Shown here: one piece after another, positions 1-57,955 of the stretch
Layout of the letters: each line of letters begins with the position of its first letter
Numbering within the stretch: the stretch's first letter is position 1
Source: Thermoanaerobaculia bacterium
GTDB taxonomy: Bacteria; Acidobacteriota; Thermoanaerobaculia; Multivoradales; JAHEKO01
Length of the DNA: 57,955 nt
Reading direction: 5' to 3'
NCBI GenBank assembly: GCA_945787635.1
Contig: CALZIK010000067.1
Location: 1 to 57,955, forward strand
Made by a program: the position numbers and the translations under genes
The notes under the pieces: model-generated
What the model saw: the letters and a program-made list of their open reading frames with translations, nothing else
Told to the model about the DNA's origin: nothing
Database searches by the model: none

Positions 1-10
1 ATGTGGTTTG

Positions 11-119
11 CTTCGAGAAAGGCAAACCTGGGAAAACTCAGGGACGCAAAGCCACGGGTCCTCGCTTCTTTGCGACGGCTTGCCGCCATGAAGACCCTAA
101 GACCGCCGGGCTACCGAAG
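11..119 (+). promoter_or_regulatory. Cyclic di-GMP-I (GEMM) riboswitch aptamer
   Basis: The conserved GEMM-I core is readable: GGCAAACC (21-28), a short hairpin with an A-rich loop (about 27-42), then GGGACGCAAAGCC (41-53), and on the 3' side GGGCTACCGA (108-117). CTTCG at 11-15 can pair with CGAAG at 115-119 as the closing P1 stem, and CGGGTC at 55-60 can pair with GACCC at 93-97 as the third helix. This class binds the second messenger c-di-GMP. It lies 47 nt before the GTG start of the PAS gene, and the intervening stretch would be the expression platform. Whether it turns expression on or off cannot be told by eye. Confidence 0.9.
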
Positions 120-166
120 GGTCTGGGTGACATGCAGTGCTCCATTGCCAGCGCGAGAGGAGACTC

Positions 167-523
167 GTGAATATAAACGGACGGAAAGTTGAAGCAACGA
201 CAAGCACTCCGGTGTTCGCGGTCGATACAGAAGGCAAGATCAGCGCCTGGAACCAGGGCGCCGAGTACTGCCTCGGCTACCGGTGCTCCCAGGTTTTGGG
301 TCGTCGCTGTTGGGAGGTGCTTCAAGGCCGAGAGCCGTCTTGCAATCGATTCTGTGACGAGACCTGCGCCGTTCTCAGGATGGCCTTGGAGGGTGAACCG
401 ATCCACGGCAGGCAGATGTTCTTTCGCAACGCCTCGGGCGAAACGATGCATGTCAGTATGTCGACTCTCGTAGTGCGCGGAGAGAATGGCAAAGAGGTCG
501 CCCACCTTCTAAAGAGCCTGTAG
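167..523 (+). CDS. Stand-alone PAS-domain protein under the c-di-GMP riboswitch
   Basis: A 118-residue soluble protein that is essentially one PAS sensor domain (about residues 12-105; the core reads FAVDTEGKISAWNQGAE). It carries six cysteines at 35, 40, 48, 59, 63 and 67, the last three as C-x3-C-x3-C. The same Cys arrangement is familiar from PAS domains fused to LuxR-type DNA-binding regions, but here the protein stops just after the PAS fold and no output domain follows. The GTG at 167 was preferred over the GTG at 137 because AGGAG lies about 5 nt upstream of it. The Cys cluster could bind a metal or be redox sensitive (inference). It may partner with a separate kinase or regulator outside the window. 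Confidence 0.75.
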   Translation: MNINGRKVEATTSTPVFAVDTEGKISAWNQGAEYCLGYRCSQVLGRRCWEVLQGREPSCNRFCDETCAVLRMALEGEPIHGRQMFFRNASGETMHVSMSTLVVRGENGKEVAHLLKSL

Positions 524-667
524 GCTTGTGCAAACGGACCCGTCCCCGGAACCGCCAGCCCACGCGCTCTAACCCGACAGCCGCTAGGCTCTCCAACTTT
601 CGCTCAAGAAGCCGAAGCGCAGGCCAGGTTAGCGCCTAACGGCGCGACCTGCGAAGCCCGCAATCTC

Positions 668-673
668 TATACT
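668..673 (+). promoter_or_regulatory. -10-like TATACT, probable leaderless promoter of the GT2 gene
   Basis: TATACT ends 8 nt before the GTG at 682, so transcription would start at or next to the start codon. GGAGA abuts the GTG with no spacing and cannot work as a normal ribosome binding site. No good -35 hexamer is visible. Confidence 0.4.
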
Positions 674-681
674 CGCGGAGA

Positions 682-1725
682 GTGAGTGATCCCGTCGTAT
701 CGGTAATCGTTCCGACCTACAACCGGCCCGACGTGCTGAGGGTCGCGATCGAGTCGGTGAGACGGCAGTCGTTGGATGCCTGGGAGCTGCGTGTCGTCGG
801 CGATCGGTGCGATCCCCGGACCGCACGGGTTCTGGAGTCCTTCAACGACGACCGGATCGTGTACACGAACCTCCCGGAGCGATTCGGCGAGCAATCGGGA
901 CCCAATTCGATCGGGATTGCGCTGGCCACCGGCTCATACGTCGCGTTTCTCAACCACGACGACGTGTGGCTCCAGGATCATCTGGAGCGGGCGCATGGGG
1001 CGCTGACCCGAGACAAGGCGGACTTTTTCGTCGGCAGGAGTTTGTTCGCGCGGCGTACCCGACCCGGCGCGGAGTCGGTTGTCGTTCCGGTGTTCTCCGA
1101 GATCAACCCGCGTCGGCGATTCCCGATCGACAGCTTTACCGGTCACCCGATCTTGTTCGAGCCCGCCAGCGCGTGGGTCGTTCGCACCGCGGCAGCGCGA
1201 TCGGTCGGCAACTGGCGGCCTGCGGCGCAAATGCACCGCACGCCGGCACAGGAATGGGCGTTGAGGGCATGGAGAACGGGATTGGGCTTTACCTTCGCCG
1301 ATCTGGTGACGGTGTTGAAGGTGGTCACGCACTACCAACACAGCTCCGAAAGTGGGAACTACGAAAGAATGAGCGCGGAGCACGAGTATCTAGGCACTCT
1401 CATGAAATCAAAGGGCGCGGACGAAATCCGTGAGCTCGCCCAGCGTGACGTCGAAAAGAGCCTCGACCACCGATCGATGTTGGCTCCGCATCCGGAGACG
1501 CGAGCTCAGCGTCTCCTGCATCGGCTGCTGATCAACCGCCTGACAGCAGGCCTCTATCGCTTGAGCGGAGTCGACGGCTACGAGCTCTATGGTCGGTTCA
1601 CGCGTCGAGAGCGTGGCGAGGTGCTACGCGATGCCATTAGGAAGCGGACGGGCGACACGCTTCCGGAGCCACCCGACATCTCCAGTGTCGTTGCGCAAAT
1701 CCAGGCAGGTGAAGTGACGGGATGA
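682..1725 (+). CDS. Glycosyltransferase family 2
   Basis: A 347-residue soluble GT-A fold glycosyltransferase. The N-terminal strand VSVIVPTYNRPD (about residues 6-17) binds the nucleotide sugar, and NHDD (91-94) is the DxD-like metal/nucleotide site. The remaining 200 residues are a less conserved acceptor region. The donor sugar and acceptor are unknown. Its stop codon overlaps the ATG of the next gene (ATGA at 1722-1725), an NDP-hexose 2,3-dehydratase, which suggests that it may transfer a deoxysugar made with that enzyme (inference). The GTG start has no Shine-Dalgarno site but a -10-like hexamer just upstream. Confidence 0.85.
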   Translation: MSDPVVSVIVPTYNRPDVLRVAIESVRRQSLDAWELRVVGDRCDPRTARVLESFNDDRIVYTNLPERFGEQSGPNSIGIALATGSYVAFLNHDDVWLQDHLERAHGALTRDKADFFVGRSLFARRTRPGAESVVVPVFSEINPRRRFPIDSFTGHPILFEPASAWVVRTAAARSVGNWRPAAQMHRTPAQEWALRAWRTGLGFTFADLVTVLKVVTHYQHSSESGNYERMSAEHEYLGTLMKSKGADEIRELAQRDVEKSLDHRSMLAPHPETRAQRLLHRLLINRLTAGLYRLSGVDGYELYGRFTRRERGEVLRDAIRKRTGDTLPEPPDISSVVAQIQAGEVTG

Positions 1726-3077
1726 GGCCGGGCAGAGCCGACGGGTTCGTACCGGCATCGACGGATTCTCTGCTGGAGTGGCGAGAGCGAGTCCGTGCCA
1801 TGTGTGGTCTCGAGAGTCGCCGGATTCCCTGGAGCGAGGGAAGGTCCTGGCGCCGGGTGGGAGGACAGCTTGTTCACCTGACCGGTGGTTTTTTCTCCCT
1901 CTGCGGTGTGCGGGCCGAATCCAGTCTTCCGGACCTCGACGGCGTCGAGCAGCCGATTATTGTTCAGCCTGAGGTGGGCATCCTGGGTCTTCTCGTCCGG
2001 CAGGCCGACAGTGGCCCGCAGCTGCTCATGCAGGCGAAGGCGGAGCCCGGAAATGTCGGTGCGGTTCAACTCGCTCCCAGCGTGCAAGCGACGGTCAGCA
2101 ACTATTCTCGCGTTCACGGCGGCGAGCCGACGCAGTATCTGGAACACTTTCTGCCAACCCATCCACCTGGGGTGATCACCGACAGCCTGCAGTCGGAGCA
2201 GGGCTCGCGATTCCTCAATAAGTACAACCGGAACATCACCGTTCAGGTCGCGGGCCCGGGGCCGGCGCCGGTTTCGGAGGTGTGGCGCTGGTGTGATGTG
2301 AGTACGGTTCTAAAGCTCATGAACACCGACTTTTGCGTGAATACGGATGCCCGTTCGGCTCTGGTCTGCAGCGATTGGGCGGTGCTCGCGGCGGATGGCC
2401 AGCCGTTTGAACGATGGCGCGGGCGTGGTGGTTTCGGAGAGTCGCTCCTGGGTTCCTTTCTCATCGATCGGGAGGCAGCGAAAGCGGACGCTCTGGGTCT
2501 GTCTCTCGAGAGCGCTCGCAACGGCGTCGCCTTGAAGGTGTCTCTCAAGCCGCTCGAGGAGCTTGAGGGATGGCGGCTGAGCGACGACGGGATTTCCGAC
2601 TGTGACCAGGCGCTGTTCGAGGTGCCGATGCTTCGAGTGTCGACGGGCGGTCGCGAGATACGAAGTTGGGATCAACCTCTGGTGCGAAACTACGGTGAGA
2701 GCTTGGCGGTGCTGCTGTGCCAGAGGCGAGAGGGCGTCCTGCGATTCCAGCTGCGCGCAAGTGTCGAGATCGGCTTCGGTGAGAGAGTGCAGTTCGGGCC
2801 GAGCCTTCAGGAGCACTGTCTGGGCGGCGTTTCGCCGTTGCCCGAGGGAGGCAAGGCGATCTTGCGCGCGGAATCCCGGCAAACGGACGAAGGCGGTCGG
2901 TTCGATCGGTGTCTCGGCATCTACCGCATCGTGGAATTGGCGGAAGGCGATCCCGTCGAGGGAGGCCGCGACACATTCTGGGCAACGCTCAACCAGATCT
3001 ATGAGTCTCTGAGGGCCCCGGGCCTGATCAACAACGAGCTGCGAAGCACCCTAGCTCAGCTGTTGCCCTATTTGTGA
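1722..3077 (+). CDS. NDP-hexose 2,3-dehydratase family protein
   Basis: A 451-residue protein matching the EvaA/TylCVI-type dTDP-4-keto-6-deoxyglucose 2,3-dehydratases, which catalyse the first C-2 deoxygenation step toward 2,6-dideoxysugars. The family is an internal repeat of two similar halves, and both are visible: QPIIVQPEVGILGLL (78-92) with LAPSVQATVSNYSRVHGG (117-134), and WDQPL (316-320) with FGPSLQE (358-364). The length is typical. It overlaps the upstream GT2 by 4 nt, so the two are co-translated. No other deoxysugar genes (4,6-dehydratase, 3-ketoreductase, aminotransferase) lie nearby, so the rest of the pathway must be elsewhere. Function by family; substrate unproven. Confidence 0.85.
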   Translation: MRPGRADGFVPASTDSLLEWRERVRAMCGLESRRIPWSEGRSWRRVGGQLVHLTGGFFSLCGVRAESSLPDLDGVEQPIIVQPEVGILGLLVRQADSGPQLLMQAKAEPGNVGAVQLAPSVQATVSNYSRVHGGEPTQYLEHFLPTHPPGVITDSLQSEQGSRFLNKYNRNITVQVAGPGPAPVSEVWRWCDVSTVLKLMNTDFCVNTDARSALVCSDWAVLAADGQPFERWRGRGGFGESLLGSFLIDREAAKADALGLSLESARNGVALKVSLKPLEELEGWRLSDDGISDCDQALFEVPMLRVSTGGREIRSWDQPLVRNYGESLAVLLCQRREGVLRFQLRASVEIGFGERVQFGPSLQEHCLGGVSPLPEGGKAILRAESRQTDEGGRFDRCLGIYRIVELAEGDPVEGGRDTFWATLNQIYESLRAPGLINNELRSTLAQLLPYL

Positions 3078-3186
3078 TCGGCGGGTTCTTCATCCGACCG
3101 GCTCTCACACCGCGGCAGCCCTGAGACCTCCGGCGAAAGGCATCCGGCGGGGCGCTCCGCCGACGCGACGACTAGCTCCGAAGCCC

Positions 3187-3465
3187 TCAGCGCAGCTTCG
3201 ACGCGAGATCCGGCTCTTTGTCGGTGCGCGTGCCGAGCTTGATCGCGGTCGAGAGCCGCGAAGTCCCTTCGAGGTGGAGCACCTCGTGGATGCGGGCAAC
3301 AACGGCGAGGATGTCCTCGAGATCGCCCTCGACGTTCGTGCCGAAAGAATGCTCCTGCACGACGAGGTTCGATTCGCGGATGAGCTCCTGTGCGCGGCGA
3401 ACCTGGGCTCGCACGGAGACGCCCACACCGATCGGAACGACCTGGATCTCTGCGACTGCCTTCAT
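3187..3465 (-). CDS. MTH1187/YkoF-type thiamine-binding protein
   Basis: A 92-residue cytoplasmic protein with the ferredoxin-like fold signature of the MTH1187 (DUF77) family: IQVVPIGVGVSVRAQV at the N-terminus, VVQEHSFGTNVEGD in the middle and a C-terminal helix-strand unit. Members bind thiamine-type compounds, usually as oligomers, and the physiological role is poorly defined. It lies 40 nt downstream of the radical SAM gene on the same strand. The ATG has no ribosome binding site, but TATGAT at 3475-3480 stands 9 nt upstream, so it may also have its own leaderless transcript. Confidence 0.8.
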   Translation of the reverse strand: MKAVAEIQVVPIGVGVSVRAQVRRAQELIRESNLVVQEHSFGTNVEGDLEDILAVVARIHEVLHLEGTSRLSTAIKLGTRTDKEPDLASKLR

Positions 3466-3474
3466 CCAGGGATG

Positions 3475-3480
3475 ATCATA
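3475..3480 (-). promoter_or_regulatory. -10-like TATGAT before the thiamine-binding protein gene
   Basis: TATGAT (5 of 6 matches to TATAAT) ends 9 nt before the ATG at 3465, giving a transcript with almost no leader. No convincing -35. Confidence 0.35.
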
Positions 3481-3505
3481 ACGCCCGGTCCCGGCCGGCC
3501 AGGGA

Positions 3506-4471
3506 CTAGCCCACCAGCCGGCGCAAGAGGCGCGAATGCGGGCGGCGTCCGTCGAACCGCCAGAGACCGACGCCGCGGGCGATGACGCGGGCCTCGGCGA
3601 GCTCGGTCGGCTCGAGGCGTCGGTTGATTTCGGCGAAGCGCGTACCCCTCACGCGGCCGGCGGGACGGTACTGATCCATCAGATTGACATAGGTGTCGCG
3701 GCCGAGCTCGGCGGCGGTCCACTCGAGGATCGCTCGCGTCTCATCGAGACCCTCAGGCATCACCAGGTGGCGCAAAAGCAGACCCCGCCGAGCGAGGCCA
3801 TCCTCGTCCAAGGTGAGCGGGCCGACCTGGCGGTGCATCTCGCGGATCGCGGCGCGGGCGGTCTCCGGGTAGTTCTCGGCGGCGAGGTACTTGCGGCTCG
3901 CGGCCTGGGTCCAGTACTTGAAATCCGGCATGTAGATGTCGACGATGCCGTCGAGGAGAGCAAGGCTTTCGAGCGAGTCGTAGGCGCTCGTGTTGTAGAC
4001 GATCGGCAGCCGCAGACCGCCCTCGATGGCGAGGGCAACCGCTTCGACCACTTGCGGCGCCACGTGCTCCGGGGTAACGAGATTGATGTTGTGGCAGCCC
4101 AGGGCTTGGAGCTCGAGCATCGTGCCGGCGATCTCTTGCGGAGGCGAGGCGCGCTCGGTGCGCACCTTGATGGCCTGGCTGATGTCATGGTTCTGGCAAA
4201 AGACGCAGCGCAGGTTGCAGTGCGAGAAGAAGATCGTCCCCGATCCTCTCCAACCTCGAAGACAGTCCTCCTCGCCCAGGTGGGGGAAGGAGCTGGAGAC
4301 GATCGCGTAGCGGCCCGTCTTGCAGACGGCCACCTCGTCCTCCAGCCGATTGACGTCGCAGTCCCGCGGGCAGACACGGCAAAGCTCGAGGGCGGCGCGC
4401 GCTCTCTCGGTCCGGGCGGCAAGCTCCCCCGGAGGCAGGTCGAGATAGGCGGGTCCGTCGTGTTCAGGCAC
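3506..4471 (-). CDS. PflX-type radical SAM protein (PFL-activase-like)
   Basis: A 321-residue radical SAM enzyme of the PflX/COG1313 type, related to pyruvate formate-lyase activating enzymes. The SAM-cluster motif is C85-x3-C89-x2-C92 (CNLRCVFCQN), preceded by GSGTIFF. An N-terminal Cys group C31, C34, C38 and C50 (CRVCPRDC...C) may hold a second iron-sulfur cluster. CHNINLVTP and DIYMPDFKYW are further family landmarks. The substrate is unknown; these enzymes often create glycyl radicals or modify proteins. It starts with GTG 45 nt after the octaheme cytochrome gene, so co-expression is likely, and a maturation role for a neighbour is conceivable. TAGGCT 9 nt before the GTG hints at a second promoter. 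Confidence 0.85.
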   Translation of the reverse strand: MPEHDGPAYLDLPPGELAARTERARAALELCRVCPRDCDVNRLEDEVAVCKTGRYAIVSSSFPHLGEEDCLRGWRGSGTIFFSHCNLRCVFCQNHDISQAIKVRTERASPPQEIAGTMLELQALGCHNINLVTPEHVAPQVVEAVALAIEGGLRLPIVYNTSAYDSLESLALLDGIVDIYMPDFKYWTQAASRKYLAAENYPETARAAIREMHRQVGPLTLDEDGLARRGLLLRHLVMPEGLDETRAILEWTAAELGRDTYVNLMDQYRPAGRVRGTRFAEINRRLEPTELAEARVIARGVGLWRFDGRRPHSRLLRRLVG

Positions 4472-4516
4472 GGCAGGACCAGCCTAGCAAGAGTGGGGAG
4501 CCGTCGGCCCTGGAAC

Positions 4517-5974
4517 CTACGATCCGTAGCGCTTCATGAACTCCTCCTGCGCGCGACGGCGCTTTTCCTGCTCCTCCGGGCTGATCTTGCCGGTGTACCA
4601 GGCATGCTCGGGCCGGGCCAGATGGTCCTCGATAGCCTGCGCCAGCTGCTTGGCCGCCTCGACACGCGCGGAGTCCTCTGAATGGAGGTTCGTCTCGACG
4701 ATCTCACGCAGTTCGGGGATGAACTTCGAGTACCAGTGCTTGGCCACTTCGTAGAGGCCGTGCCAATGGGTGTAGTCGGGCGCCATCATCGACGCGCCGT
4801 GGCGCGCGACCCGGCCTTCGTGATGCCAGATTTCCCACCATGTCCATTCGACCTGCTCGTCGAACTGGACCGGTGTGACCAGTTGCTTCTCCTTCAGCAA
4901 CTTCATGAAAGCCATGCCCGGCTCTGCGAACTTGCTGTTGTAGAGCTCGATGACCCCGTCGTATTGCTCGTAGAAGTTGTCGACGTAGGGCCTGGTGTGG
5001 CAGACGGTGCAGACCTCGATCATGTTGGCCCGTCGGGTCTGCCAACCGACGGCCGCCATCTTTGTCAGGCCGAGTTTGGCGTCGGAGATCTCCGGACGGA
5101 TCGATGCCGGCGGCCGGTTGTTCCAACTGATCCGCAAGCCGACATCATGGGTTACCGGAACGAAGTCGCCGTCGGTCGTGCGCACGGCCGACATGTGGCA
5201 AGTGGCGCAGGTCGGCGCCGCCGTGTAGTCCTCACCCAGCACCCACTTCGGGCTGTCGAGGTTGAGCTCGTCCTCATGGGCCCTGAAGGCGATCCCGTGC
5301 TTGGACTCTTCGTAGATCTCCTTTTGCGGGTGATCGGGGCCGAGGTGGCACTTGCCGCAGTTCTCCGGACGCCGAGCCTGGGCCGCGGAGAACTGGTGAC
5401 GCTGGTGGCATGCCGTGCAGGCGCCGATCGAGCCGTCGGGATTGACACGGCCCATGCCCGTGTTGGGCCAGCCGGTGGGCTTGAGCGAGCCGTCGTCGTT
5501 GACCTCGACGACCGCGCCGTGACACTGCTGGCAGCCGCTGACCGTCAGCGCCGAGCCGCCGTAGAAGTTGGTGTCGCCCTCGACGACGTCGGCCAGGAAG
5601 TTGTCGAGCGAGCCGAGAATCAGCCCGGCCTTGGCGTGATGACTCTCGTCGAACTCGTTGCGCTCCTTCTCGTGGCAGCGGGCGCAATCCTGAGGGGAGA
5701 CTATGATCGCGATCGTCGAGCCGTTGTGGTCGAAGGCGTCCGCGTCGGCTTCGTCGGCGCGATGGCACTCGTAGCAGCCGACGTTGCCGCGATAGTGTTT
5801 GGAGCGACCCCACTGTTGATAGATTCCGGCGGTCGTGTCGACATGGCACTCGACACAGAGGAGAGTCTCCTCCGACAGGGTTGTCGGGGTTATCTTGTCG
5901 GCGCTTGAGGGCCCTGCGACCAGAAGCAGCAGGACGACCAGCAAGGCGAAACGGGATGAAAGCGGTGATCTCAT
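4517..5974 (-). CDS. Octaheme cytochrome c, hydroxylamine oxidoreductase-like
   Basis: A 485-residue secreted multiheme cytochrome. Eight CxxCH sites are present at residues 40, 67, 97, 148, 186, 206, 256 and 322, the count and spacing of the HAO family. The C-terminal half has further HAO-type stretches (ESKHGIAF, WWEIWHHEGR, MMAPDYTHWHG). These enzymes work in the periplasm on hydroxylamine, nitrite or hydrazine. Which direction applies depends on whether the catalytic P460-type Tyr crosslink is present, which needs a structural alignment. The start at 5974 was chosen over 6007 because AAAGGAG lies a few nt upstream and it is followed directly by a signal peptide (residues 1-25). The radical SAM gene follows at 45 nt. 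Confidence 0.9.
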   Translation of the reverse strand: MRSPLSSRFALLVVLLLLVAGPSSADKITPTTLSEETLLCVECHVDTTAGIYQQWGRSKHYRGNVGCYECHRADEADADAFDHNGSTIAIIVSPQDCARCHEKERNEFDESHHAKAGLILGSLDNFLADVVEGDTNFYGGSALTVSGCQQCHGAVVEVNDDGSLKPTGWPNTGMGRVNPDGSIGACTACHQRHQFSAAQARRPENCGKCHLGPDHPQKEIYEESKHGIAFRAHEDELNLDSPKWVLGEDYTAAPTCATCHMSAVRTTDGDFVPVTHDVGLRISWNNRPPASIRPEISDAKLGLTKMAAVGWQTRRANMIEVCTVCHTRPYVDNFYEQYDGVIELYNSKFAEPGMAFMKLLKEKQLVTPVQFDEQVEWTWWEIWHHEGRVARHGASMMAPDYTHWHGLYEVAKHWYSKFIPELREIVETNLHSEDSARVEAAKQLAQAIEDHLARPEHAWYTGKISPEEQEKRRRAQEEFMKRYGS

Positions 5975-6048
5975 GAACGCTCCTTTCTGCCGGATGGCGG
6001 ATTCCACTCGATGACGAGTTTAGCCCCCAACAGCTTTGGCACGAGCGG

Positions 6049-6064
6049 CTACCCCGCGGGGTAG
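6049..6064. repeat. 16-bp perfect palindrome in the cytochrome/selenoprotein divergent intergenic region
   Basis: CTACCCCGCGGGGTAG is a perfect palindrome and can form a GC-rich hairpin. The 259-bp region 5975-6233 also has GGCAA...TTGCC (6092-6112) and GGTTCTTTGAACC (about 6129-6141). I could not match it to a known riboswitch. It may hold operator sites or structured leaders for the divergent genes. Confidence 0.5.
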
Positions 6065-6089
6065 TCCCGTCCGCCTAGCCCGATGGGTG

Positions 6090-6118
6090 TTGGCAAACTG
6101 GCTCCGGTTGCCTAGAGA
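6090..6118 (+). promoter_or_regulatory. Candidate promoter of the selenoprotein gene
   Basis: TTGGCA (6090-6095, 5 of 6 to TTGACA), a 17-nt spacer, then TAGAGA (6113-6118). The -10 is weak. Confidence 0.25.
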
Positions 6119-6233
6119 AGAGACTCGCGGTTCTTTGAACCTGGCTGCCTCGGGTCCAACGAAATCTCGCCAAGGGGAGAGCGTCCGGGTCCGGATGTGG
6201 GTGCGGCCGTCTAAATGGAGAGGATGGAAGATC

Positions 6234-6695
6234 ATGGAGACCAACCGGGCTGAACAACTCTTGGCCCAAGGCTACGTGTGAGCGGAGTCCGTGCTCCTGG
6301 CCGTGTGCCAGGAATGCGACGTAGAAGTCGATCGCAAGGTCGTTCCCGGAATCGCGTTCGGCTTCGCCGGCGGGATCGGCAACAGTGGTTCGGTTTGCGG
6401 CGCCGTCGCGGGAGGCGTGATGGCTCTTTCGCTTCTCACGGAGAAGGGCGAGACCATGGGCGAGGCGCTCCGGGCGTTGGGTATGGCGGGGGAGTTTCGC
6501 CGGCGCTTCGAGGCCGAGATGAAGACGATCTCCTGCCGAGAGTTGACCGGGCTCGATCTGAGCACCGAGGAGGGAATCGAGCAGCTGATGAGTTCCGACA
6601 TATCCCAGACGGTCTGCTTTCCGGCGGTCGGCTTGGCGTACAAGTTGGCCCTCGACCTGCTGAAAGAGGCATCGGAGTCCGACTCGGAACACTGA
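6234..6695 (+). CDS. C_GCAxxG_C_C redox protein, probable selenoprotein (Sec at codon 16, TGA 6279-6281)
   Basis: Read through one in-frame TGA, this is a 153-residue protein of the C_GCAxxG_C_C family of putative redox proteins. The four family positions are Sec16 (TGA), C55 in CGAVAG, C101 and C128; C25 and C28 are extra. Family members carry a Cys in the N-terminal GY-x-C-AxSVL context; here the frame reads GYV, TGA, AESVLL, so the stop codon sits exactly at that Cys. Both halves are in the same frame and together give a full-length protein. The ATG at 6234 has GGAAG 3 nt upstream and GGAGAGG further up. A SECIS-like hairpin follows the TGA. Some family members are known selenoproteins as I recall. 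The function is probably thiol/selenol redox chemistry. Automated callers would truncate it or start it at 6291. Confidence 0.8.
6290..6318 (+). promoter_or_regulatory. Bacterial SECIS-like hairpin downstream of TGA 6279-6281
   Basis: CCTGGC (6296-6301) and GCCAGG (6307-6312) form a perfect 6-bp stem closed on the 5-nt loop CGTGT. The stem extends by T6295-A6313 and, after one mismatch, by four more pairs (two of them G-U) to C6290-G6318. The loop begins 21 nt after the TGA and has G as its second base. Both the distance and the loop G fit the bacterial SECIS pattern recognised by SelB. Confidence 0.7.
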
Positions 6696-6814
6696 GTAGC
6701 CGAATCTAGGGGGCATCGAGACCGCCCAGTCACAGGAGAGTGATCGGCTAAAGACGTCGGCCGTGATCGCGCGTGAAGGGGTCCGTCGGCGCTATCTTGA
6801 AGAGAGCGAGCGGA

Positions 6815-7711
6815 TCAGGGAGTCCGGGTCCGGAATGTGCCGGCCGGTTCGAGATAGATGTCCGCTGCGCTCTCGCCGTCGACCCTCGCCGCGAAGGCGA
6901 TCCAGCGGCCGTCCGGTGACCACGTTGGCTGAAAGACCCGATGCAGACCTTCGGCGAAGCGATGCCGCTCGCCGCCGCGAAGGTCGAAGACTACCAGCGC
7001 GCGCTCGCGATCGCCGTCCGAGAGACCCGTGACGACGAGGTCGCCGTCGGGCGACCAATCCGGCGCGAACTCGTGCCTCGAGGGATCGATGGTCAACCGG
7101 CGAATCGCCCGGTCCCTCCACTCGAGGAGGTAGAGCTCGTCGCGCTCGCCTTCGGTGTCGCGACGCGAGAAGAAGACCAGAGCGCTCCCGTCCGGCGACC
7201 ACCGCGGCCAGACGTCCCGGTGCGGGCTGTCGGTGAGCCTCTCCGGCTGCCCACCCTCCGCGGGCACGACCCAGAGGTCCGGATTGCCTGAGCGTTGCGA
7301 TGTGAAGGCGATCCAGCGGCCGTCGGGGGACCAGTCGGGGGTGAGCTCGGGGCTCGAATCTTCGAGGAGGCAGGTGCCGGCACCCGTGTCGAGGCGCATG
7401 ACCCACAGGCACGATCGTCCCTCGCGCTCGCTCTGAAACACGATCCGCATCCCATCGGGCGCCCAGGCGGGATACTGGTCGACGCCGTGGTTCGTCGTCA
7501 GGCGAGAAACGTCGGAGCCGTCGACGCCCACGACGTAGATCTCGCTGTTGCCATCGCGTTGCGATTCAAACAGCACGCGCTGGCTGTCGGGTGCCCAGCT
7601 CGGCGCGCGGTCCTCGGCCGGATGGCGGGTGAGGCGCAGGCGCTCCTGCGCCTGCGACGTCGGTCCCGCGGCGAGAAGCACTGCCAGACAGGTGGCTGCG
7701 CGGCAGGGCAC
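6815..7711 (-). CDS. Exported TolB-like WD40 beta-propeller protein
   Basis: A 298-residue protein with a signal peptide (residues 1-21, cleavage near SQA-Q) followed by six PD40/WD40-like blades of the form WSPDGRWIAFTS (cores near residues 38, 83, 127, 171, 219 and 264). Such propellers are periplasmic and resemble the C-terminal part of TolB, but there is no TolB N-terminal domain, so it is probably a binding or scaffold protein. The GTG at 7711 was chosen because it begins a signal peptide and lies 6 nt after a perfect TATAAT; the longer frame extending to 8521 runs antisense through the sulfatase gene. It diverges from that gene with 66 nt between starts. Confidence 0.75.
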   Translation of the reverse strand: MPCRAATCLAVLLAAGPTSQAQERLRLTRHPAEDRAPSWAPDSQRVLFESQRDGNSEIYVVGVDGSDVSRLTTNHGVDQYPAWAPDGMRIVFQSEREGRSCLWVMRLDTGAGTCLLEDSSPELTPDWSPDGRWIAFTSQRSGNPDLWVVPAEGGQPERLTDSPHRDVWPRWSPDGSALVFFSRRDTEGERDELYLLEWRDRAIRRLTIDPSRHEFAPDWSPDGDLVVTGLSDGDRERALVVFDLRGGERHRFAEGLHRVFQPTWSPDGRWIAFAARVDGESAADIYLEPAGTFRTRTP

Positions 7712-7717
7712 CCAGCG

Positions 7718-7723
7718 ATTATA
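7718..7723 (-). promoter_or_regulatory. TATAAT -10 box, leaderless start of the beta-propeller gene
   Basis: A perfect TATAAT on the minus strand ends 6 nt before the GTG at 7711, with no ribosome binding site between them. Transcription would begin at the start codon. Confidence 0.55.
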
Positions 7724-7777
7724 GGCGCGGAGAACGGGGTGCTCGGGGCGATCGGCCGTGCTACGGTCGACCGCCGG

Positions 7778-9577
7778 ATGAGCGAACGGCGCGTCGCGAT
7801 ACGACTGACGGTATGGCCGCTCGTCCTCTACCTGTCGGTCTTCGCCTACAAGCTGATTCTGTTCGGCTTCTCTCCGCTGCTGCGCTCGTTCGCCTCCCAC
7901 CTGCACGCCTCTGTGCTCTTGCGCATCGCGGTCGAAGACCTCTCGCTGCTCGCAATCCTGATCCTGGTCGACCTGGCCACCTCCCGCAGGGCGCGCTTCG
8001 CCGGGACCGCAATAGCGATCTTCTCCTGTTCTCTCTACCTGCTCGATACTCTGCTGGTTCATGCGCTCGCCACTCGGCTGACCATACCCGCTCTGGTGCG
8101 CTACGCGGACGAGTTGCGCGCCATCGGATCCTTCGTCTCCTTGCCGGGGTGGCTCTCGGTGGCCGCGGTCGTCATCATCGTCTGGCTTCTTCGCCGCTGG
8201 CGACTCGAGCTTCGACGGCGCATCGCAGTCTCGATCCTGGTGCTGAGTGCACTCGCGGTCAGTCCCTGGCTGCTCTTTCCGCGAACCCTCGACCCGATCC
8301 TGGTGTTTGGCTCGTTGAACCTCCTGCGCCTCAATCTCGGAATCGTGCTCAATCACGTCCCGGCCCGAGCGATGGAGGAACGCTGGCAGGAGCTCGACCC
8401 GGAGCTCACCGCGGGAATAGAGACGCAGCATCGCGGTGTCGACCTCGACGAGCCGCTGGGGGGAGACTTGCCCGACATTCTGATCATCGTCTCGGAATCC
8501 CTCTCCCAGGTCGACTCGCAACGCAGCGGTGGCCTCTTCGATCGCCTGCCGCTGATCGATCGCATCCAGGCCGACGGTACGACCCTCACTCAGGTGGTTG
8601 CGGATGGAGCCAACACCACCGACGCGCTGGCGGCGCTACTGCTCGGAATCCAGCCGCTTCCCGCCGGTGAGGCGCATGGCAATGCGCTGCGCCGTTTCCC
8701 CGCAATGGCCTATGGTGGCACCAATCTGGTGGCAAAGGCTCGACAGGCGGGCTATCGCACCGGGGTACTCACCGCCGCTCCCTTGAGCTTCGAGCACAAC
8801 GGTGAGTGGCTTGCCAGCATGGGATTCGACGTCGTCATCGGCGCTGAATCCCCGGCGCTCCGAGGCGAGCCCCGATTCGCCTTTGGAGGGCTCGCCGACC
8901 GATCCCTCTACCGGCTGGTTGTCGAGCAACTCGGACAACCCCGGCGACAGCCGCTGCTGTTGGTCGTTCTCACCCTCAGTTTGCACCGCCCGTACCTGCT
9001 TCCCGAGCGGCACTTCGAGCGTAGCGGGGATCCCCTGCTCGATCAGCTCGCCTACGTCGACGCCACCACTGCGGAGCTGTACAGCGAGCTGCGCGAAAGC
9101 GGCTTCTTCGACCGGGGACTGCTGCTGCTCGTCGGCGATCATCGCCGGATGGCTGCTCTGGAGCCGGAAGAGGCCAGCCGGCGCCAGCTGGATGCCTACG
9201 GCCGGGTGCTGGCCTGCCTGGTCGGAGACGGTGTCCACGCTGGGGTCATCGACGACACCCTACTCAATCAATCCGACCTCAATCGCTACCTGCGACTCGT
9301 GGTTCGCGGTGGGCACCGGCAACTGCTGACGTTGGACCAGATCCATCGCTACCATGGTCTTGGCCTCCCGCGCGCGTTCGCCTCGCACGTGATCGCCGAA
9401 GACCTGGGACTGGTGCTGATCCGATTCCCCGAACGGGCGCCCCATGCCGTGCGCCTTCACGGTCGGTTGGGTCCCGGAGCGATCTCCGATGCCGAGCTGC
9501 GTGCGGTCACGGGGTACCTGACTCTCTCTTCCGCGGCCCTCGGACGAGCGCAACGCGGGGTCGGGAGATCCCGGTGA
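7778..9577 (+). CDS. Membrane sulfatase-superfamily protein, LTA synthase-like
   Basis: A 599-residue protein with about five N-terminal membrane segments (residues 10-30, 45-66, 74-95, 122-138, 148-167) and a C-terminal alkaline-phosphatase/sulfatase fold. Metal and nucleophile positions resemble LtaS/OpgB-type phosphoglycerol transferases: E240 in IIVSES, the nucleophile region GANTTDAL (T280/T281), SLHRPY, and the late LLLVGDHR. In this family the catalytic domain faces the periplasm and moves glycerol phosphate from phosphatidylglycerol to a glycan or lipid. The ATG at 7778 has no Shine-Dalgarno site (TACGGT 10 nt upstream). The next gene, a glycerophosphodiesterase, overlaps by 4 nt, which supports a shared phosphoglycerol role. 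Confidence 0.75.
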   Translation: MSERRVAIRLTVWPLVLYLSVFAYKLILFGFSPLLRSFASHLHASVLLRIAVEDLSLLAILILVDLATSRRARFAGTAIAIFSCSLYLLDTLLVHALATRLTIPALVRYADELRAIGSFVSLPGWLSVAAVVIIVWLLRRWRLELRRRIAVSILVLSALAVSPWLLFPRTLDPILVFGSLNLLRLNLGIVLNHVPARAMEERWQELDPELTAGIETQHRGVDLDEPLGGDLPDILIIVSESLSQVDSQRSGGLFDRLPLIDRIQADGTTLTQVVADGANTTDALAALLLGIQPLPAGEAHGNALRRFPAMAYGGTNLVAKARQAGYRTGVLTAAPLSFEHNGEWLASMGFDVVIGAESPALRGEPRFAFGGLADRSLYRLVVEQLGQPRRQPLLLVVLTLSLHRPYLLPERHFERSGDPLLDQLAYVDATTAELYSELRESGFFDRGLLLLVGDHRRMAALEPEEASRRQLDAYGRVLACLVGDGVHAGVIDDTLLNQSDLNRYLRLVVRGGHRQLLTLDQIHRYHGLGLPRAFASHVIAEDLGLVLIRFPERAPHAVRLHGRLGPGAISDAELRAVTGYLTLSSAALGRAQRGVGRSR

Positions 9578-10851
9578 GAGGCAGTATCGTCTCGTTACTC
9601 GCGTCCTTTTTGATTCTCGGCTGTGTGGTGTCGGGCGAGCCGCCTGCCGAACCGACCTACCGTGACGCAGTCCGCGTGCGTCTGGAGGCATGGCTCGCGC
9701 TGCTCGACACGGCTGCGTTTTCCCACTACCAGTTCCGCTCGACCAGATTGGCTCTCCTGGTGGATGACCTCCTGGATGACGTAACCCAGGCCAACGGTGC
9801 ATGCCGCTGGGAAGACCTGCCCGGGGCGCTCGTGGGCGCGTGGTCGAGTCTCGGCGAGAGCCACAGAGACGCCTCGACTCAGCAGGTTCTGGAGCGCTTG
9901 CTCTTCCTGCAGGCGTTCGAGCTGCTCCCCGAGCTCGAGGCCCGCGCACTTCAGGAGCGCGTGCGGCTGGCCTTGGAGTCGGCTCGGCCGCATGATCTGG
10001 ATCCTGACTTCAAGACGATCGGCCGCAACCTGGTCGCCGGGTTGGAGCTCGACTCTCTTCGTGAGCTCGAGCGCCTGTCGCCGGCACTCCCCGGCGCCAC
10101 CCGGACGGCCCCGACCTGGGTGCTCGCCCACCGCGGCGGGCAAGGTGCTTACCCCGAGAACAGCCTGGCGGGCTTGCAAGCGTCGCTGCGGCTCGCCGAC
10201 GGCATCGAGTGCGACCTGCGTTCGGGCGCTGATGGCGAGGTTTGGGTTCTGCACGACGACGATCTCGAGCGACTCACCGGTCAGCCGATGCTGGTGAGCC
10301 GACTCGCAACAGAGCAGATCTTGCGGCTCCGCCTGCGGGACCCATTCTCACACGGCAGGCCGAGCCGCCACCAGCCGCTCCGCGTGACGCAGCTGCTGCA
10401 GACAATCGACGAGAGCGCCTGGGTGTGGTTGGAGCTCAAGTCCGACGGCGGCGAGTTGCTACCCGATCGACTCGGAGACATCCTGGCCTCCCTCGAGTCG
10501 ACGGACAGGATCATCGTCGCGTCCCTCGATCGGCGGATGCTCGATCCCTTGCGGCGCAGATTTCCGGATCTCACTATCGCCTTCGAGTTCACCGAACTGG
10601 GCGGGGTCGACCTCGGTTGGCTGTTGCAGGCGCCCGATCGAGAACGGCTGATCCTCAGCGCGGACCATTTCGCTGCTCGGCGACCCGACCTCGTCGCCGC
10701 CGCGAAGCAGGCGGGGCTACGCACCTCGTCTTTCATCCTCAACCGGCACGACAGCATCCGGGTCGCCCTCGATCACGGCATCGACTTCATCCAGACCGAC
10801 TACCCCGCGCGGGTCCGTCTCTTGGGTCATCTCGCGGCCCCGGGAACCTGA
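9574..10851 (+). CDS. Glycerophosphodiester phosphodiesterase lipoprotein
   Basis: A 425-residue lipoprotein: lipobox ILGC with Cys at residue 17. An N-terminal helical region of unknown role (about 25-175) precedes a GDPD TIM barrel beginning at LAHRGG (His near 186), then PENS, IECDLRSGADGEVW and LHDDDLERLTG, which supply the catalytic His pair and metal-binding Glu/Asp. The C-terminal DFIQTDYP is also typical. The enzyme hydrolyses glycerophosphodiesters to glycerol 3-phosphate and an alcohol at the periplasmic face. The GTG start overlaps the sulfatase stop (GTGA), so the pair is translationally coupled. It could recycle or trim phosphoglycerol products of the upstream enzyme (inference). 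Confidence 0.85.
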   Translation: MRGSIVSLLASFLILGCVVSGEPPAEPTYRDAVRVRLEAWLALLDTAAFSHYQFRSTRLALLVDDLLDDVTQANGACRWEDLPGALVGAWSSLGESHRDASTQQVLERLLFLQAFELLPELEARALQERVRLALESARPHDLDPDFKTIGRNLVAGLELDSLRELERLSPALPGATRTAPTWVLAHRGGQGAYPENSLAGLQASLRLADGIECDLRSGADGEVWVLHDDDLERLTGQPMLVSRLATEQILRLRLRDPFSHGRPSRHQPLRVTQLLQTIDESAWVWLELKSDGGELLPDRLGDILASLESTDRIIVASLDRRMLDPLRRRFPDLTIAFEFTELGGVDLGWLLQAPDRERLILSADHFAARRPDLVAAAKQAGLRTSSFILNRHDSIRVALDHGIDFIQTDYPARVRLLGHLAAPGT

Positions 10852-10939
10852 CGCGGAGAAGTGTTCGTGGCCGTCGCCTGCTCTCCGAGGCGGGAGTCGG
10901 GCTCAACGAGCGCGCCAGCTTGCGAGCACCGGGGCGTGG

Positions 10940-11992
10940 CTACTTCTCGGTCGGCGAGCCGCCCGAGACCGTTGCCGCGTCCTCTACCGTTCCCTTGATC
11001 TGCCAGCGGATGGTCGGACGCTTGGCCAAGTTGGTGTGGACCACGATCTCGCCGTCGAACTCGCCGCTCGGGACGCGTTCCGGATCGAACACGGCCGCCA
11101 CCTCGTAGATGTAGCCTTCCTCCTGGGTCGTGATCTCGGTCGTGACGCCCGCGAGATCGAGCGCGACGCGCTCGATGGTCATCGGCGCGCTGCCGAAGTT
11201 GCGCACCTCGTAGCGAGCCCGCCGTGGGCCGGAGAGAGAGAAGCTCCCCAGGTCGGTCACGCTCGGAGAGACGAACACCAGCGGACGCACGAAGCCGGAG
11301 ACCGGGATGTGGACGTTCCTCTGCTCGGGATGCGTGGTCCGGATCTCAGCGTAGCCTTGGATGGCCCCGATCGGAGGCTCGGCGCCGAGCGTGAGATCGA
11401 CCCTCCATTGCCGGCCCTCGTACCCCTCGTACCGCTCCTCGTCGGCGGCGGCACGCACCTTCGCCGTGATGTCCCCGTAGGTCACCACGACCTCCGAGAC
11501 CTCGAAGGGCTTCCCGTCGAGCGGCCAAAGAGTGATTCCGATCGTTCCCTCGGTCTCGGTCTCGACGGTGTTCCAGCGAGCGGAGCCGGGCCGGGCTCCC
11601 AGGTAGGGCCGCACAGTGGCGGTGATTGCCAGCTCGAGCTCGGCATTGAGCGGATCCGAGGTCGCCACCCGGATCGTGGTGTGGAGGCGACCCACCAATG
11701 TCCGGGTGTCGAGCTTCGCCCGGATCACGCCGCTCTTGCCCGGCTCGATCGAGCGGTCGAAATCGGCGATCGTGCAACCACAGGTCGGTCGCGCCGACTC
11801 GATGACCAGTTCGGAGTCGCCCTCATTGCGGATCTCGAACTCGTGAAAGACGACGTCGCCCTTGGCCACCTCGCCGAGCTCGACCGAGGGCTCGGGCACC
11901 ACCGCCCTCGGCTGCGCTCGAGCCGCCTCGGCTCCGAGGAAGGCGAGACAGCAAACGAGGCCCAGAGCGGGACGACAATCGGTACTGTTCAT
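10940..11992 (-). CDS. Exported DUF1573-domain protein
   Basis: A 350-residue exported protein with a signal peptide (about residues 1-27, ending ARAQ) and an Ig-like DUF1573 domain: VELGEVAKGDVVFHEFEIRNEG followed by PTCGCT, the hallmark of this family. The rest is two or three beta-sandwich repeats of the same style (PSVTDLGSFSLSGPRRARYEVRNFG). Such proteins are periplasmic or surface proteins with no defined activity. The ATG at 11992 was preferred over upstream ATGs at 12019 and 12049 because it places the signal peptide at the N-terminus; no strong ribosome binding site is present. It is convergent with the GDPD gene. Confidence 0.75.
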   Translation of the reverse strand: MNSTDCRPALGLVCCLAFLGAEAARAQPRAVVPEPSVELGEVAKGDVVFHEFEIRNEGDSELVIESARPTCGCTIADFDRSIEPGKSGVIRAKLDTRTLVGRLHTTIRVATSDPLNAELELAITATVRPYLGARPGSARWNTVETETEGTIGITLWPLDGKPFEVSEVVVTYGDITAKVRAAADEERYEGYEGRQWRVDLTLGAEPPIGAIQGYAEIRTTHPEQRNVHIPVSGFVRPLVFVSPSVTDLGSFSLSGPRRARYEVRNFGSAPMTIERVALDLAGVTTEITTQEEGYIYEVAAVFDPERVPSGEFDGEIVVHTNLAKRPTIRWQIKGTVEDAATVSGGSPTEK

Positions 11993-12019
11993 TTCGATGC
12001 TCGACCGGCAGTTTAGCAT

Positions 12020-12049
12020 TTGACAGCTCGGACCAACCTCGTTTAGCAT
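12020..12049 (+). promoter_or_regulatory. Promoter of the tandem exported paralogs, with GTTTAGCAT direct repeats
   Basis: TTGACA (12020-12025), an 18-nt spacer and TAGCAT (12044-12049) make a plausible sigma-70 promoter 79 nt before the ATG at 12128. GTTTAGCAT occurs twice, at 12011-12019 and 12041-12049, 30 nt apart centre to centre, flanking the -35 and covering the -10, so it could be an operator repeat. Confidence 0.5.
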
Positions 12050-12127
12050 CTCATTACACTTCAGCGCTGGATCGGCCCACGCGACCCCCCAGAGCCGGCT
12101 CCGCGATACAAGAAAGGGAGGAAGACG

Positions 12128-13660
12128 ATGAGAGGATTCGCTCTTCTGGCCACGTTGCTGGTCCTGGTTCCGAGTACGTCCGCGAAGGCTGAGCTCTGCA
12201 CCATTGACTCGGTGCCGGCGGCGACCTTGCTGTTGCCGTATTTCGAGGTCGATCTCAACTCACTGGATGGCGTCAACACGCTGTTCTCGATCAACAACGC
12301 GTCAGCTACGCCGACCGTGGCTCGCGTCACCCTCTGGGGCGACTGGTCGCAGCCGACGATCGCCTTCAACGTGTTTCTCACCGGCTACGACGTTGAGACC
12401 TTCAGCCTGCGGAACATGTTCGTTTTTGGGAACATCCCGATCACTGCGCACGCGTTCAACGACACCGGCGACCTGATCAGTCCGCACGGCAACAACCCGC
12501 AGTGGGACTCGGACCCCGACGAGGCTACCAACGCTCGATTCATGGGCTGCGATACCAACATACCGATCGGCCCCAACCCCGTCCTCACGCCGAAGCCGCC
12601 GCAGTTCGTGGACTACCTCGCTCGCATTCGCGACGGTCACACGGGCAAGCCGGTTGATGGGCTCTCAACGGACCAATGCGTTGGAGCCGACTACGGCGAC
12701 AACATCGCTCGCGGCTACATCACGATCGACAACGTCGTCGATTGCACCCATCTCTTTCCGGATGAGCTCGGTGGAATTTACTTCGGTGCCGGCGGCGTCG
12801 CCAGCAACGTCAACCAGCTCTGGGGCGATTGGTTCATCGTCAATGACTCGGCCGGGTTCGCCCAGGGCGACAACCTGGTGCATATCGAAGCCGATCCCGG
12901 CGGGGGCTTCGCCGCCGGCGATTACACCTTCTACGGCCGCTACGTCGCCGGTCTCGCGACGGATCAGCGAGAGCCGCTGGCAACGACTTGGGCCGCGAGG
13001 TATTTCAACACCGCCGGAAACCCCGCCGCCGTATTCGATGGCGGCACGGACTTGATCGTCTGGCGCGATTCGAAGTGCCAAACGTCTGCGAACGGTCATC
13101 TCTGCACGGGCCAGACCGGGGATGTCGGTCCGGGGTGGTTGCCTCTCGACGAGACGCAGGTGGTCGCGTTCGACCTGTCCGAGCAGGCGGCCCAGATCTG
13201 CGATGACATCTTCATCCCCGGCGGCGGCGGAATCTCGCCGCCACCGCCGGACATCATTAACCCGGTCCAGTGCTTCCCACTCGAGACCCAGCGGGCTGCG
13301 ATCGGGCAGGGAGACTTGGATCCGCCGTTCGACTTCGGCTGGATGTATCTCAATCTCAACTTCACCCTCGGCGACACCTCGGGCCGGGCCACTCCGTGCT
13401 CGACCGACGGGCTCTTTGGCGACATCGCCCAGAGCTGGGTGACCACCAACATGAAGGCGTTCGCGGGCGAGTTTACCGTTGGTTTCGCCGGGGTGCAGCT
13501 GATCTCGGCGTGCGCCACGAGCTTCTCCGCCTGCGCGATCGACGGTAATAGCTGCTTCGACGACACCGACTGTGTGGGTGGCACGGCGGAACCGGGGCCG
13601 GGCGGCGACGATTGCACATTCTTTCCGGCGAACCAGATCATCACGGGCGATCTCGGCTGA
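12128..13660 (+). CDS. Exported protein of unknown function, paralog 1
   Basis: A 510-residue secreted protein with signal peptide (residues 1-21, AKA-E) and a very strong ribosome binding site (AGGGAGGAAG). I do not recognise the family. It is a close paralog of the next gene; shared blocks include LCTID then VPAATLLLPYFEV, DTLFSINNASA-type, TLWGDWS, LTGYDVET, NPQWDSDPDE, YGDNIARGYITIDNV, NQLWGDWFIVN and LATDQREPLATTWAARY. The C-terminus holds several Cys pairs (SACAIDGNSCFDDTDC) that suggest disulfides. A proline/glycine loop (GGGGISPPPPD) is unique to this copy. It is likely a periplasmic or surface beta-rich protein (inference). It starts its own transcription unit from the promoter at 12020-12049. 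Confidence 0.8.
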   Translation: MRGFALLATLLVLVPSTSAKAELCTIDSVPAATLLLPYFEVDLNSLDGVNTLFSINNASATPTVARVTLWGDWSQPTIAFNVFLTGYDVETFSLRNMFVFGNIPITAHAFNDTGDLISPHGNNPQWDSDPDEATNARFMGCDTNIPIGPNPVLTPKPPQFVDYLARIRDGHTGKPVDGLSTDQCVGADYGDNIARGYITIDNVVDCTHLFPDELGGIYFGAGGVASNVNQLWGDWFIVNDSAGFAQGDNLVHIEADPGGGFAAGDYTFYGRYVAGLATDQREPLATTWAARYFNTAGNPAAVFDGGTDLIVWRDSKCQTSANGHLCTGQTGDVGPGWLPLDETQVVAFDLSEQAAQICDDIFIPGGGGISPPPPDIINPVQCFPLETQRAAIGQGDLDPPFDFGWMYLNLNFTLGDTSGRATPCSTDGLFGDIAQSWVTTNMKAFAGEFTVGFAGVQLISACATSFSACAIDGNSCFDDTDCVGGTAEPGPGGDDCTFFPANQIITGDLG

Positions 13661-13743
13661 TGACACGGGATTTCGATAACGACCTCGCTCGACGACCTCA
13701 TGGACCGGCCTCGCGAGCCGCGAGTGGAATAGAGGAGAGACGG

Positions 13744-15195
13744 ATGAGAAAAGAACTTAGTTGTCTGGCCCTGGCGGCCTTCGCCCTTGCTTCCGCCCCC
13801 GTTGCGGCCGAGCTCTGCACGATCGACGCGGTGCCGGCGGCAACCCTGCTCTTACCCTACTTCGAGGTCGGCTTGGACGGTTCCAGCGACGTCGATACCT
13901 TGTTCTCGATCAACAACGCGTCGGCCGTGCCGACCGTAGCCCACGTCACGTTGTGGGGTGACTGGTCACTACCGACAATCGACTTCGACATCTTTCTGAC
14001 CGGCTACGACGTCGAGACGGTCAGCTTGAGGAACGTGTTCCTCAACGGCAATCTCCCGATCACCGCGCATGCGTTTAACGACACCACTGACGTGATCAGC
14101 CCCCACAGCGGCGCTTTGACCGACAACCCCCAGTGGGACTCGGACCCCGACGAACCCACCAACCCCCGGTTCATGGGGTGCGATCCCAATCTGCCCCTCG
14201 GCCCCAACCCGGTCCTGACCGGGGCCTTCTTCGACCGGATCCGCTGCGGCCACACCGGTCTAGGCCTCGCCTGCGACTCCACGAACTGCGTCGGCGGGAG
14301 CCACGGCGACAACATCGCCCGCGGCTACATCACGATCGACAACGTCACGGACTGCAATCTGCTGTTTCCCAATAGCGCGGGCTATTTCGGCGCCGGCGGT
14401 TTCGCCAGCAACGTCAACCAGCTCTGGGGCGACTGGTTCATCGTCAACGGCTCCGACGGGTTCGCCCAGGGCGACAACCTGGTGCACATCGAGGCCTCCA
14501 ACTCGGGAACCTTCGCCGCCGGGGACTACACCTTCTACGGCCGCTATGTCGATGGTCTGGCGACCGATCAGCGCGAGCCGCTGGCCACGACCTGGGCGGC
14601 GCGCTACCTGAACGGCGGTTCCTTCGACGGTGGCACCGACTATCTGGTCTGGCGCGACTCGAAGTGCCAGACCGCGGTTCAGGGGTTCACTTGCGGCGAC
14701 CCGGTGGCCAACCCTTCGGTGGGTCCGCCCTGGTTCGGGCTGGGCCAGACCCAGATCGTCGCCTTCGACCTTGCCGAGCAGGCGGCCGAGCTGTGCGGAA
14801 GCACCTCTTGCTTGCCGCTCGAGACTCAGCGTGTGACCGTGGGGGCGGCGCCCCTCGATCCGCCGTTCGAATTCGGCTGGATGTACCTCAATCTCAACCA
14901 CACCCTCGGCGACACCTCGGGGCACACGCCGCCCTGCTCGACCGACGGACTCTACGGCCCGATCGGCCAGAGTTGGGTCTCGACCAACATGATGGGCTTC
15001 GCGTCGCGTTTGACCGTCGGCGTCGCGGCCCAGCAACTCACGTCGGCCTGCCTGCCATCGGGGGCCGCGTTCGTCTGCGATGCTGACGGCGACAGTTGCA
15101 CCACGGACGCTGAGTGCGACGATGGGGCGACGAGCCTGGCTGCAGGCGACTTCTGCCAGAGAGGGGCCAGCCCGATCATCACGTTCAATCCGTAG
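13744..15195 (+). CDS. Exported protein of unknown function, paralog 2
   Basis: A 483-residue secreted paralog of the preceding gene, 83 nt downstream on the same strand, with its own signal peptide (about residues 1-21, APVAA-E) and Shine-Dalgarno site (GAGGAGAG). The two proteins align end to end by eye, from the first Cys (LCTID) to the Cys-rich tail (CDADGDSCTTDAECDDG), with variable loops between. The tandem arrangement points to a local duplication. The start at 13744 was chosen over the upstream in-frame ATG at 13612, which lies inside paralog 1. Its last 11 bp overlap tail to tail with the minus-strand FG-GAP gene. Confidence 0.8.
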   Translation: MRKELSCLALAAFALASAPVAAELCTIDAVPAATLLLPYFEVGLDGSSDVDTLFSINNASAVPTVAHVTLWGDWSLPTIDFDIFLTGYDVETVSLRNVFLNGNLPITAHAFNDTTDVISPHSGALTDNPQWDSDPDEPTNPRFMGCDPNLPLGPNPVLTGAFFDRIRCGHTGLGLACDSTNCVGGSHGDNIARGYITIDNVTDCNLLFPNSAGYFGAGGFASNVNQLWGDWFIVNGSDGFAQGDNLVHIEASNSGTFAAGDYTFYGRYVDGLATDQREPLATTWAARYLNGGSFDGGTDYLVWRDSKCQTAVQGFTCGDPVANPSVGPPWFGLGQTQIVAFDLAEQAAELCGSTSCLPLETQRVTVGAAPLDPPFEFGWMYLNLNHTLGDTSGHTPPCSTDGLYGPIGQSWVSTNMMGFASRLTVGVAAQQLTSACLPSGAAFVCDADGDSCTTDAECDDGATSLAAGDFCQRGASPIITFNP

Positions 15196-16801
15196 ACGCC
15201 GGCCGCCAGACCTTGATGCTGCCGCTCTCGGGACACCCGGGGACGGTGTGGAAGAGTTCGAGTCCCCCCGCCTCACCGGCGAAGCCGGCGACGATTTCGT
15301 CGGCGCCATCGCCGTCGAGATCGGCCAGACTCAGGCCGTAGGCGCGACAGCCCAGGCGATTCTGCTGGATCTCCTCGGATTGCTCGAAGATGAACCCTCG
15401 GTCCGGGGCTCCGAGCAGAACCTGGAGCTCCCCGTCCCCGGTCCCGAAGACGACATCCTCCCGGCCGTCGGCGTTCAGGTCTCCGCTGGCGAGACCGTAG
15501 ATTCCGGCGCGACCCGCGACCGAAAACAGCGGGACGCGCTGCCAGGCTTCGTCCTCGCTCGCGAAAAAGGCGTCGACCCCGGTGCGCTGGCCCCGCGGAT
15601 CGCGATGGATGCTGCCGAGGAGGAGGTCCTCGAGCCCGTCGCCGTCGAGATCGGCCGCGGCCACGCCGAAGACGAAAGCGCCAGGCCGCAGGCCGTCGAG
15701 CGCCCGCGGCGCCCAGCCGCCGTCTTCGAGGTGGAGGTTGATGATCTCGTTCAATCCCTGGACCTTGCTCGCCGCCAGGACGTCGACACGCCCGTCGTTG
15801 TCGAAATCGCCCAGGGCGAGTGACTCGCCGAAGTTCCTCGACTGGTCGCCGCGCCGGTCCCAGGTGCCGTCGCCGCGGTTGCGATAGAGCAGCAGCCCGC
15901 GACTATCGGCAGGTGGGTCTGACGCCGCGACGGGCCGCAGAACCGGCCTCGGTCCCTCGCCCAGGACCATCAGATCAATCCAGCCATCGCTATCCCAATC
16001 CACCGCTTCGAGCGCTCGCGACGAGAAGGCTACGGTACCTTCGGCACCCGGGACGGCCAGGCCGATTCCGTCCGACCAGGTTCGAAACCTGCCCTCACCG
16101 TCGCCGACAAAAACCACCGTGCCGCCGAGATGGATCGCCAAGGCCAGATCCATGCGGCCGTCGCGGTTGAAGTCGGCGGCCGACGCGTCTCCGTAGTCGA
16201 ACGCGATGCCGGGAAACTTCGTCTGCCAGCGACTCCAGGATCCGCCGCCCATGTTCAAGAAGATGTTCGGCTCGGGACGGCCCTTTCTGGCGGGACCGAA
16301 GACGATGTCGAGCTTGCCGTCGCCGTTCATATCCTCGAGGTCGAAGCCGTCGCGCCACTGACCCTGCCTCGGTAGTCCGTCGTCGAAAGGAGACAAAACC
16401 AGATGATCGACTACCGGCCACATCGGCGGCTCGTCTGCCGTGACGTCACCGCGTGCCGGTCCGGGAGAAGCCATCCGCGGAGGCACGGAGGGCTCGGGCC
16501 GCACGTAGACCTTCAGGAAGAAACTCTCCTCGGTCTCGTGGTCGATTTCCAAGGGCACACCGAACTGGATTCTGAGTTGGCCGTTCGGCAGCCGCAGGTG
16601 ATCGACTCCCTCTCGGCCCTTGGGGTACTCGACGAGGCGATAGCGCCGCCCCTGGTCGTCGACGTGAGTCTCCGCTTCTTCAACGCCCTCTTCAGGAGCG
16701 GCAGCCGCTTCCGGACCGAGGCCCTCCGCCTGGGGCAGCGCAACGGACGGGGCGAGTATCACCAGGAGCAGGGCGAGCAGGAATCGAAATGGAATCGTCA
16801 T
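15185..16801 (-). CDS. Exported FG-GAP/VCBS-repeat protein
   Basis: A 538-residue exported protein: signal peptide (residues 1-24, ending ALPQA), an N-terminal beta region, then at least seven calcium-binding DxDxDG repeats of the FG-GAP/VCBS type (DMNGDGKLDIVFG, DFNRDGRMDLAL, DWDSDGWIDLMV, DFDNDGRVDVLA, DLDGDGLEDLLLG, DLNADGREDVVFG, DLDGDGADEIVAG), which would fold as an integrin-alpha-like propeller. Such proteins usually act in adhesion or extracellular binding. The ATG at 16801 gives a clean signal peptide; 16822 and 16873 are alternatives. Its 3' end overlaps paralog 2 by 11 bp, so opposing transcription could interfere. Confidence 0.8.
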   Translation of the reverse strand: MTIPFRFLLALLLVILAPSVALPQAEGLGPEAAAAPEEGVEEAETHVDDQGRRYRLVEYPKGREGVDHLRLPNGQLRIQFGVPLEIDHETEESFFLKVYVRPEPSVPPRMASPGPARGDVTADEPPMWPVVDHLVLSPFDDGLPRQGQWRDGFDLEDMNGDGKLDIVFGPARKGRPEPNIFLNMGGGSWSRWQTKFPGIAFDYGDASAADFNRDGRMDLALAIHLGGTVVFVGDGEGRFRTWSDGIGLAVPGAEGTVAFSSRALEAVDWDSDGWIDLMVLGEGPRPVLRPVAASDPPADSRGLLLYRNRGDGTWDRRGDQSRNFGESLALGDFDNDGRVDVLAASKVQGLNEIINLHLEDGGWAPRALDGLRPGAFVFGVAAADLDGDGLEDLLLGSIHRDPRGQRTGVDAFFASEDEAWQRVPLFSVAGRAGIYGLASGDLNADGREDVVFGTGDGELQVLLGAPDRGFIFEQSEEIQQNRLGCRAYGLSLADLDGDGADEIVAGFAGEAGGLELFHTVPGCPESGSIKVWRPASTD

Positions 16802-16966
16802 CGTGTTTCTCGGCTCATCCATGAAGGTGGTCGTGAGAGGCCGAGAGTCTACCGGTTCCTCCTGCCGAATCAATCGGTCTGCTGGTCGGACGCAGCTGCG
16901 CCGAACGGTTGGGCGTGGAGAGAGCCTAGAGTTTTGGCTGAGGGCAGGCTAGGGTCGAACGCGCTC

Positions 16967-16972
16967 TATGTT
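16967..16972 (+). promoter_or_regulatory. -10-like TATGTT ahead of the glycan operon
   Basis: TATGTT ends 6 nt before an in-frame GTG at 16979, with no ribosome binding site between. It would make the first gene of the operon leaderless. Confidence 0.4.
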
Positions 16973-16978
16973 TCGAGT

Positions 16979-17818
16979 GTGGACATGACTCCGGATCTGA
17001 CCGAGCTCGAGCGCCAGTATCGCCTGGAATCCGCGCTGGCCGATCGACTCCGCGCGGCTTCGACGGGGGAGAGGCGCCATCTCTACTCGGAGGTCTACGA
17101 CGAGCTCCACCGGGCGTTTCCCCGGCTTGCCGGTGGTTCCGAGGAGTCGAGGCGGGCTCGGGCCGCGCAACTCGGCCTGGAGCTGCGACTGCTCGAGCCG
17201 TTCCTCGCAGCGTCCGTCCGTTTCGTCGAGTTCGGTGCGGGCGATGGCGAGCTGGCGAGGAGCGTCGCGGGCCGAGTTCGCCACGCCCGGGCCATCGACG
17301 CTTCGACCAGGCTCGAGCCGCGCGGCTCGGATCCTGAGAATCTCGAGCTGATCGTTTCCGGCGATTCGTCCCACGGCCTTCCCGAGCGCTCGATCGATCT
17401 CGCCTATAGCTGTCACTTTGTCGAGCACCTCCAACCCGACGATCTGGGAGAACACCTTCGGGACGTGCGTCGACTGCTCGCGCCGGGAGGTCGCTACGTC
17501 TGCGTCACGCCGAATCGCATTCTCGGTCCCCACGACGTGTCGAAGTACTTCGATAAGGTCGCTTCGGGCCTTCATCTGCGCGAGTACACCCATGGCGAGC
17601 TCCGACGGGAATTCCGACGAGCCGGCTTCGCGCGTATCCGCGTGGTTCGCAAGGTCGGCGCGCCACCTCGTCCGGGGACGACGGTTCCTTACCTCGCGGC
17701 GGAGGTGATCGCCGGCCTGCTACCTCGCACGCTGCGGTTGCGCGTACTGTCCGTACGGCCGGAGCCGTTTCGACTTTTCGAACAGGTCAAGATCTGTGCC
17801 GAACGAGGAAACGACTGA
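16979..17818 (+). CDS. SAM-dependent methyltransferase (class I)
   Basis: A 279-residue soluble protein. The SAM-binding loop is VRFVEFGAGDGELA, the acidic strand that follows is ARAIDAS, and SIDLAYSCHFVEHL plus LRDVRRLLAPGGRYVCVTPN are the post-motifs of a Methyltransf_11-type fold. The substrate is unknown; given its place at the head of a glycosyltransferase operon, it may methylate a sugar or a lipid-linked intermediate. The start could be GTG 16979 (6 nt after a -10-like TATGTT) or ATG 16985; longer frames upstream run antisense to the FG-GAP gene. The next gene starts 6 nt after its stop. Confidence 0.75.
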   Translation: MDMTPDLTELERQYRLESALADRLRAASTGERRHLYSEVYDELHRAFPRLAGGSEESRRARAAQLGLELRLLEPFLAASVRFVEFGAGDGELARSVAGRVRHARAIDASTRLEPRGSDPENLELIVSGDSSHGLPERSIDLAYSCHFVEHLQPDDLGEHLRDVRRLLAPGGRYVCVTPNRILGPHDVSKYFDKVASGLHLREYTHGELRREFRRAGFARIRVVRKVGAPPRPGTTVPYLAAEVIAGLLPRTLRLRVLSVRPEPFRLFEQVKICAERGND

Positions 17819-17824
17819 TAGCTG

Positions 17825-18928
17825 ATGAAGCTCGGCTTCGTATTCGTTCACTACCACACCCCCGACCTGTTGGCGCAATCCGTCACAGCGATTCGCCGGG
17901 AGCTCGAGCGCTCCGGCGCCGCAGGTGATCTCGTGGTTGTCGATAACGGCAGTACGGACGAAGAGCGTCGAGCTCTCGAAGCGCTTCCCGTTCGTGTCCT
18001 CGGGCAGAGTGCCAACCCTGGATATGCCGCAGCGCTCAATCTCGGCATTGCGAATGTCGAGGGGTACGTCGTCTTCCTGATGAATCCGGACGTGATCGTG
18101 CAGCCGGGTTGTGTCGCGGAACTGGTCGCCGCGCTCGACGCCGGGGCCGACGCTGCCGGACCGCGGTTTTTCTGGGACGAAGATCAGACGTTCCTTCTGC
18201 CGCCGACGGAGGAGCGGACGCGGTCCGCGGAGCTGATCGCCAGGCTGGCGACACGGGGAACGTGGCTCGCGAGGTACGCCCGCGGCCGGTGGAGGCGGCA
18301 CGCGCGCCGACATTGGCTCGCCACGGAGCCGATCGAAACGGTATCCCTGAGCGGCGCCCTGCTCGCCGTGCGCCGCGAGGCGTTTGCCGAAGTAGGGGAG
18401 TTCGACGAGGGCTTTCGCCTGTACTATGAAGAGAATGACTGGCTCCTGCGGCTTCGCCGACGGGGGCTGAAGAGCTTGCACGTTCCGGCAGCCGAGGCCG
18501 TTCATTTCTACAACCAGAGCGCAGTGAACGAACCGTCGGCAGCTCAATGGTCCGCCGATTCCCAGCTGCGATTCGAGGGGCGGCACTTTGGGTCCTGGTT
18601 CTCAAAGGTCCTGGCGCTCGTTGAGAAGGCACCGTCAGGCCGTCCCGCGGCGCGGAATCCGAGTACGGCCGAAGTCCCGACGCTTCGTGCTCCCGCGCGC
18701 TCACGCGAGACGGCGCAGTCGCCGTGGGTCGAAGTGTCGCCGTTGGCCAGGGGCTTTCCCGCCGCGGCCGCTCGCATCGACTTCGATCTCGGGGTGTGGC
18801 GATTCCCGATGAACCTCTGGGACCGTCTCGCCCCGGGCGTTTACAGCTTGCGCTTGTGCGCCGAGTCCGGGCGTGAGCTGGTCTGCGCGACGTTTCGCCG
18901 ACCGCGAGAAACTCGAACCGACATATGA
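17825..18928 (+). CDS. Glycosyltransferase family 2 (rhamnosyltransferase-like)
   Basis: A 367-residue protein with a GT2 domain of the WbbL/rhamnosyltransferase style: LVVVDNGSTDE (about 37-47), NPGYAAALNLGI, FLMNPDV (the DxD equivalent), SGALLAVRREAF, and YYEENDWLLRLRRRG, which holds the catalytic-base EEND. The C-terminal 80 residues (after about 285) form an extra beta-type region not needed for the GT fold. It probably adds a deoxyhexose to a surface glycan (inference from the subfamily). Its stop overlaps the next start (ATGA at 18925), so it is co-translated with the large fusion protein. Confidence 0.8.
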   Translation: MKLGFVFVHYHTPDLLAQSVTAIRRELERSGAAGDLVVVDNGSTDEERRALEALPVRVLGQSANPGYAAALNLGIANVEGYVVFLMNPDVIVQPGCVAELVAALDAGADAAGPRFFWDEDQTFLLPPTEERTRSAELIARLATRGTWLARYARGRWRRHARRHWLATEPIETVSLSGALLAVRREAFAEVGEFDEGFRLYYEENDWLLRLRRRGLKSLHVPAAEAVHFYNQSAVNEPSAAQWSADSQLRFEGRHFGSWFSKVLALVEKAPSGRPAARNPSTAEVPTLRAPARSRETAQSPWVEVSPLARGFPAAAARIDFDLGVWRFPMNLWDRLAPGVYSLRLCAESGRELVCATFRRPRETRTDI

Positions 18929-21900
18929 TCGGCGGGCAGGATCAGGATGAGAAAACTATCGAGGCAGCTTTGAGCTCAGAGCGGAGCCCGCTTCGCGGCA
19001 GGGTCGAGTACCATGACGATCGGCTGATCAAGGGCTGGGCTCTCAATCTGGCGTCGCCCCAACGGCCGGTTTCGTTGGAAGTGGTGGAGACCGACCGGGT
19101 GATCCACGAGTTCGAGCCGACGATCTACCGCGGGGACCTCGAGCGCCAGGGGCTGGGTGCCGGGCGCTTCGGCTTCGTCCATTCGGTTCCGCCGGAAGTA
19201 GGCACCAGCAGTGCGGCCTCCCTTCACTTGCGGTTCACCGAGACCGGAAGGGACCTCGAGGGTAGTCCGGTTCAGGTGGGAGCGCACTACGAGGCGAGCC
19301 GCGTGCCCTTCGAGACCACGGACCTGACCGGGAATCGGGTCCTGGTGCTCTCTCCCCATCCGGACGACGAGGCTCTGGCATGCGGTGGGGCGGTTCTCCT
19401 GCACCGGGACGCCAACGATCCGGTCAAGATCGTTTTCATGACGGACGGCTCCCGCGCCGCCCGCGACCGATTAGTCGAGGTCTCGGACTACATCACTCTG
19501 CGTCGCCGGGAAGCTCGAGCGGCATCCGAGGTGCTCGGTACGTCCGACCTCGAGTTCTGGGACTATCCCGACCGGGAGCTGGCCTCCGCGCCCGACGCCG
19601 TCGATCGATTGGCCCGTCTGCTGGACAAGTACCAACCCAGCCTCGTTTACGCTCCATCGCCGCTCGAGTTCCATCCCGATCATCGCGCCGCCGCCGAGAT
19701 TCTCTGGGCGGCCCTCGAGCGCACGCACTCCAGAAGCCAGGTTGCCTTCTACGACTTCAACCGCCCGGTCAATGTCAACACTCTTGTCGACATTAGCGGC
19801 GTCATGACACGCAAGCAGGAGGCCTGCAACGCCTATCGCAGCCAGCTGGCCATCCACCCCTACACCGAGGCCGCGCTGAGCCTCAACCGCTACCGGGCGC
19901 TGACCGTGTCGCCCGCGGTCGAGCATGCCGAGGGCTATTTCGTCACTCCGAGCAGCGAATGCACTGGACGCCCCGTCGATTCGTTTGTGGTGCGCCAGTT
20001 TCTTCCGGCGAGCGGCAGAGGATTGGCGACCCATCCTCTGGTTTCCGTCATCATTCGGACGAAGGATCGCCCTGGGCTTCTGCGTGAAGCGCTTTCGAGC
20101 GTTCTGACCCAGAGCTATCCAAACATCGAGGTCGTGCTGATCAACGACGCGGGCGTCGACGTCTCGGCGATTGTCGAGGAATTCGAGCCCTACGTTCCGA
20201 TTTCCTACCGGATGTTGAAGAAGCCGATCGGGCGAATCGCCGCGGCCAACGAAGGTCTCAGGTGGGCGCGAGGCAAGTACTTCAACTTCCTCGACGACGA
20301 CGACGTGCTCTATCCGAGCCATATCAACAAGTTGGTGACCTATCTCGAGAAGACCGGCGAGCGGCTGGCCTACAGCGATTGCGAGCGCGCCCGGTACCTC
20401 TGGAACGGGGCCGACTTCCAGCTGCGCGACGAGAGGACTCCATTTTTCTGTATCGATTTCGATCGGACTCGCCTCTATCAATCCAACTACATTCCGTTCA
20501 TGACCGCGATCTTTCGGCGCGATCTCGCCGAAGAGGTCGGCGCATTCGATGAAGAGCTCGAGGTTTACGAAGACTGGGATTACTGGATACGCGCCGCCCA
20601 GGTGACCGACTTCGTCAGGTTGCCCGGAGTCACCGCCGAGTACCGGATCTTCGCCGACCACGACTACAAGCCCCACATGGCGGAGATCCGTCACAAGCAC
20701 CGTGAGCTCATCTCCACACCGGCCTTCGCCGACGCCACCTGGGCTCGAATCTCCTGGCTCGAGAGCGAGATTGAAGCGAGCCGCCTCGCCCAAAAAGAGG
20801 CGCACGCGAAGGCGGAAGAGCTGGAAGGCGAGCTCGAGGCTCATCGGCTGGCCGAAGAGGCTCATCGGCTGGCCGAAGAGGCCCATCGGCTGGCCGAAGA
20901 GGAGGAGGTCGCTTCGCTCCGGCGGCAGCTCGATCTGTCGCGACTGCAGTTTCAGATGGTCACGGATTCGTTCTCCTGGCGACTGACACGGATCGTTCCG
21001 GCGCCGGTGAGAAAGCTCCTGCGCCGGGGCTTGCACAAGCTGAGGCCTGGACGAGGGAAGGGCGAAGGCCCGAACGAACCGGCCAACTCCGACGAGAAAA
21101 CGACGGCCGAGCCGGAATCCGTTGCGGCGGCGTCCTCGCCGACGAGGGAGCGGCACCTGGCCGTCGCCGAACCGCACGAGATCGGGATCCGCTCCTACAG
21201 ATCCGGTGACGAAAAGCAGATTCTCGAGCTGTTTTCCACCTGTTTCGGCCGCCGGCGCACACTAGAAGAGTGGAGCTGGAAGTATCGCGACAACCCCTAC
21301 GGCCAGTTGCAGATCAGCATGGCCTTCAGCCCGGATGGCGAGCTCCTGGCGCATTACAGCGCCTACCCGTGCAGGTTCATCGACGCGACCTCCGGCTCTG
21401 CGAGAAGCATCACGGCCCTTCAGATCGGCGACACCATGACTCTTCCCCGGGCTCGCAATCTGGGGAGTCGCAAAACCAACCTGCTGAACCGGGTCGTTCA
21501 TCACCACTTCGCGCAGTTCAGCGAAGGACGCGTCGGATTCAACTTCGGCTTCAACACCGGCAAGATCCAGCGCTACTATCTAAAGCTCGTTCCGGGTAGC
21601 CAGTTTCTCGAGGCCGCACCGTACCGGGTGCTTCCCGAGAGCCGGATGGCAAGTCTGCAGGAATCGGATGACTCGAGGCGGGGAGGCTACCGGGTCGAGC
21701 GAGTCAACCAGGTTGGCTCGAATTGGGACGACTTTTTCAAACGGCTGCTTCCCGAGTACCGATTCCTGGTCGAGCGGGATGCTCGATATGTGCGCTGGCG
21801 CTATCTCGAGTGCCCCGAGCACGACTACCGGGTCTATGCGGTTTCGCTCGGCGGCCGGCTGGTCGGTTGGAGCGTGTTCAAGAGAACCGACGATGCCCTG

Positions 21901-22176
21901 GCTTGGGGCGATGCGCTCTTTGACCCGCGGCATCCGGATGCCGCACAGGCGGTTCTCGCCCATGCTCTCTCGGAAGCTGCACGCGTGAAGCGAGTCGAGG
22001 GATGGTTCCCGAAGAACCCACACTGGTGGCATGAAGCGCTCGAATATTTGGGTTTCGAGTCGCGACCCGAGCCCCGAGACCTGGGCATGATCTTTTTGGC
22101 TTTCGAGGAGCCGGATCCGATGGAGCGCTTCCGTTCCCATCTCTACTACACGATGGGCGACGGTGACCTCTTCTGA
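18925..22176 (+). CDS. Multidomain PIG-L deacetylase / GT2 / coiled-coil / acetyltransferase fusion
   Basis: A 1083-residue soluble protein with at least five parts. Residues about 20-130: a beta module with the GWALN...DLERQGLG...FGF pattern often attached to glycan enzymes. About 138-330: a PIG-L/LmbE Zn deacetylase (LSPHPDDEALACGG, then FHPDHRAAAE supplying the third metal ligand). About 372-610: a GT2 domain (VSVIIRTKDRPG, FLDDDDVLYP). About 611-675: a charged coiled coil with three 7-residue repeats (AHRLAEE). About 750-1083: a GNAT-type acyltransferase region (IRSYRSGDEKQILELF, WSWKYRDNPYG, YVRWRY). Deacetylating, glycosylating and acylating activities would act on the same glycan in one polypeptide. 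It overlaps both neighbours, and its 3' end overlaps the radical SAM start. Confidence 0.85.
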   Translation: MIGGQDQDEKTIEAALSSERSPLRGRVEYHDDRLIKGWALNLASPQRPVSLEVVETDRVIHEFEPTIYRGDLERQGLGAGRFGFVHSVPPEVGTSSAASLHLRFTETGRDLEGSPVQVGAHYEASRVPFETTDLTGNRVLVLSPHPDDEALACGGAVLLHRDANDPVKIVFMTDGSRAARDRLVEVSDYITLRRREARAASEVLGTSDLEFWDYPDRELASAPDAVDRLARLLDKYQPSLVYAPSPLEFHPDHRAAAEILWAALERTHSRSQVAFYDFNRPVNVNTLVDISGVMTRKQEACNAYRSQLAIHPYTEAALSLNRYRALTVSPAVEHAEGYFVTPSSECTGRPVDSFVVRQFLPASGRGLATHPLVSVIIRTKDRPGLLREALSSVLTQSYPNIEVVLINDAGVDVSAIVEEFEPYVPISYRMLKKPIGRIAAANEGLRWARGKYFNFLDDDDVLYPSHINKLVTYLEKTGERLAYSDCERARYLWNGADFQLRDERTPFFCIDFDRTRLYQSNYIPFMTAIFRRDLAEEVGAFDEELEVYEDWDYWIRAAQVTDFVRLPGVTAEYRIFADHDYKPHMAEIRHKHRELISTPAFADATWARISWLESEIEASRLAQKEAHAKAEELEGELEAHRLAEEAHRLAEEAHRLAEEEEVASLRRQLDLSRLQFQMVTDSFSWRLTRIVPAPVRKLLRRGLHKLRPGRGKGEGPNEPANSDEKTTAEPESVAAASSPTRERHLAVAEPHEIGIRSYRSGDEKQILELFSTCFGRRRTLEEWSWKYRDNPYGQLQISMAFSPDGELLAHYSAYPCRFIDATSGSARSITALQIGDTMTLPRARNLGSRKTNLLNRVVHHHFAQFSEGRVGFNFGFNTGKIQRYYLKLVPGSQFLEAAPYRVLPESRMASLQESDDSRRGGYRVERVNQVGSNWDDFFKRLLPEYRFLVERDARYVRWRYLECPEHDYRVYAVSLGGRLVGWSVFKRTDDALAWGDALFDPRHPDAAQAVLAHALSEAARVKRVEGWFPKNPHWWHEALEYLGFESRPEPRDLGMIFLAFEEPDPMERFRSHLYYTMGDGDLF
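20836..20898 (+). repeat. Three tandem 21-bp in-frame repeats (AHRLAEE heptads)
   Basis: The 21-bp unit beginning GAGGCTCATCGGC repeats at 20836-20856, 20857-20877 and 20878-20898, with one base change in the third copy. It encodes heptads of the coiled coil, so unit changes would lengthen or shorten the linker without a frameshift. Confidence 0.9.
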
Positions 22177-23263
22177 GCCCGGCACCATGGGAGTGATTCG
22201 GCCAGAGCCCTTTCTCCATTTCGAGTCCGAGGTCATCTACAACCCGCTTACGGACCGGCGACTCACCGGCACGGATCGCGGCTATGAGGAGTTGCTCGCG
22301 CTTCGCTCGGGAGCGGGGAGCCTCGAGGGGATCGCCGGCGAGCTTCTGGCTGCGTTGAAAGACGAAGGGTGGCTGGTCGGCGATCTCGGAGGAGACGGCG
22401 CCCGGCGCTTTCGCCTCAAGTACGTCTCGATGGAGGCCAACGTCAACTGTAACCAGGCGTGCTACTTCTGTCCGGTCTCGACGGATCCTCGAGCCGACCA
22501 CAACATGACGATGGAGTTCTACGAAGCCATCGTCGGTCAGCTCGCGCGTCACAAGGAGACGATCGAGGCGGTGTCGATGGTCCACTACAACGAGCCGACG
22601 GCCGACCGGCTGTTTCTCGATCGCCTTGCGGTGCTCGGTCGCTACGGGCTCGCCGCCGCCGTCCTGACCAACGGCACCGGCCTTACGCCCAGGCGTGTCG
22701 ATACGATCATTGCCTCCGGCGGTCTGCGCTTCCTGTCGGTCAATCTCTCGACGCTCGATCGCGAGCGCTACGCCCAGGACAGGGGCGGAGATCATCTTGA
22801 TCTCGTCCTGCGGCACCTCGACTACGTCAAGGACCTCGAGATCGCCGAGCACATGGAGATCGTGGTGCTGGGCCGCGGCGATGCTCACCATCGAGACGAC
22901 ACCGCAGCCATTGCGTTGCGGTTTGCCGGCAGCAGATTCGAGATCAAGTCGTACGAGGTCATGGATCGCGCGGGCAACGTGCCCCTGGGGCTCAAGCCGG
23001 CGACGCCGTTTCGGCGCCTCTGCGGCTGCGAGCAGACCGGCTCGCGCCCGCTCCAGTGGGTGCACATCACGCCTCACGGCAAATGCGTGTTGTGCTGCCA
23101 GGATTACCACGACAAGTACGTCGTGGGTGACTTGAACGAGCAGACCCTGGAGGAGATCCTCTCCGGACCCGAGATGGCGCGGATGCGCAAGTGGGTCTAT
23201 GGGCTGGAAGAGGCCCCTGACGACTTCATCTGCCGAAGCTGCATCTATGCTCGAAGCGAGTAG
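22163..23263 (+). CDS. Radical SAM protein with SPASM-like C-terminus
   Basis: A 366-residue radical SAM enzyme. The 4Fe-4S/SAM motif is C96-x3-C100-x2-C103 (CNQACYFCP). A C-terminal Cys set (LCGC, GKCVLCCQDY, FICRSC) with HITPHGKCVLCC...VVGDLNEQTLEEI is typical of SPASM/twitch auxiliary-cluster domains. The N-terminal 80 residues (FHFESEVIYNPLTDRRL...DEGWLV) resemble a PqqD/RRE-like module (inference, by pattern only). SPASM enzymes modify peptides, proteins or sugars; here the setting is glycan biosynthesis. GTG 22163 overlaps the previous gene by 14 nt; ATG 22187 is an alternative start. Confidence 0.8.
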   Translation: MTSSEPGTMGVIRPEPFLHFESEVIYNPLTDRRLTGTDRGYEELLALRSGAGSLEGIAGELLAALKDEGWLVGDLGGDGARRFRLKYVSMEANVNCNQACYFCPVSTDPRADHNMTMEFYEAIVGQLARHKETIEAVSMVHYNEPTADRLFLDRLAVLGRYGLAAAVLTNGTGLTPRRVDTIIASGGLRFLSVNLSTLDRERYAQDRGGDHLDLVLRHLDYVKDLEIAEHMEIVVLGRGDAHHRDDTAAIALRFAGSRFEIKSYEVMDRAGNVPLGLKPATPFRRLCGCEQTGSRPLQWVHITPHGKCVLCCQDYHDKYVVGDLNEQTLEEILSGPEMARMRKWVYGLEEAPDDFICRSCIYARSE

Positions 23264-23296
23264 TCGCGGTTCGACGCCCGCAGGATCCGTCGGCGC

Positions 23297-24280
23297 GTGA
23301 AGCCTCGGATCTACTATCTGGTGCCCGACAGCGATGCACCCAGCTGGGGGATCGGCCTTCTGTACCATCACGTGCGATTGCTCCGTGAGCTCGGTTTCGA
23401 GGCTCGCGTCCTTCATCACCAAGCATCCTTCGGCCTGACCTGGCTCGACGTCGAGGTGCCGATTCGCTATGTCGACGACGCGAGCTTTCAGCCGGGAGCA
23501 ACGGACATCGTGGTGATTCCCGAGGTCCTCGCCCGCACAGCGGACCTGGCCTCGTTGCCGCCGCGCAGGGTCGTTTTCGTGCAGGGCAGCTTCCTCATTC
23601 TGAGTCGCGGCGAGGAGGCGTTTGACTACCGGGACCTAGGCTTCGAGGCTGCTCTCGCGGTCCTGCCGCACGTGCGCGACATCGTAAGCCGGCACTACGG
23701 ACTTGTGCCGGCAGTGGTGCCGCCGTTCATCGCGCCGTACTTCTTCGCCGGCGAGGCCGAGCTCGAGCGCCGGCGGGATCGGCGGGTGCTGCTGGTGGGG
23801 AAGCCCGAGTATCTGCAGGCGGGCTATCTCGACTACGAGATTGCTCGCAAGCTGCTGCAGCGACACTTTGGACGTCTCGAAACCCGCGGCGAGGAGCCCT
23901 GGGAGCTGGTCGAGCTCGTGGGCAGGTCGCACCGCCAGGTGGCGGAGCTGATGCGCAGATCCGAGTACCTGATCAATCTCAACACCCTCGAGGCGTTCAA
24001 TACGACCGTGCCCGAGGCGATGGCCGCCGGTTGCGTCCCGATCTGCTACGAGGCCTACGGCGGACGCGATTTCCTGGAGGCCGGCCGCAACGCCTACGTC
24101 TTCCAGAACAACTACATCTATCCGCTGGTCGAGAAGGTGCTCGAGCTCACCGAGCGCCGTGACGAGCTGGCGGATCAGCTGGGTGAGATTCGGCGTGCAG
24201 GGTGGACGACGGCCGGCCGCTATCAAGAGAAGGACACGGCGCGGGCGCTCGACGCCTTCTATACCAGGCTCCTAGCCTGA
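23297..24280 (+). CDS. Glycosyltransferase (GT-B, family 1/4-like)
   Basis: A 327-residue protein with a GT-B layout: an N-terminal Rossmann half beginning RIYYLVPDSDAPSWGIGLLYHHVRLLRELGFEA-type, and a C-terminal nucleotide-sugar half with LINLNTLEAFNTTVPEAMAAGCVPICY, which holds the E-x7-E signature of GT1/GT4 enzymes, then GGRDFLEAGRNAYVF. It lacks membrane segments. Donor and acceptor are unknown. It begins with GTG 33 nt after the radical SAM gene, and its stop overlaps the next ATG (ATGs share 24278-24282), so it belongs to the same operon. Confidence 0.75.
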   Translation: MKPRIYYLVPDSDAPSWGIGLLYHHVRLLRELGFEARVLHHQASFGLTWLDVEVPIRYVDDASFQPGATDIVVIPEVLARTADLASLPPRRVVFVQGSFLILSRGEEAFDYRDLGFEAALAVLPHVRDIVSRHYGLVPAVVPPFIAPYFFAGEAELERRRDRRVLLVGKPEYLQAGYLDYEIARKLLQRHFGRLETRGEEPWELVELVGRSHRQVAELMRRSEYLINLNTLEAFNTTVPEAMAAGCVPICYEAYGGRDFLEAGRNAYVFQNNYIYPLVEKVLELTERRDELADQLGEIRRAGWTTAGRYQEKDTARALDAFYTRLLA

Positions 24281-25179
24281 TGGAAGGCCTCCTATCGCCT
24301 CCCGCGGTCGGCTTTGGATGCTCGCCTCTGCGCGGAGATCAGGTCCTCGATCTGGGCCAGGCGATCGAATGGGCACTCGAGCTCGGCTACCGCCTGTTCG
24401 ACACCGCGGAGGTCTACGGCAACGAGCGACAGCTCGGCCGCTGCATCCGGAGGTTCGCGGGGCTACGCCGTAACCAGGTCATCGTGATCAGCAAGGTGTG
24501 GCAAACGAACCACGCGTACGGCCACGTCATCGCCGCCTGCGAGGCCTCGCTGGGCCGGCTCGGCCTCGACCAACTGGACCTCTACCTCGTGCACTCGCCG
24601 GAGGCCTGGGGTCATACCGGGCCCCTCGGCGAGGTCTCGGAGATGTCTCTGTCCGAGCTCGAGTCCCGCGCGCTGCCTCGCGACGACCAGGGGGAGCCGA
24701 TGCGGATCGAGGTGCCGTTGGCCGAGACCTGGTCGGCCATGGAGACTCTGGTCCAGCGAGGGCTGGTTCGATCCATCGGAGTCTCCAACTTTCGTCAGGA
24801 GCACCTGGAAGAGTTGGCTCGAACGGCGAGCATTGCCCCGGCGGTTCATCAGATCGCGTGTCATCCGTATCGCCCCGCGAGGGCACTCAGCCGGTACTGC
24901 GAGCAGGAGAACATCGCTCTCATTGCGCACTCGCCGCTGTCAAGCCCGGGTCTCCTGGAGGACCCGGTCCTGCGACGGATCGCTCGCCGCGTGGGCAAAA
25001 GCGTCGCCCAGGTGCTGCTTCGCTGGTACCTGGAGCGCGGCATCCTTCCGGTGGTCTCGAGCGCCCAGCGACACCATCTCGCGGAGAATCTGGAGATTCT
25101 CGATTTCGGTCTGCACCCCGCGGACACCGAAGCCATCGGTGAGCTTGCAAGAGAAGCCGAAGACGCGACCGACGCCTGA
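24280..25179 (+). CDS. Aldo/keto reductase
   Basis: A 299-residue NAD(P)H-dependent oxidoreductase of the AKR family (TIM barrel). The catalytic tetrad is intact: D41 and Y46 in FDTAEVYGNE, K72 in VISKVW and H105 in LYLVHSPEAWG. The cofactor-side motif IGVSNFRQEHLEEL and the C-terminal QVLLRWYLERGILPVV are also standard. Within this operon it may reduce a keto-sugar or an aldehyde tailoring intermediate (inference). The ATG was chosen because it overlaps the upstream stop (TGATG). It is the last gene of the 16979-25179 operon. Confidence 0.85.
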   Translation: MEGLLSPPAVGFGCSPLRGDQVLDLGQAIEWALELGYRLFDTAEVYGNERQLGRCIRRFAGLRRNQVIVISKVWQTNHAYGHVIAACEASLGRLGLDQLDLYLVHSPEAWGHTGPLGEVSEMSLSELESRALPRDDQGEPMRIEVPLAETWSAMETLVQRGLVRSIGVSNFRQEHLEELARTASIAPAVHQIACHPYRPARALSRYCEQENIALIAHSPLSSPGLLEDPVLRRIARRVGKSVAQVLLRWYLERGILPVVSSAQRHHLAENLEILDFGLHPADTEAIGELAREAEDATDA

Positions 25180-25475
25180 GAATAGCCTGTCTGATTCGCG
25201 AGCCTCTCTGATAGGTTCCTTGAAACGTTCTTAGCGAGACCTCTGGAATAGAGGTCGCTCTCGGAGGGGGTTCCGGGTTCCAAATAATGGATGGCCAGCT
25301 TGCAATGTAGACGCAATGCTCGGGGCCCTACCAGGTGGGCGTCGGCGATCTCGATCCCCTGCTCCCATTCGGTCGGTATACAGGCACTTCCTTTGCGGAC
25401 GGCCCTGCAGGACGACGACATGGGTATCGGTCCGGTACCGTAGTCTCGACGCATCGGGTCGAGCCGCAGGGAGGT
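25180..25475. other. 296-bp intergenic region with hairpins, no gene seen
   Basis: The region lies between convergent operons. It holds a GACCTCT/AGAGGTC hairpin (25238-25256, loop GGAAT) after the AKR gene and a run of three hairpins toward the minus-strand gene (see the 25423-25494 repeat). None is followed by a T-run. Short frames here have no ribosome binding site or recognisable product. Confidence 0.5.
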
Positions 25476-25494
25476 TCACGGCTTTCCCTGCGGC
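25423..25494. repeat. Three consecutive inverted repeats at the end of the minus-strand operon
   Basis: GGTATCG/CGGTACC (25423-25439, one G-T pair, 3-nt loop), CTCGAC/GTCGAG (25445-25463, 7-nt loop) and GCCGCAGGGA/TCCCTGCGGC (25463-25494, 10-bp stem, 12-nt loop). The last spans the stop codon of the 25476-27296 gene. They may form a terminator or transcript-stabilising end, although no T-tract follows. Confidence 0.5.
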
Positions 25495-27296
25495 CCGGGG
25501 CATTCGACTTCATGCAGCCGGCCGACTGCAGCGAGCCGGCCGTCTGGTTCCCGCTCCTCGACCCAAGCGTACACTCCGCCCGCATAGAGGCGTTTCATCG
25601 AGCAGACGATCTCTGCCGGTGGGTAGACCTCAGTCCATCCGTCGCCGGCGGGCTCTGCGATCACCGAAAAGGCACTCGAGTTGCCGCGAGTGACAAGCAC
25701 CAGACGGCGGTCTCTCACCGGACGACCCTCAAACCGCAAACCGGTTCGAGAGGAGGTGGGGCGTGACTCGAGCCGCGCCACTGCAGGCGGCGGCCTAAGC
25801 AGTTTCTCCATCCTCGCGGTTTCCGGATTCCATCGGCGCACAACGCCTAGGTCCTCTCGCTCGAGTACGGGAAAAAGCGCTGCATCGGGTAGCTCCAGCA
25901 GGGGATAAACGATGACTCCCTTGTCGGAGAACGGAGGTTCCAACGCGTCGCTCAAACCCCAATGAAAGATCTGCGCGACAGGCGTACCCTCTCGACCGAC
26001 GACGAACGCCGGATGGCCCACGACAAAGACGCGCTCGACACCCTCCGTCCCCAGGTCGGCGAGGCTTCGCTGAACCCCCTCTGCGGTCACACCCGCCTGC
26101 CGTTGGAGCTCGAGGTACTGGTCAAGCAGGAACGAGTGCCGAACGCCCACGGCCGCGACAAGAAGGAGAACGATCGCTTCCGAACGAATCGTGACCCTCA
26201 TCGCCGAGAATGCGTTCGCCGCGATTCGGGCGGCAGTCACTATCAGCAAACCGAGTCCGATCGACGTCAGGTACCAGTACCGGCCGTTGCCCGGCACGAC
26301 CTCGATGAAGGCGAAGGGCGCCCAGGTTACGAGGATCCAGACCACACCGAAGATCCAGACGTATGGGCCGCCTGGTGCATGGCGGCCGCCCCCTTTCGCG
26401 ACGAGACTCCACAGGCATCCGAGCAGCAGCACGACAGCGACGCCGGCACCTAGCGGCTCGGTCTGAGCGAGGGTGTAGGCTGGAACCACGAGGTGGGCCA
26501 GACCGCGCAGTACGTCTCGACCGACGGCCAGGGGATCGCCTCCGAGCAGGCGTTCCTGGATGCCCAGATAGCCCCCCAGGATCTCCCCGAGAGCCGCATA
26601 CCTCAACAGGAAATAGGCGAGAAGCATGCCCAGAAAGGGAACGAGCCGCCGGCTCAGGTGCCATAGAGACCGGCCTGTGCGAGACAGTAGGAGCTCCCGC
26701 GCGAGGAGAAGCGCCGGCAACACGGCGGCCTGCTCATAACAGCCAAGAGCGAGGGCGAACGAGACCAAAGGAGCAACGACTCCCACCACCGTCTCCGACT
26801 CACGCCACCGCTCATAGAGAAAGAAGGAGGTCAGGACCAAGGTGGCACTGACCAGTAACGGGAAGGCAGCGACAAACAGGACCGTATTGAGATGGAGCGG
26901 AAACAACGCGAAGACCAGGGCGACTCCGAAGGCCGAAATGTGCCTTTCGGTCCAACGAGCCGCCAGGCGATACACAAGAAACGCGTTCAGAAGGTGAAGC
27001 GCCAGCTGAAACGCGCGATACCCGAACGGCCCGACGCCCCAAAGGGAGTACTGAACATGAAACAGTGGCTGTGCCAGGGGTCGGTAGAAGTGGACGAACG
27101 TCACGCCCATCAGAGGTCCGCTAGCGTTTTCTCGCAGCGACTCGGAAAAAGGCTTCTGGGCCGCCTCGCGCAGGTGCAAGAAGTCCTCGCTGACGAAGGA
27201 CCCCGCCAGATTCCGTCCGTACAGGGCGACGCAGAGAACGACGAGGATCAGGAAGGGGAGTGCTGGGTGCCGTGCCCAGGCGCGCGGGTCCGGCAT
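25476..27296 (-). CDS. Multispanning membrane glycosyltransferase-like protein (PMT/ArnT style)
   Basis: A 606-residue protein with about ten membrane segments in its first 390 residues and a soluble C-terminal domain. The first extracytoplasmic loop holds the acidic motif SEDF (E37, D38), placed as in GT-C glycosyltransferases, and FYRPLAQPLFHVQYSLWG resembles Tmtc/PMT-type loops. GT-C enzymes transfer sugars from polyprenyl-phosphate donors outside the cytoplasm. The C-terminal part (about 410-606) is not recognised. It starts 5 nt after the SGNH hydrolase gene, so the two are one operon, perhaps building and acylating/deacylating one glycan (inference). Confidence 0.65.
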   Translation of the reverse strand: MPDPRAWARHPALPFLILVVLCVALYGRNLAGSFVSEDFLHLREAAQKPFSESLRENASGPLMGVTFVHFYRPLAQPLFHVQYSLWGVGPFGYRAFQLALHLLNAFLVYRLAARWTERHISAFGVALVFALFPLHLNTVLFVAAFPLLVSATLVLTSFFLYERWRESETVVGVVAPLVSFALALGCYEQAAVLPALLLARELLLSRTGRSLWHLSRRLVPFLGMLLAYFLLRYAALGEILGGYLGIQERLLGGDPLAVGRDVLRGLAHLVVPAYTLAQTEPLGAGVAVVLLLGCLWSLVAKGGGRHAPGGPYVWIFGVVWILVTWAPFAFIEVVPGNGRYWYLTSIGLGLLIVTAARIAANAFSAMRVTIRSEAIVLLLVAAVGVRHSFLLDQYLELQRQAGVTAEGVQRSLADLGTEGVERVFVVGHPAFVVGREGTPVAQIFHWGLSDALEPPFSDKGVIVYPLLELPDAALFPVLEREDLGVVRRWNPETARMEKLLRPPPAVARLESRPTSSRTGLRFEGRPVRDRRLVLVTRGNSSAFSVIAEPAGDGWTEVYPPAEIVCSMKRLYAGGVYAWVEEREPDGRLAAVGRLHEVECPGPQGKP

Positions 27297-27301
27297 CTCG
27301 T

Positions 27302-28426
27302 TCAGGCGCCGTGCTTGGCCCGGAGCCGCTCGACGAACCGACGTTCGAGATCTGAGGGCTCGAATGTCATCCGCTCCCGTCCCGGCATTCGCTTGCCGAA
27401 CCAGAAGCCTCGGGTGCGCAGGTCTCGGGAGAAGATGTTCTGTTCGAACGAAAAGAGGCCGTATAGGTCATTGAAGGAGACCTGCAGGACGACGATGTCG
27501 GGTTCCGCGTACTGCGCCCGCTCGATGAACATCTCTGTCTCCTGGGTGATCGTGGTGCCGGGCACTCCGGCATTGATGATCTCCCGATCCTCGAGCAGCG
27601 CGGCTAGAAAATACGGGTAGGTCGCCACGTCATGGGCGTTGTAGCCGAAGGTGTAGGAATCGCCCAGCAGCAGGATCCGCTGGCGTTCGCCACGCGGCCC
27701 GACCTCGACCGGCATCCTCAACCCCTGTTCGTTGACGGTCACTTTGAACGGCAAGTTCACGTCCTGCCAGATTCGCCGTGTCCCCGGGGGTAGGTCCCCG
27801 AGCAGCACCGGGCGCTCGTTGAACCGGTGTCGCGACCGGTACACGCCCCGACTCGCAAGCTCTGCGCCGACCGCCGCCGCAAAAACTCGGTTGCCGAAGC
27901 GGCTGAGGTGGGGATCCTCCGGTGCAAGTGCAACTTCTTCGAGCGCATGCTCGTTCAAGAGCGGCCCCATATCGAGGTAGCCGGCGCCGCTGGCCTCGGC
28001 CAGGCCGCGGAAAAACGTCGAATCGACCTCCGCCAACAGGGAGGCGAGCGGATGGACGACGGTGGGCGGAATGTAGACCACCAAAAAGTCCGCCTCTATT
28101 CTCCGGACATGATCGGCGAGGACCAGGAAACTCTCTCGATACCGGCTCTGGAACTCGGCGAGCAGTTTCTCACCGTCTTCGGTGTAGAGCGACTCGAAGA
28201 TCTTCACGTTCGGAGGCAGCCCCAGCTTGTTCACCGACTCAGGGTCGAACCGGAGCGCCAAAGCTTGCCTGATGTCGTTCGCCGCGGCCTGAATGCCGAG
28301 AGGCTCCGGTCGTACGTCGCGGAAATAGTAGTGGAGGCTCACGATCTCCAACGCCACCAGCAAGGCGAGAGCCGGAATCGACCCGAGTGCGAGCTTCCGC
28401 GTGAGGCGGCCTACCGAGCCGGACAC
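27302..28426 (-). CDS. Membrane-anchored SGNH hydrolase with permuted motif order
   Basis: A 374-residue protein with one N-terminal membrane anchor (about 15-35) and a periplasmic SGNH/GDSL region. Block I (GDSYTFGYN, S257), block II (GVPGTT, G290) and block III (SFND, N319) lie in the C-terminal half. The DxH block expected after them, D171-P-H173 followed by LSRFGN, lies before them, preceded by a YIPPT strand (about 118-122) that also usually comes late. The order therefore looks circularly permuted. SGNH proteins of this type hydrolyse or transfer acyl groups on glycans. Start GTG 28426. The GT-C-like gene follows at 5 nt. Confidence 0.7.
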   Translation of the reverse strand: MSGSVGRLTRKLALGSIPALALLVALEIVSLHYYFRDVRPEPLGIQAAANDIRQALALRFDPESVNKLGLPPNVKIFESLYTEDGEKLLAEFQSRYRESFLVLADHVRRIEADFLVVYIPPTVVHPLASLLAEVDSTFFRGLAEASGAGYLDMGPLLNEHALEEVALAPEDPHLSRFGNRVFAAAVGAELASRGVYRSRHRFNERPVLLGDLPPGTRRIWQDVNLPFKVTVNEQGLRMPVEVGPRGERQRILLLGDSYTFGYNAHDVATYPYFLAALLEDREIINAGVPGTTITQETEMFIERAQYAEPDIVVLQVSFNDLYGLFSFEQNIFSRDLRTRGFWFGKRMPGRERMTFEPSDLERRFVERLRAKHGA

Positions 28427-28637
28427 GAAGAAAAGCTCATCGTGCTGCGTTCACCTGAGCCCGGTCCGATGAACCGGCAGCACTGGGTTCGAGTTTTCGG
28501 CATTGCATCTCGTGCGTGCGGCCTTTGCATCCTACCTTCTCGCGGTGAGCGAGAAGGCGATCTCGAGCGTCACGAGACCAGTCTAGCGAGTCCTGGATAG
28601 CGAACAGGCGCGCGACGGACGCCCGCTCGCCGGCCCC

Positions 28638-30407
28638 TCAGAAGCTCCAGAAGCGAGGGATGAAGATCACCGAGAGGATCCAGAAGAGGATGCTCAGGGG
28701 CACGCCGGTGCGCAGGAAATCCGTGTACTTGTAGCCGCCCGGGTTGTAGATCATCGTGTTGGTCTGGTAACCGACCGGCGTGGAGAAGCCCGTCGAGGCG
28801 GCGAAGGTGATCGCCATCAGGAGCGGTCGCGGGCTGATCCCGATCTGCTCCGCGGTCGAGATCGCGATCGGCGCGAGCAGCACCGCCGCGGCGTTGTTGC
28901 TCATGGTGTCGGTCATCACCGAGGTCATGAGGTAGACGACCGCGAGCGCCGCGACCGGACCCAGGCCGCCGACCATGTCGACAGCGTTTCCGGCGATGAG
29001 GCCGGCGGCGCCGCTCTTCTGCATGGCGATGCCCAGCGGCAGGATCCCGGCCAGGAGGAAGATCACCTGCCAGTTGATCGCGTGGTAGGCCTCGTCCAGG
29101 CGCAGGCAGCGCGTCAGAACCATGGCCAGGCAGCCGAGCAGCGCGGTCACCAGAATCGGGAGCACGTTGAAAGCCGCCAGCCCCACGACCGCGGCGAGGA
29201 TCCCGATCACCAGCGGGGCCTTGTGCCGCAGAACGGCCCCTTCCGCGACCTCGTCGAGCACGATGAAGTTCTCGTCGTTGCGAAGGGACTTGATGTCCTT
29301 CTCGTGAGCTTGAATCAGGAGCGCGTCACCGAGGCCCAGCCTGACCGTGTTCAGCTTGTCGCGGATGGTTTCGCCGCGCCGCTGGATCGCCAGCACCAGC
29401 GCCTTGTACCGGTTGCGAAAGTCGATTTCCTTGAGGGTCTGGCCGATGAGCTCCGATTCCGGCGCGATCAAAGCCTGCACCACTCGCACGTCTTCGCTCT
29501 GAAGCGTCTCGTCGCGCAGCTTGAACTCGACGTTGAGCTCGAGCTTCGCCGAGTCGCGCAAGCGCATCAGCTCTCGAACCCTGCCGCGAACCAGCAGCAC
29601 GTCGCCGGGCTCGAGCACCTGGCGAAGCGGTGCGTACACGGCCTTGGCCACGTGCAGCAGGCGCAGAACGGTGACGTCGTGCTCCTCGCCGAGGCGGCTC
29701 TCCTCGACCGACTTGCCGATCAACGATGAGGTCGCCCCGACCCGCAGCTCGGTGATGTACTCGCCGAGCTGGTAGGTCACGGCGAGCTCCTGCGCCTTGC
29801 GCTCGGGAAGCAGCCAGCGGCCGAAGAGAAGAAAGAACAGAACGCCCGCGGTGAACAGGATCAGGCCCAGCCGGCTGAACTCGAACATGCTGAACGCGCC
29901 GTAGCCGGCCTGGGCCGAGATCGAGCTGACCAGCAGATTGGTGGAGGTGCCGATCAGCGTGCAGACGCCTCCGAACTGCGAAGCGTAGGAAAGCGGGATC
30001 AGCAGTCTCGAAGCCGCGATCTTGCGCCGGGTCGCAACGATCATCACCAGCGGGATGAACACCGCGACGGCCGCCGTGTTGTTGATGAACGCCGACATGA
30101 CACCGATGGTGCCCATGATCACGACCAGGGCGGTGAAATAGCTCCGACCGAAGCGCACCATGAGCCGGCCGATGACCGCCGTCGCGCCGGTCTTCTGCAG
30201 ACCCGCGCTGAGAACGAACATCGCGCCGACGGTAACCGTGGCCGGATTGCTGAACCCCGAGATTCCCTCTTCGGGCGTGACGAGGCCGAGGGCGAGCAAG
30301 ACGCCGAGGACCAGCAGGGCGACGAAGTCGATCGGGTACTTCTCGGAAACGAAGAGCGCGACCGCGCCCACGAGAATCGCCAACACAATGATCGCGTCTA
30401 CCGGCAT
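28638..30407 (-). CDS. SLC13/DASS-family anion transporter with two RCK_C domains
   Basis: A 589-residue inner-membrane transporter. Two membrane halves each carry the re-entrant SNT-type hairpin of the divalent anion:Na+ symporter family (INNTAAVAVFIP about residue 108; MSNNAAAVLLAP about 500). Between them are two TrkA-C/RCK_C domains (about 205-290 and 295-375), a common build for sulfate or dicarboxylate carriers of this group. The substrate (sulfate, dicarboxylate, other) is not decidable by eye. The ATG at 30407 has no ribosome binding site but TAGACT stands 6 nt upstream. It diverges from a small membrane protein gene. Confidence 0.85.
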   Translation of the reverse strand: MPVDAIIVLAILVGAVALFVSEKYPIDFVALLVLGVLLALGLVTPEEGISGFSNPATVTVGAMFVLSAGLQKTGATAVIGRLMVRFGRSYFTALVVIMGTIGVMSAFINNTAAVAVFIPLVMIVATRRKIAASRLLIPLSYASQFGGVCTLIGTSTNLLVSSISAQAGYGAFSMFEFSRLGLILFTAGVLFFLLFGRWLLPERKAQELAVTYQLGEYITELRVGATSSLIGKSVEESRLGEEHDVTVLRLLHVAKAVYAPLRQVLEPGDVLLVRGRVRELMRLRDSAKLELNVEFKLRDETLQSEDVRVVQALIAPESELIGQTLKEIDFRNRYKALVLAIQRRGETIRDKLNTVRLGLGDALLIQAHEKDIKSLRNDENFIVLDEVAEGAVLRHKAPLVIGILAAVVGLAAFNVLPILVTALLGCLAMVLTRCLRLDEAYHAINWQVIFLLAGILPLGIAMQKSGAAGLIAGNAVDMVGGLGPVAALAVVYLMTSVMTDTMSNNAAAVLLAPIAISTAEQIGISPRPLLMAITFAASTGFSTPVGYQTNTMIYNPGGYKYTDFLRTGVPLSILFWILSVIFIPRFWSF

Positions 30408-30413
30408 GCGCGG

Positions 30414-30419
30414 AGTCTA
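30414..30419 (-). promoter_or_regulatory. -10-like TAGACT, leaderless start of the SLC13 gene
   Basis: TAGACT ends 6 nt before the ATG at 30407. The same hexamer stands 7 nt before the GTG at 53019. Confidence 0.45.
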
Positions 30420-30453
30420 CTCGGAGTTGGGCAGGTTGTACCATTGGGGCCTC

Positions 30454-30867
30454 ATGGAAGCGAAGAAGGCGGAACGGGTGCTCATCTGGCTCTTGCGGGC
30501 GCTGGGCGTTCTGACCCTGTCGGCCCTGATTCCGATGGTCGTGCCGACCGACTGGTTGGCTGCGGCCAACGACAGCCTGGGGCTGGAGCCGTTGCATCGC
30601 TCGCCTCTGACGGAGTACCTGACGCGGTCCCTGTGCGCGGTCTACGCTTTGTTCGGCGCCCTGACCCTGTTCGTCTCCCGCGACGTGCGCCGGTATGCGG
30701 CCTTCGTGGCCTTCGCCGGCAAGCTGACGGTGCTGCTCGGGATCTTCCTCTTCGTCCTCGACCTGTGGGCGGGGATGCCGGCGAGTTGGACCTGGGGCGA
30801 GGGTCCGCCGACCCTGGTGGTCGGCGTGGTGCTCTACCGGTTGGCTCGCCGAGTCGAGTCGGGCTAG
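30454..30867 (+). CDS. Small membrane protein of unknown function
   Basis: A 137-residue protein with four predicted membrane segments (about 10-30, 53-72, 80-101, 108-130) and little soluble sequence. I do not recognise a family. The ATG at 30454 gives a compact membrane protein; TACCAT lies 9 nt before it and GGGG lies 4 nt before it, so initiation could be either near-leaderless or weakly Shine-Dalgarno driven. It diverges from the SLC13 transporter with 46 nt between start codons, so the two may share regulation, but a functional link is not shown. Confidence 0.6.
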   Translation: MEAKKAERVLIWLLRALGVLTLSALIPMVVPTDWLAAANDSLGLEPLHRSPLTEYLTRSLCAVYALFGALTLFVSRDVRRYAAFVAFAGKLTVLLGIFLFVLDLWAGMPASWTWGEGPPTLVVGVVLYRLARRVESG

Positions 30868-30911
30868 AAAGCCGGCGACCGGCACCGGAACTTCCGTGCG
30901 GGGGCACCGCC

Positions 30912-30940
30912 TTGTCAAGCTCTCGTAATCTTGGTAGTAG
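30912..30940 (+). promoter_or_regulatory. Candidate promoter of the 1053-residue protein gene
   Basis: TTGTCA (30912-30917), a spacer of exactly 17 nt, TAGTAG (30935-30940). The -35 is good and the -10 poor. The leader to the ATG at 31023 would be about 75 nt. Confidence 0.35.
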
Positions 30941-31022
30941 TTCTGTGTCAGAGCGTGGTGCTGAGGTCCGGCCGGAGAACCAGCCAGATCTTCCATGAGG
31001 AGCAAGGAACAGGAGGTTCGGG

Positions 31023-34000
31023 ATGGCTCGAGATTTGGTGCTGAAGAAGAACAAGGCCTTTCCAGGGTCGGCCAGCCTGGGAGTCGTGGCCGAGGCGTCC
31101 GGGAGCCCGGCCCTGGCGCTCGCCCTGGCCGAGGACACGCGGTTTCCATCCGGTACCACCCAGTTGGGCAAGGTCAACTTGAGCGGAGAGACGAGCCAGG
31201 ACATCGTTTTCGGAAAGGGCGCCGGCAAGGTCACGTTCGGCGCCAAGGCCGGCGCCTTCGCGTCGATCGGCGTATTCCCCAAAGGCGCGAGCGTCCTCGC
31301 CGCGCTCGAGCTCGATTCGAACCTCGGAACCGTCACCCTGGACGACGTTCCCGACACTCACTTCCTGGTCCTGCGGACCGGCTATACCAGCGGCGCCTCG
31401 GCCGCCGGATCCATAGCGTTGGGGGCCGGCGTGGCGCCGACCTTCGACGCCAGCGTCGAGCGAAACGGCGCCTTCGCCGTGGTGCGCCGGCTGCCCAAGT
31501 CCACCGGGGCGCGCACCGCGATTCAGTCCACGCTCGACAGCTGGACGTTGCCGAGGCGGGTCACGACGGCGACCGACCTCGAACCGGGCTCTTGGATCGT
31601 GGCCGAAGTGGACGGCTCGGTCGGGGTCAAGCTCGGAGCGACGTACGGCTATGACTTCAACTGGGTGCGCAAAGCCCAGCTCGGGGGCTTGAGCGGCGAC
31701 ATCGGACTGCGAATCCAGCTCGGCGTCTCGATGGCCCTCGGCTTCAGCGCGAGCGGCAAGTACGCGGTGGTCATGAGCCGCGACTCGGATGACGCCAGCC
31801 AGAAGAGGCTGCGGCTGCGCCTGTTCAAGCTCGAGAGCCAGGGCTGGGACTTCGCCCTCAACGGCGGCGCCACGGTGACCGGCGACACCGGGAAGTTCCT
31901 GCCAGGGCAATTCGACCAGTTCATCGCCGCGGTCTTCGGTCTCGACCCGGCCCAGCTCATGGCCGACCTCGCGAACCTCGAGAAGTGGACGAATCCGCAA
32001 ACGCCCCTGCCCGATCTGCTCGCCGACATCGGCACCGACGGCATGTTCGAATTGCTGAGCGACCTCACCGGGGTGGATGCCGAGGCCAAATTCGATCAGG
32101 CGCGCTCGCAGGTCCTCGGGCTCCTGGATAAGTGGAACAAGCTCGATCACGAGGTCGCGACCAAGCTGTGGTCGTTCGTCGGAGCCGAGGGCGGCGCCGA
32201 CCTCGCGCGGGTGCGCGACTTCGCGCAGCAGGTCGCCGGCTTCGACACCGAGTCCCTCAGGACTCTCCTGACCGCCCGGTTCGCCGAGGTCCGGTTCCTG
32301 GCGACCCCGGAGGGCCAGTGGCTCGAGTCGGCGGTCGGGAATCGGCTCTTGAGCCTCCTGACCGTGCAAAAGGACGTGCAATCCCTCCAGGTCGTGGCGA
32401 GAAAGACCCTCGCAGTGCTTGACGGCAGCAAACTCGAGGCGACGCTGACCCGTCTTCATCAACGAATCGGAGACAAGCTCGGGATCGACAAGATTGAGAA
32501 GGCGGCGGACCAGAACAGTTTCGACAGCCTCGACGCCTGGCTCAAGGCGAAGGTCTCCGGCTTTCTCGGATCCAAAGTGGACTTCGACAAGCTGCAGGAG
32601 GTTCGCCAGACCATCGACCTTCTGCTCGAAAAGCGGCAGAGCTTCTACGACAAGGCGGTCGCGGCGCTAAACAAGAGCTACCAGTTCAGCTTCGCCGCGG
32701 CGTATCAGAGAAACACGGCGAAGTCGGCGCTGCTCGATGTGGTCTTCGACTTCGGCAATGGCGATTTCTCGAAAGAGCTGAAAGACGCCGTGGACGGCAA
32801 GTTCGACCGGCTCCTGGTCGAGAGCGTGGACGGCGTCACCCTGAACGTCGCGACCCTCACCCACGAGATCAACCGGCAGGCGAAGGTATCCGTGGACCTG
32901 CCGTTCTTCAAGAAGGACGTCACTGAGATCAACAAGTCGCTGGCCAAGGTCAGCGCGGCCGAGGACGATGGCAGGATTCTGATGTACGATCTCGACGCTT
33001 CGGACGTGGTGACCGAAGCCGTGGACGCCAAGAACCTGCGCAACAGCCGCCTCGCGATCGGCGGTGTGGTGTCGAGCAGGGTGGGGGAGCTGAGGCAGTA
33101 CTCGGCCGACGGGCTGACCTACGACTATTCGTTCCGGCAGGCCACCGAGGGCCTGAGGAGCCGGGCGCTCGAGTTCCAGCTCGAGCCCTACGTCGGAGCC
33201 TACTTTCCCGATCATTTCTCGCCCGATGCTTCCTTCGCGACCTGGCTGGCCAACATCGACCGGACGATCGACAGCGTCGAGCACAACGGGGCCGGCGTTT
33301 TCGGCAACACGCTGATCTCTCTCGACGTGAGCCTGCCCTCGGAAGTCACCGCCGCCTGGCTGAAGGCTCCGACGTCGGCCAAGGACGAGGCCTACGCCCA
33401 GATGTCGCGCAATCTCCAGGCGGCGCTCAAGCGAACGCTGGTCTATCACCAGTTTCGCGACGCCGCGAAGTTCAAGAGCGTGCAGGTGGCCCAGACCCTG
33501 CTGGCCTACGCGGCGATTCCGCCCTCGACCTCAGTCGCGGTCACTGCGAGCTCGCTCACCTTCGACACCAACAAGGACATCTACTGGGACTGGAAGAGCA
33601 AGACGGTGCGGCGGGCGATGCTCGAGAACAGCGCGTCGTCGGCGAATCTCGGCCGGAGCCTCGGCGACGTCCACCGGCGGCTCCAGGCCGAACCGGGTCT
33701 CAAGTCCGGCACGATCGACCGCTACGACCCGGCCAAGGAGGTGAACTTGAAGAGCATCGTCGAGGCCGCGATGCAGTCGAAGCAGTTCGAGTCCCTCCTG
33801 TTTGTCGAAAGCCAAATGGTTCGCTCGGCGCTCGCCGCGGGGCTGGCGATGGCGGAGTTCGCGGCGAAGATCGATCGAAAGCCGTCGGAGGCGGTCACGG
33901 CGCTCGCGAAGTTCGGCTCCCAGGTGACCCAAGCCTTCAACAAACGCCTCGGCGGGGTCTACGACCGCGGCGCCCTCCGGCCGCTGGGCTCGCAGCTCTA

Positions 34001-34184
34001 CGTCGCCGCGGCGCTGGCGTTCAGCCCGGGGCTCAGCCGCAAGGGAGCCGCGATGGCGGAGCTGGTGGTTCTCAAAAAGAGCGTCCCCTTTCCGCCCGCG
34101 GGCTTTCCCGACCAGGCGCCACCGGCCCCCGATGACATCGTGATTGCCGAGCGGCTGGTGAACGACCGCCTGGTCTTGGGGTAG
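31023..34184 (+). CDS. Large protein of unknown function (1053 residues)
   Basis: I do not recognise this protein. It has a strong Shine-Dalgarno site (CAGGAGG) before the ATG, no signal peptide and no membrane segment, so it is probably cytoplasmic or exported by a non-Sec route. The first 250 residues are Gly/Ala-rich and beta-like (LGVVAEASGSPALALALAED, SAAGSIALGAGVAPTFDASV). From about 290 to 700 it is mostly helical with many Lys/Asp/Gln heptad-like stretches (QVLGLLDKWNKLDHEVATKLWS, DFDKLQEVRQTIDLLLEKRQSFYDKAV). The C-terminal third is mixed. No catalytic motif is obvious. Codon use and GC content look native. It is monocistronic between a membrane protein gene and a secreted protein gene. 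Confidence 0.8.
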   Translation: MARDLVLKKNKAFPGSASLGVVAEASGSPALALALAEDTRFPSGTTQLGKVNLSGETSQDIVFGKGAGKVTFGAKAGAFASIGVFPKGASVLAALELDSNLGTVTLDDVPDTHFLVLRTGYTSGASAAGSIALGAGVAPTFDASVERNGAFAVVRRLPKSTGARTAIQSTLDSWTLPRRVTTATDLEPGSWIVAEVDGSVGVKLGATYGYDFNWVRKAQLGGLSGDIGLRIQLGVSMALGFSASGKYAVVMSRDSDDASQKRLRLRLFKLESQGWDFALNGGATVTGDTGKFLPGQFDQFIAAVFGLDPAQLMADLANLEKWTNPQTPLPDLLADIGTDGMFELLSDLTGVDAEAKFDQARSQVLGLLDKWNKLDHEVATKLWSFVGAEGGADLARVRDFAQQVAGFDTESLRTLLTARFAEVRFLATPEGQWLESAVGNRLLSLLTVQKDVQSLQVVARKTLAVLDGSKLEATLTRLHQRIGDKLGIDKIEKAADQNSFDSLDAWLKAKVSGFLGSKVDFDKLQEVRQTIDLLLEKRQSFYDKAVAALNKSYQFSFAAAYQRNTAKSALLDVVFDFGNGDFSKELKDAVDGKFDRLLVESVDGVTLNVATLTHEINRQAKVSVDLPFFKKDVTEINKSLAKVSAAEDDGRILMYDLDASDVVTEAVDAKNLRNSRLAIGGVVSSRVGELRQYSADGLTYDYSFRQATEGLRSRALEFQLEPYVGAYFPDHFSPDASFATWLANIDRTIDSVEHNGAGVFGNTLISLDVSLPSEVTAAWLKAPTSAKDEAYAQMSRNLQAALKRTLVYHQFRDAAKFKSVQVAQTLLAYAAIPPSTSVAVTASSLTFDTNKDIYWDWKSKTVRRAMLENSASSANLGRSLGDVHRRLQAEPGLKSGTIDRYDPAKEVNLKSIVEAAMQSKQFESLLFVESQMVRSALAAGLAMAEFAAKIDRKPSEAVTALAKFGSQVTQAFNKRLGGVYDRGALRPLGSQLYVAAALAFSPGLSRKGAAMAELVVLKKSVPFPPAGFPDQAPPAPDDIVIAERLVNDRLVLG

Positions 34185-34215
34185 CCCCGGCGCCGGCGGG
34201 CACAGGACGTTTCGA

Positions 34216-34229
34216 CGAGGCCGGCCTCG
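34216..34229. repeat. 14-bp perfect palindrome downstream of the 1053-residue gene
   Basis: CGAGGCCGGCCTCG, 32 bp after the stop at 34184 and before a possible -10 (TAACAT, 34258-34263) for the next gene. It could be part of a terminator or an operator; no T-run follows. Confidence 0.35.
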
Positions 34230-34328
34230 CCGGACCGATCGGCCGACGAGAATCGTGTAACATTCGAACGTGGTTCTCGCCTGAGGACTGCTGCCGCCCG
34301 ACTCGAACGTCCACCTCGGAGACACCCG

Positions 34329-36110
34329 ATGCGCCTTCTCTCCAGCCTTGCGACTACGATTGCACTGACCCTCGCCACCCTCGCGGCGCCCGCCGCCTCC
34401 CTCACGGTGACCGACGACGCCCACGGTTGGTGCGGCACCGACGGATACCACAGCCGGCTGGTCGAGGCCGAGGCCACGCATCGGTTCTTCGAGAAGCGAG
34501 CGAATCGTGCCGATCTCACGAAGGGTCTGCGAGCTTTGCGCAGCGCCCCAACTGCCCGCAAGGAAGGCGACATTGTGGTCATCGAAGACGATGGGACTCT
34601 GGTCGCCTCTCGGAACCTGTTCGATTTCGAAAACGAATCGGTCCTCTTCCTGAAGAAGAAAGGAGGCGTGCGAGCCAAGCCGAGCGGCGCGGGAATCAAT
34701 CAAGACTTCGGCGATCGGATCGAAAACGCCGATTGGGGTGGCTGCACGACTATCGCTCCCGCCGACGACGATACCTTTCCGATCGATTTGCCTTTCAAGA
34801 TGAAGTTCTACGGTACCAAGTACGATCGGGTCTTCGTCAACTCCGACGGCAACCTCACCTTCGAGGCGCCCGATTGCGCTTCCGAAGAGCGCAGCCTTCA
34901 GCGCGTGCTCAACGGCCCGCCGCGGATCACGGCATTCTACGGCGACCTCGACCCGAGTGTCGCTAGCGGGGAGGCGGGCGTATTCGTCAAGAGGCGCAGC
35001 CGCAACGTCCAGGTGACCTGGAACCGGGTGCCGCAGTTCGGAACCTCGAACATGAATACTTTCCAGGTAACCGTATTCAAGACCGGCAAGGTTCTAATGT
35101 CGTTCGGCGCTGTCGAGGCTGCAGGCTCGATCGTCGGGGTCTCGCCCGGTCGCGGCACATCGGCCGATTTGGTCGACTTCAGCGAGGATCTTCCGGTGGG
35201 AGCCACCACGGCGTCGATTCTCGAGCGCTACAGCCTCTCTAATCTGGTTGATGACTTCGGCGTCGTCCAGACATTCTTCAACAACTTCAAGGACGACTAC
35301 GATCACGTCATCATCTGGCTCGACTTCTTCGCCAATCTCGGTGGCGCATTCGCCTACGAGATCAACATGAAGAACGACATCCAGGGAATCGGCCTGGGGA
35401 ACTTCGACTTCAGCGACTTCGTCGGGAGCGAGGGCCGGCTCGAGAGCATGCTGCAAATGGGCGCCCTGGATTCGTATCCCGATGATCCCTACGACAAGTT
35501 TCTCGGGACCAACAGCACGCTGGACGTTCTCGGCCAGGAAGCGGGACACCGCTGGCTGGCGTTCGTCCGGCTGGCGCTCGACGGCGAGATGTCCACCGAA
35601 CACCTCGGCCGCGCGCAATCGCACTGGAGCTTCTTCATGGATTCCGACGCGTCGGACATGGAGGGCAACGACATCGAAGACCTCGGGACCGGGCGGTTCT
35701 TTACGACCATAGGTGCGACCTCCCGTTTCAGCAGCCTGGATCAGTACATCATGGGGCTGATTCCGCCCGAGGACGTGGGGCCCCAGTTCTTCGTGCGCAA
35801 CGCCGTCGGCGACGGCGTCAACGTGAACCCCTCCTCAGCGCCGAGGATCGGCGTCGATTTCGGGGGCGAGCGCGTGGACTTCTCGGTGAACGATGTGATC
35901 GCCATGGAAGGGGTGCGGGTTCCGTCCGCGGCGAACGCTCGCAAGACTTTCAAGATGGCCTTCGTTCTCGTGGCCGAGCAGGGGAGGCCCGCTCGCGCCG
36001 AGTCGATCGCCAAACTGAAGACGATCGCCAAGGAATGGGTGAAGTATTTCGCGGCGGCGACCGACGGCAACGGTAAGATCTCGATCAAGCTCAAGAAGAA
36101 AAAGCGCTAG
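34329..36110 (+). CDS. Secreted NIDO-like protein with a zincin-like QExxH motif
   Basis: A 593-residue exported protein (signal peptide about 1-23). Residues about 115-330 contain PFKMKFYGTKYDRVFVNSDGNLTF and RITAFYGDLDP, the pattern of NIDO/nidogen-like beta domains. A later helix reads VLGQEAGHRWLAF: Q403-E404-A-G-H407, which resembles the zinc-protease HExxH with Gln in place of the first His. FSSLDQYIMGL (about 470) could provide a downstream ligand region, as in metzincin-like folds. It ends with a Lys-rich tail. It may be an inactive or unusual metalloprotease, or the motif may be accidental. The ribosome binding site is weak (GGAGAC). Confidence 0.6.
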   Translation: MRLLSSLATTIALTLATLAAPAASLTVTDDAHGWCGTDGYHSRLVEAEATHRFFEKRANRADLTKGLRALRSAPTARKEGDIVVIEDDGTLVASRNLFDFENESVLFLKKKGGVRAKPSGAGINQDFGDRIENADWGGCTTIAPADDDTFPIDLPFKMKFYGTKYDRVFVNSDGNLTFEAPDCASEERSLQRVLNGPPRITAFYGDLDPSVASGEAGVFVKRRSRNVQVTWNRVPQFGTSNMNTFQVTVFKTGKVLMSFGAVEAAGSIVGVSPGRGTSADLVDFSEDLPVGATTASILERYSLSNLVDDFGVVQTFFNNFKDDYDHVIIWLDFFANLGGAFAYEINMKNDIQGIGLGNFDFSDFVGSEGRLESMLQMGALDSYPDDPYDKFLGTNSTLDVLGQEAGHRWLAFVRLALDGEMSTEHLGRAQSHWSFFMDSDASDMEGNDIEDLGTGRFFTTIGATSRFSSLDQYIMGLIPPEDVGPQFFVRNAVGDGVNVNPSSAPRIGVDFGGERVDFSVNDVIAMEGVRVPSAANARKTFKMAFVLVAEQGRPARAESIAKLKTIAKEWVKYFAAATDGNGKISIKLKKKKR

Positions 36111-36132
36111 CCCGGACACCGCCCCAGAGGAT

Positions 36133-36175
36133 GCTGCGAGCGCGCCTGGGCGCGCGCTCGCAGCCTGTGGTTTTT
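36133..36175 (+). terminator. Rho-independent terminator after the NIDO-like gene
   Basis: A perfect 13-bp GC-rich stem, GCTGCGAGCGCGC (36133-36145) with GCGCGCTCGCAGC (36152-36164), loop of 6 nt, then CTGTGG and TTTTT (36171-36175). The T-run is displaced by 6 nt but the overall form is that of an intrinsic terminator. It lies between 36110 and dnaB. Confidence 0.7.
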
Positions 36176-36179
36176 GGCG

Positions 36180-36185
36180 TAGAAT
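36180..36185 (+). promoter_or_regulatory. -10-like TAGAAT ahead of dnaB
   Basis: TAGAAT (5 of 6 to TATAAT) lies 39 nt before the dnaB ATG, immediately after the upstream terminator. No clear -35 and no clear ribosome binding site. Confidence 0.35.
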
Positions 36186-36224
36186 CAAAAGCCCTCGCAC
36201 CACCCCCGAGATGATCCGAAATCG

Positions 36225-37583
36225 ATGATCGAGCCGCTCGAACGAACAGCCTCCCTGCCTCACAGCGATGAGTCGGAGCGAGCGGTTCTGGGCGGAGTTC
36301 TGGTCGATCCCGGCGTTTTTCCGACGCTTTCCGGGCGTCTGACGCCGGAGGACTTCTTCGCCGAGCGCAACCGGGTCATCTACGACGCGATGCTCGGCGT
36401 GCAGGCGGCGGGGGAGCCGATCGACATGCGCACGCTCCAGGCGCAGCTCGAGCAGCGCAAGCAGCTCGAGAAGATCGGCGGACTTGCCTATCTGGCGAGC
36501 CTGGATCTCGAGCTGCCCGATCTCGGACGGCTCGACAGCTACATCGAAATCGTCAAGGAGCGCTCGGTGCGCCGCCGTTTGATCGCAGCCTGCGGCGACA
36601 TCACCCGGGACTGCCTCGACGGCGGCCTGATCGCGCAGGAAGCCCTCGGCCGCGCCGAGCAGGCGATCCTGGGCCTCGGCGAGGACGCGATCCAGAAGGG
36701 ATTCGTGCCGATCTCGAGAATCTTCAACGAGACCATCTCGGATCTCGAGGAACGGCCGACGTCGGGTCTGGTCGGCCTGGGCACGGGCTTCAACGATCTC
36801 GACGACATGACCAAGGGCCTGGCCGCGGGCAACCTGGTCATCGTGGCCGGTCGGCCCGGCATGGGCAAGACCAGCCTGGCTCTCAACATCGCCGAGCATG
36901 TCGCGATCCGCGAGAACAAGGCCGTGGGCGTGTTCTCGCTCGAGATGTCCAACCACGAGCTGGCGCTGCGCGTGATTTCGGCCGAGTCGGACGTTCCTTT
37001 CGGCCCGCTCCGCTCGGGGCACCTCTCGCAGCGCCAGTGGAACAAGGTGGTCGAGACGGTTCGCAGCACCTCTAACGCTCCGCTTTTCATCGACGACTCG
37101 GCCAGCCCGACCTTGCTGGAGATCGGCTCGAAAGCCCGAAGGCTCAAGGCCGAGCAGGATCTCGGCATGATTGTCGTGGACTACCTGCAGCTGATGCAGG
37201 CGGGCGGGCGATACGAGAACCGCAACCTCGAGATCTCGGCAATCACTCGTGGCTTGAAGCAGCTCGCCAAGGAGCTCGACATACCGGTCGTCGCGCTGTC
37301 TCAGCTGTCGCGCAACCCCGAGCGCAGGGGCAGCGATCGCCGGCCGCAGCTCGCCGATTTGCGCGAATCGGGGTCGATCGAGCAGGACGCCGATCTGGTC
37401 GCCTTCATCTACCGCGACGAGGTCTACCACGAAGACACCGAGGATCCGGGGATCGCCGAGATCATCATCGCCAAGCACCGCAACGGCGAGACCGGCACCA
37501 TCCGACTGGTCTTTTTCGGCGAGAACACGCGATTCAGGAATCTGGCCAAACACTCCGACCGAGAGGCTCCGCCTCCCTTCTAG
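36225..37583 (+). CDS. dnaB: Replicative DNA helicase DnaB
   Basis: A 452-residue hexameric helicase that unwinds DNA ahead of the replisome. The N-terminal domain (about 10-150) begins SDESERAVLGGVLVDP; the RecA-like domain holds Walker A GRPGMGKTS (about 211-219), Walker B IVVDYLQLM, the LSQLSRNPERR region and the C-terminal arginine-finger strand with GTIRLVFF. The length is standard and no intein is present. It is followed 36 nt later by the lipid-transport permease, an association that is probably incidental. Confidence 0.97.
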   Translation: MIEPLERTASLPHSDESERAVLGGVLVDPGVFPTLSGRLTPEDFFAERNRVIYDAMLGVQAAGEPIDMRTLQAQLEQRKQLEKIGGLAYLASLDLELPDLGRLDSYIEIVKERSVRRRLIAACGDITRDCLDGGLIAQEALGRAEQAILGLGEDAIQKGFVPISRIFNETISDLEERPTSGLVGLGTGFNDLDDMTKGLAAGNLVIVAGRPGMGKTSLALNIAEHVAIRENKAVGVFSLEMSNHELALRVISAESDVPFGPLRSGHLSQRQWNKVVETVRSTSNAPLFIDDSASPTLLEIGSKARRLKAEQDLGMIVVDYLQLMQAGGRYENRNLEISAITRGLKQLAKELDIPVVALSQLSRNPERRGSDRRPQLADLRESGSIEQDADLVAFIYRDEVYHEDTEDPGIAEIIIAKHRNGETGTIRLVFFGENTRFRNLAKHSDREAPPPF

Positions 37584-37619
37584 GCCCGGCTGCGGATTTC
37601 CTCTTCTTTCCGATCGCCG

Positions 37620-38372
37620 ATGAGCGTTCTTCCCTTCGAGGGCTTCTTTCGTGAAGTCGGCCGGTTCGGTCGCATCCTCTGGCGGGTGCTCGCGTGGACG
37701 CCTCGGCCGCCGTACGATTTCCGCGAGCTGGGTCGCCAAATGGTCAGGGTCGGCGTCGACTCCTTGCCGGTGGTGATGCTGACCGCAATGTTCACCGGCA
37801 TGGTGATGGCGCTGCAGACCTTTAACGTACTCGCACGGTTCGGCGCGGAGCGCTACGTCGGCTCGCTGGTCTCGCTGTCCATGGTGCGTGAGCTGGCGGC
37901 AGTCCTGAGCGGGCTGGTTCTCGCGGGACGCGCGGGCTCGGCGATGGGTGCCGAGCTGGGAACCATGCGCGTCACCGAGCAGATCGACGCCCTCGAGGTG
38001 ATGGCGACCGACCCGGTCCACTACCTGGTGGTGCCGAGAGTGTGGGCGACCACGATCATGATGCCGCTGCTGGTGCTGCTCGCCGACGGCATGGGGATCT
38101 GGGGCGGCTACCTCGTCGCGGTCGTCTTGATGGGCGCGAATCCGGTAAGCCACATGGACAACACCTTCCGATTCATGGAGGTCAGCGATCTGACGTCGGG
38201 CCTGATCAAGGCGGCCGCGTTCGGCTTGCTGATCGCCGCAATCGGTTGCCAGCAGGGCCTCTACACCCGAGGCGGCGCCGAGGGCGTCGGCCGGGCGACC
38301 ACCCGATCGGTGGTTCTGGCCAGCATCGCCATTCTGATCTCCGACTTTTTCCTCACCAAACTGCTGTTCTGA
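37620..38372 (+). CDS. mlaE: MlaE-type ABC transporter permease
   Basis: A 250-residue inner-membrane permease of the MlaE family, which with MlaF and an MCE protein moves phospholipids between the inner and outer membranes. It has an amphipathic N-terminal interface helix and about five membrane segments. Family landmarks are MLTAMFTGMVMALQ, LAAVLSGLVLAGRAGSAMGAELGTMRVTEQIDALEVM and the late NTFRFMEVSDL. It starts an mlaE-mlaF-MCE unit with very short spacing (5 nt to mlaF). No MlaB or MlaC gene follows in this window. Confidence 0.9.
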   Translation: MSVLPFEGFFREVGRFGRILWRVLAWTPRPPYDFRELGRQMVRVGVDSLPVVMLTAMFTGMVMALQTFNVLARFGAERYVGSLVSLSMVRELAAVLSGLVLAGRAGSAMGAELGTMRVTEQIDALEVMATDPVHYLVVPRVWATTIMMPLLVLLADGMGIWGGYLVAVVLMGANPVSHMDNTFRFMEVSDLTSGLIKAAAFGLLIAAIGCQQGLYTRGGAEGVGRATTRSVVLASIAILISDFFLTKLLF

Positions 38373-38377
38373 ATTCG

Positions 38378-39139
38378 ATGAGTCCCGAGAACAACATCGT
38401 CGAGCTTCGAGGGCTGCGCAAGGCCTTCGGCAAAAAGGTCATTCTCGATGGCCTCGACCTCGACGTGCCTCGAGGAGAATCCACCGTGATCATCGGTGGC
38501 TCCGGGACCGGAAAGAGCGTGCTTCTCAAGCACATGATCGGGCTGCTGCGGCCGGATGCGGGGAGCGTCAAGGTGGATGGAGTGGAGCTTTCGACGCTCG
38601 ACAACCGGGAGCTGACCCGCTTTCGCTCCCGCTTCGGGATGGCGTTTCAGGAAGGCGCACTGTTCGACTCGATGACCGTGGCGAAGAATGTGGCCTTTCC
38701 GTTGGTGCGCCTGGGGCTGGGCTCCGAGAAAGAGCGCGCAAAGAGGGTAGAGGAGTGCCTCGCCCTGGTAAGGCTGGAGGACGCGGGGGCGAAACTGCCC
38801 TCGCAGCTCTCGGGAGGCATGCGGCGCCGGGTCGGCTTCGCCCGGGCGATCGCCCACCGACCCGAGGTTCTGCTCTTCGACGAGCCCACCACCGGCCTCG
38901 ACCCGGTCACCAAAGACGTCATCGACGAGCTGATCGTCGAGCTGAAAGAAACCCTCGGAGCAACGGTCGTGACAATCACGCACGACATGGAAAGCGTATT
39001 CAAGATCGCCGACTGGATCGGCATGCTCCACGGCGGCGTCATCGTCGCCCGGGCCGCGCCTGGCGAGTTTCGATCTCTCACGGACCCGAGAGTCAGAGAG
39101 TTCCTGGGCCGGACCGTCGGAGCCCACCAGACCCACTAG
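38378..39139 (+). CDS. mlaF: MlaF-type ABC transporter ATPase
   Basis: A 253-residue ABC ATPase that powers the MlaE permease. Walker A GGSGTGKSV (about 39-47), Q-loop AFQEGALFDSMT (the MlaF variant of the Q-loop), signature LSGGMRRRVG, Walker B VLLFDEPTTGLDP and H-loop THDMESVFKIAD are all intact. The ATG at 38378 lies 5 nt after the mlaE stop; the longer frame starting inside mlaE is not used. The MCE gene begins 11 nt after its stop. Confidence 0.92.
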   Translation: MSPENNIVELRGLRKAFGKKVILDGLDLDVPRGESTVIIGGSGTGKSVLLKHMIGLLRPDAGSVKVDGVELSTLDNRELTRFRSRFGMAFQEGALFDSMTVAKNVAFPLVRLGLGSEKERAKRVEECLALVRLEDAGAKLPSQLSGGMRRRVGFARAIAHRPEVLLFDEPTTGLDPVTKDVIDELIVELKETLGATVVTITHDMESVFKIADWIGMLHGGVIVARAAPGEFRSLTDPRVREFLGRTVGAHQTH

Positions 39140-39150
39140 GGAGAGAAGAG

Positions 39151-40617
39151 ATGTCCAATACCGTCAAGATCGGAATCTTCGTCACAGCCGCGCTCGCGCT
39201 GCTGGGGTATTTCATCCTCAAGATCGAAGACCTGCGCCTGTTCTCCGGCGAGGGCGGCCGGGTCGAAGCGTCATTCGCGTCCGTGGCCGGTCTCGACGAC
39301 AAGGCGGCGGTTCGGGTCGCGGGCGTGAGGGTCGGCCGCGTGGACGGCATCCGGCTGGCCGAGGACCGCGCCTTTGTGGCGCTGCTTCTGGAGAGTCCGG
39401 TGGAGCTTCGCGAGGGCGCGAGCGCCTCGATAGCCAACATGGGCCTTCTGGGCGACAAGTACGTCGAGCTCGATCCCGGACCCGGGGGCGCGCCGATTCT
39501 GGCCGAAGGAGCGGTTCTGCCGGGCACGATCCCGATCGGCGTAGACGAGGCCATGGAGCGTTTCAACAGCATCGGCGCGTCGCTCGACCGGGCACTCGAA
39601 GCGATGGATCCGGTCGAATCGGGCCGATCGGTCAAGAACCTCCTGGCCTCTCTCGAGGCCTCGACAGCCGCGATCCAGGCGATGGTCACCGCCAATCGCG
39701 ACGAAATCGACGGTTCGATGCGCAACTTCGAGCGGTTCAGTGCGGTTCTGGCTGAAGAGCTGCCGAAGATCGCGCAGCAGACGACTCAGGTGATCGAGAA
39801 GTTCGAAGCGATTCTTGCCGAGAATCGGGGCGACGCGCGCCTCTCGATGGAGCGAATGGCGGCGGCGACCGAGACCCTCAAGAGATCCTTGGAAAACTTC
39901 GAGAAGGTGTCGGGGCAGATCGCCAGCGGCGAGGGCACGGTCGGCAAGCTCCTCAACGACGATGCGGCTCACGATTCTCTGGTCAACGCGCTCGCCAGCG
40001 TCGAGTCCGGCGTCGGCCAGCTCACCGACACCCTCGGAAGGGTCAAGCGCCTGGAACTCGAGCTGGGATTCGAAGGCTACTACCTCGACACTTTCGAGGA
40101 TTCGCGCTCCGAGTTTTCTCTGAAGCTCGACCCCAAGAGCGGCAGCAAACGCTTCTACCAGGCCTCGTTGGTGGACGATCCGCGTGGAAGAGTGCGGATC
40201 GAGACTCGGGAGACCACCGAGACCGGTCCAAGCGGAGAAGCTGAGACCACCACGGTTCGGACCGTTCGTACCGACGACGACACGACGCTTACGGCCCAGG
40301 TGGGCTTCGGCCTGAGCCCAGAGACCCGATTCCGGGCGGGCCTGATCGAGTCCACAGCGGGCGCCGGGCTGGATTTCGACCTCTTCGACCGCCAGCTCCT
40401 GGTGTCGTTTGACGCTTTTGACTTCAGCCGCGAAGACGACTTGAGTCCGCGCCTGCGCCTCACCACGCGCTGGACCTTCAACCGCAAGGCGTACCTGGTC
40501 GGCGGGCTCGACGACTTCCTGGAGAGCGACCGCGACTCGTTCTTTCTGGGCGCCGGCATTCGCTGGTCGGACGACGATCTGAAGTACCTTTTGGGCTCGT
40601 TGCCGCGGACGAATTGA
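39151..40617 (+). CDS. MCE/MlaD-family protein with C-terminal beta-barrel-like region
   Basis: A 488-residue periplasmic protein with one N-terminal membrane anchor (about 5-23), an MCE domain (about 35-110; EASFASVAGLDDKAAVRVAGVRVGRV and LLGDKYVELDPG), a helical region (about 125-300; EGTVGKLLNDDAAHDSL), and a C-terminal 180 residues of alternating beta strands (FEGYYLDTF, FSLKLDPK, LTAQVGFGLSP, FRAGLIESTAGAGLDF, YLVGGLDDFL) ending in an aromatic-poor strand. Proteobacterial MlaD is about 180 residues, so this is much longer. It could bridge the periplasm, with the C-terminus at the outer membrane (inference). Strong Shine-Dalgarno (GGGAGAGAAG). Third gene of the mla-type unit. Confidence 0.85.
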   Translation: MSNTVKIGIFVTAALALLGYFILKIEDLRLFSGEGGRVEASFASVAGLDDKAAVRVAGVRVGRVDGIRLAEDRAFVALLLESPVELREGASASIANMGLLGDKYVELDPGPGGAPILAEGAVLPGTIPIGVDEAMERFNSIGASLDRALEAMDPVESGRSVKNLLASLEASTAAIQAMVTANRDEIDGSMRNFERFSAVLAEELPKIAQQTTQVIEKFEAILAENRGDARLSMERMAAATETLKRSLENFEKVSGQIASGEGTVGKLLNDDAAHDSLVNALASVESGVGQLTDTLGRVKRLELELGFEGYYLDTFEDSRSEFSLKLDPKSGSKRFYQASLVDDPRGRVRIETRETTETGPSGEAETTTVRTVRTDDDTTLTAQVGFGLSPETRFRAGLIESTAGAGLDFDLFDRQLLVSFDAFDFSREDDLSPRLRLTTRWTFNRKAYLVGGLDDFLESDRDSFFLGAGIRWSDDDLKYLLGSLPRTN

Positions 40618-40628
40618 AGGGGGCGCGG

Positions 40629-40689
40629 TAGCGTCGAACCTCCGTGTGCGACGGTTCGGGGGACGTCGGGCACGGGGTTCCCGACGCTA
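40629..40689. repeat. Nested inverted repeat between convergent MCE and purC genes
   Basis: TAGCGTCG (40629-40636) pairs with CGACGCTA (40682-40689) as an outer stem. Inside are CGAACC/GGTTCG (40635-40640, 40653-40658) and GTCGGG/CCCGAC (40665-40670, 40680-40685). The arrangement resembles a dispersed palindromic (REP-like) element or a bidirectional terminator; no second copy was noticed in this window. Confidence 0.5.
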
Positions 40690-40732
40690 CGCCGTGATGG
40701 AACGGTCTTGCCCGCGGTAACGCCACACGGCC

Positions 40733-41647
40733 TTACAGCTCGGGGTCGCGGCCGGTGACGCGCCGAAAGGCCTCGAGGTATCGCTCGAGGGTGCCTCGGA
40801 CGACGCTTGCGGGTAGGGGCGGTGGCTCGGACTCGTGATCCCAGCCGCTCTCGTCCAGCCAGTTGCGCACGTACTGCTTGTCGAACGAGACCGGCTCCCG
40901 GCCCGGCGTCCAGGCGCTGGCCTCCCAGAAGCGCGAGGAATCGGGCGTCAGGACCTCGTCGATCAGGAAAATCTCGTCATCGATCATCCCGAACTCGAAC
41001 TTGGTGTCGGCCAGCAGCAGACCGGCGCTCTCGAGCACCCGAGTACCGGCGGCGAAGATCTCCAATGTGAGGTCGCGCAGCGAGGTCGCGAGTTCGTTCC
41101 CGACTCCCGCCGTCATGACCTCGAAGGAGACGTTCTCGTCGTGGCCGGTCTCGGCTTTGGTCGCGGGAGTGAAGATGGCCTCCGGGAGCCGATCCGCGCG
41201 GCGGAGGCCGGGTGGCAGCTTGACGCCGCAGACCTCGGCGGAGGCGGTGTACTCGCGAAAGCCGCTCCCGGCGAGATAGCCTCGCGCGACGCATTCGAAC
41301 GGCACGACTCGGGCCTTCCTGACCAGGACGGATCGGCCCTCGAGGACCTCCCGATGTTCCGACAGCGCCGATGGGAAGTCCCTCGGGTCGGTCGCGAGGA
41401 CGTGGTTCGGGACGCGCTCCTCAAAGCGTTCGAACCAGAAGTTGGTGAGTTGGTTGAGGATCTTTCCCTTGCCGGGGATCGCCGGGCTCAGGACGTGATC
41501 GTAGGCCGAGATCCGGTCGCAGGCGACGAGAAGAAGAGTCTCACCGAGGTCATAGATGTCACGGACCTTGCCGCGATGAGGCGGCTCGAGCCCCGCCAGA
41601 TTGGTTTCGCGGACGGCTTGGTCAGCCGCGCCGTCGAGAGATTCCAT
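40733..41647 (-). CDS. purC: Phosphoribosylaminoimidazole-succinocarboxamide synthase (SAICAR synthetase)
   Basis: A 304-residue purine biosynthesis enzyme that joins CAIR with aspartate using ATP. GKVRDIYD (ATP-binding loop), DRISAYDHVL, IPGKGKILNQLTNFWF and ECVARGYLAGSG are all conserved. The length matches the longer, eukaryote-like subclass. The ATG at 41647 has no Shine-Dalgarno site; TACTCT stands 7 nt before it and overlaps the stop codon of the upstream cyclase-like gene, so it may be leaderless from an internal promoter. Confidence 0.95.
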   Translation of the reverse strand: MESLDGAADQAVRETNLAGLEPPHRGKVRDIYDLGETLLLVACDRISAYDHVLSPAIPGKGKILNQLTNFWFERFEERVPNHVLATDPRDFPSALSEHREVLEGRSVLVRKARVVPFECVARGYLAGSGFREYTASAEVCGVKLPPGLRRADRLPEAIFTPATKAETGHDENVSFEVMTAGVGNELATSLRDLTLEIFAAGTRVLESAGLLLADTKFEFGMIDDEIFLIDEVLTPDSSRFWEASAWTPGREPVSFDKQYVRNWLDESGWDHESEPPPLPASVVRGTLERYLEAFRRVTGRDPEL

Positions 41648-41652
41648 GGCGC

Positions 41653-43692
41653 CTAGAGTACTTCAGACGGCCTCGGCTCGGGCATCGTGGAATGCGACGC
41701 CGATCGATAGACCGTGGCGAGGGCCTCGAGTAGGTCTGTGGAGTGCACCGGCTTGATCGAGGTCGACGACCACGATCCGGCATCGACGATCTCGAACACC
41801 CTGACGTCACCCAGCCCTTTGAGGCGAGCCGCACCGAGCTGTCGGAGACCGATCTCGACCGAGCCCTCCGAATCGTCCACGACGCACACGACGTAGGTGA
41901 TGGCACGCGAGCGATAGGTGCCGCGGATTCGCACCAGATCTTCGCTGTTCGAGATCTCGGCCATAAACGCGCTGGTGGCTACAACGCCCTCGTTGAGCAG
42001 GACCCCCGAGGAGTTGATCGAAGCGTGAAAGGGGCCCCGGTCCCGGGGGTTGTCCTCTCGATAGGAACGCTGGGTGGTCACCGGCTCGAAGAACTTGTCC
42101 ACGTCGGCGCTCGAGTAGCCCGATCCAACCAGGAGAGCCTTGGTGTCGTCCAGGTCGTGAGTCGACTTGCCGCTCACCAGGCGGGTCAGCTCGACGATGC
42201 CGTGGCCGAAGAATTCGTACTGGCGCTCCCGTCCGGTTCCGCGGATCGGCAGCAACCGGTAGGGCCCGTAGTTGAGGGCAATCCGCAGGCCGCGATCGAA
42301 GGGAAAATTGTCGCGCAGGGCGTCGCGATAAAACCGCTGCAGGCGCACGGCGGCCGCTAGCAGCAGGGTCGGGTGCCTCCCCGAGTAGAGGGCTCCGTCG
42401 CCGAGGTACTTCTCGAGCTGAAGCTTGTGGCCGCGAGCGAGCTTGTCGACCCGGCTCTGGAAGCTGAAGATCTGCCGGAAGGACCGGTCCTGCTGGACAT
42501 CGCCCGAACGCCTGATCATCGACACCACGGCGGAGAAGTCGGTGATGTCGTAGACAAGACCGAAACGTCGGACCAGCGGGTCGACGACCCACGGGGACAG
42601 AAAGTCCATCGGCCGGGTCGTGTAGGAAAGCACCACGTCGTTGCTGGGCAGCCGGCGTCCGCGAAGCGTAGCCGCGGAGCACCGCAGTTCTCCGTCCCGT
42701 TCGCTGATCGGAATCACGAACCGCCGCAGCCCGGCCAGAAGCTCGAACTCCTTGAGCCGGTAGAGCAGCCGGTCCCAAAGATCGACCTGCGCCGGATCGA
42801 AGCCTCGCTTGGGGTTGTACCTGGGCCGGGTAGTGAGAAAGCGCAGGTAGCCGGGCCGAATCATGAGGTTCCAGGGATTGGAGAACTCTTCCAGGCCGAG
42901 GAAGCTCCGAATGAGGCCGCGAAGCTCGGGGTCGCTGCTGAGTTGATCCGTGTGCCAAGCGGAAAGCGACTCGAAGCGGCCCCTGAAGTCGCCGGGATCC
43001 ACCCCCAGGTGACCGTGCAAATAGTCGCTCAGCTCACCCATGTCGGGGCTGATGTGGTCCTCCGTGAACACCAGCACGTTGTCGCGCATCCGCTCGAGGA
43101 CATGCGGAAAGAGATCCTGCTCCGGCTCGTCGAGCTCGTCGGCGACTTGCTGAGCGATCTCGTAGGTCTCTTCGAGGATCCGGTCGAGGAACCGGCTGAA
43201 GATGTGATACTTGATCTGGGAGCCGTACTTTCTGGCGACCTTGGCGTCGATCTCGCGCAACCGGCGGGGAACCTCCTTCAAGACCCGCGAGATCGCGATC
43301 GAGTGGTAGAGCCAGAAGATGCTCTGATAGCCGCGGCCAAAGCTCGAGCGAATCGAGTTGAACAGGGCCTGGCGAAGCAGCTCTCGGTAGCCTTCCCAGG
43401 CGACCTTGCGCTGCCGCAGGCTCGGCTGCTCTCCCTTGGCGAGTCCGGCCTCGAGCTCCATCTCCGAGCGCATCGTCCCTTCGAGCTCCGAGCGGAGCTC
43501 TGCCGTCGCGCGATTGTGGAGCACGGGGAATCCGAGCACCGGAGTGGCTTCCTCGTCTTCGAGAAAGATTCGCTGGGGAAACGGCAGCTCCGCCGCGGGG
43601 TTCTCGCCGAGGAGCAGCCGAAAGTCGGCGTCGCCGGGCAGCAGAAAGGTCCGGCTGGCGAGAAACAGGCGCTCGAGTTGGGTAGTGCTCAT
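41653..43692 (-). CDS. Large protein with a divergent class III nucleotide cyclase-like domain
   Basis: A 679-residue soluble protein. The first 370 residues are mostly helical and not recognised. Residues about 378-510 follow the class III adenylate/guanylate cyclase pattern: DITDFS (D382, first metal Asp), KYLGDGALY (D432, second metal Asp), GLRIALNYGPYRL and YEFFGHGIVELTRLVS. The Asn of the usual VN.A.RL stretch is replaced by Glu, so catalysis or substrate choice may be altered. About 130 further C-terminal residues are unknown. It ends 5 nt before purC on the same strand, but purC may have its own start. It may make or sense a nucleotide signal (inference). Confidence 0.65.
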   Translation of the reverse strand: MSTTQLERLFLASRTFLLPGDADFRLLLGENPAAELPFPQRIFLEDEEATPVLGFPVLHNRATAELRSELEGTMRSEMELEAGLAKGEQPSLRQRKVAWEGYRELLRQALFNSIRSSFGRGYQSIFWLYHSIAISRVLKEVPRRLREIDAKVARKYGSQIKYHIFSRFLDRILEETYEIAQQVADELDEPEQDLFPHVLERMRDNVLVFTEDHISPDMGELSDYLHGHLGVDPGDFRGRFESLSAWHTDQLSSDPELRGLIRSFLGLEEFSNPWNLMIRPGYLRFLTTRPRYNPKRGFDPAQVDLWDRLLYRLKEFELLAGLRRFVIPISERDGELRCSAATLRGRRLPSNDVVLSYTTRPMDFLSPWVVDPLVRRFGLVYDITDFSAVVSMIRRSGDVQQDRSFRQIFSFQSRVDKLARGHKLQLEKYLGDGALYSGRHPTLLLAAAVRLQRFYRDALRDNFPFDRGLRIALNYGPYRLLPIRGTGRERQYEFFGHGIVELTRLVSGKSTHDLDDTKALLVGSGYSSADVDKFFEPVTTQRSYREDNPRDRGPFHASINSSGVLLNEGVVATSAFMAEISNSEDLVRIRGTYRSRAITYVVCVVDDSEGSVEIGLRQLGAARLKGLGDVRVFEIVDAGSWSSTSIKPVHSTDLLEALATVYRSASHSTMPEPRPSEVL

Positions 43693-43710
43693 TTGCTTTG
43701 TTGATCGAAC

Positions 43711-43718
43711 TTTATAAC
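43711..43718. promoter_or_regulatory. Symmetric TTATAA serving both strands between divergent genes
   Basis: TATAAC on the plus strand (43713-43718) and TATAAA on the minus strand (43716-43711) share the palindrome TTATAA. Each could be the -10 of one divergent gene: pepA at 43776 and the cyclase-like gene at 43692. The -35 regions are weak on both sides. Confidence 0.35.
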
Positions 43719-43775
43719 GGCGCGCGCGGCCCGGCTGCTAGACTTCCCCGATTCAACAGGGAGGTAGCGCACTCG

Positions 43776-45248
43776 ATGGCCAAGACAATCACGGTTCGAC
43801 TGGTGGGCAAGGAGGTCAAACGAGCCGATTTCTTCGCCGTCCCCTGCTTCGAGCGGACCCCGCCGGATACCTCGAACCTGCCTCCTCGAGTCGCCCGCGC
43901 AGCCCGCAGCGCCGCCGTTCGGCGGGGTTTCACCGGCCGGCCCGGCCAGACATCTCACACTCGGGGCGCCGCTCCCGACGCTCCGACAGTGGTCCTTTTC
44001 GGCATGGGCAAGGCCCGGCTCTACGGCCGATCGGGGCTGCACAAGTACCTCAACCGTGCGGTCGCCGAGGCCGCCCGCGGCGGCTTCAGGACGCCGGTCG
44101 TGCGCCTGCCCGACCACGAAGCCAGCTACGGGACCGACTCGGCCGAGAGCGCCGTTCGCCGCCTGGCCTTGAGCCGGTACCGGTTCGACGAGTTTCGTAA
44201 GCCCGGGCGGCACCCGGTCGGCTTCAGGCAGGTCCGGATCGCCGTGGCGGCCGAGGCGGAAGAGGCGTTTCGAGCGGTCTCGACGCGAGCGCAGATCACG
44301 GCCGAAGGGGTCGCCACCACCCGCGACCTCGCCAACACGCCTCCCAACGAGGCCTACCCGGAAGCGATGGCCGAGCGCGCGGTACAGATCGCCAAGGCCC
44401 GCGGAATTCAGGCCACGATCATGGGTCCCAAGGAGATGGAGCGCAAGGGCATGGGAGGGATTCTCGCGGTCGGCCGCGGGTCGCGGAAGGGCCCGCGCAT
44501 GGTCACGCTCGAGTGGGGCGACGGCAAGGAGCGAATCTCACTGGTGGGCAAGGGAGTGACTTTCGATACCGGCGGGATCTCCATCAAGCCCTCCCCGGCA
44601 ATGGACGAGATGAAATTCGACAAGTCGGGCGCATGCACGGTGATGGGGATCGCCTCCGCCGCGGCGGCGCTCGATCTGCCGTACCGGTTCCGCGCGTACC
44701 TGCCGTTCGCCGAGAACATGCCCGACGGCGACGCCTACCGACCCGGTGACATCGTGCGCTGCTACAACGACAAGACCGTCGAGATCCTGAACACCGATGC
44801 CGAGGGCAGAATGCTCTTGGCCGACGCTCTCGCGCTTGCCTTCGAGGACGGCGCGGATTGCATCATCGACTATGCCACCCTGACCGGAGCCTGCGTCGTG
44901 GCCCTGGGCTCCTCGGGCGCGGGTCTCTTCAGCTTCGACGACGGCCTCGCGGCTCAGCTGCTCGCCGCCGCCGAGGGCGCAGGGGAGAATCTCTGGCGGT
45001 TGCCGCTGTGGCGGGAATTCCGAGAGGAGATGAAGGGCGCTCACGCGGATTTGCGCAACACCGGTTCCCGCTGGGGAGGAGCCTCCACGGCCGCCGCCTT
45101 TCTTTCGTACTTCGTCGGCAGGCGAGGCTGGGCGCACCTCGACATCGCGGGGCCCGCGTACGTCGGTCGCGGCGACAAGGGCACGTTCGGGGCCACCGGC
45201 TACGGCGTGGCGCTGACCATCGCCTGGCTCCACAACCGTGCCCTCTGA
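43776..45248 (+). CDS. pepA: Leucyl aminopeptidase, M17 family
   Basis: A 490-residue cytosolic, hexameric two-metal exopeptidase that removes N-terminal residues from peptides. The catalytic domain (about 170-490) contains GKGVTFDTGGISIKP (metal and catalytic Lys region), MKFDKSGACTVMG, ENMPDGDAYRPGDIV and NTDAEGRMLLADAL, the family signature with Met in place of the usual Leu. The N-terminal domain is variable, as normal. The ATG at 43776 has GGGAGG upstream. Two oligopeptide ABC ATPases follow, the first overlapping by 11 nt, so peptide import and hydrolysis appear coupled. Confidence 0.92.
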   Translation: MAKTITVRLVGKEVKRADFFAVPCFERTPPDTSNLPPRVARAARSAAVRRGFTGRPGQTSHTRGAAPDAPTVVLFGMGKARLYGRSGLHKYLNRAVAEAARGGFRTPVVRLPDHEASYGTDSAESAVRRLALSRYRFDEFRKPGRHPVGFRQVRIAVAAEAEEAFRAVSTRAQITAEGVATTRDLANTPPNEAYPEAMAERAVQIAKARGIQATIMGPKEMERKGMGGILAVGRGSRKGPRMVTLEWGDGKERISLVGKGVTFDTGGISIKPSPAMDEMKFDKSGACTVMGIASAAAALDLPYRFRAYLPFAENMPDGDAYRPGDIVRCYNDKTVEILNTDAEGRMLLADALALAFEDGADCIIDYATLTGACVVALGSSGAGLFSFDDGLAAQLLAAAEGAGENLWRLPLWREFREEMKGAHADLRNTGSRWGGASTAAAFLSYFVGRRGWAHLDIAGPAYVGRGDKGTFGATGYGVALTIAWLHNRAL

Positions 45249-46271
45249 CGCGGTAGCCCAGAGTGATCGGGGCGTTTCACCGAGCGCTGTCGCAGAGCGC
45301 CTGCTTGCCGTTCGGGGGTTGACCGTCGGGTTTCCGGCCGGGGCTGGCACCGCGGTGGTCGTACGGGGGATTTCGTTCGAAGTCGGCGCGAGCGAGTTCG
45401 TCGGCCTGGTGGGCGAATCGGGCTCGGGCAAGACCCTGACCGCGCTCGCGCTCCTTCGGTTGGTTCCGCGGCCGGGCCGGATTACGGCTGGGAGCGTCCT
45501 TCTGGACGGGCGTGATCTGCTCTCCCTGAGCCGCAAGGAGATGAGCGGCATCCGAGGCCGGCGAATCGGGATGGTCTTCCAGGAGCCCATGACCGCGCTC
45601 AATCCGGTCTTTACCGTCGGATCTCAGATCGCCGAGGCTGTTCGGGCACACAGCGGGCTGTCGAAAAGGCAGGCCCGAGCGCGCGCCGAGAACCTGCTTG
45701 AGCTGGTCGCCATGCCCGAACCGCGGCGGCGTCTCGAGGACTACCCGGACCACCTCTCGGGAGGCCAACGTCAGCGCGTGATGATCGCCATGGCACTGGC
45801 CTCGGAGCCCGATCTGCTGCTCGCCGACGAGCCGACTACCGCGCTCGACGTCACCGTCAAGGCGCAGATCCTGGAGCTGCTGGAGAAGCTGCGCCAGGAG
45901 CTCGGTCTAGCGGTCCTGTTGATTACCCACGACCTTGCCGTGGTCGCCGAAACCTGCGATCGGGTAGTGGTCATGTACGCGGGCGACGTCGTCGAGGAGG
46001 CCGATGCAACGAGTCTCTTCGAGTCGCCCGCACACCCCTACACCCGGGCCCTGCTGTCGGCGTTGCCACGTCTCGCCGGGTCGGGTACCAAGTGCCGGCG
46101 GCTGGCGACGATCCCCGGCCAGATTCCCGAGGCCGCCGACCGGCCCCCGGGCTGTTCGTTTCACCCTCGCTGCGCTGACGTGATGGAGAGGTGCCGGCAC
46201 GAACCGCCGGCGGAGTATCCAGCCCCTAACGGCCGGGTGGTACGTTGCTTTCTGTACGACGAGGGCCGTCG

Positions 46272-46275
<4 letters not shown>
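45238..46275 (+). CDS. Oligopeptide/dipeptide ABC transporter ATPase (OppD/DppD-like)
   Basis: A 345-residue ABC ATPase of the peptide/nickel group. Walker [10 protein letters not shown] (about 60-68), Q-loop [11 protein letters not shown], signature [10 protein letters not shown], Walker [13 protein letters not shown] and H-loop [12 protein letters not shown] are intact. The C-terminal oligo_HPY extension ([25 protein letters not shown]) carries the Cys set known to bind an Fe-S cluster in some homologs. GTG 45238 overlaps pepA by 11 nt, and its stop overlaps the next start (GTGA). Permeases and binding protein are not in the window. Confidence 0.88.
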
Positions 46276-47279
<1,004 letters not shown>

Positions 47280-47395
47280 GGTGGTGCCTGCTGGAACTTT
47301 TTGACACATACTACGTAGGACAACTTGAGGAGCGGGCGGCCGTCCGTTACCTCCCGAAACGAGATTTCCTGACCCAGGAGAAGAGGAGCGAAGGG

Positions 47396-49027
47396 ATGCA
47401 TCACCTCAATCGTCAGACCCTTACCGGCGGGCGGCTAGCCGGTTTTTTGTCGCTCGGCTTGCTGCTGTGCGCGGCGGCCACGCCGAGCCATGCGGTCTCG
47501 GTGACCACTGACCTGTCGATGGCGGCGGGGCCGCCGGATCTGCGCATCGACAACGGGCGAGTCCTCCTGAGCCTGGAAGAGGCGCGCGAGATCGCGCTCC
47601 AGCGCAACCTTTCTCTGGTCGTCGAGCGGTACCGCTCCGAGGAGTCGGAGCTTTCGCTCTGGCAGAGCGAGGGGATCTACGACCCCAACTTGACCGCCGA
47701 CCTCAGCACCTTTGACGAAACCTCGCCCTCGGCCTCGAATCTGGACGGCGCCGACATCCAGACCACCGAAGGCCAGAACTGGAACTTCGGGGTCAGCAGA
47801 CTGTTCCCGGTCGGCGGGACCGGCAGCGTGGTCTTCAACAATCGCCGCCTGCTCTCGAACTCCACGTTTGCGACCCTGAATCCCAGCTACCGCGCGGATT
47901 TCGATCTGACCTACCAACAGCCCTTGCTGCGCGACCGCGGCAAGATGAACACCAACCGAGTGATTCGGATCGCCCGCACCAACTTCGACATCAGCCGGGA
48001 GAACTTCGAGTCTCAGGTGGTTGCGACGCTGCAAAGCGTCGAGGACGCCTACTGGAATCTGGTCGAGGCCCAGGCGCAGCTCGAGGTGGCCAAGGAGAGC
48101 CTGGGGCTGGCCAAGCAGCTTCACGAGCAGAATCGGATCCGGGTCGAAGTCGGCACCCTGGCGCCTCTGGAGCTGGTGCAGAGCGAGGCCGGCATCGCGA
48201 CCCGCGATGAGCAGATCATTCGAGCCAGCGGGCTCGTTGGCGACTCCGAAGACGTCCTGCGCCAGCTCATGAACCTCGACGATCCGTCGCTCTGGGAGCT
48301 GGATCTCGTGCTCGAGACCGAAGCGGAGCGAGATGAGGTGGCGATCGACGTCATCGACTCGATCGCCACGGCGATGAGCGAGCGCCCGGAGCTGCGCAGC
48401 AAGAGGCTGTCGCAGGGCAACCTCGATGCCGACATCGGATACTTTCGCAATCAGAAGCTACCGCGCGTGGATGTCGCGGTCACCTACGGAGTCAATGGCC
48501 TCGGCGGTGATCTGACTGAGAGGGACTTTTTCACCGGCGAGATCCTTCGTGAGCTGCCCGGCAGCTACCAGGACGCGCTGGATCAGCTCTCCGGAGGCGA
48601 CTTCGAGGGTTGGAGCGCCGGCGTGAGCGTCGTCTACCCGATCTTCAATCGCACGGCGAAGGCCCGAATGGCTCTGGCCGAGACCGGCTTCGAGCGCGGT
48701 CAGGTCGAGCTCGCCGACCTCGAGCTGGCGGTCGCCACCGAAGTGCGCCGCATCGCCCGCTTCGTCGATACTGCCCGCCAGGCTCTCGCGTCGGCGCGCG
48801 TATCGCGGCGCCTCGAGGAGAAGAACCTCGAGGCGGAGCAGAAGCGCTACCAGAACGGCATGTCCACGAGCTTCCAGGTGCTTCAGATCCAAGAGGATCT
48901 GACCGAAGCCCGGAGTCGTGAGGTCGCGGCCATCACCGGCTACCGCAAGGCGCTCGTGCAGTATTATCGAGCCATCGGTCGGTTGACGGAAGAAAGCGGC
49001 GTCGAGATCTCCGAGCCCGCATCCTAG
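47396..49027 (+). CDS. TolC-family outer-membrane efflux protein
   Basis: A 543-residue outer-membrane channel protein: signal peptide (1-33, PSHA), then two OEP repeats rich in long helices (VVATLQSVEDAYWNLVEAQAQLEVAKESL; ATEVRRIARFVDTARQALASARVSRRLEEKNLEAEQKRY) with the beta-barrel strands between. Trimers form the exit duct for tripartite pumps and type I secretion. The ATG at 47396 has AGGAG/AAGGG upstream and gives the signal peptide. It heads the cluster with the adaptor and MacB-like genes. TTGACA at 47301-47306 is a possible -35, but no matching -10 was found. Confidence 0.9.
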   Translation: MHHLNRQTLTGGRLAGFLSLGLLLCAAATPSHAVSVTTDLSMAAGPPDLRIDNGRVLLSLEEAREIALQRNLSLVVERYRSEESELSLWQSEGIYDPNLTADLSTFDETSPSASNLDGADIQTTEGQNWNFGVSRLFPVGGTGSVVFNNRRLLSNSTFATLNPSYRADFDLTYQQPLLRDRGKMNTNRVIRIARTNFDISRENFESQVVATLQSVEDAYWNLVEAQAQLEVAKESLGLAKQLHEQNRIRVEVGTLAPLELVQSEAGIATRDEQIIRASGLVGDSEDVLRQLMNLDDPSLWELDLVLETEAERDEVAIDVIDSIATAMSERPELRSKRLSQGNLDADIGYFRNQKLPRVDVAVTYGVNGLGGDLTERDFFTGEILRELPGSYQDALDQLSGGDFEGWSAGVSVVYPIFNRTAKARMALAETGFERGQVELADLELAVATEVRRIARFVDTARQALASARVSRRLEEKNLEAEQKRYQNGMSTSFQVLQIQEDLTEARSREVAAITGYRKALVQYYRAIGRLTEESGVEISEPAS

Positions 49028-49035
49028 GCCGGCCT

Positions 49036-49050
49036 CGAAAGGGGGTTTCG
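49036..49050 (+). promoter_or_regulatory. Hairpin with the Shine-Dalgarno G-run in its loop, abutting the Yip1-like start
   Basis: CGAAA (49036-49040) and TTTCG (49046-49050) pair perfectly around the loop GGGGG (49041-49045), and the ATG at 49051 follows directly. The G-run is the only ribosome binding candidate, so the hairpin may tune translation of this gene relative to TolC. Confidence 0.4.
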
Positions 49051-49755
49051 ATGGAACAGTCGGGTTTCGGCCGGCTCGTGGGCGTGCTCACGTCACCGGG
49101 GAAGACCTTCAAGGCGATCGCCGAGCAGCCCACCTGGGCCGTGGCGCTGCTCGTCCTGATCGGCTTGGGGCTGGTCGTGGGCATCATGATGAACGGCAAG
49201 ATGGACTGGGCGGAGATCACTCGCGAGTCCATGGAGGCGCGCGGTCAGGAGGTTCCCGAAGACCAGATGGAGGGGATCATCGACTTCCAGGAGAAGTTCG
49301 GCCCGATGATGATGATCGGCGGTAGCCTGCTTGGAACGCCGGCGGTCTACCTGCTGCTGGCGCTGGTCTTCATGGTCCTGTTCAAGATGCTCGGAGGGGA
49401 GCTCGGTTTTCTGCCCAGCTTTTCCGTCCTGCTTCACGGGATGATGCCGAGGGCGGTGCTGGCGCTGCTTTCGATTCCGGTGGTGCTGAGCAAGGACGAG
49501 CTCGGCTTCGAGGAGCTCAAGGACAGTTCGGTTCTGGTGTCCAATCTGGCCGCGTTCGCGCCGGAGGATGCCGGCCCCGGCCTGATCGCCCTCCTGTCGA
49601 GCATCGACCTGTTCTCGATCTGGACCGTAGTGCTCCTGGTGATCGGCTATTCGAGCGTCGCCCGTGTCTCGAGAGGCGCCGCAGCCGCCGGTGTCGTCGG
49701 CCTCTGGGCCGTCTACGTCGTGGGCAAGGTGGGCCTGTCCGCCCTGGGCTCCTAA
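49051..49755 (+). CDS. Yip1-domain membrane protein
   Basis: A 234-residue inner-membrane protein with about five membrane segments, matching the Yip1/DUF1282 pattern: a short N-terminal motif GRLVGVLTSPGKTFKAIAEQP followed by hydrophobic segments at about 27-47, 92-117, 125-147, 180-200 and 207-228. Bacterial Yip1 proteins have no settled function. It sits between the tolC-like and adaptor genes (23 nt and 34 nt gaps), so it is part of the exporter operon and may be an accessory factor. Confidence 0.75.
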   Translation: MEQSGFGRLVGVLTSPGKTFKAIAEQPTWAVALLVLIGLGLVVGIMMNGKMDWAEITRESMEARGQEVPEDQMEGIIDFQEKFGPMMMIGGSLLGTPAVYLLLALVFMVLFKMLGGELGFLPSFSVLLHGMMPRAVLALLSIPVVLSKDELGFEELKDSSVLVSNLAAFAPEDAGPGLIALLSSIDLFSIWTVVLLVIGYSSVARVSRGAAAAGVVGLWAVYVVGKVGLSALGS

Positions 49756-49789
49756 CCGAATCACGCGGCACCGTTCGGGAGGAGTAAGA

Positions 49790-51010
49790 ATGAAGCGGAT
49801 CTTGATCGGTGTGGTGGTGGTGCTCGTCCTGGGCGGAATCGTTTTTGCGAGCCTCAAGTCCAAGGGCGGCAAGAAGGGGACTCGGGTCTACGCCGCCGAG
49901 GTCGAGCGGCGCGACATCACTCGGCTGGTCAAGGCGAGCGGTGTGATCGATCCACGGGTCAAGGTCAATATCTCGGCGCACGTGATCGGCAAGATCGAGA
50001 AGCTGTATGTGGAGGAGGGAGACGAGATCGGCGCCGGCGAGCCGTTTCTGGAGTTGGAAAGGGAAGCGTTCGTGGCCGCGCGCGACTCGGCCGCGGCTCA
50101 GCTCGCGATCGCCAAGTCGCAGTCGCGCCAGGCCGACATCAACCTGCGCGACGCGGAGCTGAAGCTGGTTCGTATGCGCCGGTTGACGGAAGAGCAGATC
50201 GCTTCCGCGGAGCAGCTGGAGCAGGCCGAGCTGCAGTACAACTCGAGGGAGCTCGGCGTGGAGCAGGCGCGCGAGTCGGTCCTCCAGTCCAAGGCGGCTC
50301 TCGACAAGGCCGTGGACGACCTCTCGAAGGTCACCATCTTCGCGCCGCTCTCCGGCCGGGTGATCGAGCTCAACGCCGAGCAGGGGGAGATCGTCGTTTC
50401 GGGCACCATGAACAACCCCGCCTCGGTGATCGGAACCATCGCCGACCTCTCCGAGATCCTCGCCGAAGTCGAGGTCGATGAGACCGAGGTGGCCTATCTC
50501 GAGCTCGGCCAGACGGCCGCTCTCAAAGTGGATGCCCTTCCGGACAACGCCTACTCGGGCGGGGTCGTCGAGATCGGCAGCAGCGGGTACGAGAAACCCT
50601 CGCAACCGGACGTCACGTTCTTCAAGGTGAAGGTCCTCTTCGACGCTCCCGACGAGGCCTTGCGGCCCGGAATGTCGGTGCGGGCGGAGATCGAGACGGC
50701 CAAGAAGGAGGGCGTGCTCGCGATTCCGATTCAGGCGGTGGTCGATCGACCGCCGCTCGGCGACGACGGCGAACCGATCGAGGGAGAGGAGGAAGTCGCG
50801 GTGGTGTTCGTGGTTTCCGACGACGACGAGTCGGTCGCCCAGGTGCGAGTCGCGACCGGTCTCACCGATCCCACCCACACCGAAGTGCTGACCGGCCTGG
50901 AAGAAGGGCAGCAAGTGGTGACCGGACCGTATCGGGCGCTCAAGGATATCGAGCACGGCGATGCGATCCGCCTCCAGGACCAGAACGACGACGAAGAAGA
51001 GGCCGACTGA
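49790..51010 (+). CDS. MacA/HlyD-type periplasmic adaptor protein
   Basis: A 406-residue membrane-fusion protein with an N-terminal membrane anchor (about 4-21). [44 protein letters not shown] is the first half of the biotinyl-lipoyl-like domain, a long alpha-hairpin spans about 90-175 (rich in Gln/Ala/Glu), and [19 protein letters not shown] closes the lipoyl half. A beta-barrel and a membrane-proximal domain follow ([21 protein letters not shown]). It links the MacB-like permease to TolC. The C-terminus is acidic (NDDEEEAD). The ATG has a near-perfect GGGAGGAG site. Confidence 0.9.
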
Positions 51011-51015
51011 TTCCG

Positions 51016-51708
<693 letters not shown>

Positions 51709-51711
51709 CCG

Positions 51712-52935
51712 ATGGTCTTCTCCGAGAACTTCCGCATCGCGTTTCGCGCGCTCTGGGCCAACAAGATGCGCTCGTTGCTGACGACCCTGGGCATCATCAT
51801 CGGGGTGGCCGCGGTGATCGCTGTAGTCTCGATCGTTCAGGGGCTTCAGTTCCAGATCACCTCACAGCTCCAGGGGGTCGGTGCGACCTTCATCGCGGTC
51901 AACCCAAGGCTCGACAACCGCGGTGGGGGGATCTTCGTGGGCAAGCAGGTCAAGCTCACCTGGGAAGACGGCCAGGCTCTGCAGAACCAGGTTCCCGGCA
52001 TCGCGATGATCACCCCGCTCATCCTGGGCGGCAACCAGGTCAAGTACCGGGATCGCCAGCACTCGACGACCGTTTTCGGCGTCAACAACGACTGGCCCGA
52101 GGTCGCCAATCACACCGTGGAGCGAGGTCGGTTTCTTTCCCGGATCGACCTCGAGCAGCGGCGAAAGGTCGCGGTGATCGGCGCGAAGATCATCGAGGAG
52201 CTGCGCCTGGGCGAGGATCCGATGGGCACCGAGATCTACATCGGCAACATCCCGGTCACCGTCGTCGGCGTGATGGAGGAGCGCGGGCAGTCCCTGGGCT
52301 TCGACAACGACGATCTGGTCTTCATCCCTGTCGACACTTCTCTGATGCTGTTCGGGCGCCGGGCCGCCGACAAGACCCTTCTCCGGCTGCAGGCCGAAAG
52401 CCCCAAGGTAGTCGAGCAGGTCAAGGAAGGCATCACCCAGGTCCTGCGCACCCGGCACAAGCTCGAGGAGGACGAGCCGGATGATTTCCAGGTCATCCTC
52501 CAGGACGAGTTCTTGGACACGGTTTCGAGCATCCTGGGCAGCGTCACCGCGGTGGTGGGAGCCGTGGTGGGAGTGGCGCTCCTGGTCGGCGGTATCGGCA
52601 TCATGAACATCATGCTGGTGTCGGTGACCGAGCGAACCCGTGAGATCGGCATCCGCAAGTCGGTCGGCGCCCGCCGCCAGGACATCCTGATCCAGTTCCT
52701 GATCGAGGCGATCAGCCTGTCGCTGGTGGGAGGAGGCATCGGGCTCGCCCTGGGGTACGGCATCGGGGTGATCGTCGCCGGGGTGCTTCCCGGCGACTGG
52801 CCGCCGGCGCACGTGCCGCTTTGGGCGGTGGCGGTGTCTTTCGGGTTCTCGACCCTGGTCGGGGTCTTTTTCGGGATCTATCCGGCGGGCAAAGCGGCCG
52901 CGCTCGACCCGATCGACGCGCTGCGCTACGAGTAG
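51712..52935 (+). CDS. MacB-type ABC exporter permease
   Basis: A 407-residue type VII ABC permease: one N-terminal membrane helix (RSLLTTLGIIIGVAAVIAVVS, about 22-42), a large periplasmic domain (about 45-275, MacB_PCD), then three C-terminal helices of the FtsX domain (GAVVGVALLVGGIGIMNIMLVSVTERTREIGIRKSVGARRQDILIQFLIEA). These systems use mechanotransmission to push substrates out of the periplasm through TolC. Substrate unknown (peptide, lipid or macrolide). Last gene of the exporter operon. Confidence 0.93.
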   Translation: MVFSENFRIAFRALWANKMRSLLTTLGIIIGVAAVIAVVSIVQGLQFQITSQLQGVGATFIAVNPRLDNRGGGIFVGKQVKLTWEDGQALQNQVPGIAMITPLILGGNQVKYRDRQHSTTVFGVNNDWPEVANHTVERGRFLSRIDLEQRRKVAVIGAKIIEELRLGEDPMGTEIYIGNIPVTVVGVMEERGQSLGFDNDDLVFIPVDTSLMLFGRRAADKTLLRLQAESPKVVEQVKEGITQVLRTRHKLEEDEPDDFQVILQDEFLDTVSSILGSVTAVVGAVVGVALLVGGIGIMNIMLVSVTERTREIGIRKSVGARRQDILIQFLIEAISLSLVGGGIGLALGYGIGVIVAGVLPGDWPPAHVPLWAVAVSFGFSTLVGVFFGIYPAGKAAALDPIDALRYE

Positions 52936-53005
52936 GGTGGTGGGTTGCGGGACGGCAGGCCCCCGCGGTCCAGGGGCCGCCGAGGGCTGGCCGCCGCAAA
53001 GACGC

Positions 53006-53011
53006 TAGACT
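53006..53011 (+). promoter_or_regulatory. -10-like TAGACT, leaderless start of the GT-C gene
   Basis: TAGACT ends 7 nt before the GTG at 53019, with no ribosome binding site. Identical hexamer and nearly the same distance as at the SLC13 gene (30407). Confidence 0.45.
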
Positions 53012-53018
53012 CCCGCCG

Positions 53019-55145
53019 GTGAATGCGCGCGTGCTCTTGTCCCGGCTGGTGATCGCTTCCTGGCTCGGCTTGGTCCTGCTCTGGCTGGTTCAGATCTTCG
53101 GTGGCCTTTCTGTGCACGGCGTGGCGCGCGCGCTGACCGTGGCGGCCCTGGCTCTGACCGCCGTGCATTCCGTTCTGTGGCTCACCCGGCTGTTGCGCGC
53201 ACCCGCGAGCCCCGAGCGCAGCAAGAAACTCGTCTTGACGGCTCTTCTCGCCATCGCCTTCGTGGTTCGCTTCGCCGGCCTCGACTTCGAGCTTCTGGAC
53301 GCCCCGATCGGGGACGAGGGCGTGTTCCACAAGGTCTCCCAGCAGATCAACGGCGGCGATCCCTACCCGAGGACCTTCAACTACGGACACCTCCTGTACT
53401 ACCTCGGCGCCCTGGCGATCTGGTTCTACGACCTCTTTCCCAGCGGCGTGACCCGGCTCTTGGAGGTCTTCTACACGACCTACGAGGGCTACGGCGTGCA
53501 GCGAATCCTGCTCAAGGCCGTCAACGCCAGCCTGGCCGCGCTCACGGCCGGAGCGGTCTTCGGCGCGGCCACTCGGGTGCTCGCGTCCGGCCGGGTCCTC
53601 GAAGATCGGGTGAATGGCCAGGGGGAGACCGCAGAGCTTCTCGCGGGCACACTCGCGGGGCTTCTCATCGCCTTCTCGCCGCTCTACAACAGCATCGCCC
53701 ATCAGCTCATCGCGGACGTACCGGCTGCGGCATTCGCCGCTTTCTGCATCTACTTCCTGGCCCGCCTGTTGCGCCGGGAGTCACTGCGTGACTACCTTCT
53801 CGCCGGAGCCGCCTCCGGGCTGGCCGCGGCGGGCAAGTACCCCGGTGGAGTCGTGGTCATCGGGATCTTCGCGATCTGGTTGAGTTGGCGAATCCGGGAA
53901 CGCAACTGGTCGTGGAGCCTCCTGTGGGCGGCGCTGGCATCGGTGGGCTCTCTGGTGGCGGTGATGCCCGCGCTCTTCAAGTATCCGCACGTGGCCTTCG
54001 GCGGGGAAGGGCTGGACATCTTCTTCGGGTTCAGACAGTACGCCTACGGCGGTTGGATCGGCGTGCAGCCCGAGAGCAACCTGGTCTGGTACGGCCGGGC
54101 GCTGCTTTCCAGTTTCGGCTGGCCGGCGATCGGCCTGGGCCTCGCCGGCGTGGCGTTGGCCGGTTCGGAGGCGCGCCGGCGGTGGCTCTGGATGGCCGTC
54201 TTTCCGGTGGCCTACCTGACGCTCATTTTCTCGATGAGCATGGTCGTGCATCGTAACCTCCAGGTGGCGCTGCCGGGAGTCGCGGTGGTTGTGGGGGCTG
54301 GTCTGGCGGTGGTGCTCGCGTCGATCGCGAGGCGAGGTCGGCTCTGGGCCTGGATCGTCGCGCTCGTCGCTCTCGCCCTGCCGATCTGGCGAACGTTGGC
54401 CTGGGACTTCAGCCAGATGCGGCCGGGAACCAGACAGCTCGCCAGGGCCTGGATCGAGGAGCACGTGCCCGAGGGCGCTTCGATCATCCGCGAGCGCTAC
54501 TCACCGAAACTCGATCCGGAGCGCTACGCCTTCATCTCCCACCGGTTCGCCGCGTGGCAGGATCCCGGGGAGATGCGGACGGGCGAATGGGACTACCTCG
54601 TTCTGGCGAAGCCCGCGTACGCCCGGTTCGTCGAATCCGAAGAGTTCCGGCGGGAGCACCAAAAGGAATACAAGCGTCGCTACGAAGAGATGCTCGGCTG
54701 GGAGAAGGTGGCCGGCTTCGAGCCCTCGGTGACGCGTGCGGGCCCCGAGCTTTCGATCTTCGCGCTCGAGCCGGATCCGGTCGTCTATCGCACGGAGCGC
54801 GTCTTCTCGGCGGCGGACTCGACCTTCATCTCTCACCCGGACCTACGCCGGGACGGTCCGAAGGCGCCGCTCCAGTACACCCGCCGCTGGCAGTTCGCGG
54901 TCTTCAAGGACTACCTGGCCGCGGGCACCTATCGCGTGGAGTTGGATGCGAGGCCAGAGCCCCCCGAGGGCTACCTATACGTGGTCGATCGGCGCAACCG
55001 GGAGGTCGGGACCTACGATCTTCGCGAGGACTTCGTGATCGAGCTGCCGGCCGACGAGAAGTACCTCGTGCGGATCTTCCTTCCTCCGCCGACCCGGCTG
55101 CACGGTTTCCGGATCGCTGCCGACGGCACGCCTCGAGAGAACTAG
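53019..55145 (+). CDS. Multispanning glycosyltransferase (GT39/GT83, PMT-like)
   Basis: A 708-residue inner-membrane protein with about eleven membrane segments in the first 455 residues. The first large extracytoplasmic loop reads LLDAPIGDEGVFHKVSQQI with the acidic pair (D-E near 96-97) expected for GT-C enzymes that use polyprenyl-phosphate sugars, and FNYGHLLYYLGALAIW matches PMT_2-type sequences. The C-terminal 250 residues are soluble and end in a beta-rich domain (RTYDLREDFVIELP-like). The GTG start was chosen because it opens the first membrane helix and follows TAGACT by 7 nt; upstream frame belongs to the MacB permease region. Substrate unknown. Confidence 0.8.
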   Translation: MNARVLLSRLVIASWLGLVLLWLVQIFGGLSVHGVARALTVAALALTAVHSVLWLTRLLRAPASPERSKKLVLTALLAIAFVVRFAGLDFELLDAPIGDEGVFHKVSQQINGGDPYPRTFNYGHLLYYLGALAIWFYDLFPSGVTRLLEVFYTTYEGYGVQRILLKAVNASLAALTAGAVFGAATRVLASGRVLEDRVNGQGETAELLAGTLAGLLIAFSPLYNSIAHQLIADVPAAAFAAFCIYFLARLLRRESLRDYLLAGAASGLAAAGKYPGGVVVIGIFAIWLSWRIRERNWSWSLLWAALASVGSLVAVMPALFKYPHVAFGGEGLDIFFGFRQYAYGGWIGVQPESNLVWYGRALLSSFGWPAIGLGLAGVALAGSEARRRWLWMAVFPVAYLTLIFSMSMVVHRNLQVALPGVAVVVGAGLAVVLASIARRGRLWAWIVALVALALPIWRTLAWDFSQMRPGTRQLARAWIEEHVPEGASIIRERYSPKLDPERYAFISHRFAAWQDPGEMRTGEWDYLVLAKPAYARFVESEEFRREHQKEYKRRYEEMLGWEKVAGFEPSVTRAGPELSIFALEPDPVVYRTERVFSAADSTFISHPDLRRDGPKAPLQYTRRWQFAVFKDYLAAGTYRVELDARPEPPEGYLYVVDRRNREVGTYDLREDFVIELPADEKYLVRIFLPPPTRLHGFRIAADGTPREN

Positions 55146-55172
55146 ACCGGGCGGTCGGCCTCGGGATCCCGA

Positions 55173-55766
55173 CTAGCCGCCGGAGCGTGGCGGCGGCGAT
55201 TCCCCGTGCACTCTCGGAGGACCTCCCCCTCCGGCCTCGATCGAGAACGTGACGTGAATCACGCCGGACTCGACGTTGCGCCGGATGTCGAAACCGCTGT
55301 GGAAGAAGACCTCCATCATCTTGAAGTTCTCGCCCAGGACTTCTCCGGTGAACTCCTTGATCCCGGCGGCGCGGGCGACGTCGGCGAGGTGGTAGAGCAG
55401 CTGGGTCCCGATGCCGCGATTCTGGTGCCGGTCGACGACCGCGAAAGCGGCCTCCGCCCGAAGAGGCTCGGTACCCCGCTCGACGACATAGCGAGCCACG
55501 CCGGCGCCTTCTCCCGCTTCCGGGGGTCCGAGAATCGCGACCAGAGCCACGTGATCGACGAAATCGATCTCGGTCAGGTAGGCGAGGTCCCCGTCGGTGA
55601 GCTTCTCCTTCAGCTCGAAGAACCGGTAGTAGATGGTTTCTTTGCTCAGGGTGGCAAACGCGTCGCGCATGTGGCGCTTGTCCTCGGGGCGGATCGCTCT
55701 GACGGTGAACGGCTCGCCGTCCCGGGTGACGCCCTGCGCCTCGTAGCTGGCTGCCGGTGAGCTCAT
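55173..55766 (-). CDS. GNAT-family N-acetyltransferase
   Basis: A 197-residue soluble acetyltransferase. The order fits the GNAT fold: VRAIRPEDKRHMRDAFATLSKETIYYRFF (start), HVALVAILGP, EAAFAVVDRHQNRGIGTQLLYHLADVARAAGI (motif A; the acetyl-CoA loop is Q/R-x-x-G-I/G) and ENFKMMEVFFHSGF. The opening resembles the GNAT domain of Pat-type protein lysine acetyltransferases, but no ADP-forming CoA ligase or cyclic-nucleotide domain is attached. The C-terminal tail is Pro/Gly-rich. Start ATG 55766 has no Shine-Dalgarno; TAAGAT stands 9 nt upstream. Confidence 0.85.
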   Translation of the reverse strand: MSSPAASYEAQGVTRDGEPFTVRAIRPEDKRHMRDAFATLSKETIYYRFFELKEKLTDGDLAYLTEIDFVDHVALVAILGPPEAGEGAGVARYVVERGTEPLRAEAAFAVVDRHQNRGIGTQLLYHLADVARAAGIKEFTGEVLGENFKMMEVFFHSGFDIRRNVESGVIHVTFSIEAGGGGPPRVHGESPPPRSGG

Positions 55767-55875
55767 CTCGCTGGGATCTTACGGCACCTCTCGCCACTCC
55801 CGACCGGATGCGCCCGCCCTGACCGGTCGAGTAGACTGCGCCCTGACCAAGAGACCCGTACGAAGAGGAGGATGG

Positions 55876-56409
55876 ATGGCGGATTCGCAACCCCGAAGAA
55901 GCATCGGACTCGCCCTGGCGGTGGGAGTCGCCGCACTGGTCGGTGGACTCTGGCTGCTCCTGAATGCCCAGGGCGTGGGCGTGCCGCCATTCAAGGACCT
56001 CTGGCCGATCCTGCTGCTTCTGGCTGGAGTGGCTTTTCTGGTGGACTACTTCGGCTTCGGAAAGGCGCCTCGCTCGGCCGGCTGGGCGGTCGCCTGGATC
56101 GGCTTTGGAGTGCTCGCCTTCGCCCTGACGTTGAACTACACCAGCTGGAAGAAGATCCTCGACTGGCTGCCGAGCTTTCCGATGATCCTCGGGCTCTCGT
56201 TCATCACTGCCTGGATCGCGGGCAAAAGGCAGAGCGCCAACCTCATGGTCGCCGGCGCAGTTCTCGCGGGACTCGGACTGATGGGCTACGCGGCGCGGTT
56301 CGATTTTTTGAAAAAGATCCTGCCCTCGGCGCAGGTCTTCTGGGCGGTCCTGCTGGTGGCCGGCGGGATCTTTCTCGTCTGGCGTGCCGTCAGGCAGTCG
56401 CGGGCGTGA
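55876..56409 (+). CDS. Small membrane protein, LiaI/LiaF-type transmembrane region
   Basis: A 177-residue membrane protein with about five or six membrane segments (GLALAVGVAALVGGLWLLLN; LWPILLLLAGVAFLVDY; VAWIGFGVLAFALTL; FPMILGLSFITAWIAG; LMVAGAVLAGLGLMGY; FWAVLLVAGGIFLVW). The FKDLWPILLLLAG stretch is typical of the DUF5668/LiaI-LiaF-like transmembrane module, usually linked to envelope stress. Strong ribosome binding site (GAGGAGG). A 28-residue membrane ORF with its own Shine-Dalgarno follows 28 nt later. Confidence 0.75.
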   Translation: MADSQPRRSIGLALAVGVAALVGGLWLLLNAQGVGVPPFKDLWPILLLLAGVAFLVDYFGFGKAPRSAGWAVAWIGFGVLAFALTLNYTSWKKILDWLPSFPMILGLSFITAWIAGKRQSANLMVAGAVLAGLGLMGYAARFDFLKKILPSAQVFWAVLLVAGGIFLVWRAVRQSRA

Positions 56410-56437
56410 AGCAACCGGTCTCAGAGAGGAGAAGGTC

Positions 56438-56524
56438 ATGAGCAGAACCTGGATTCTTGTTCTTGCAGTGCTCGCGCTCGGTGTGATTGCGACCCTGCCG
56501 CTCCCCGCGACCGAGTGGTTCTAG
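56438..56524 (+). CDS. 28-residue single-helix membrane microprotein
   Basis: ATG at 56438 with an excellent Shine-Dalgarno (AGAGGAGAAGG) opens a 28-codon frame ending TAG at 56522-56524. The product starts MSRTWILVLAVLALGVIAT and is a single hydrophobic helix with a short tail (LPLPATEWF). Its last 10 bp overlap the GTG of the downstream lipoprotein gene in another frame, so it may act as a translational-coupling leader, a real small membrane protein, or both. No family recognised. Confidence 0.55.
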   Translation: MSRTWILVLAVLALGVIATLPLPATEWF

Positions 56525-57069
56525 GCGGGACCGCGCGACGTCGCGGGTGGGCGGCGCTCAGGGTCTCGAGCTGCCTTGCGCTTCTGGCCTGCGGAACGCA
56601 ACCGAGGCTGGTTATCGATCTGGGTCCGGCCACCGGGAGCGAGGGTTCCGTGGCTGTTGACGGGCTCTCCCCCGAGGCGGTGAGGCGGCTGGCGGGTCGC
56701 GAGCCCGGTCCCGGCGAGTGGGAACGGGTCTTGAGCGTTCGAACCGAGGGCGAGCGGGGCGCCGTTGCGATCGTCTTTCCCGAGCCCCTCGATCAGGCGC
56801 TTCTCGCTCGGATGCTCACCGTGGTCGATTCGGCCGGCGGGCACGTCGATGGAACGGTCGAGGTCTCTCTCGCCGAGACGCGCTGGAGCTTTCGCCCCGA
56901 GGAGGCGTGCGCCGACGGCGAGCACAGGGTACGCGTGGACGCCCAGTTGGAGGACCTCGCCGGGAACCGGATCGGCCGGGTCTTCGACTCGCCCTCGAGC
57001 GAGCCGCCGTCCGCCGACACGCCTTTCGAGCCGGTGCTCGAGATTCCGTTCGTTCCCGGAGCCTGTTAG
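56515..57069 (+). CDS. Lipoprotein with an Ig-like (SbsA/Big_5-type) region
   Basis: A 184-residue lipoprotein: the lipobox LLAC places the acylated Cys at residue 26. The body is beta-rich; FPEPLDQALLARMLTVVDSAGGHVDGTVEVSLAETRWSFRPEE then RVDAQLEDLAGNRIGRVFD follows the SbsA/Big_5 Ig-like pattern in which a DLAGN turn is typical. It would sit on the inner or outer membrane facing the periplasm; function unknown. The GTG at 56515 lies inside the preceding 28-codon ORF, so translation is probably coupled. Its stop codon lies within the TAGCCT hexamer before the creatininase gene. Confidence 0.7.
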   Translation: MVLGGTARRRGWAALRVSSCLALLACGTQPRLVIDLGPATGSEGSVAVDGLSPEAVRRLAGREPGPGEWERVLSVRTEGERGAVAIVFPEPLDQALLARMLTVVDSAGGHVDGTVEVSLAETRWSFRPEEACADGEHRVRVDAQLEDLAGNRIGRVFDSPSSEPPSADTPFEPVLEIPFVPGAC

Positions 57070-57072
57070 CCT
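57067..57072 (+). promoter_or_regulatory. -10-like TAGCCT before the creatininase gene
   Basis: TAGCCT ends 7 nt before the ATG at 57080 and contains the stop codon of the lipoprotein gene. No ribosome binding site is present. Confidence 0.35.
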
Positions 57073-57079
57073 GGCTTCG

Positions 57080-57826
57080 ATGCCGGTCCTTCGCTTCGCG
57101 GACCTGACCTGGGAGGAGGTCGAGCGCCTCGAGGGCGATTCGATCGCGGTGCTTCCGACCGGCGCGATCGAGGCCCACGGCCCCCACCTACCGCTCTCGA
57201 CCGACGAGATCATTGCCGTCGCGATGGCCGAAGACGGGGCCCGGCGCCTCGCGGAGACAGGAAGCAGCGTGGCGCTTCTGCCGCCGCTCGTCTACTCGGC
57301 CGCGCCCTTCGCGGCGGGTTTCCCCGGCACGCTTTCGATCCGGCCCGAGACGGTGGCCAATCTCGTGGTGGACATCGGAACCTCGATCGCCCGGGCGGGG
57401 ATCAAGCGGCTTGCGATCGCCAACGCCCACCTCGACCCGGCTCATCTGGGAGCTCTTCATCGGGCCGCCGGCCGCCTCCGCGACGCCGGCCAGGTCGTGG
57501 CGTTTCCGGATCTGACGAGAAAGCCCTGGGCCTCGAGGCTGACCGACGAGTTCAAGTCGGGGGCCTGCCACGCGGGGCGCTTCGAGGGCTCGGTTTTGAT
57601 GGCCGCGCGTCCCGACGCAGTCCGGGAGTCGATCCGGCGCGAGCTCGCCCCGAACCCGGCGTCGCTTTCGGTCGCGATCGGCGCCGGCCACGAATCGTTC
57701 GAGGCGGCGGGGGGGCCCAGAGCCTACTTCGGCGACCCGGCCGCGGCGAGCGCCGAGGAAGGGAGGGCGACCATCGCGGCGCTCGGGAGGATCCTCGCCG
57801 ACGCGGTCAGGGCGCAGATCGACTGA
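57080..57826 (+). CDS. Creatininase-family amidohydrolase
   Basis: A 248-residue soluble metal-dependent amidohydrolase of the creatininase family (which also includes FAPy deformylases and the mycofactocin peptidase MftE). Metal-site motifs: GAIEAHGPHLPLSTDE (Glu, His, Asp ligands), NAHLDPAHLGAL (the usual NGHGGN, here NAHLDP, keeps the His) and CHAGRFEGS (the usual HAGxxETS, keeping the Glu). The variant NAHLDP suggests a subfamily with a different substrate. No mycofactocin genes are visible. ATG 57080 is SD-less with TAGCCT 7 nt upstream. Confidence 0.85.
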   Translation: MPVLRFADLTWEEVERLEGDSIAVLPTGAIEAHGPHLPLSTDEIIAVAMAEDGARRLAETGSSVALLPPLVYSAAPFAAGFPGTLSIRPETVANLVVDIGTSIARAGIKRLAIANAHLDPAHLGALHRAAGRLRDAGQVVAFPDLTRKPWASRLTDEFKSGACHAGRFEGSVLMAARPDAVRESIRRELAPNPASLSVAIGAGHESFEAAGGPRAYFGDPAAASAEEGRATIAALGRILADAVRAQID

Positions 57827-57834
57827 GGCGCGCT

Positions 57835-57863
57835 TGACCTTCCTGGGCGGTCCCCTCTAACGT
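57835..57863 (+). promoter_or_regulatory. Promoter of the SDR gene with leaderless start
   Basis: TTGACC (57835-57840), exactly 17 nt of spacer, TAACGT (57858-57863), then 6 nt to the GTG at 57870. This is the best complete -35/-10 pair among the leaderless candidates here. Confidence 0.55.
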
Positions 57864-57869
57864 GGCGGC

Positions 57870-57955
57870 GTGATTCTCCAAGGCAAGGGCGTCGTGATCA
57901 CCGGGGGCGGTCGCGGTATCGGTGCGGCGGTGGCCGCGGCGCTCTCGGCGGAGGG
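57870..57955 (+). CDS. Short-chain dehydrogenase/reductase, N-terminal part (cut by window end)
   Basis: Only the first 28 codons are in the window. They read ILQGKGVVITGGGRGIGAAV, which contains the TGxxxGIG NAD(P)-binding motif that opens SDR enzymes. It begins with GTG at 57870 with no Shine-Dalgarno but a -35/-10 promoter immediately before. The substrate cannot be inferred from this fragment. Confidence 0.8.
   Translation, partial: MILQGKGVVITGGGRGIGAAVAAALSAE

Follow-up and report, generated by a model that had tools for sequence, protein, structure and literature searches.

The window, as we call the whole 57,955-nt stretch analysed here, is contig CALZIK010000067.1 of a Thermoanaerobaculia bacterium (Acidobacteriota, assembly GCA_945787635.1). 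Within it, a short gene stands alone between two genes on the opposite strand, with a divergent gene for a multi-haem cytochrome c on its upstream side and, on its downstream side, a convergent one for a PD40 beta-propeller protein (Table 1). No promoter was detected by a scan of the locus, and the only terminator-like site falls within the gene. Around the homologues examined, neither the pairing with cytochrome c nor any other conserved neighbourhood was seen. Elsewhere in the window, positions 3506-4471 (minus strand) encode a Radical SAM protein weakly similar to the AmmeMemoRadiSam system enzyme, and positions 12128-13660 and 13612-15195 (plus strand) encode two neighbouring paralogues (510 and 527 aa) that match no Pfam family. 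A DUF1573 protein with a PTCGC motif, i.e. the Cys form, is encoded at 10940-12049 on the minus strand; DUF1573 proteins with UGC are listed as selenoproteins (PMC13188914).

Table 1 Features of the predicted selenoprotein locus and its divergent neighbour.
Feature	Position	Strand	Remarks
Predicted selenoprotein gene, C_GCAxxG_C_C family (PF09719 / TIGR01909)	6234..6695	+	153 residues with Sec16
Start and terminator	ATG 6234; TGA 6693-6695	+	
In-frame TGA, predicted to be read as selenocysteine	6279..6281	+	Column of first invariant Cys; Cys in homologues, TGA in L027 and L068
CGAVAG motif, the GCAxxG signature of the family	6396..6413	+	C55 at 6396-6398; translation, alignment
C101, third invariant Cys	6534..6536	+	
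C128, fourth invariant Cys	6615..6617	+	
Purine-rich stretch AGGATGGAA 5' of the ATG	6222..6230	+	Probably the ribosome-binding site, judged from sequence
SECIS-like hairpin TCCTGGC-CGTGT-GCCAGGA	6295..6313	+	Loop 6302-6306; G at loop position 2
Predicted tryptic peptide spanning Sec16			AEQLLAQGYV-U-AESVLLAVCQECDVEVDR
Divergent neighbour, multi-haem cytochrome c	4517..6007	-	Signal-peptide-like N terminus

The frame is interrupted by a single internal stop, the TGA at codon 16. A preliminary description of this DNA had proposed that the TGA joins two halves of one family protein, and the profile match bears this out. The read-through protein scores 78 bits against PF09719 (cut-off 27) over residues 14-139, so that the match starts before the TGA and runs across it; the part after the TGA alone scores 66 bits. 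TIGR01909 is matched with 66.8 bits (cut-off 47.4). No other PF09719 member was found in this genome. The hallmark of the family is four cysteines plus CGAxxG, and the window protein carries C55, C101 and C128, as had been described, with the predicted Sec at the first position.

The selenoprotein status of this family is already catalogued, and the window gene adds one member to it. C-GCAxxG-C-C proteins (PF09719) are among the prokaryotic selenoprotein families in two reviews, of 2022 and 2026, as forms 1 and 2, which belong to the same Pfam family as the window protein and likewise take their Sec from an in-frame UGA (PMC9312934, PMC13188914). Form 1 is assigned to reference 60 of the 2026 review, a study of Olavius algarvensis symbionts, and form 2 to WP_012158890.1 (PMC13188914). 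The reviews give neither motif nor position for the Sec of either form. The title of the TIGR01909 model in NCBIfam reads '(seleno)protein'. Another NCBIfam model, NF045501 (HUGP/GUXX-star fusion selenoprotein), matches residues 4-132 with its positions 12-144; the score of 57 bits is far below the cut-off of 325, and the window protein lacks both the fusion and the C-terminal GUxx end.

A search with the query protein (P0001) covered 396 genomes of the phylum, and 30 loci, the window's own left out, were aligned. Column 16 is Cys in all 30 (TGT in 16, TGC in 14), and the other in-frame stops among these loci lie at the C-terminal end. In the resulting 31-sequence alignment the invariant cysteines are C16, C55, C101 and C128. 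The TGA thus occupies the place of the first of the four conserved cysteines, as the preliminary description had it, and every intact homologue examined in the phylum has Cys there; an in-frame UGA aligned to the Cys of homologues makes this a Cys/Sec pair. In the close subfamily, Cys is found at column 16 in L028 (two tandem copies) and L029, and TGA at exactly codon 16 in L027 (Nitrospiraceae MAG CP070644.1) and L068 (genome G764). The only same-genus copy found, L025 (G001:C550:12026-12175), runs for 50 codons with CGA at codon 16 and then passes into unrelated sequence; it is either what remains of the gene or the result of an assembly join. SelB and tRNA-Sec are present in its genome. L025, with CGA in place of TGA, retains the 7-bp hairpin.

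The host has the means to decode such a codon. Its genome (G000) is a draft of 203 contigs, 97.7% complete. A search for selA, selB, selC and selD returned the full set, namely tRNA-Sec (73 bits; tRNA-SeC with anticodon tca by ARAGORN), SelB (342 bits), SelA (426 bits) and two SelD (357 and 268 bits). The first SelD (357 bits) has an in-frame TGA of its own in SLASCAG-U-ASK, where CAG-U-ASK is the usual Sec site of SelD. The second SelD domain (G000:C195:21505-22428, minus strand) is of the Cys form (CGGCAAK) and lies within an 864-aa open frame, and it probably belongs to a fusion protein. Seven genomes of the same genus or family were tested for SelB; six gave a score above the cut-off, and the remaining one has the gene apparently split across two contigs.

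As the TGA stands at an invariant Cys and selA, selB, selC and selD are all in the genome, Sec recoding is well supported, as is the selenoprotein reading proposed earlier. We put the probability at about 90% that 6234-6695 encodes a C_GCAxxG_C_C selenoprotein with Sec inserted at the UGA, a prediction made from sequence. How Sec is inserted, what the hairpin does and how the protein works we infer as follows. Translation would begin at the ATG, and the SelB/Sec-tRNA complex would insert selenocysteine at the UGA, replacing the first of the four invariant cysteines, possibly assisted by the stem-loop just 3' of it. Translation would then continue as far as the terminator (TGA, 6693). Most likely this yields a small, helical redox protein of the cytoplasm. 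Sec16 may form a selenol/thiol redox pair with at least one of C55, C101 and C128, or may join at least one of them in binding a metal centre.

The hairpin adds little to this reading. The preliminary description had reported a 6-bp perfect stem with a 5-nt loop; the perfect stem and the loop (CGTGT) are there, but the stem (TCCTGGC / GCCAGGA) has 7 bp, and the loop starts 20 nt past the TGA. The limits set for bSECIS elements are a loop of 3-9 nt, a stem of 4-16 bp, a G within the first two loop positions, a spacing of 16-37 nt and an energy of at most -7.5 kcal/mol (PMC13188914). The hairpin falls within all of them; its standing against synonymous recodings is not significant. About 14% of recodings do as well or better in bSECIS energy, 19% form 7 bp or more in this register, and eight of the 30 Cys homologues also pass the -7.5 kcal/mol limit. 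The structure is therefore weak evidence: it is largely imposed by the codons for LLAVCQE and proves little alone. L027, L069 (one of the Nitrospirota copies described below) and the remnant L025 keep exactly this 7-pair register; elsewhere it is shorter (5 pairs in L068 and L028, 3 in L029, 2 in L028b and at most 4 in the 30 phylum Cys homologues). This pattern, seen in few lineages, agrees with a function of the hairpin. Codon conservation in the hairpin was not significantly different from that in the rest of the gene (6/8 against 49/81 identical codons).

Selection was estimated as dN/dS by the NG86 method. Between the window gene and L027, codons 17-147 gave 0.24/0.84; between L027 and L068, the overall value was 0.16/0.66, and codons 1-15 gave 0.10/0.92. 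The family is under purifying selection on both sides of the TGA codon. These values, well below 1, speak against a decaying pseudogene that has acquired a nonsense mutation. The same-genus copy ending after about 50 codons in G001 would fit such decay, but the window frame is otherwise intact over 153 codons with its other three cysteines kept, and a chance nonsense mutation would rarely hit this one codon of 153; we regard decay as highly improbable. A sequencing or assembly error, with TGC or TGT as the real codon, would need a one-base difference only, and the genome is a draft in 203 contigs. The same codon is TGA in three separately assembled genomes (the window, L027 and L068), however, and the full Sec toolkit sits in the same genome, which makes an error of this kind the least credible account, with hardly any weight.

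If the TGA were a true stop, the functional protein would start downstream, for example at GTG 6291 (134 aa), and would do without the first cysteine. This is the frame that a gene caller would give, and the TGA and TAA copies of genome G450 (see below), for which no Sec machinery was found, differ by ten synonymous to four replacement changes, as if the downstream part were useful. Yet every intact relative examined has Cys16, conservation of the protein extends over the first 15 codons, and the complete Sec machinery is present in the host. Moreover, GTG 6291 is GTA in L027, L068 and L069, so that this start is not conserved, and no good ribosome-binding site lies 5' of it. We consider a downstream start very unlikely.

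The stop-codon copies in Nitrospirota are an oddity. In G450 the gene is present twice owing to a segmental duplication in the chromosome (911 bp at 96.7%), as L067 (G450:C1:1098600-1099049) and L069 (G450:C1:821107-821556), whose codons 16 are TGA and TAA. TGA/TAA aside, 10 synonymous and 4 replacement changes separate the two copies (P = 0.001 against neutrality, transition bias 4), which show purifying selection. No SelB scored above the cut-off in G450, the best match (185 bits) being an EF-Tu-like frame adjoining an EF-G-like one; no tRNA-Sec scored above the cut-off in either G450, where ARAGORN assigned the best two hits to tRNA-Ser, or G764. Since their genomes lack a detected tRNA-Sec, the closest TGA homologues cannot be counted as expressed selenoproteins in their own hosts. 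In Nitrospirota the gene forms an island of 56-57% GC amid 36-45% GC, and the subfamily clade (support 99/97) brings together TGA and Cys copies of different phyla; jointly these suggest that the gene was transferred between phyla.

The simplest and most likely reading is that the Nitrospirota copies were acquired from Sec users and then stranded, or that their host lost Sec (in G450, after the duplication). The change from TGA to TAA would then be neutral and the selection signal mostly inherited. Assembly gaps, or a useful product started downstream, are alternatives for G450 and G764. That the codon-16 stop of these genomes (TGA, and TAA in the duplicate) is read through by another route, independent of SelB and tRNA-Sec, we consider very unlikely.

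With Sec predicted in place of an invariant Cys, the function to assume by default is that of a selenol/thiol redox pair; a metal site formed by the four residues would be a fair alternative. In Desulfococcus biacutus, a C_GCAxxG_C_C member was one of the proteins induced by acetone (PMC4103992). The GGISDWGTICGALYGAA stretch of split-Soret cytochrome c from Desulfovibrio desulfuricans (PDB 1h21), a haem protein, aligns with the GCAxxG motif of the family over 31 positions only (E = 0.039), and a relation between the two may be taken as a weak lead. AlphaFold2 with four sequences gave an all-helical model (pLDDT 59, pTM 0.63) whose quality was insufficient for locating the four sites. With this model Foldseek returned no match at E <= 0.001, and the best VIA-align Z of 6.3 was within the chance range for helical models. 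A sequence search of the PDB gave weak or repeat-driven hits only, no relative was found in viral contigs, and PHROGs gave no match.

The window gene is one well-supported addition to a known selenoprotein family, in the genome of a lineage that retains the Sec machinery. It shows Cys/Sec exchange inside one tight subfamily that spans several phyla. The apparently stranded TGA and TAA copies show a possible fate of a selenoprotein gene outside a Sec-using host, and they make the question of how such a stop relates to function testable.
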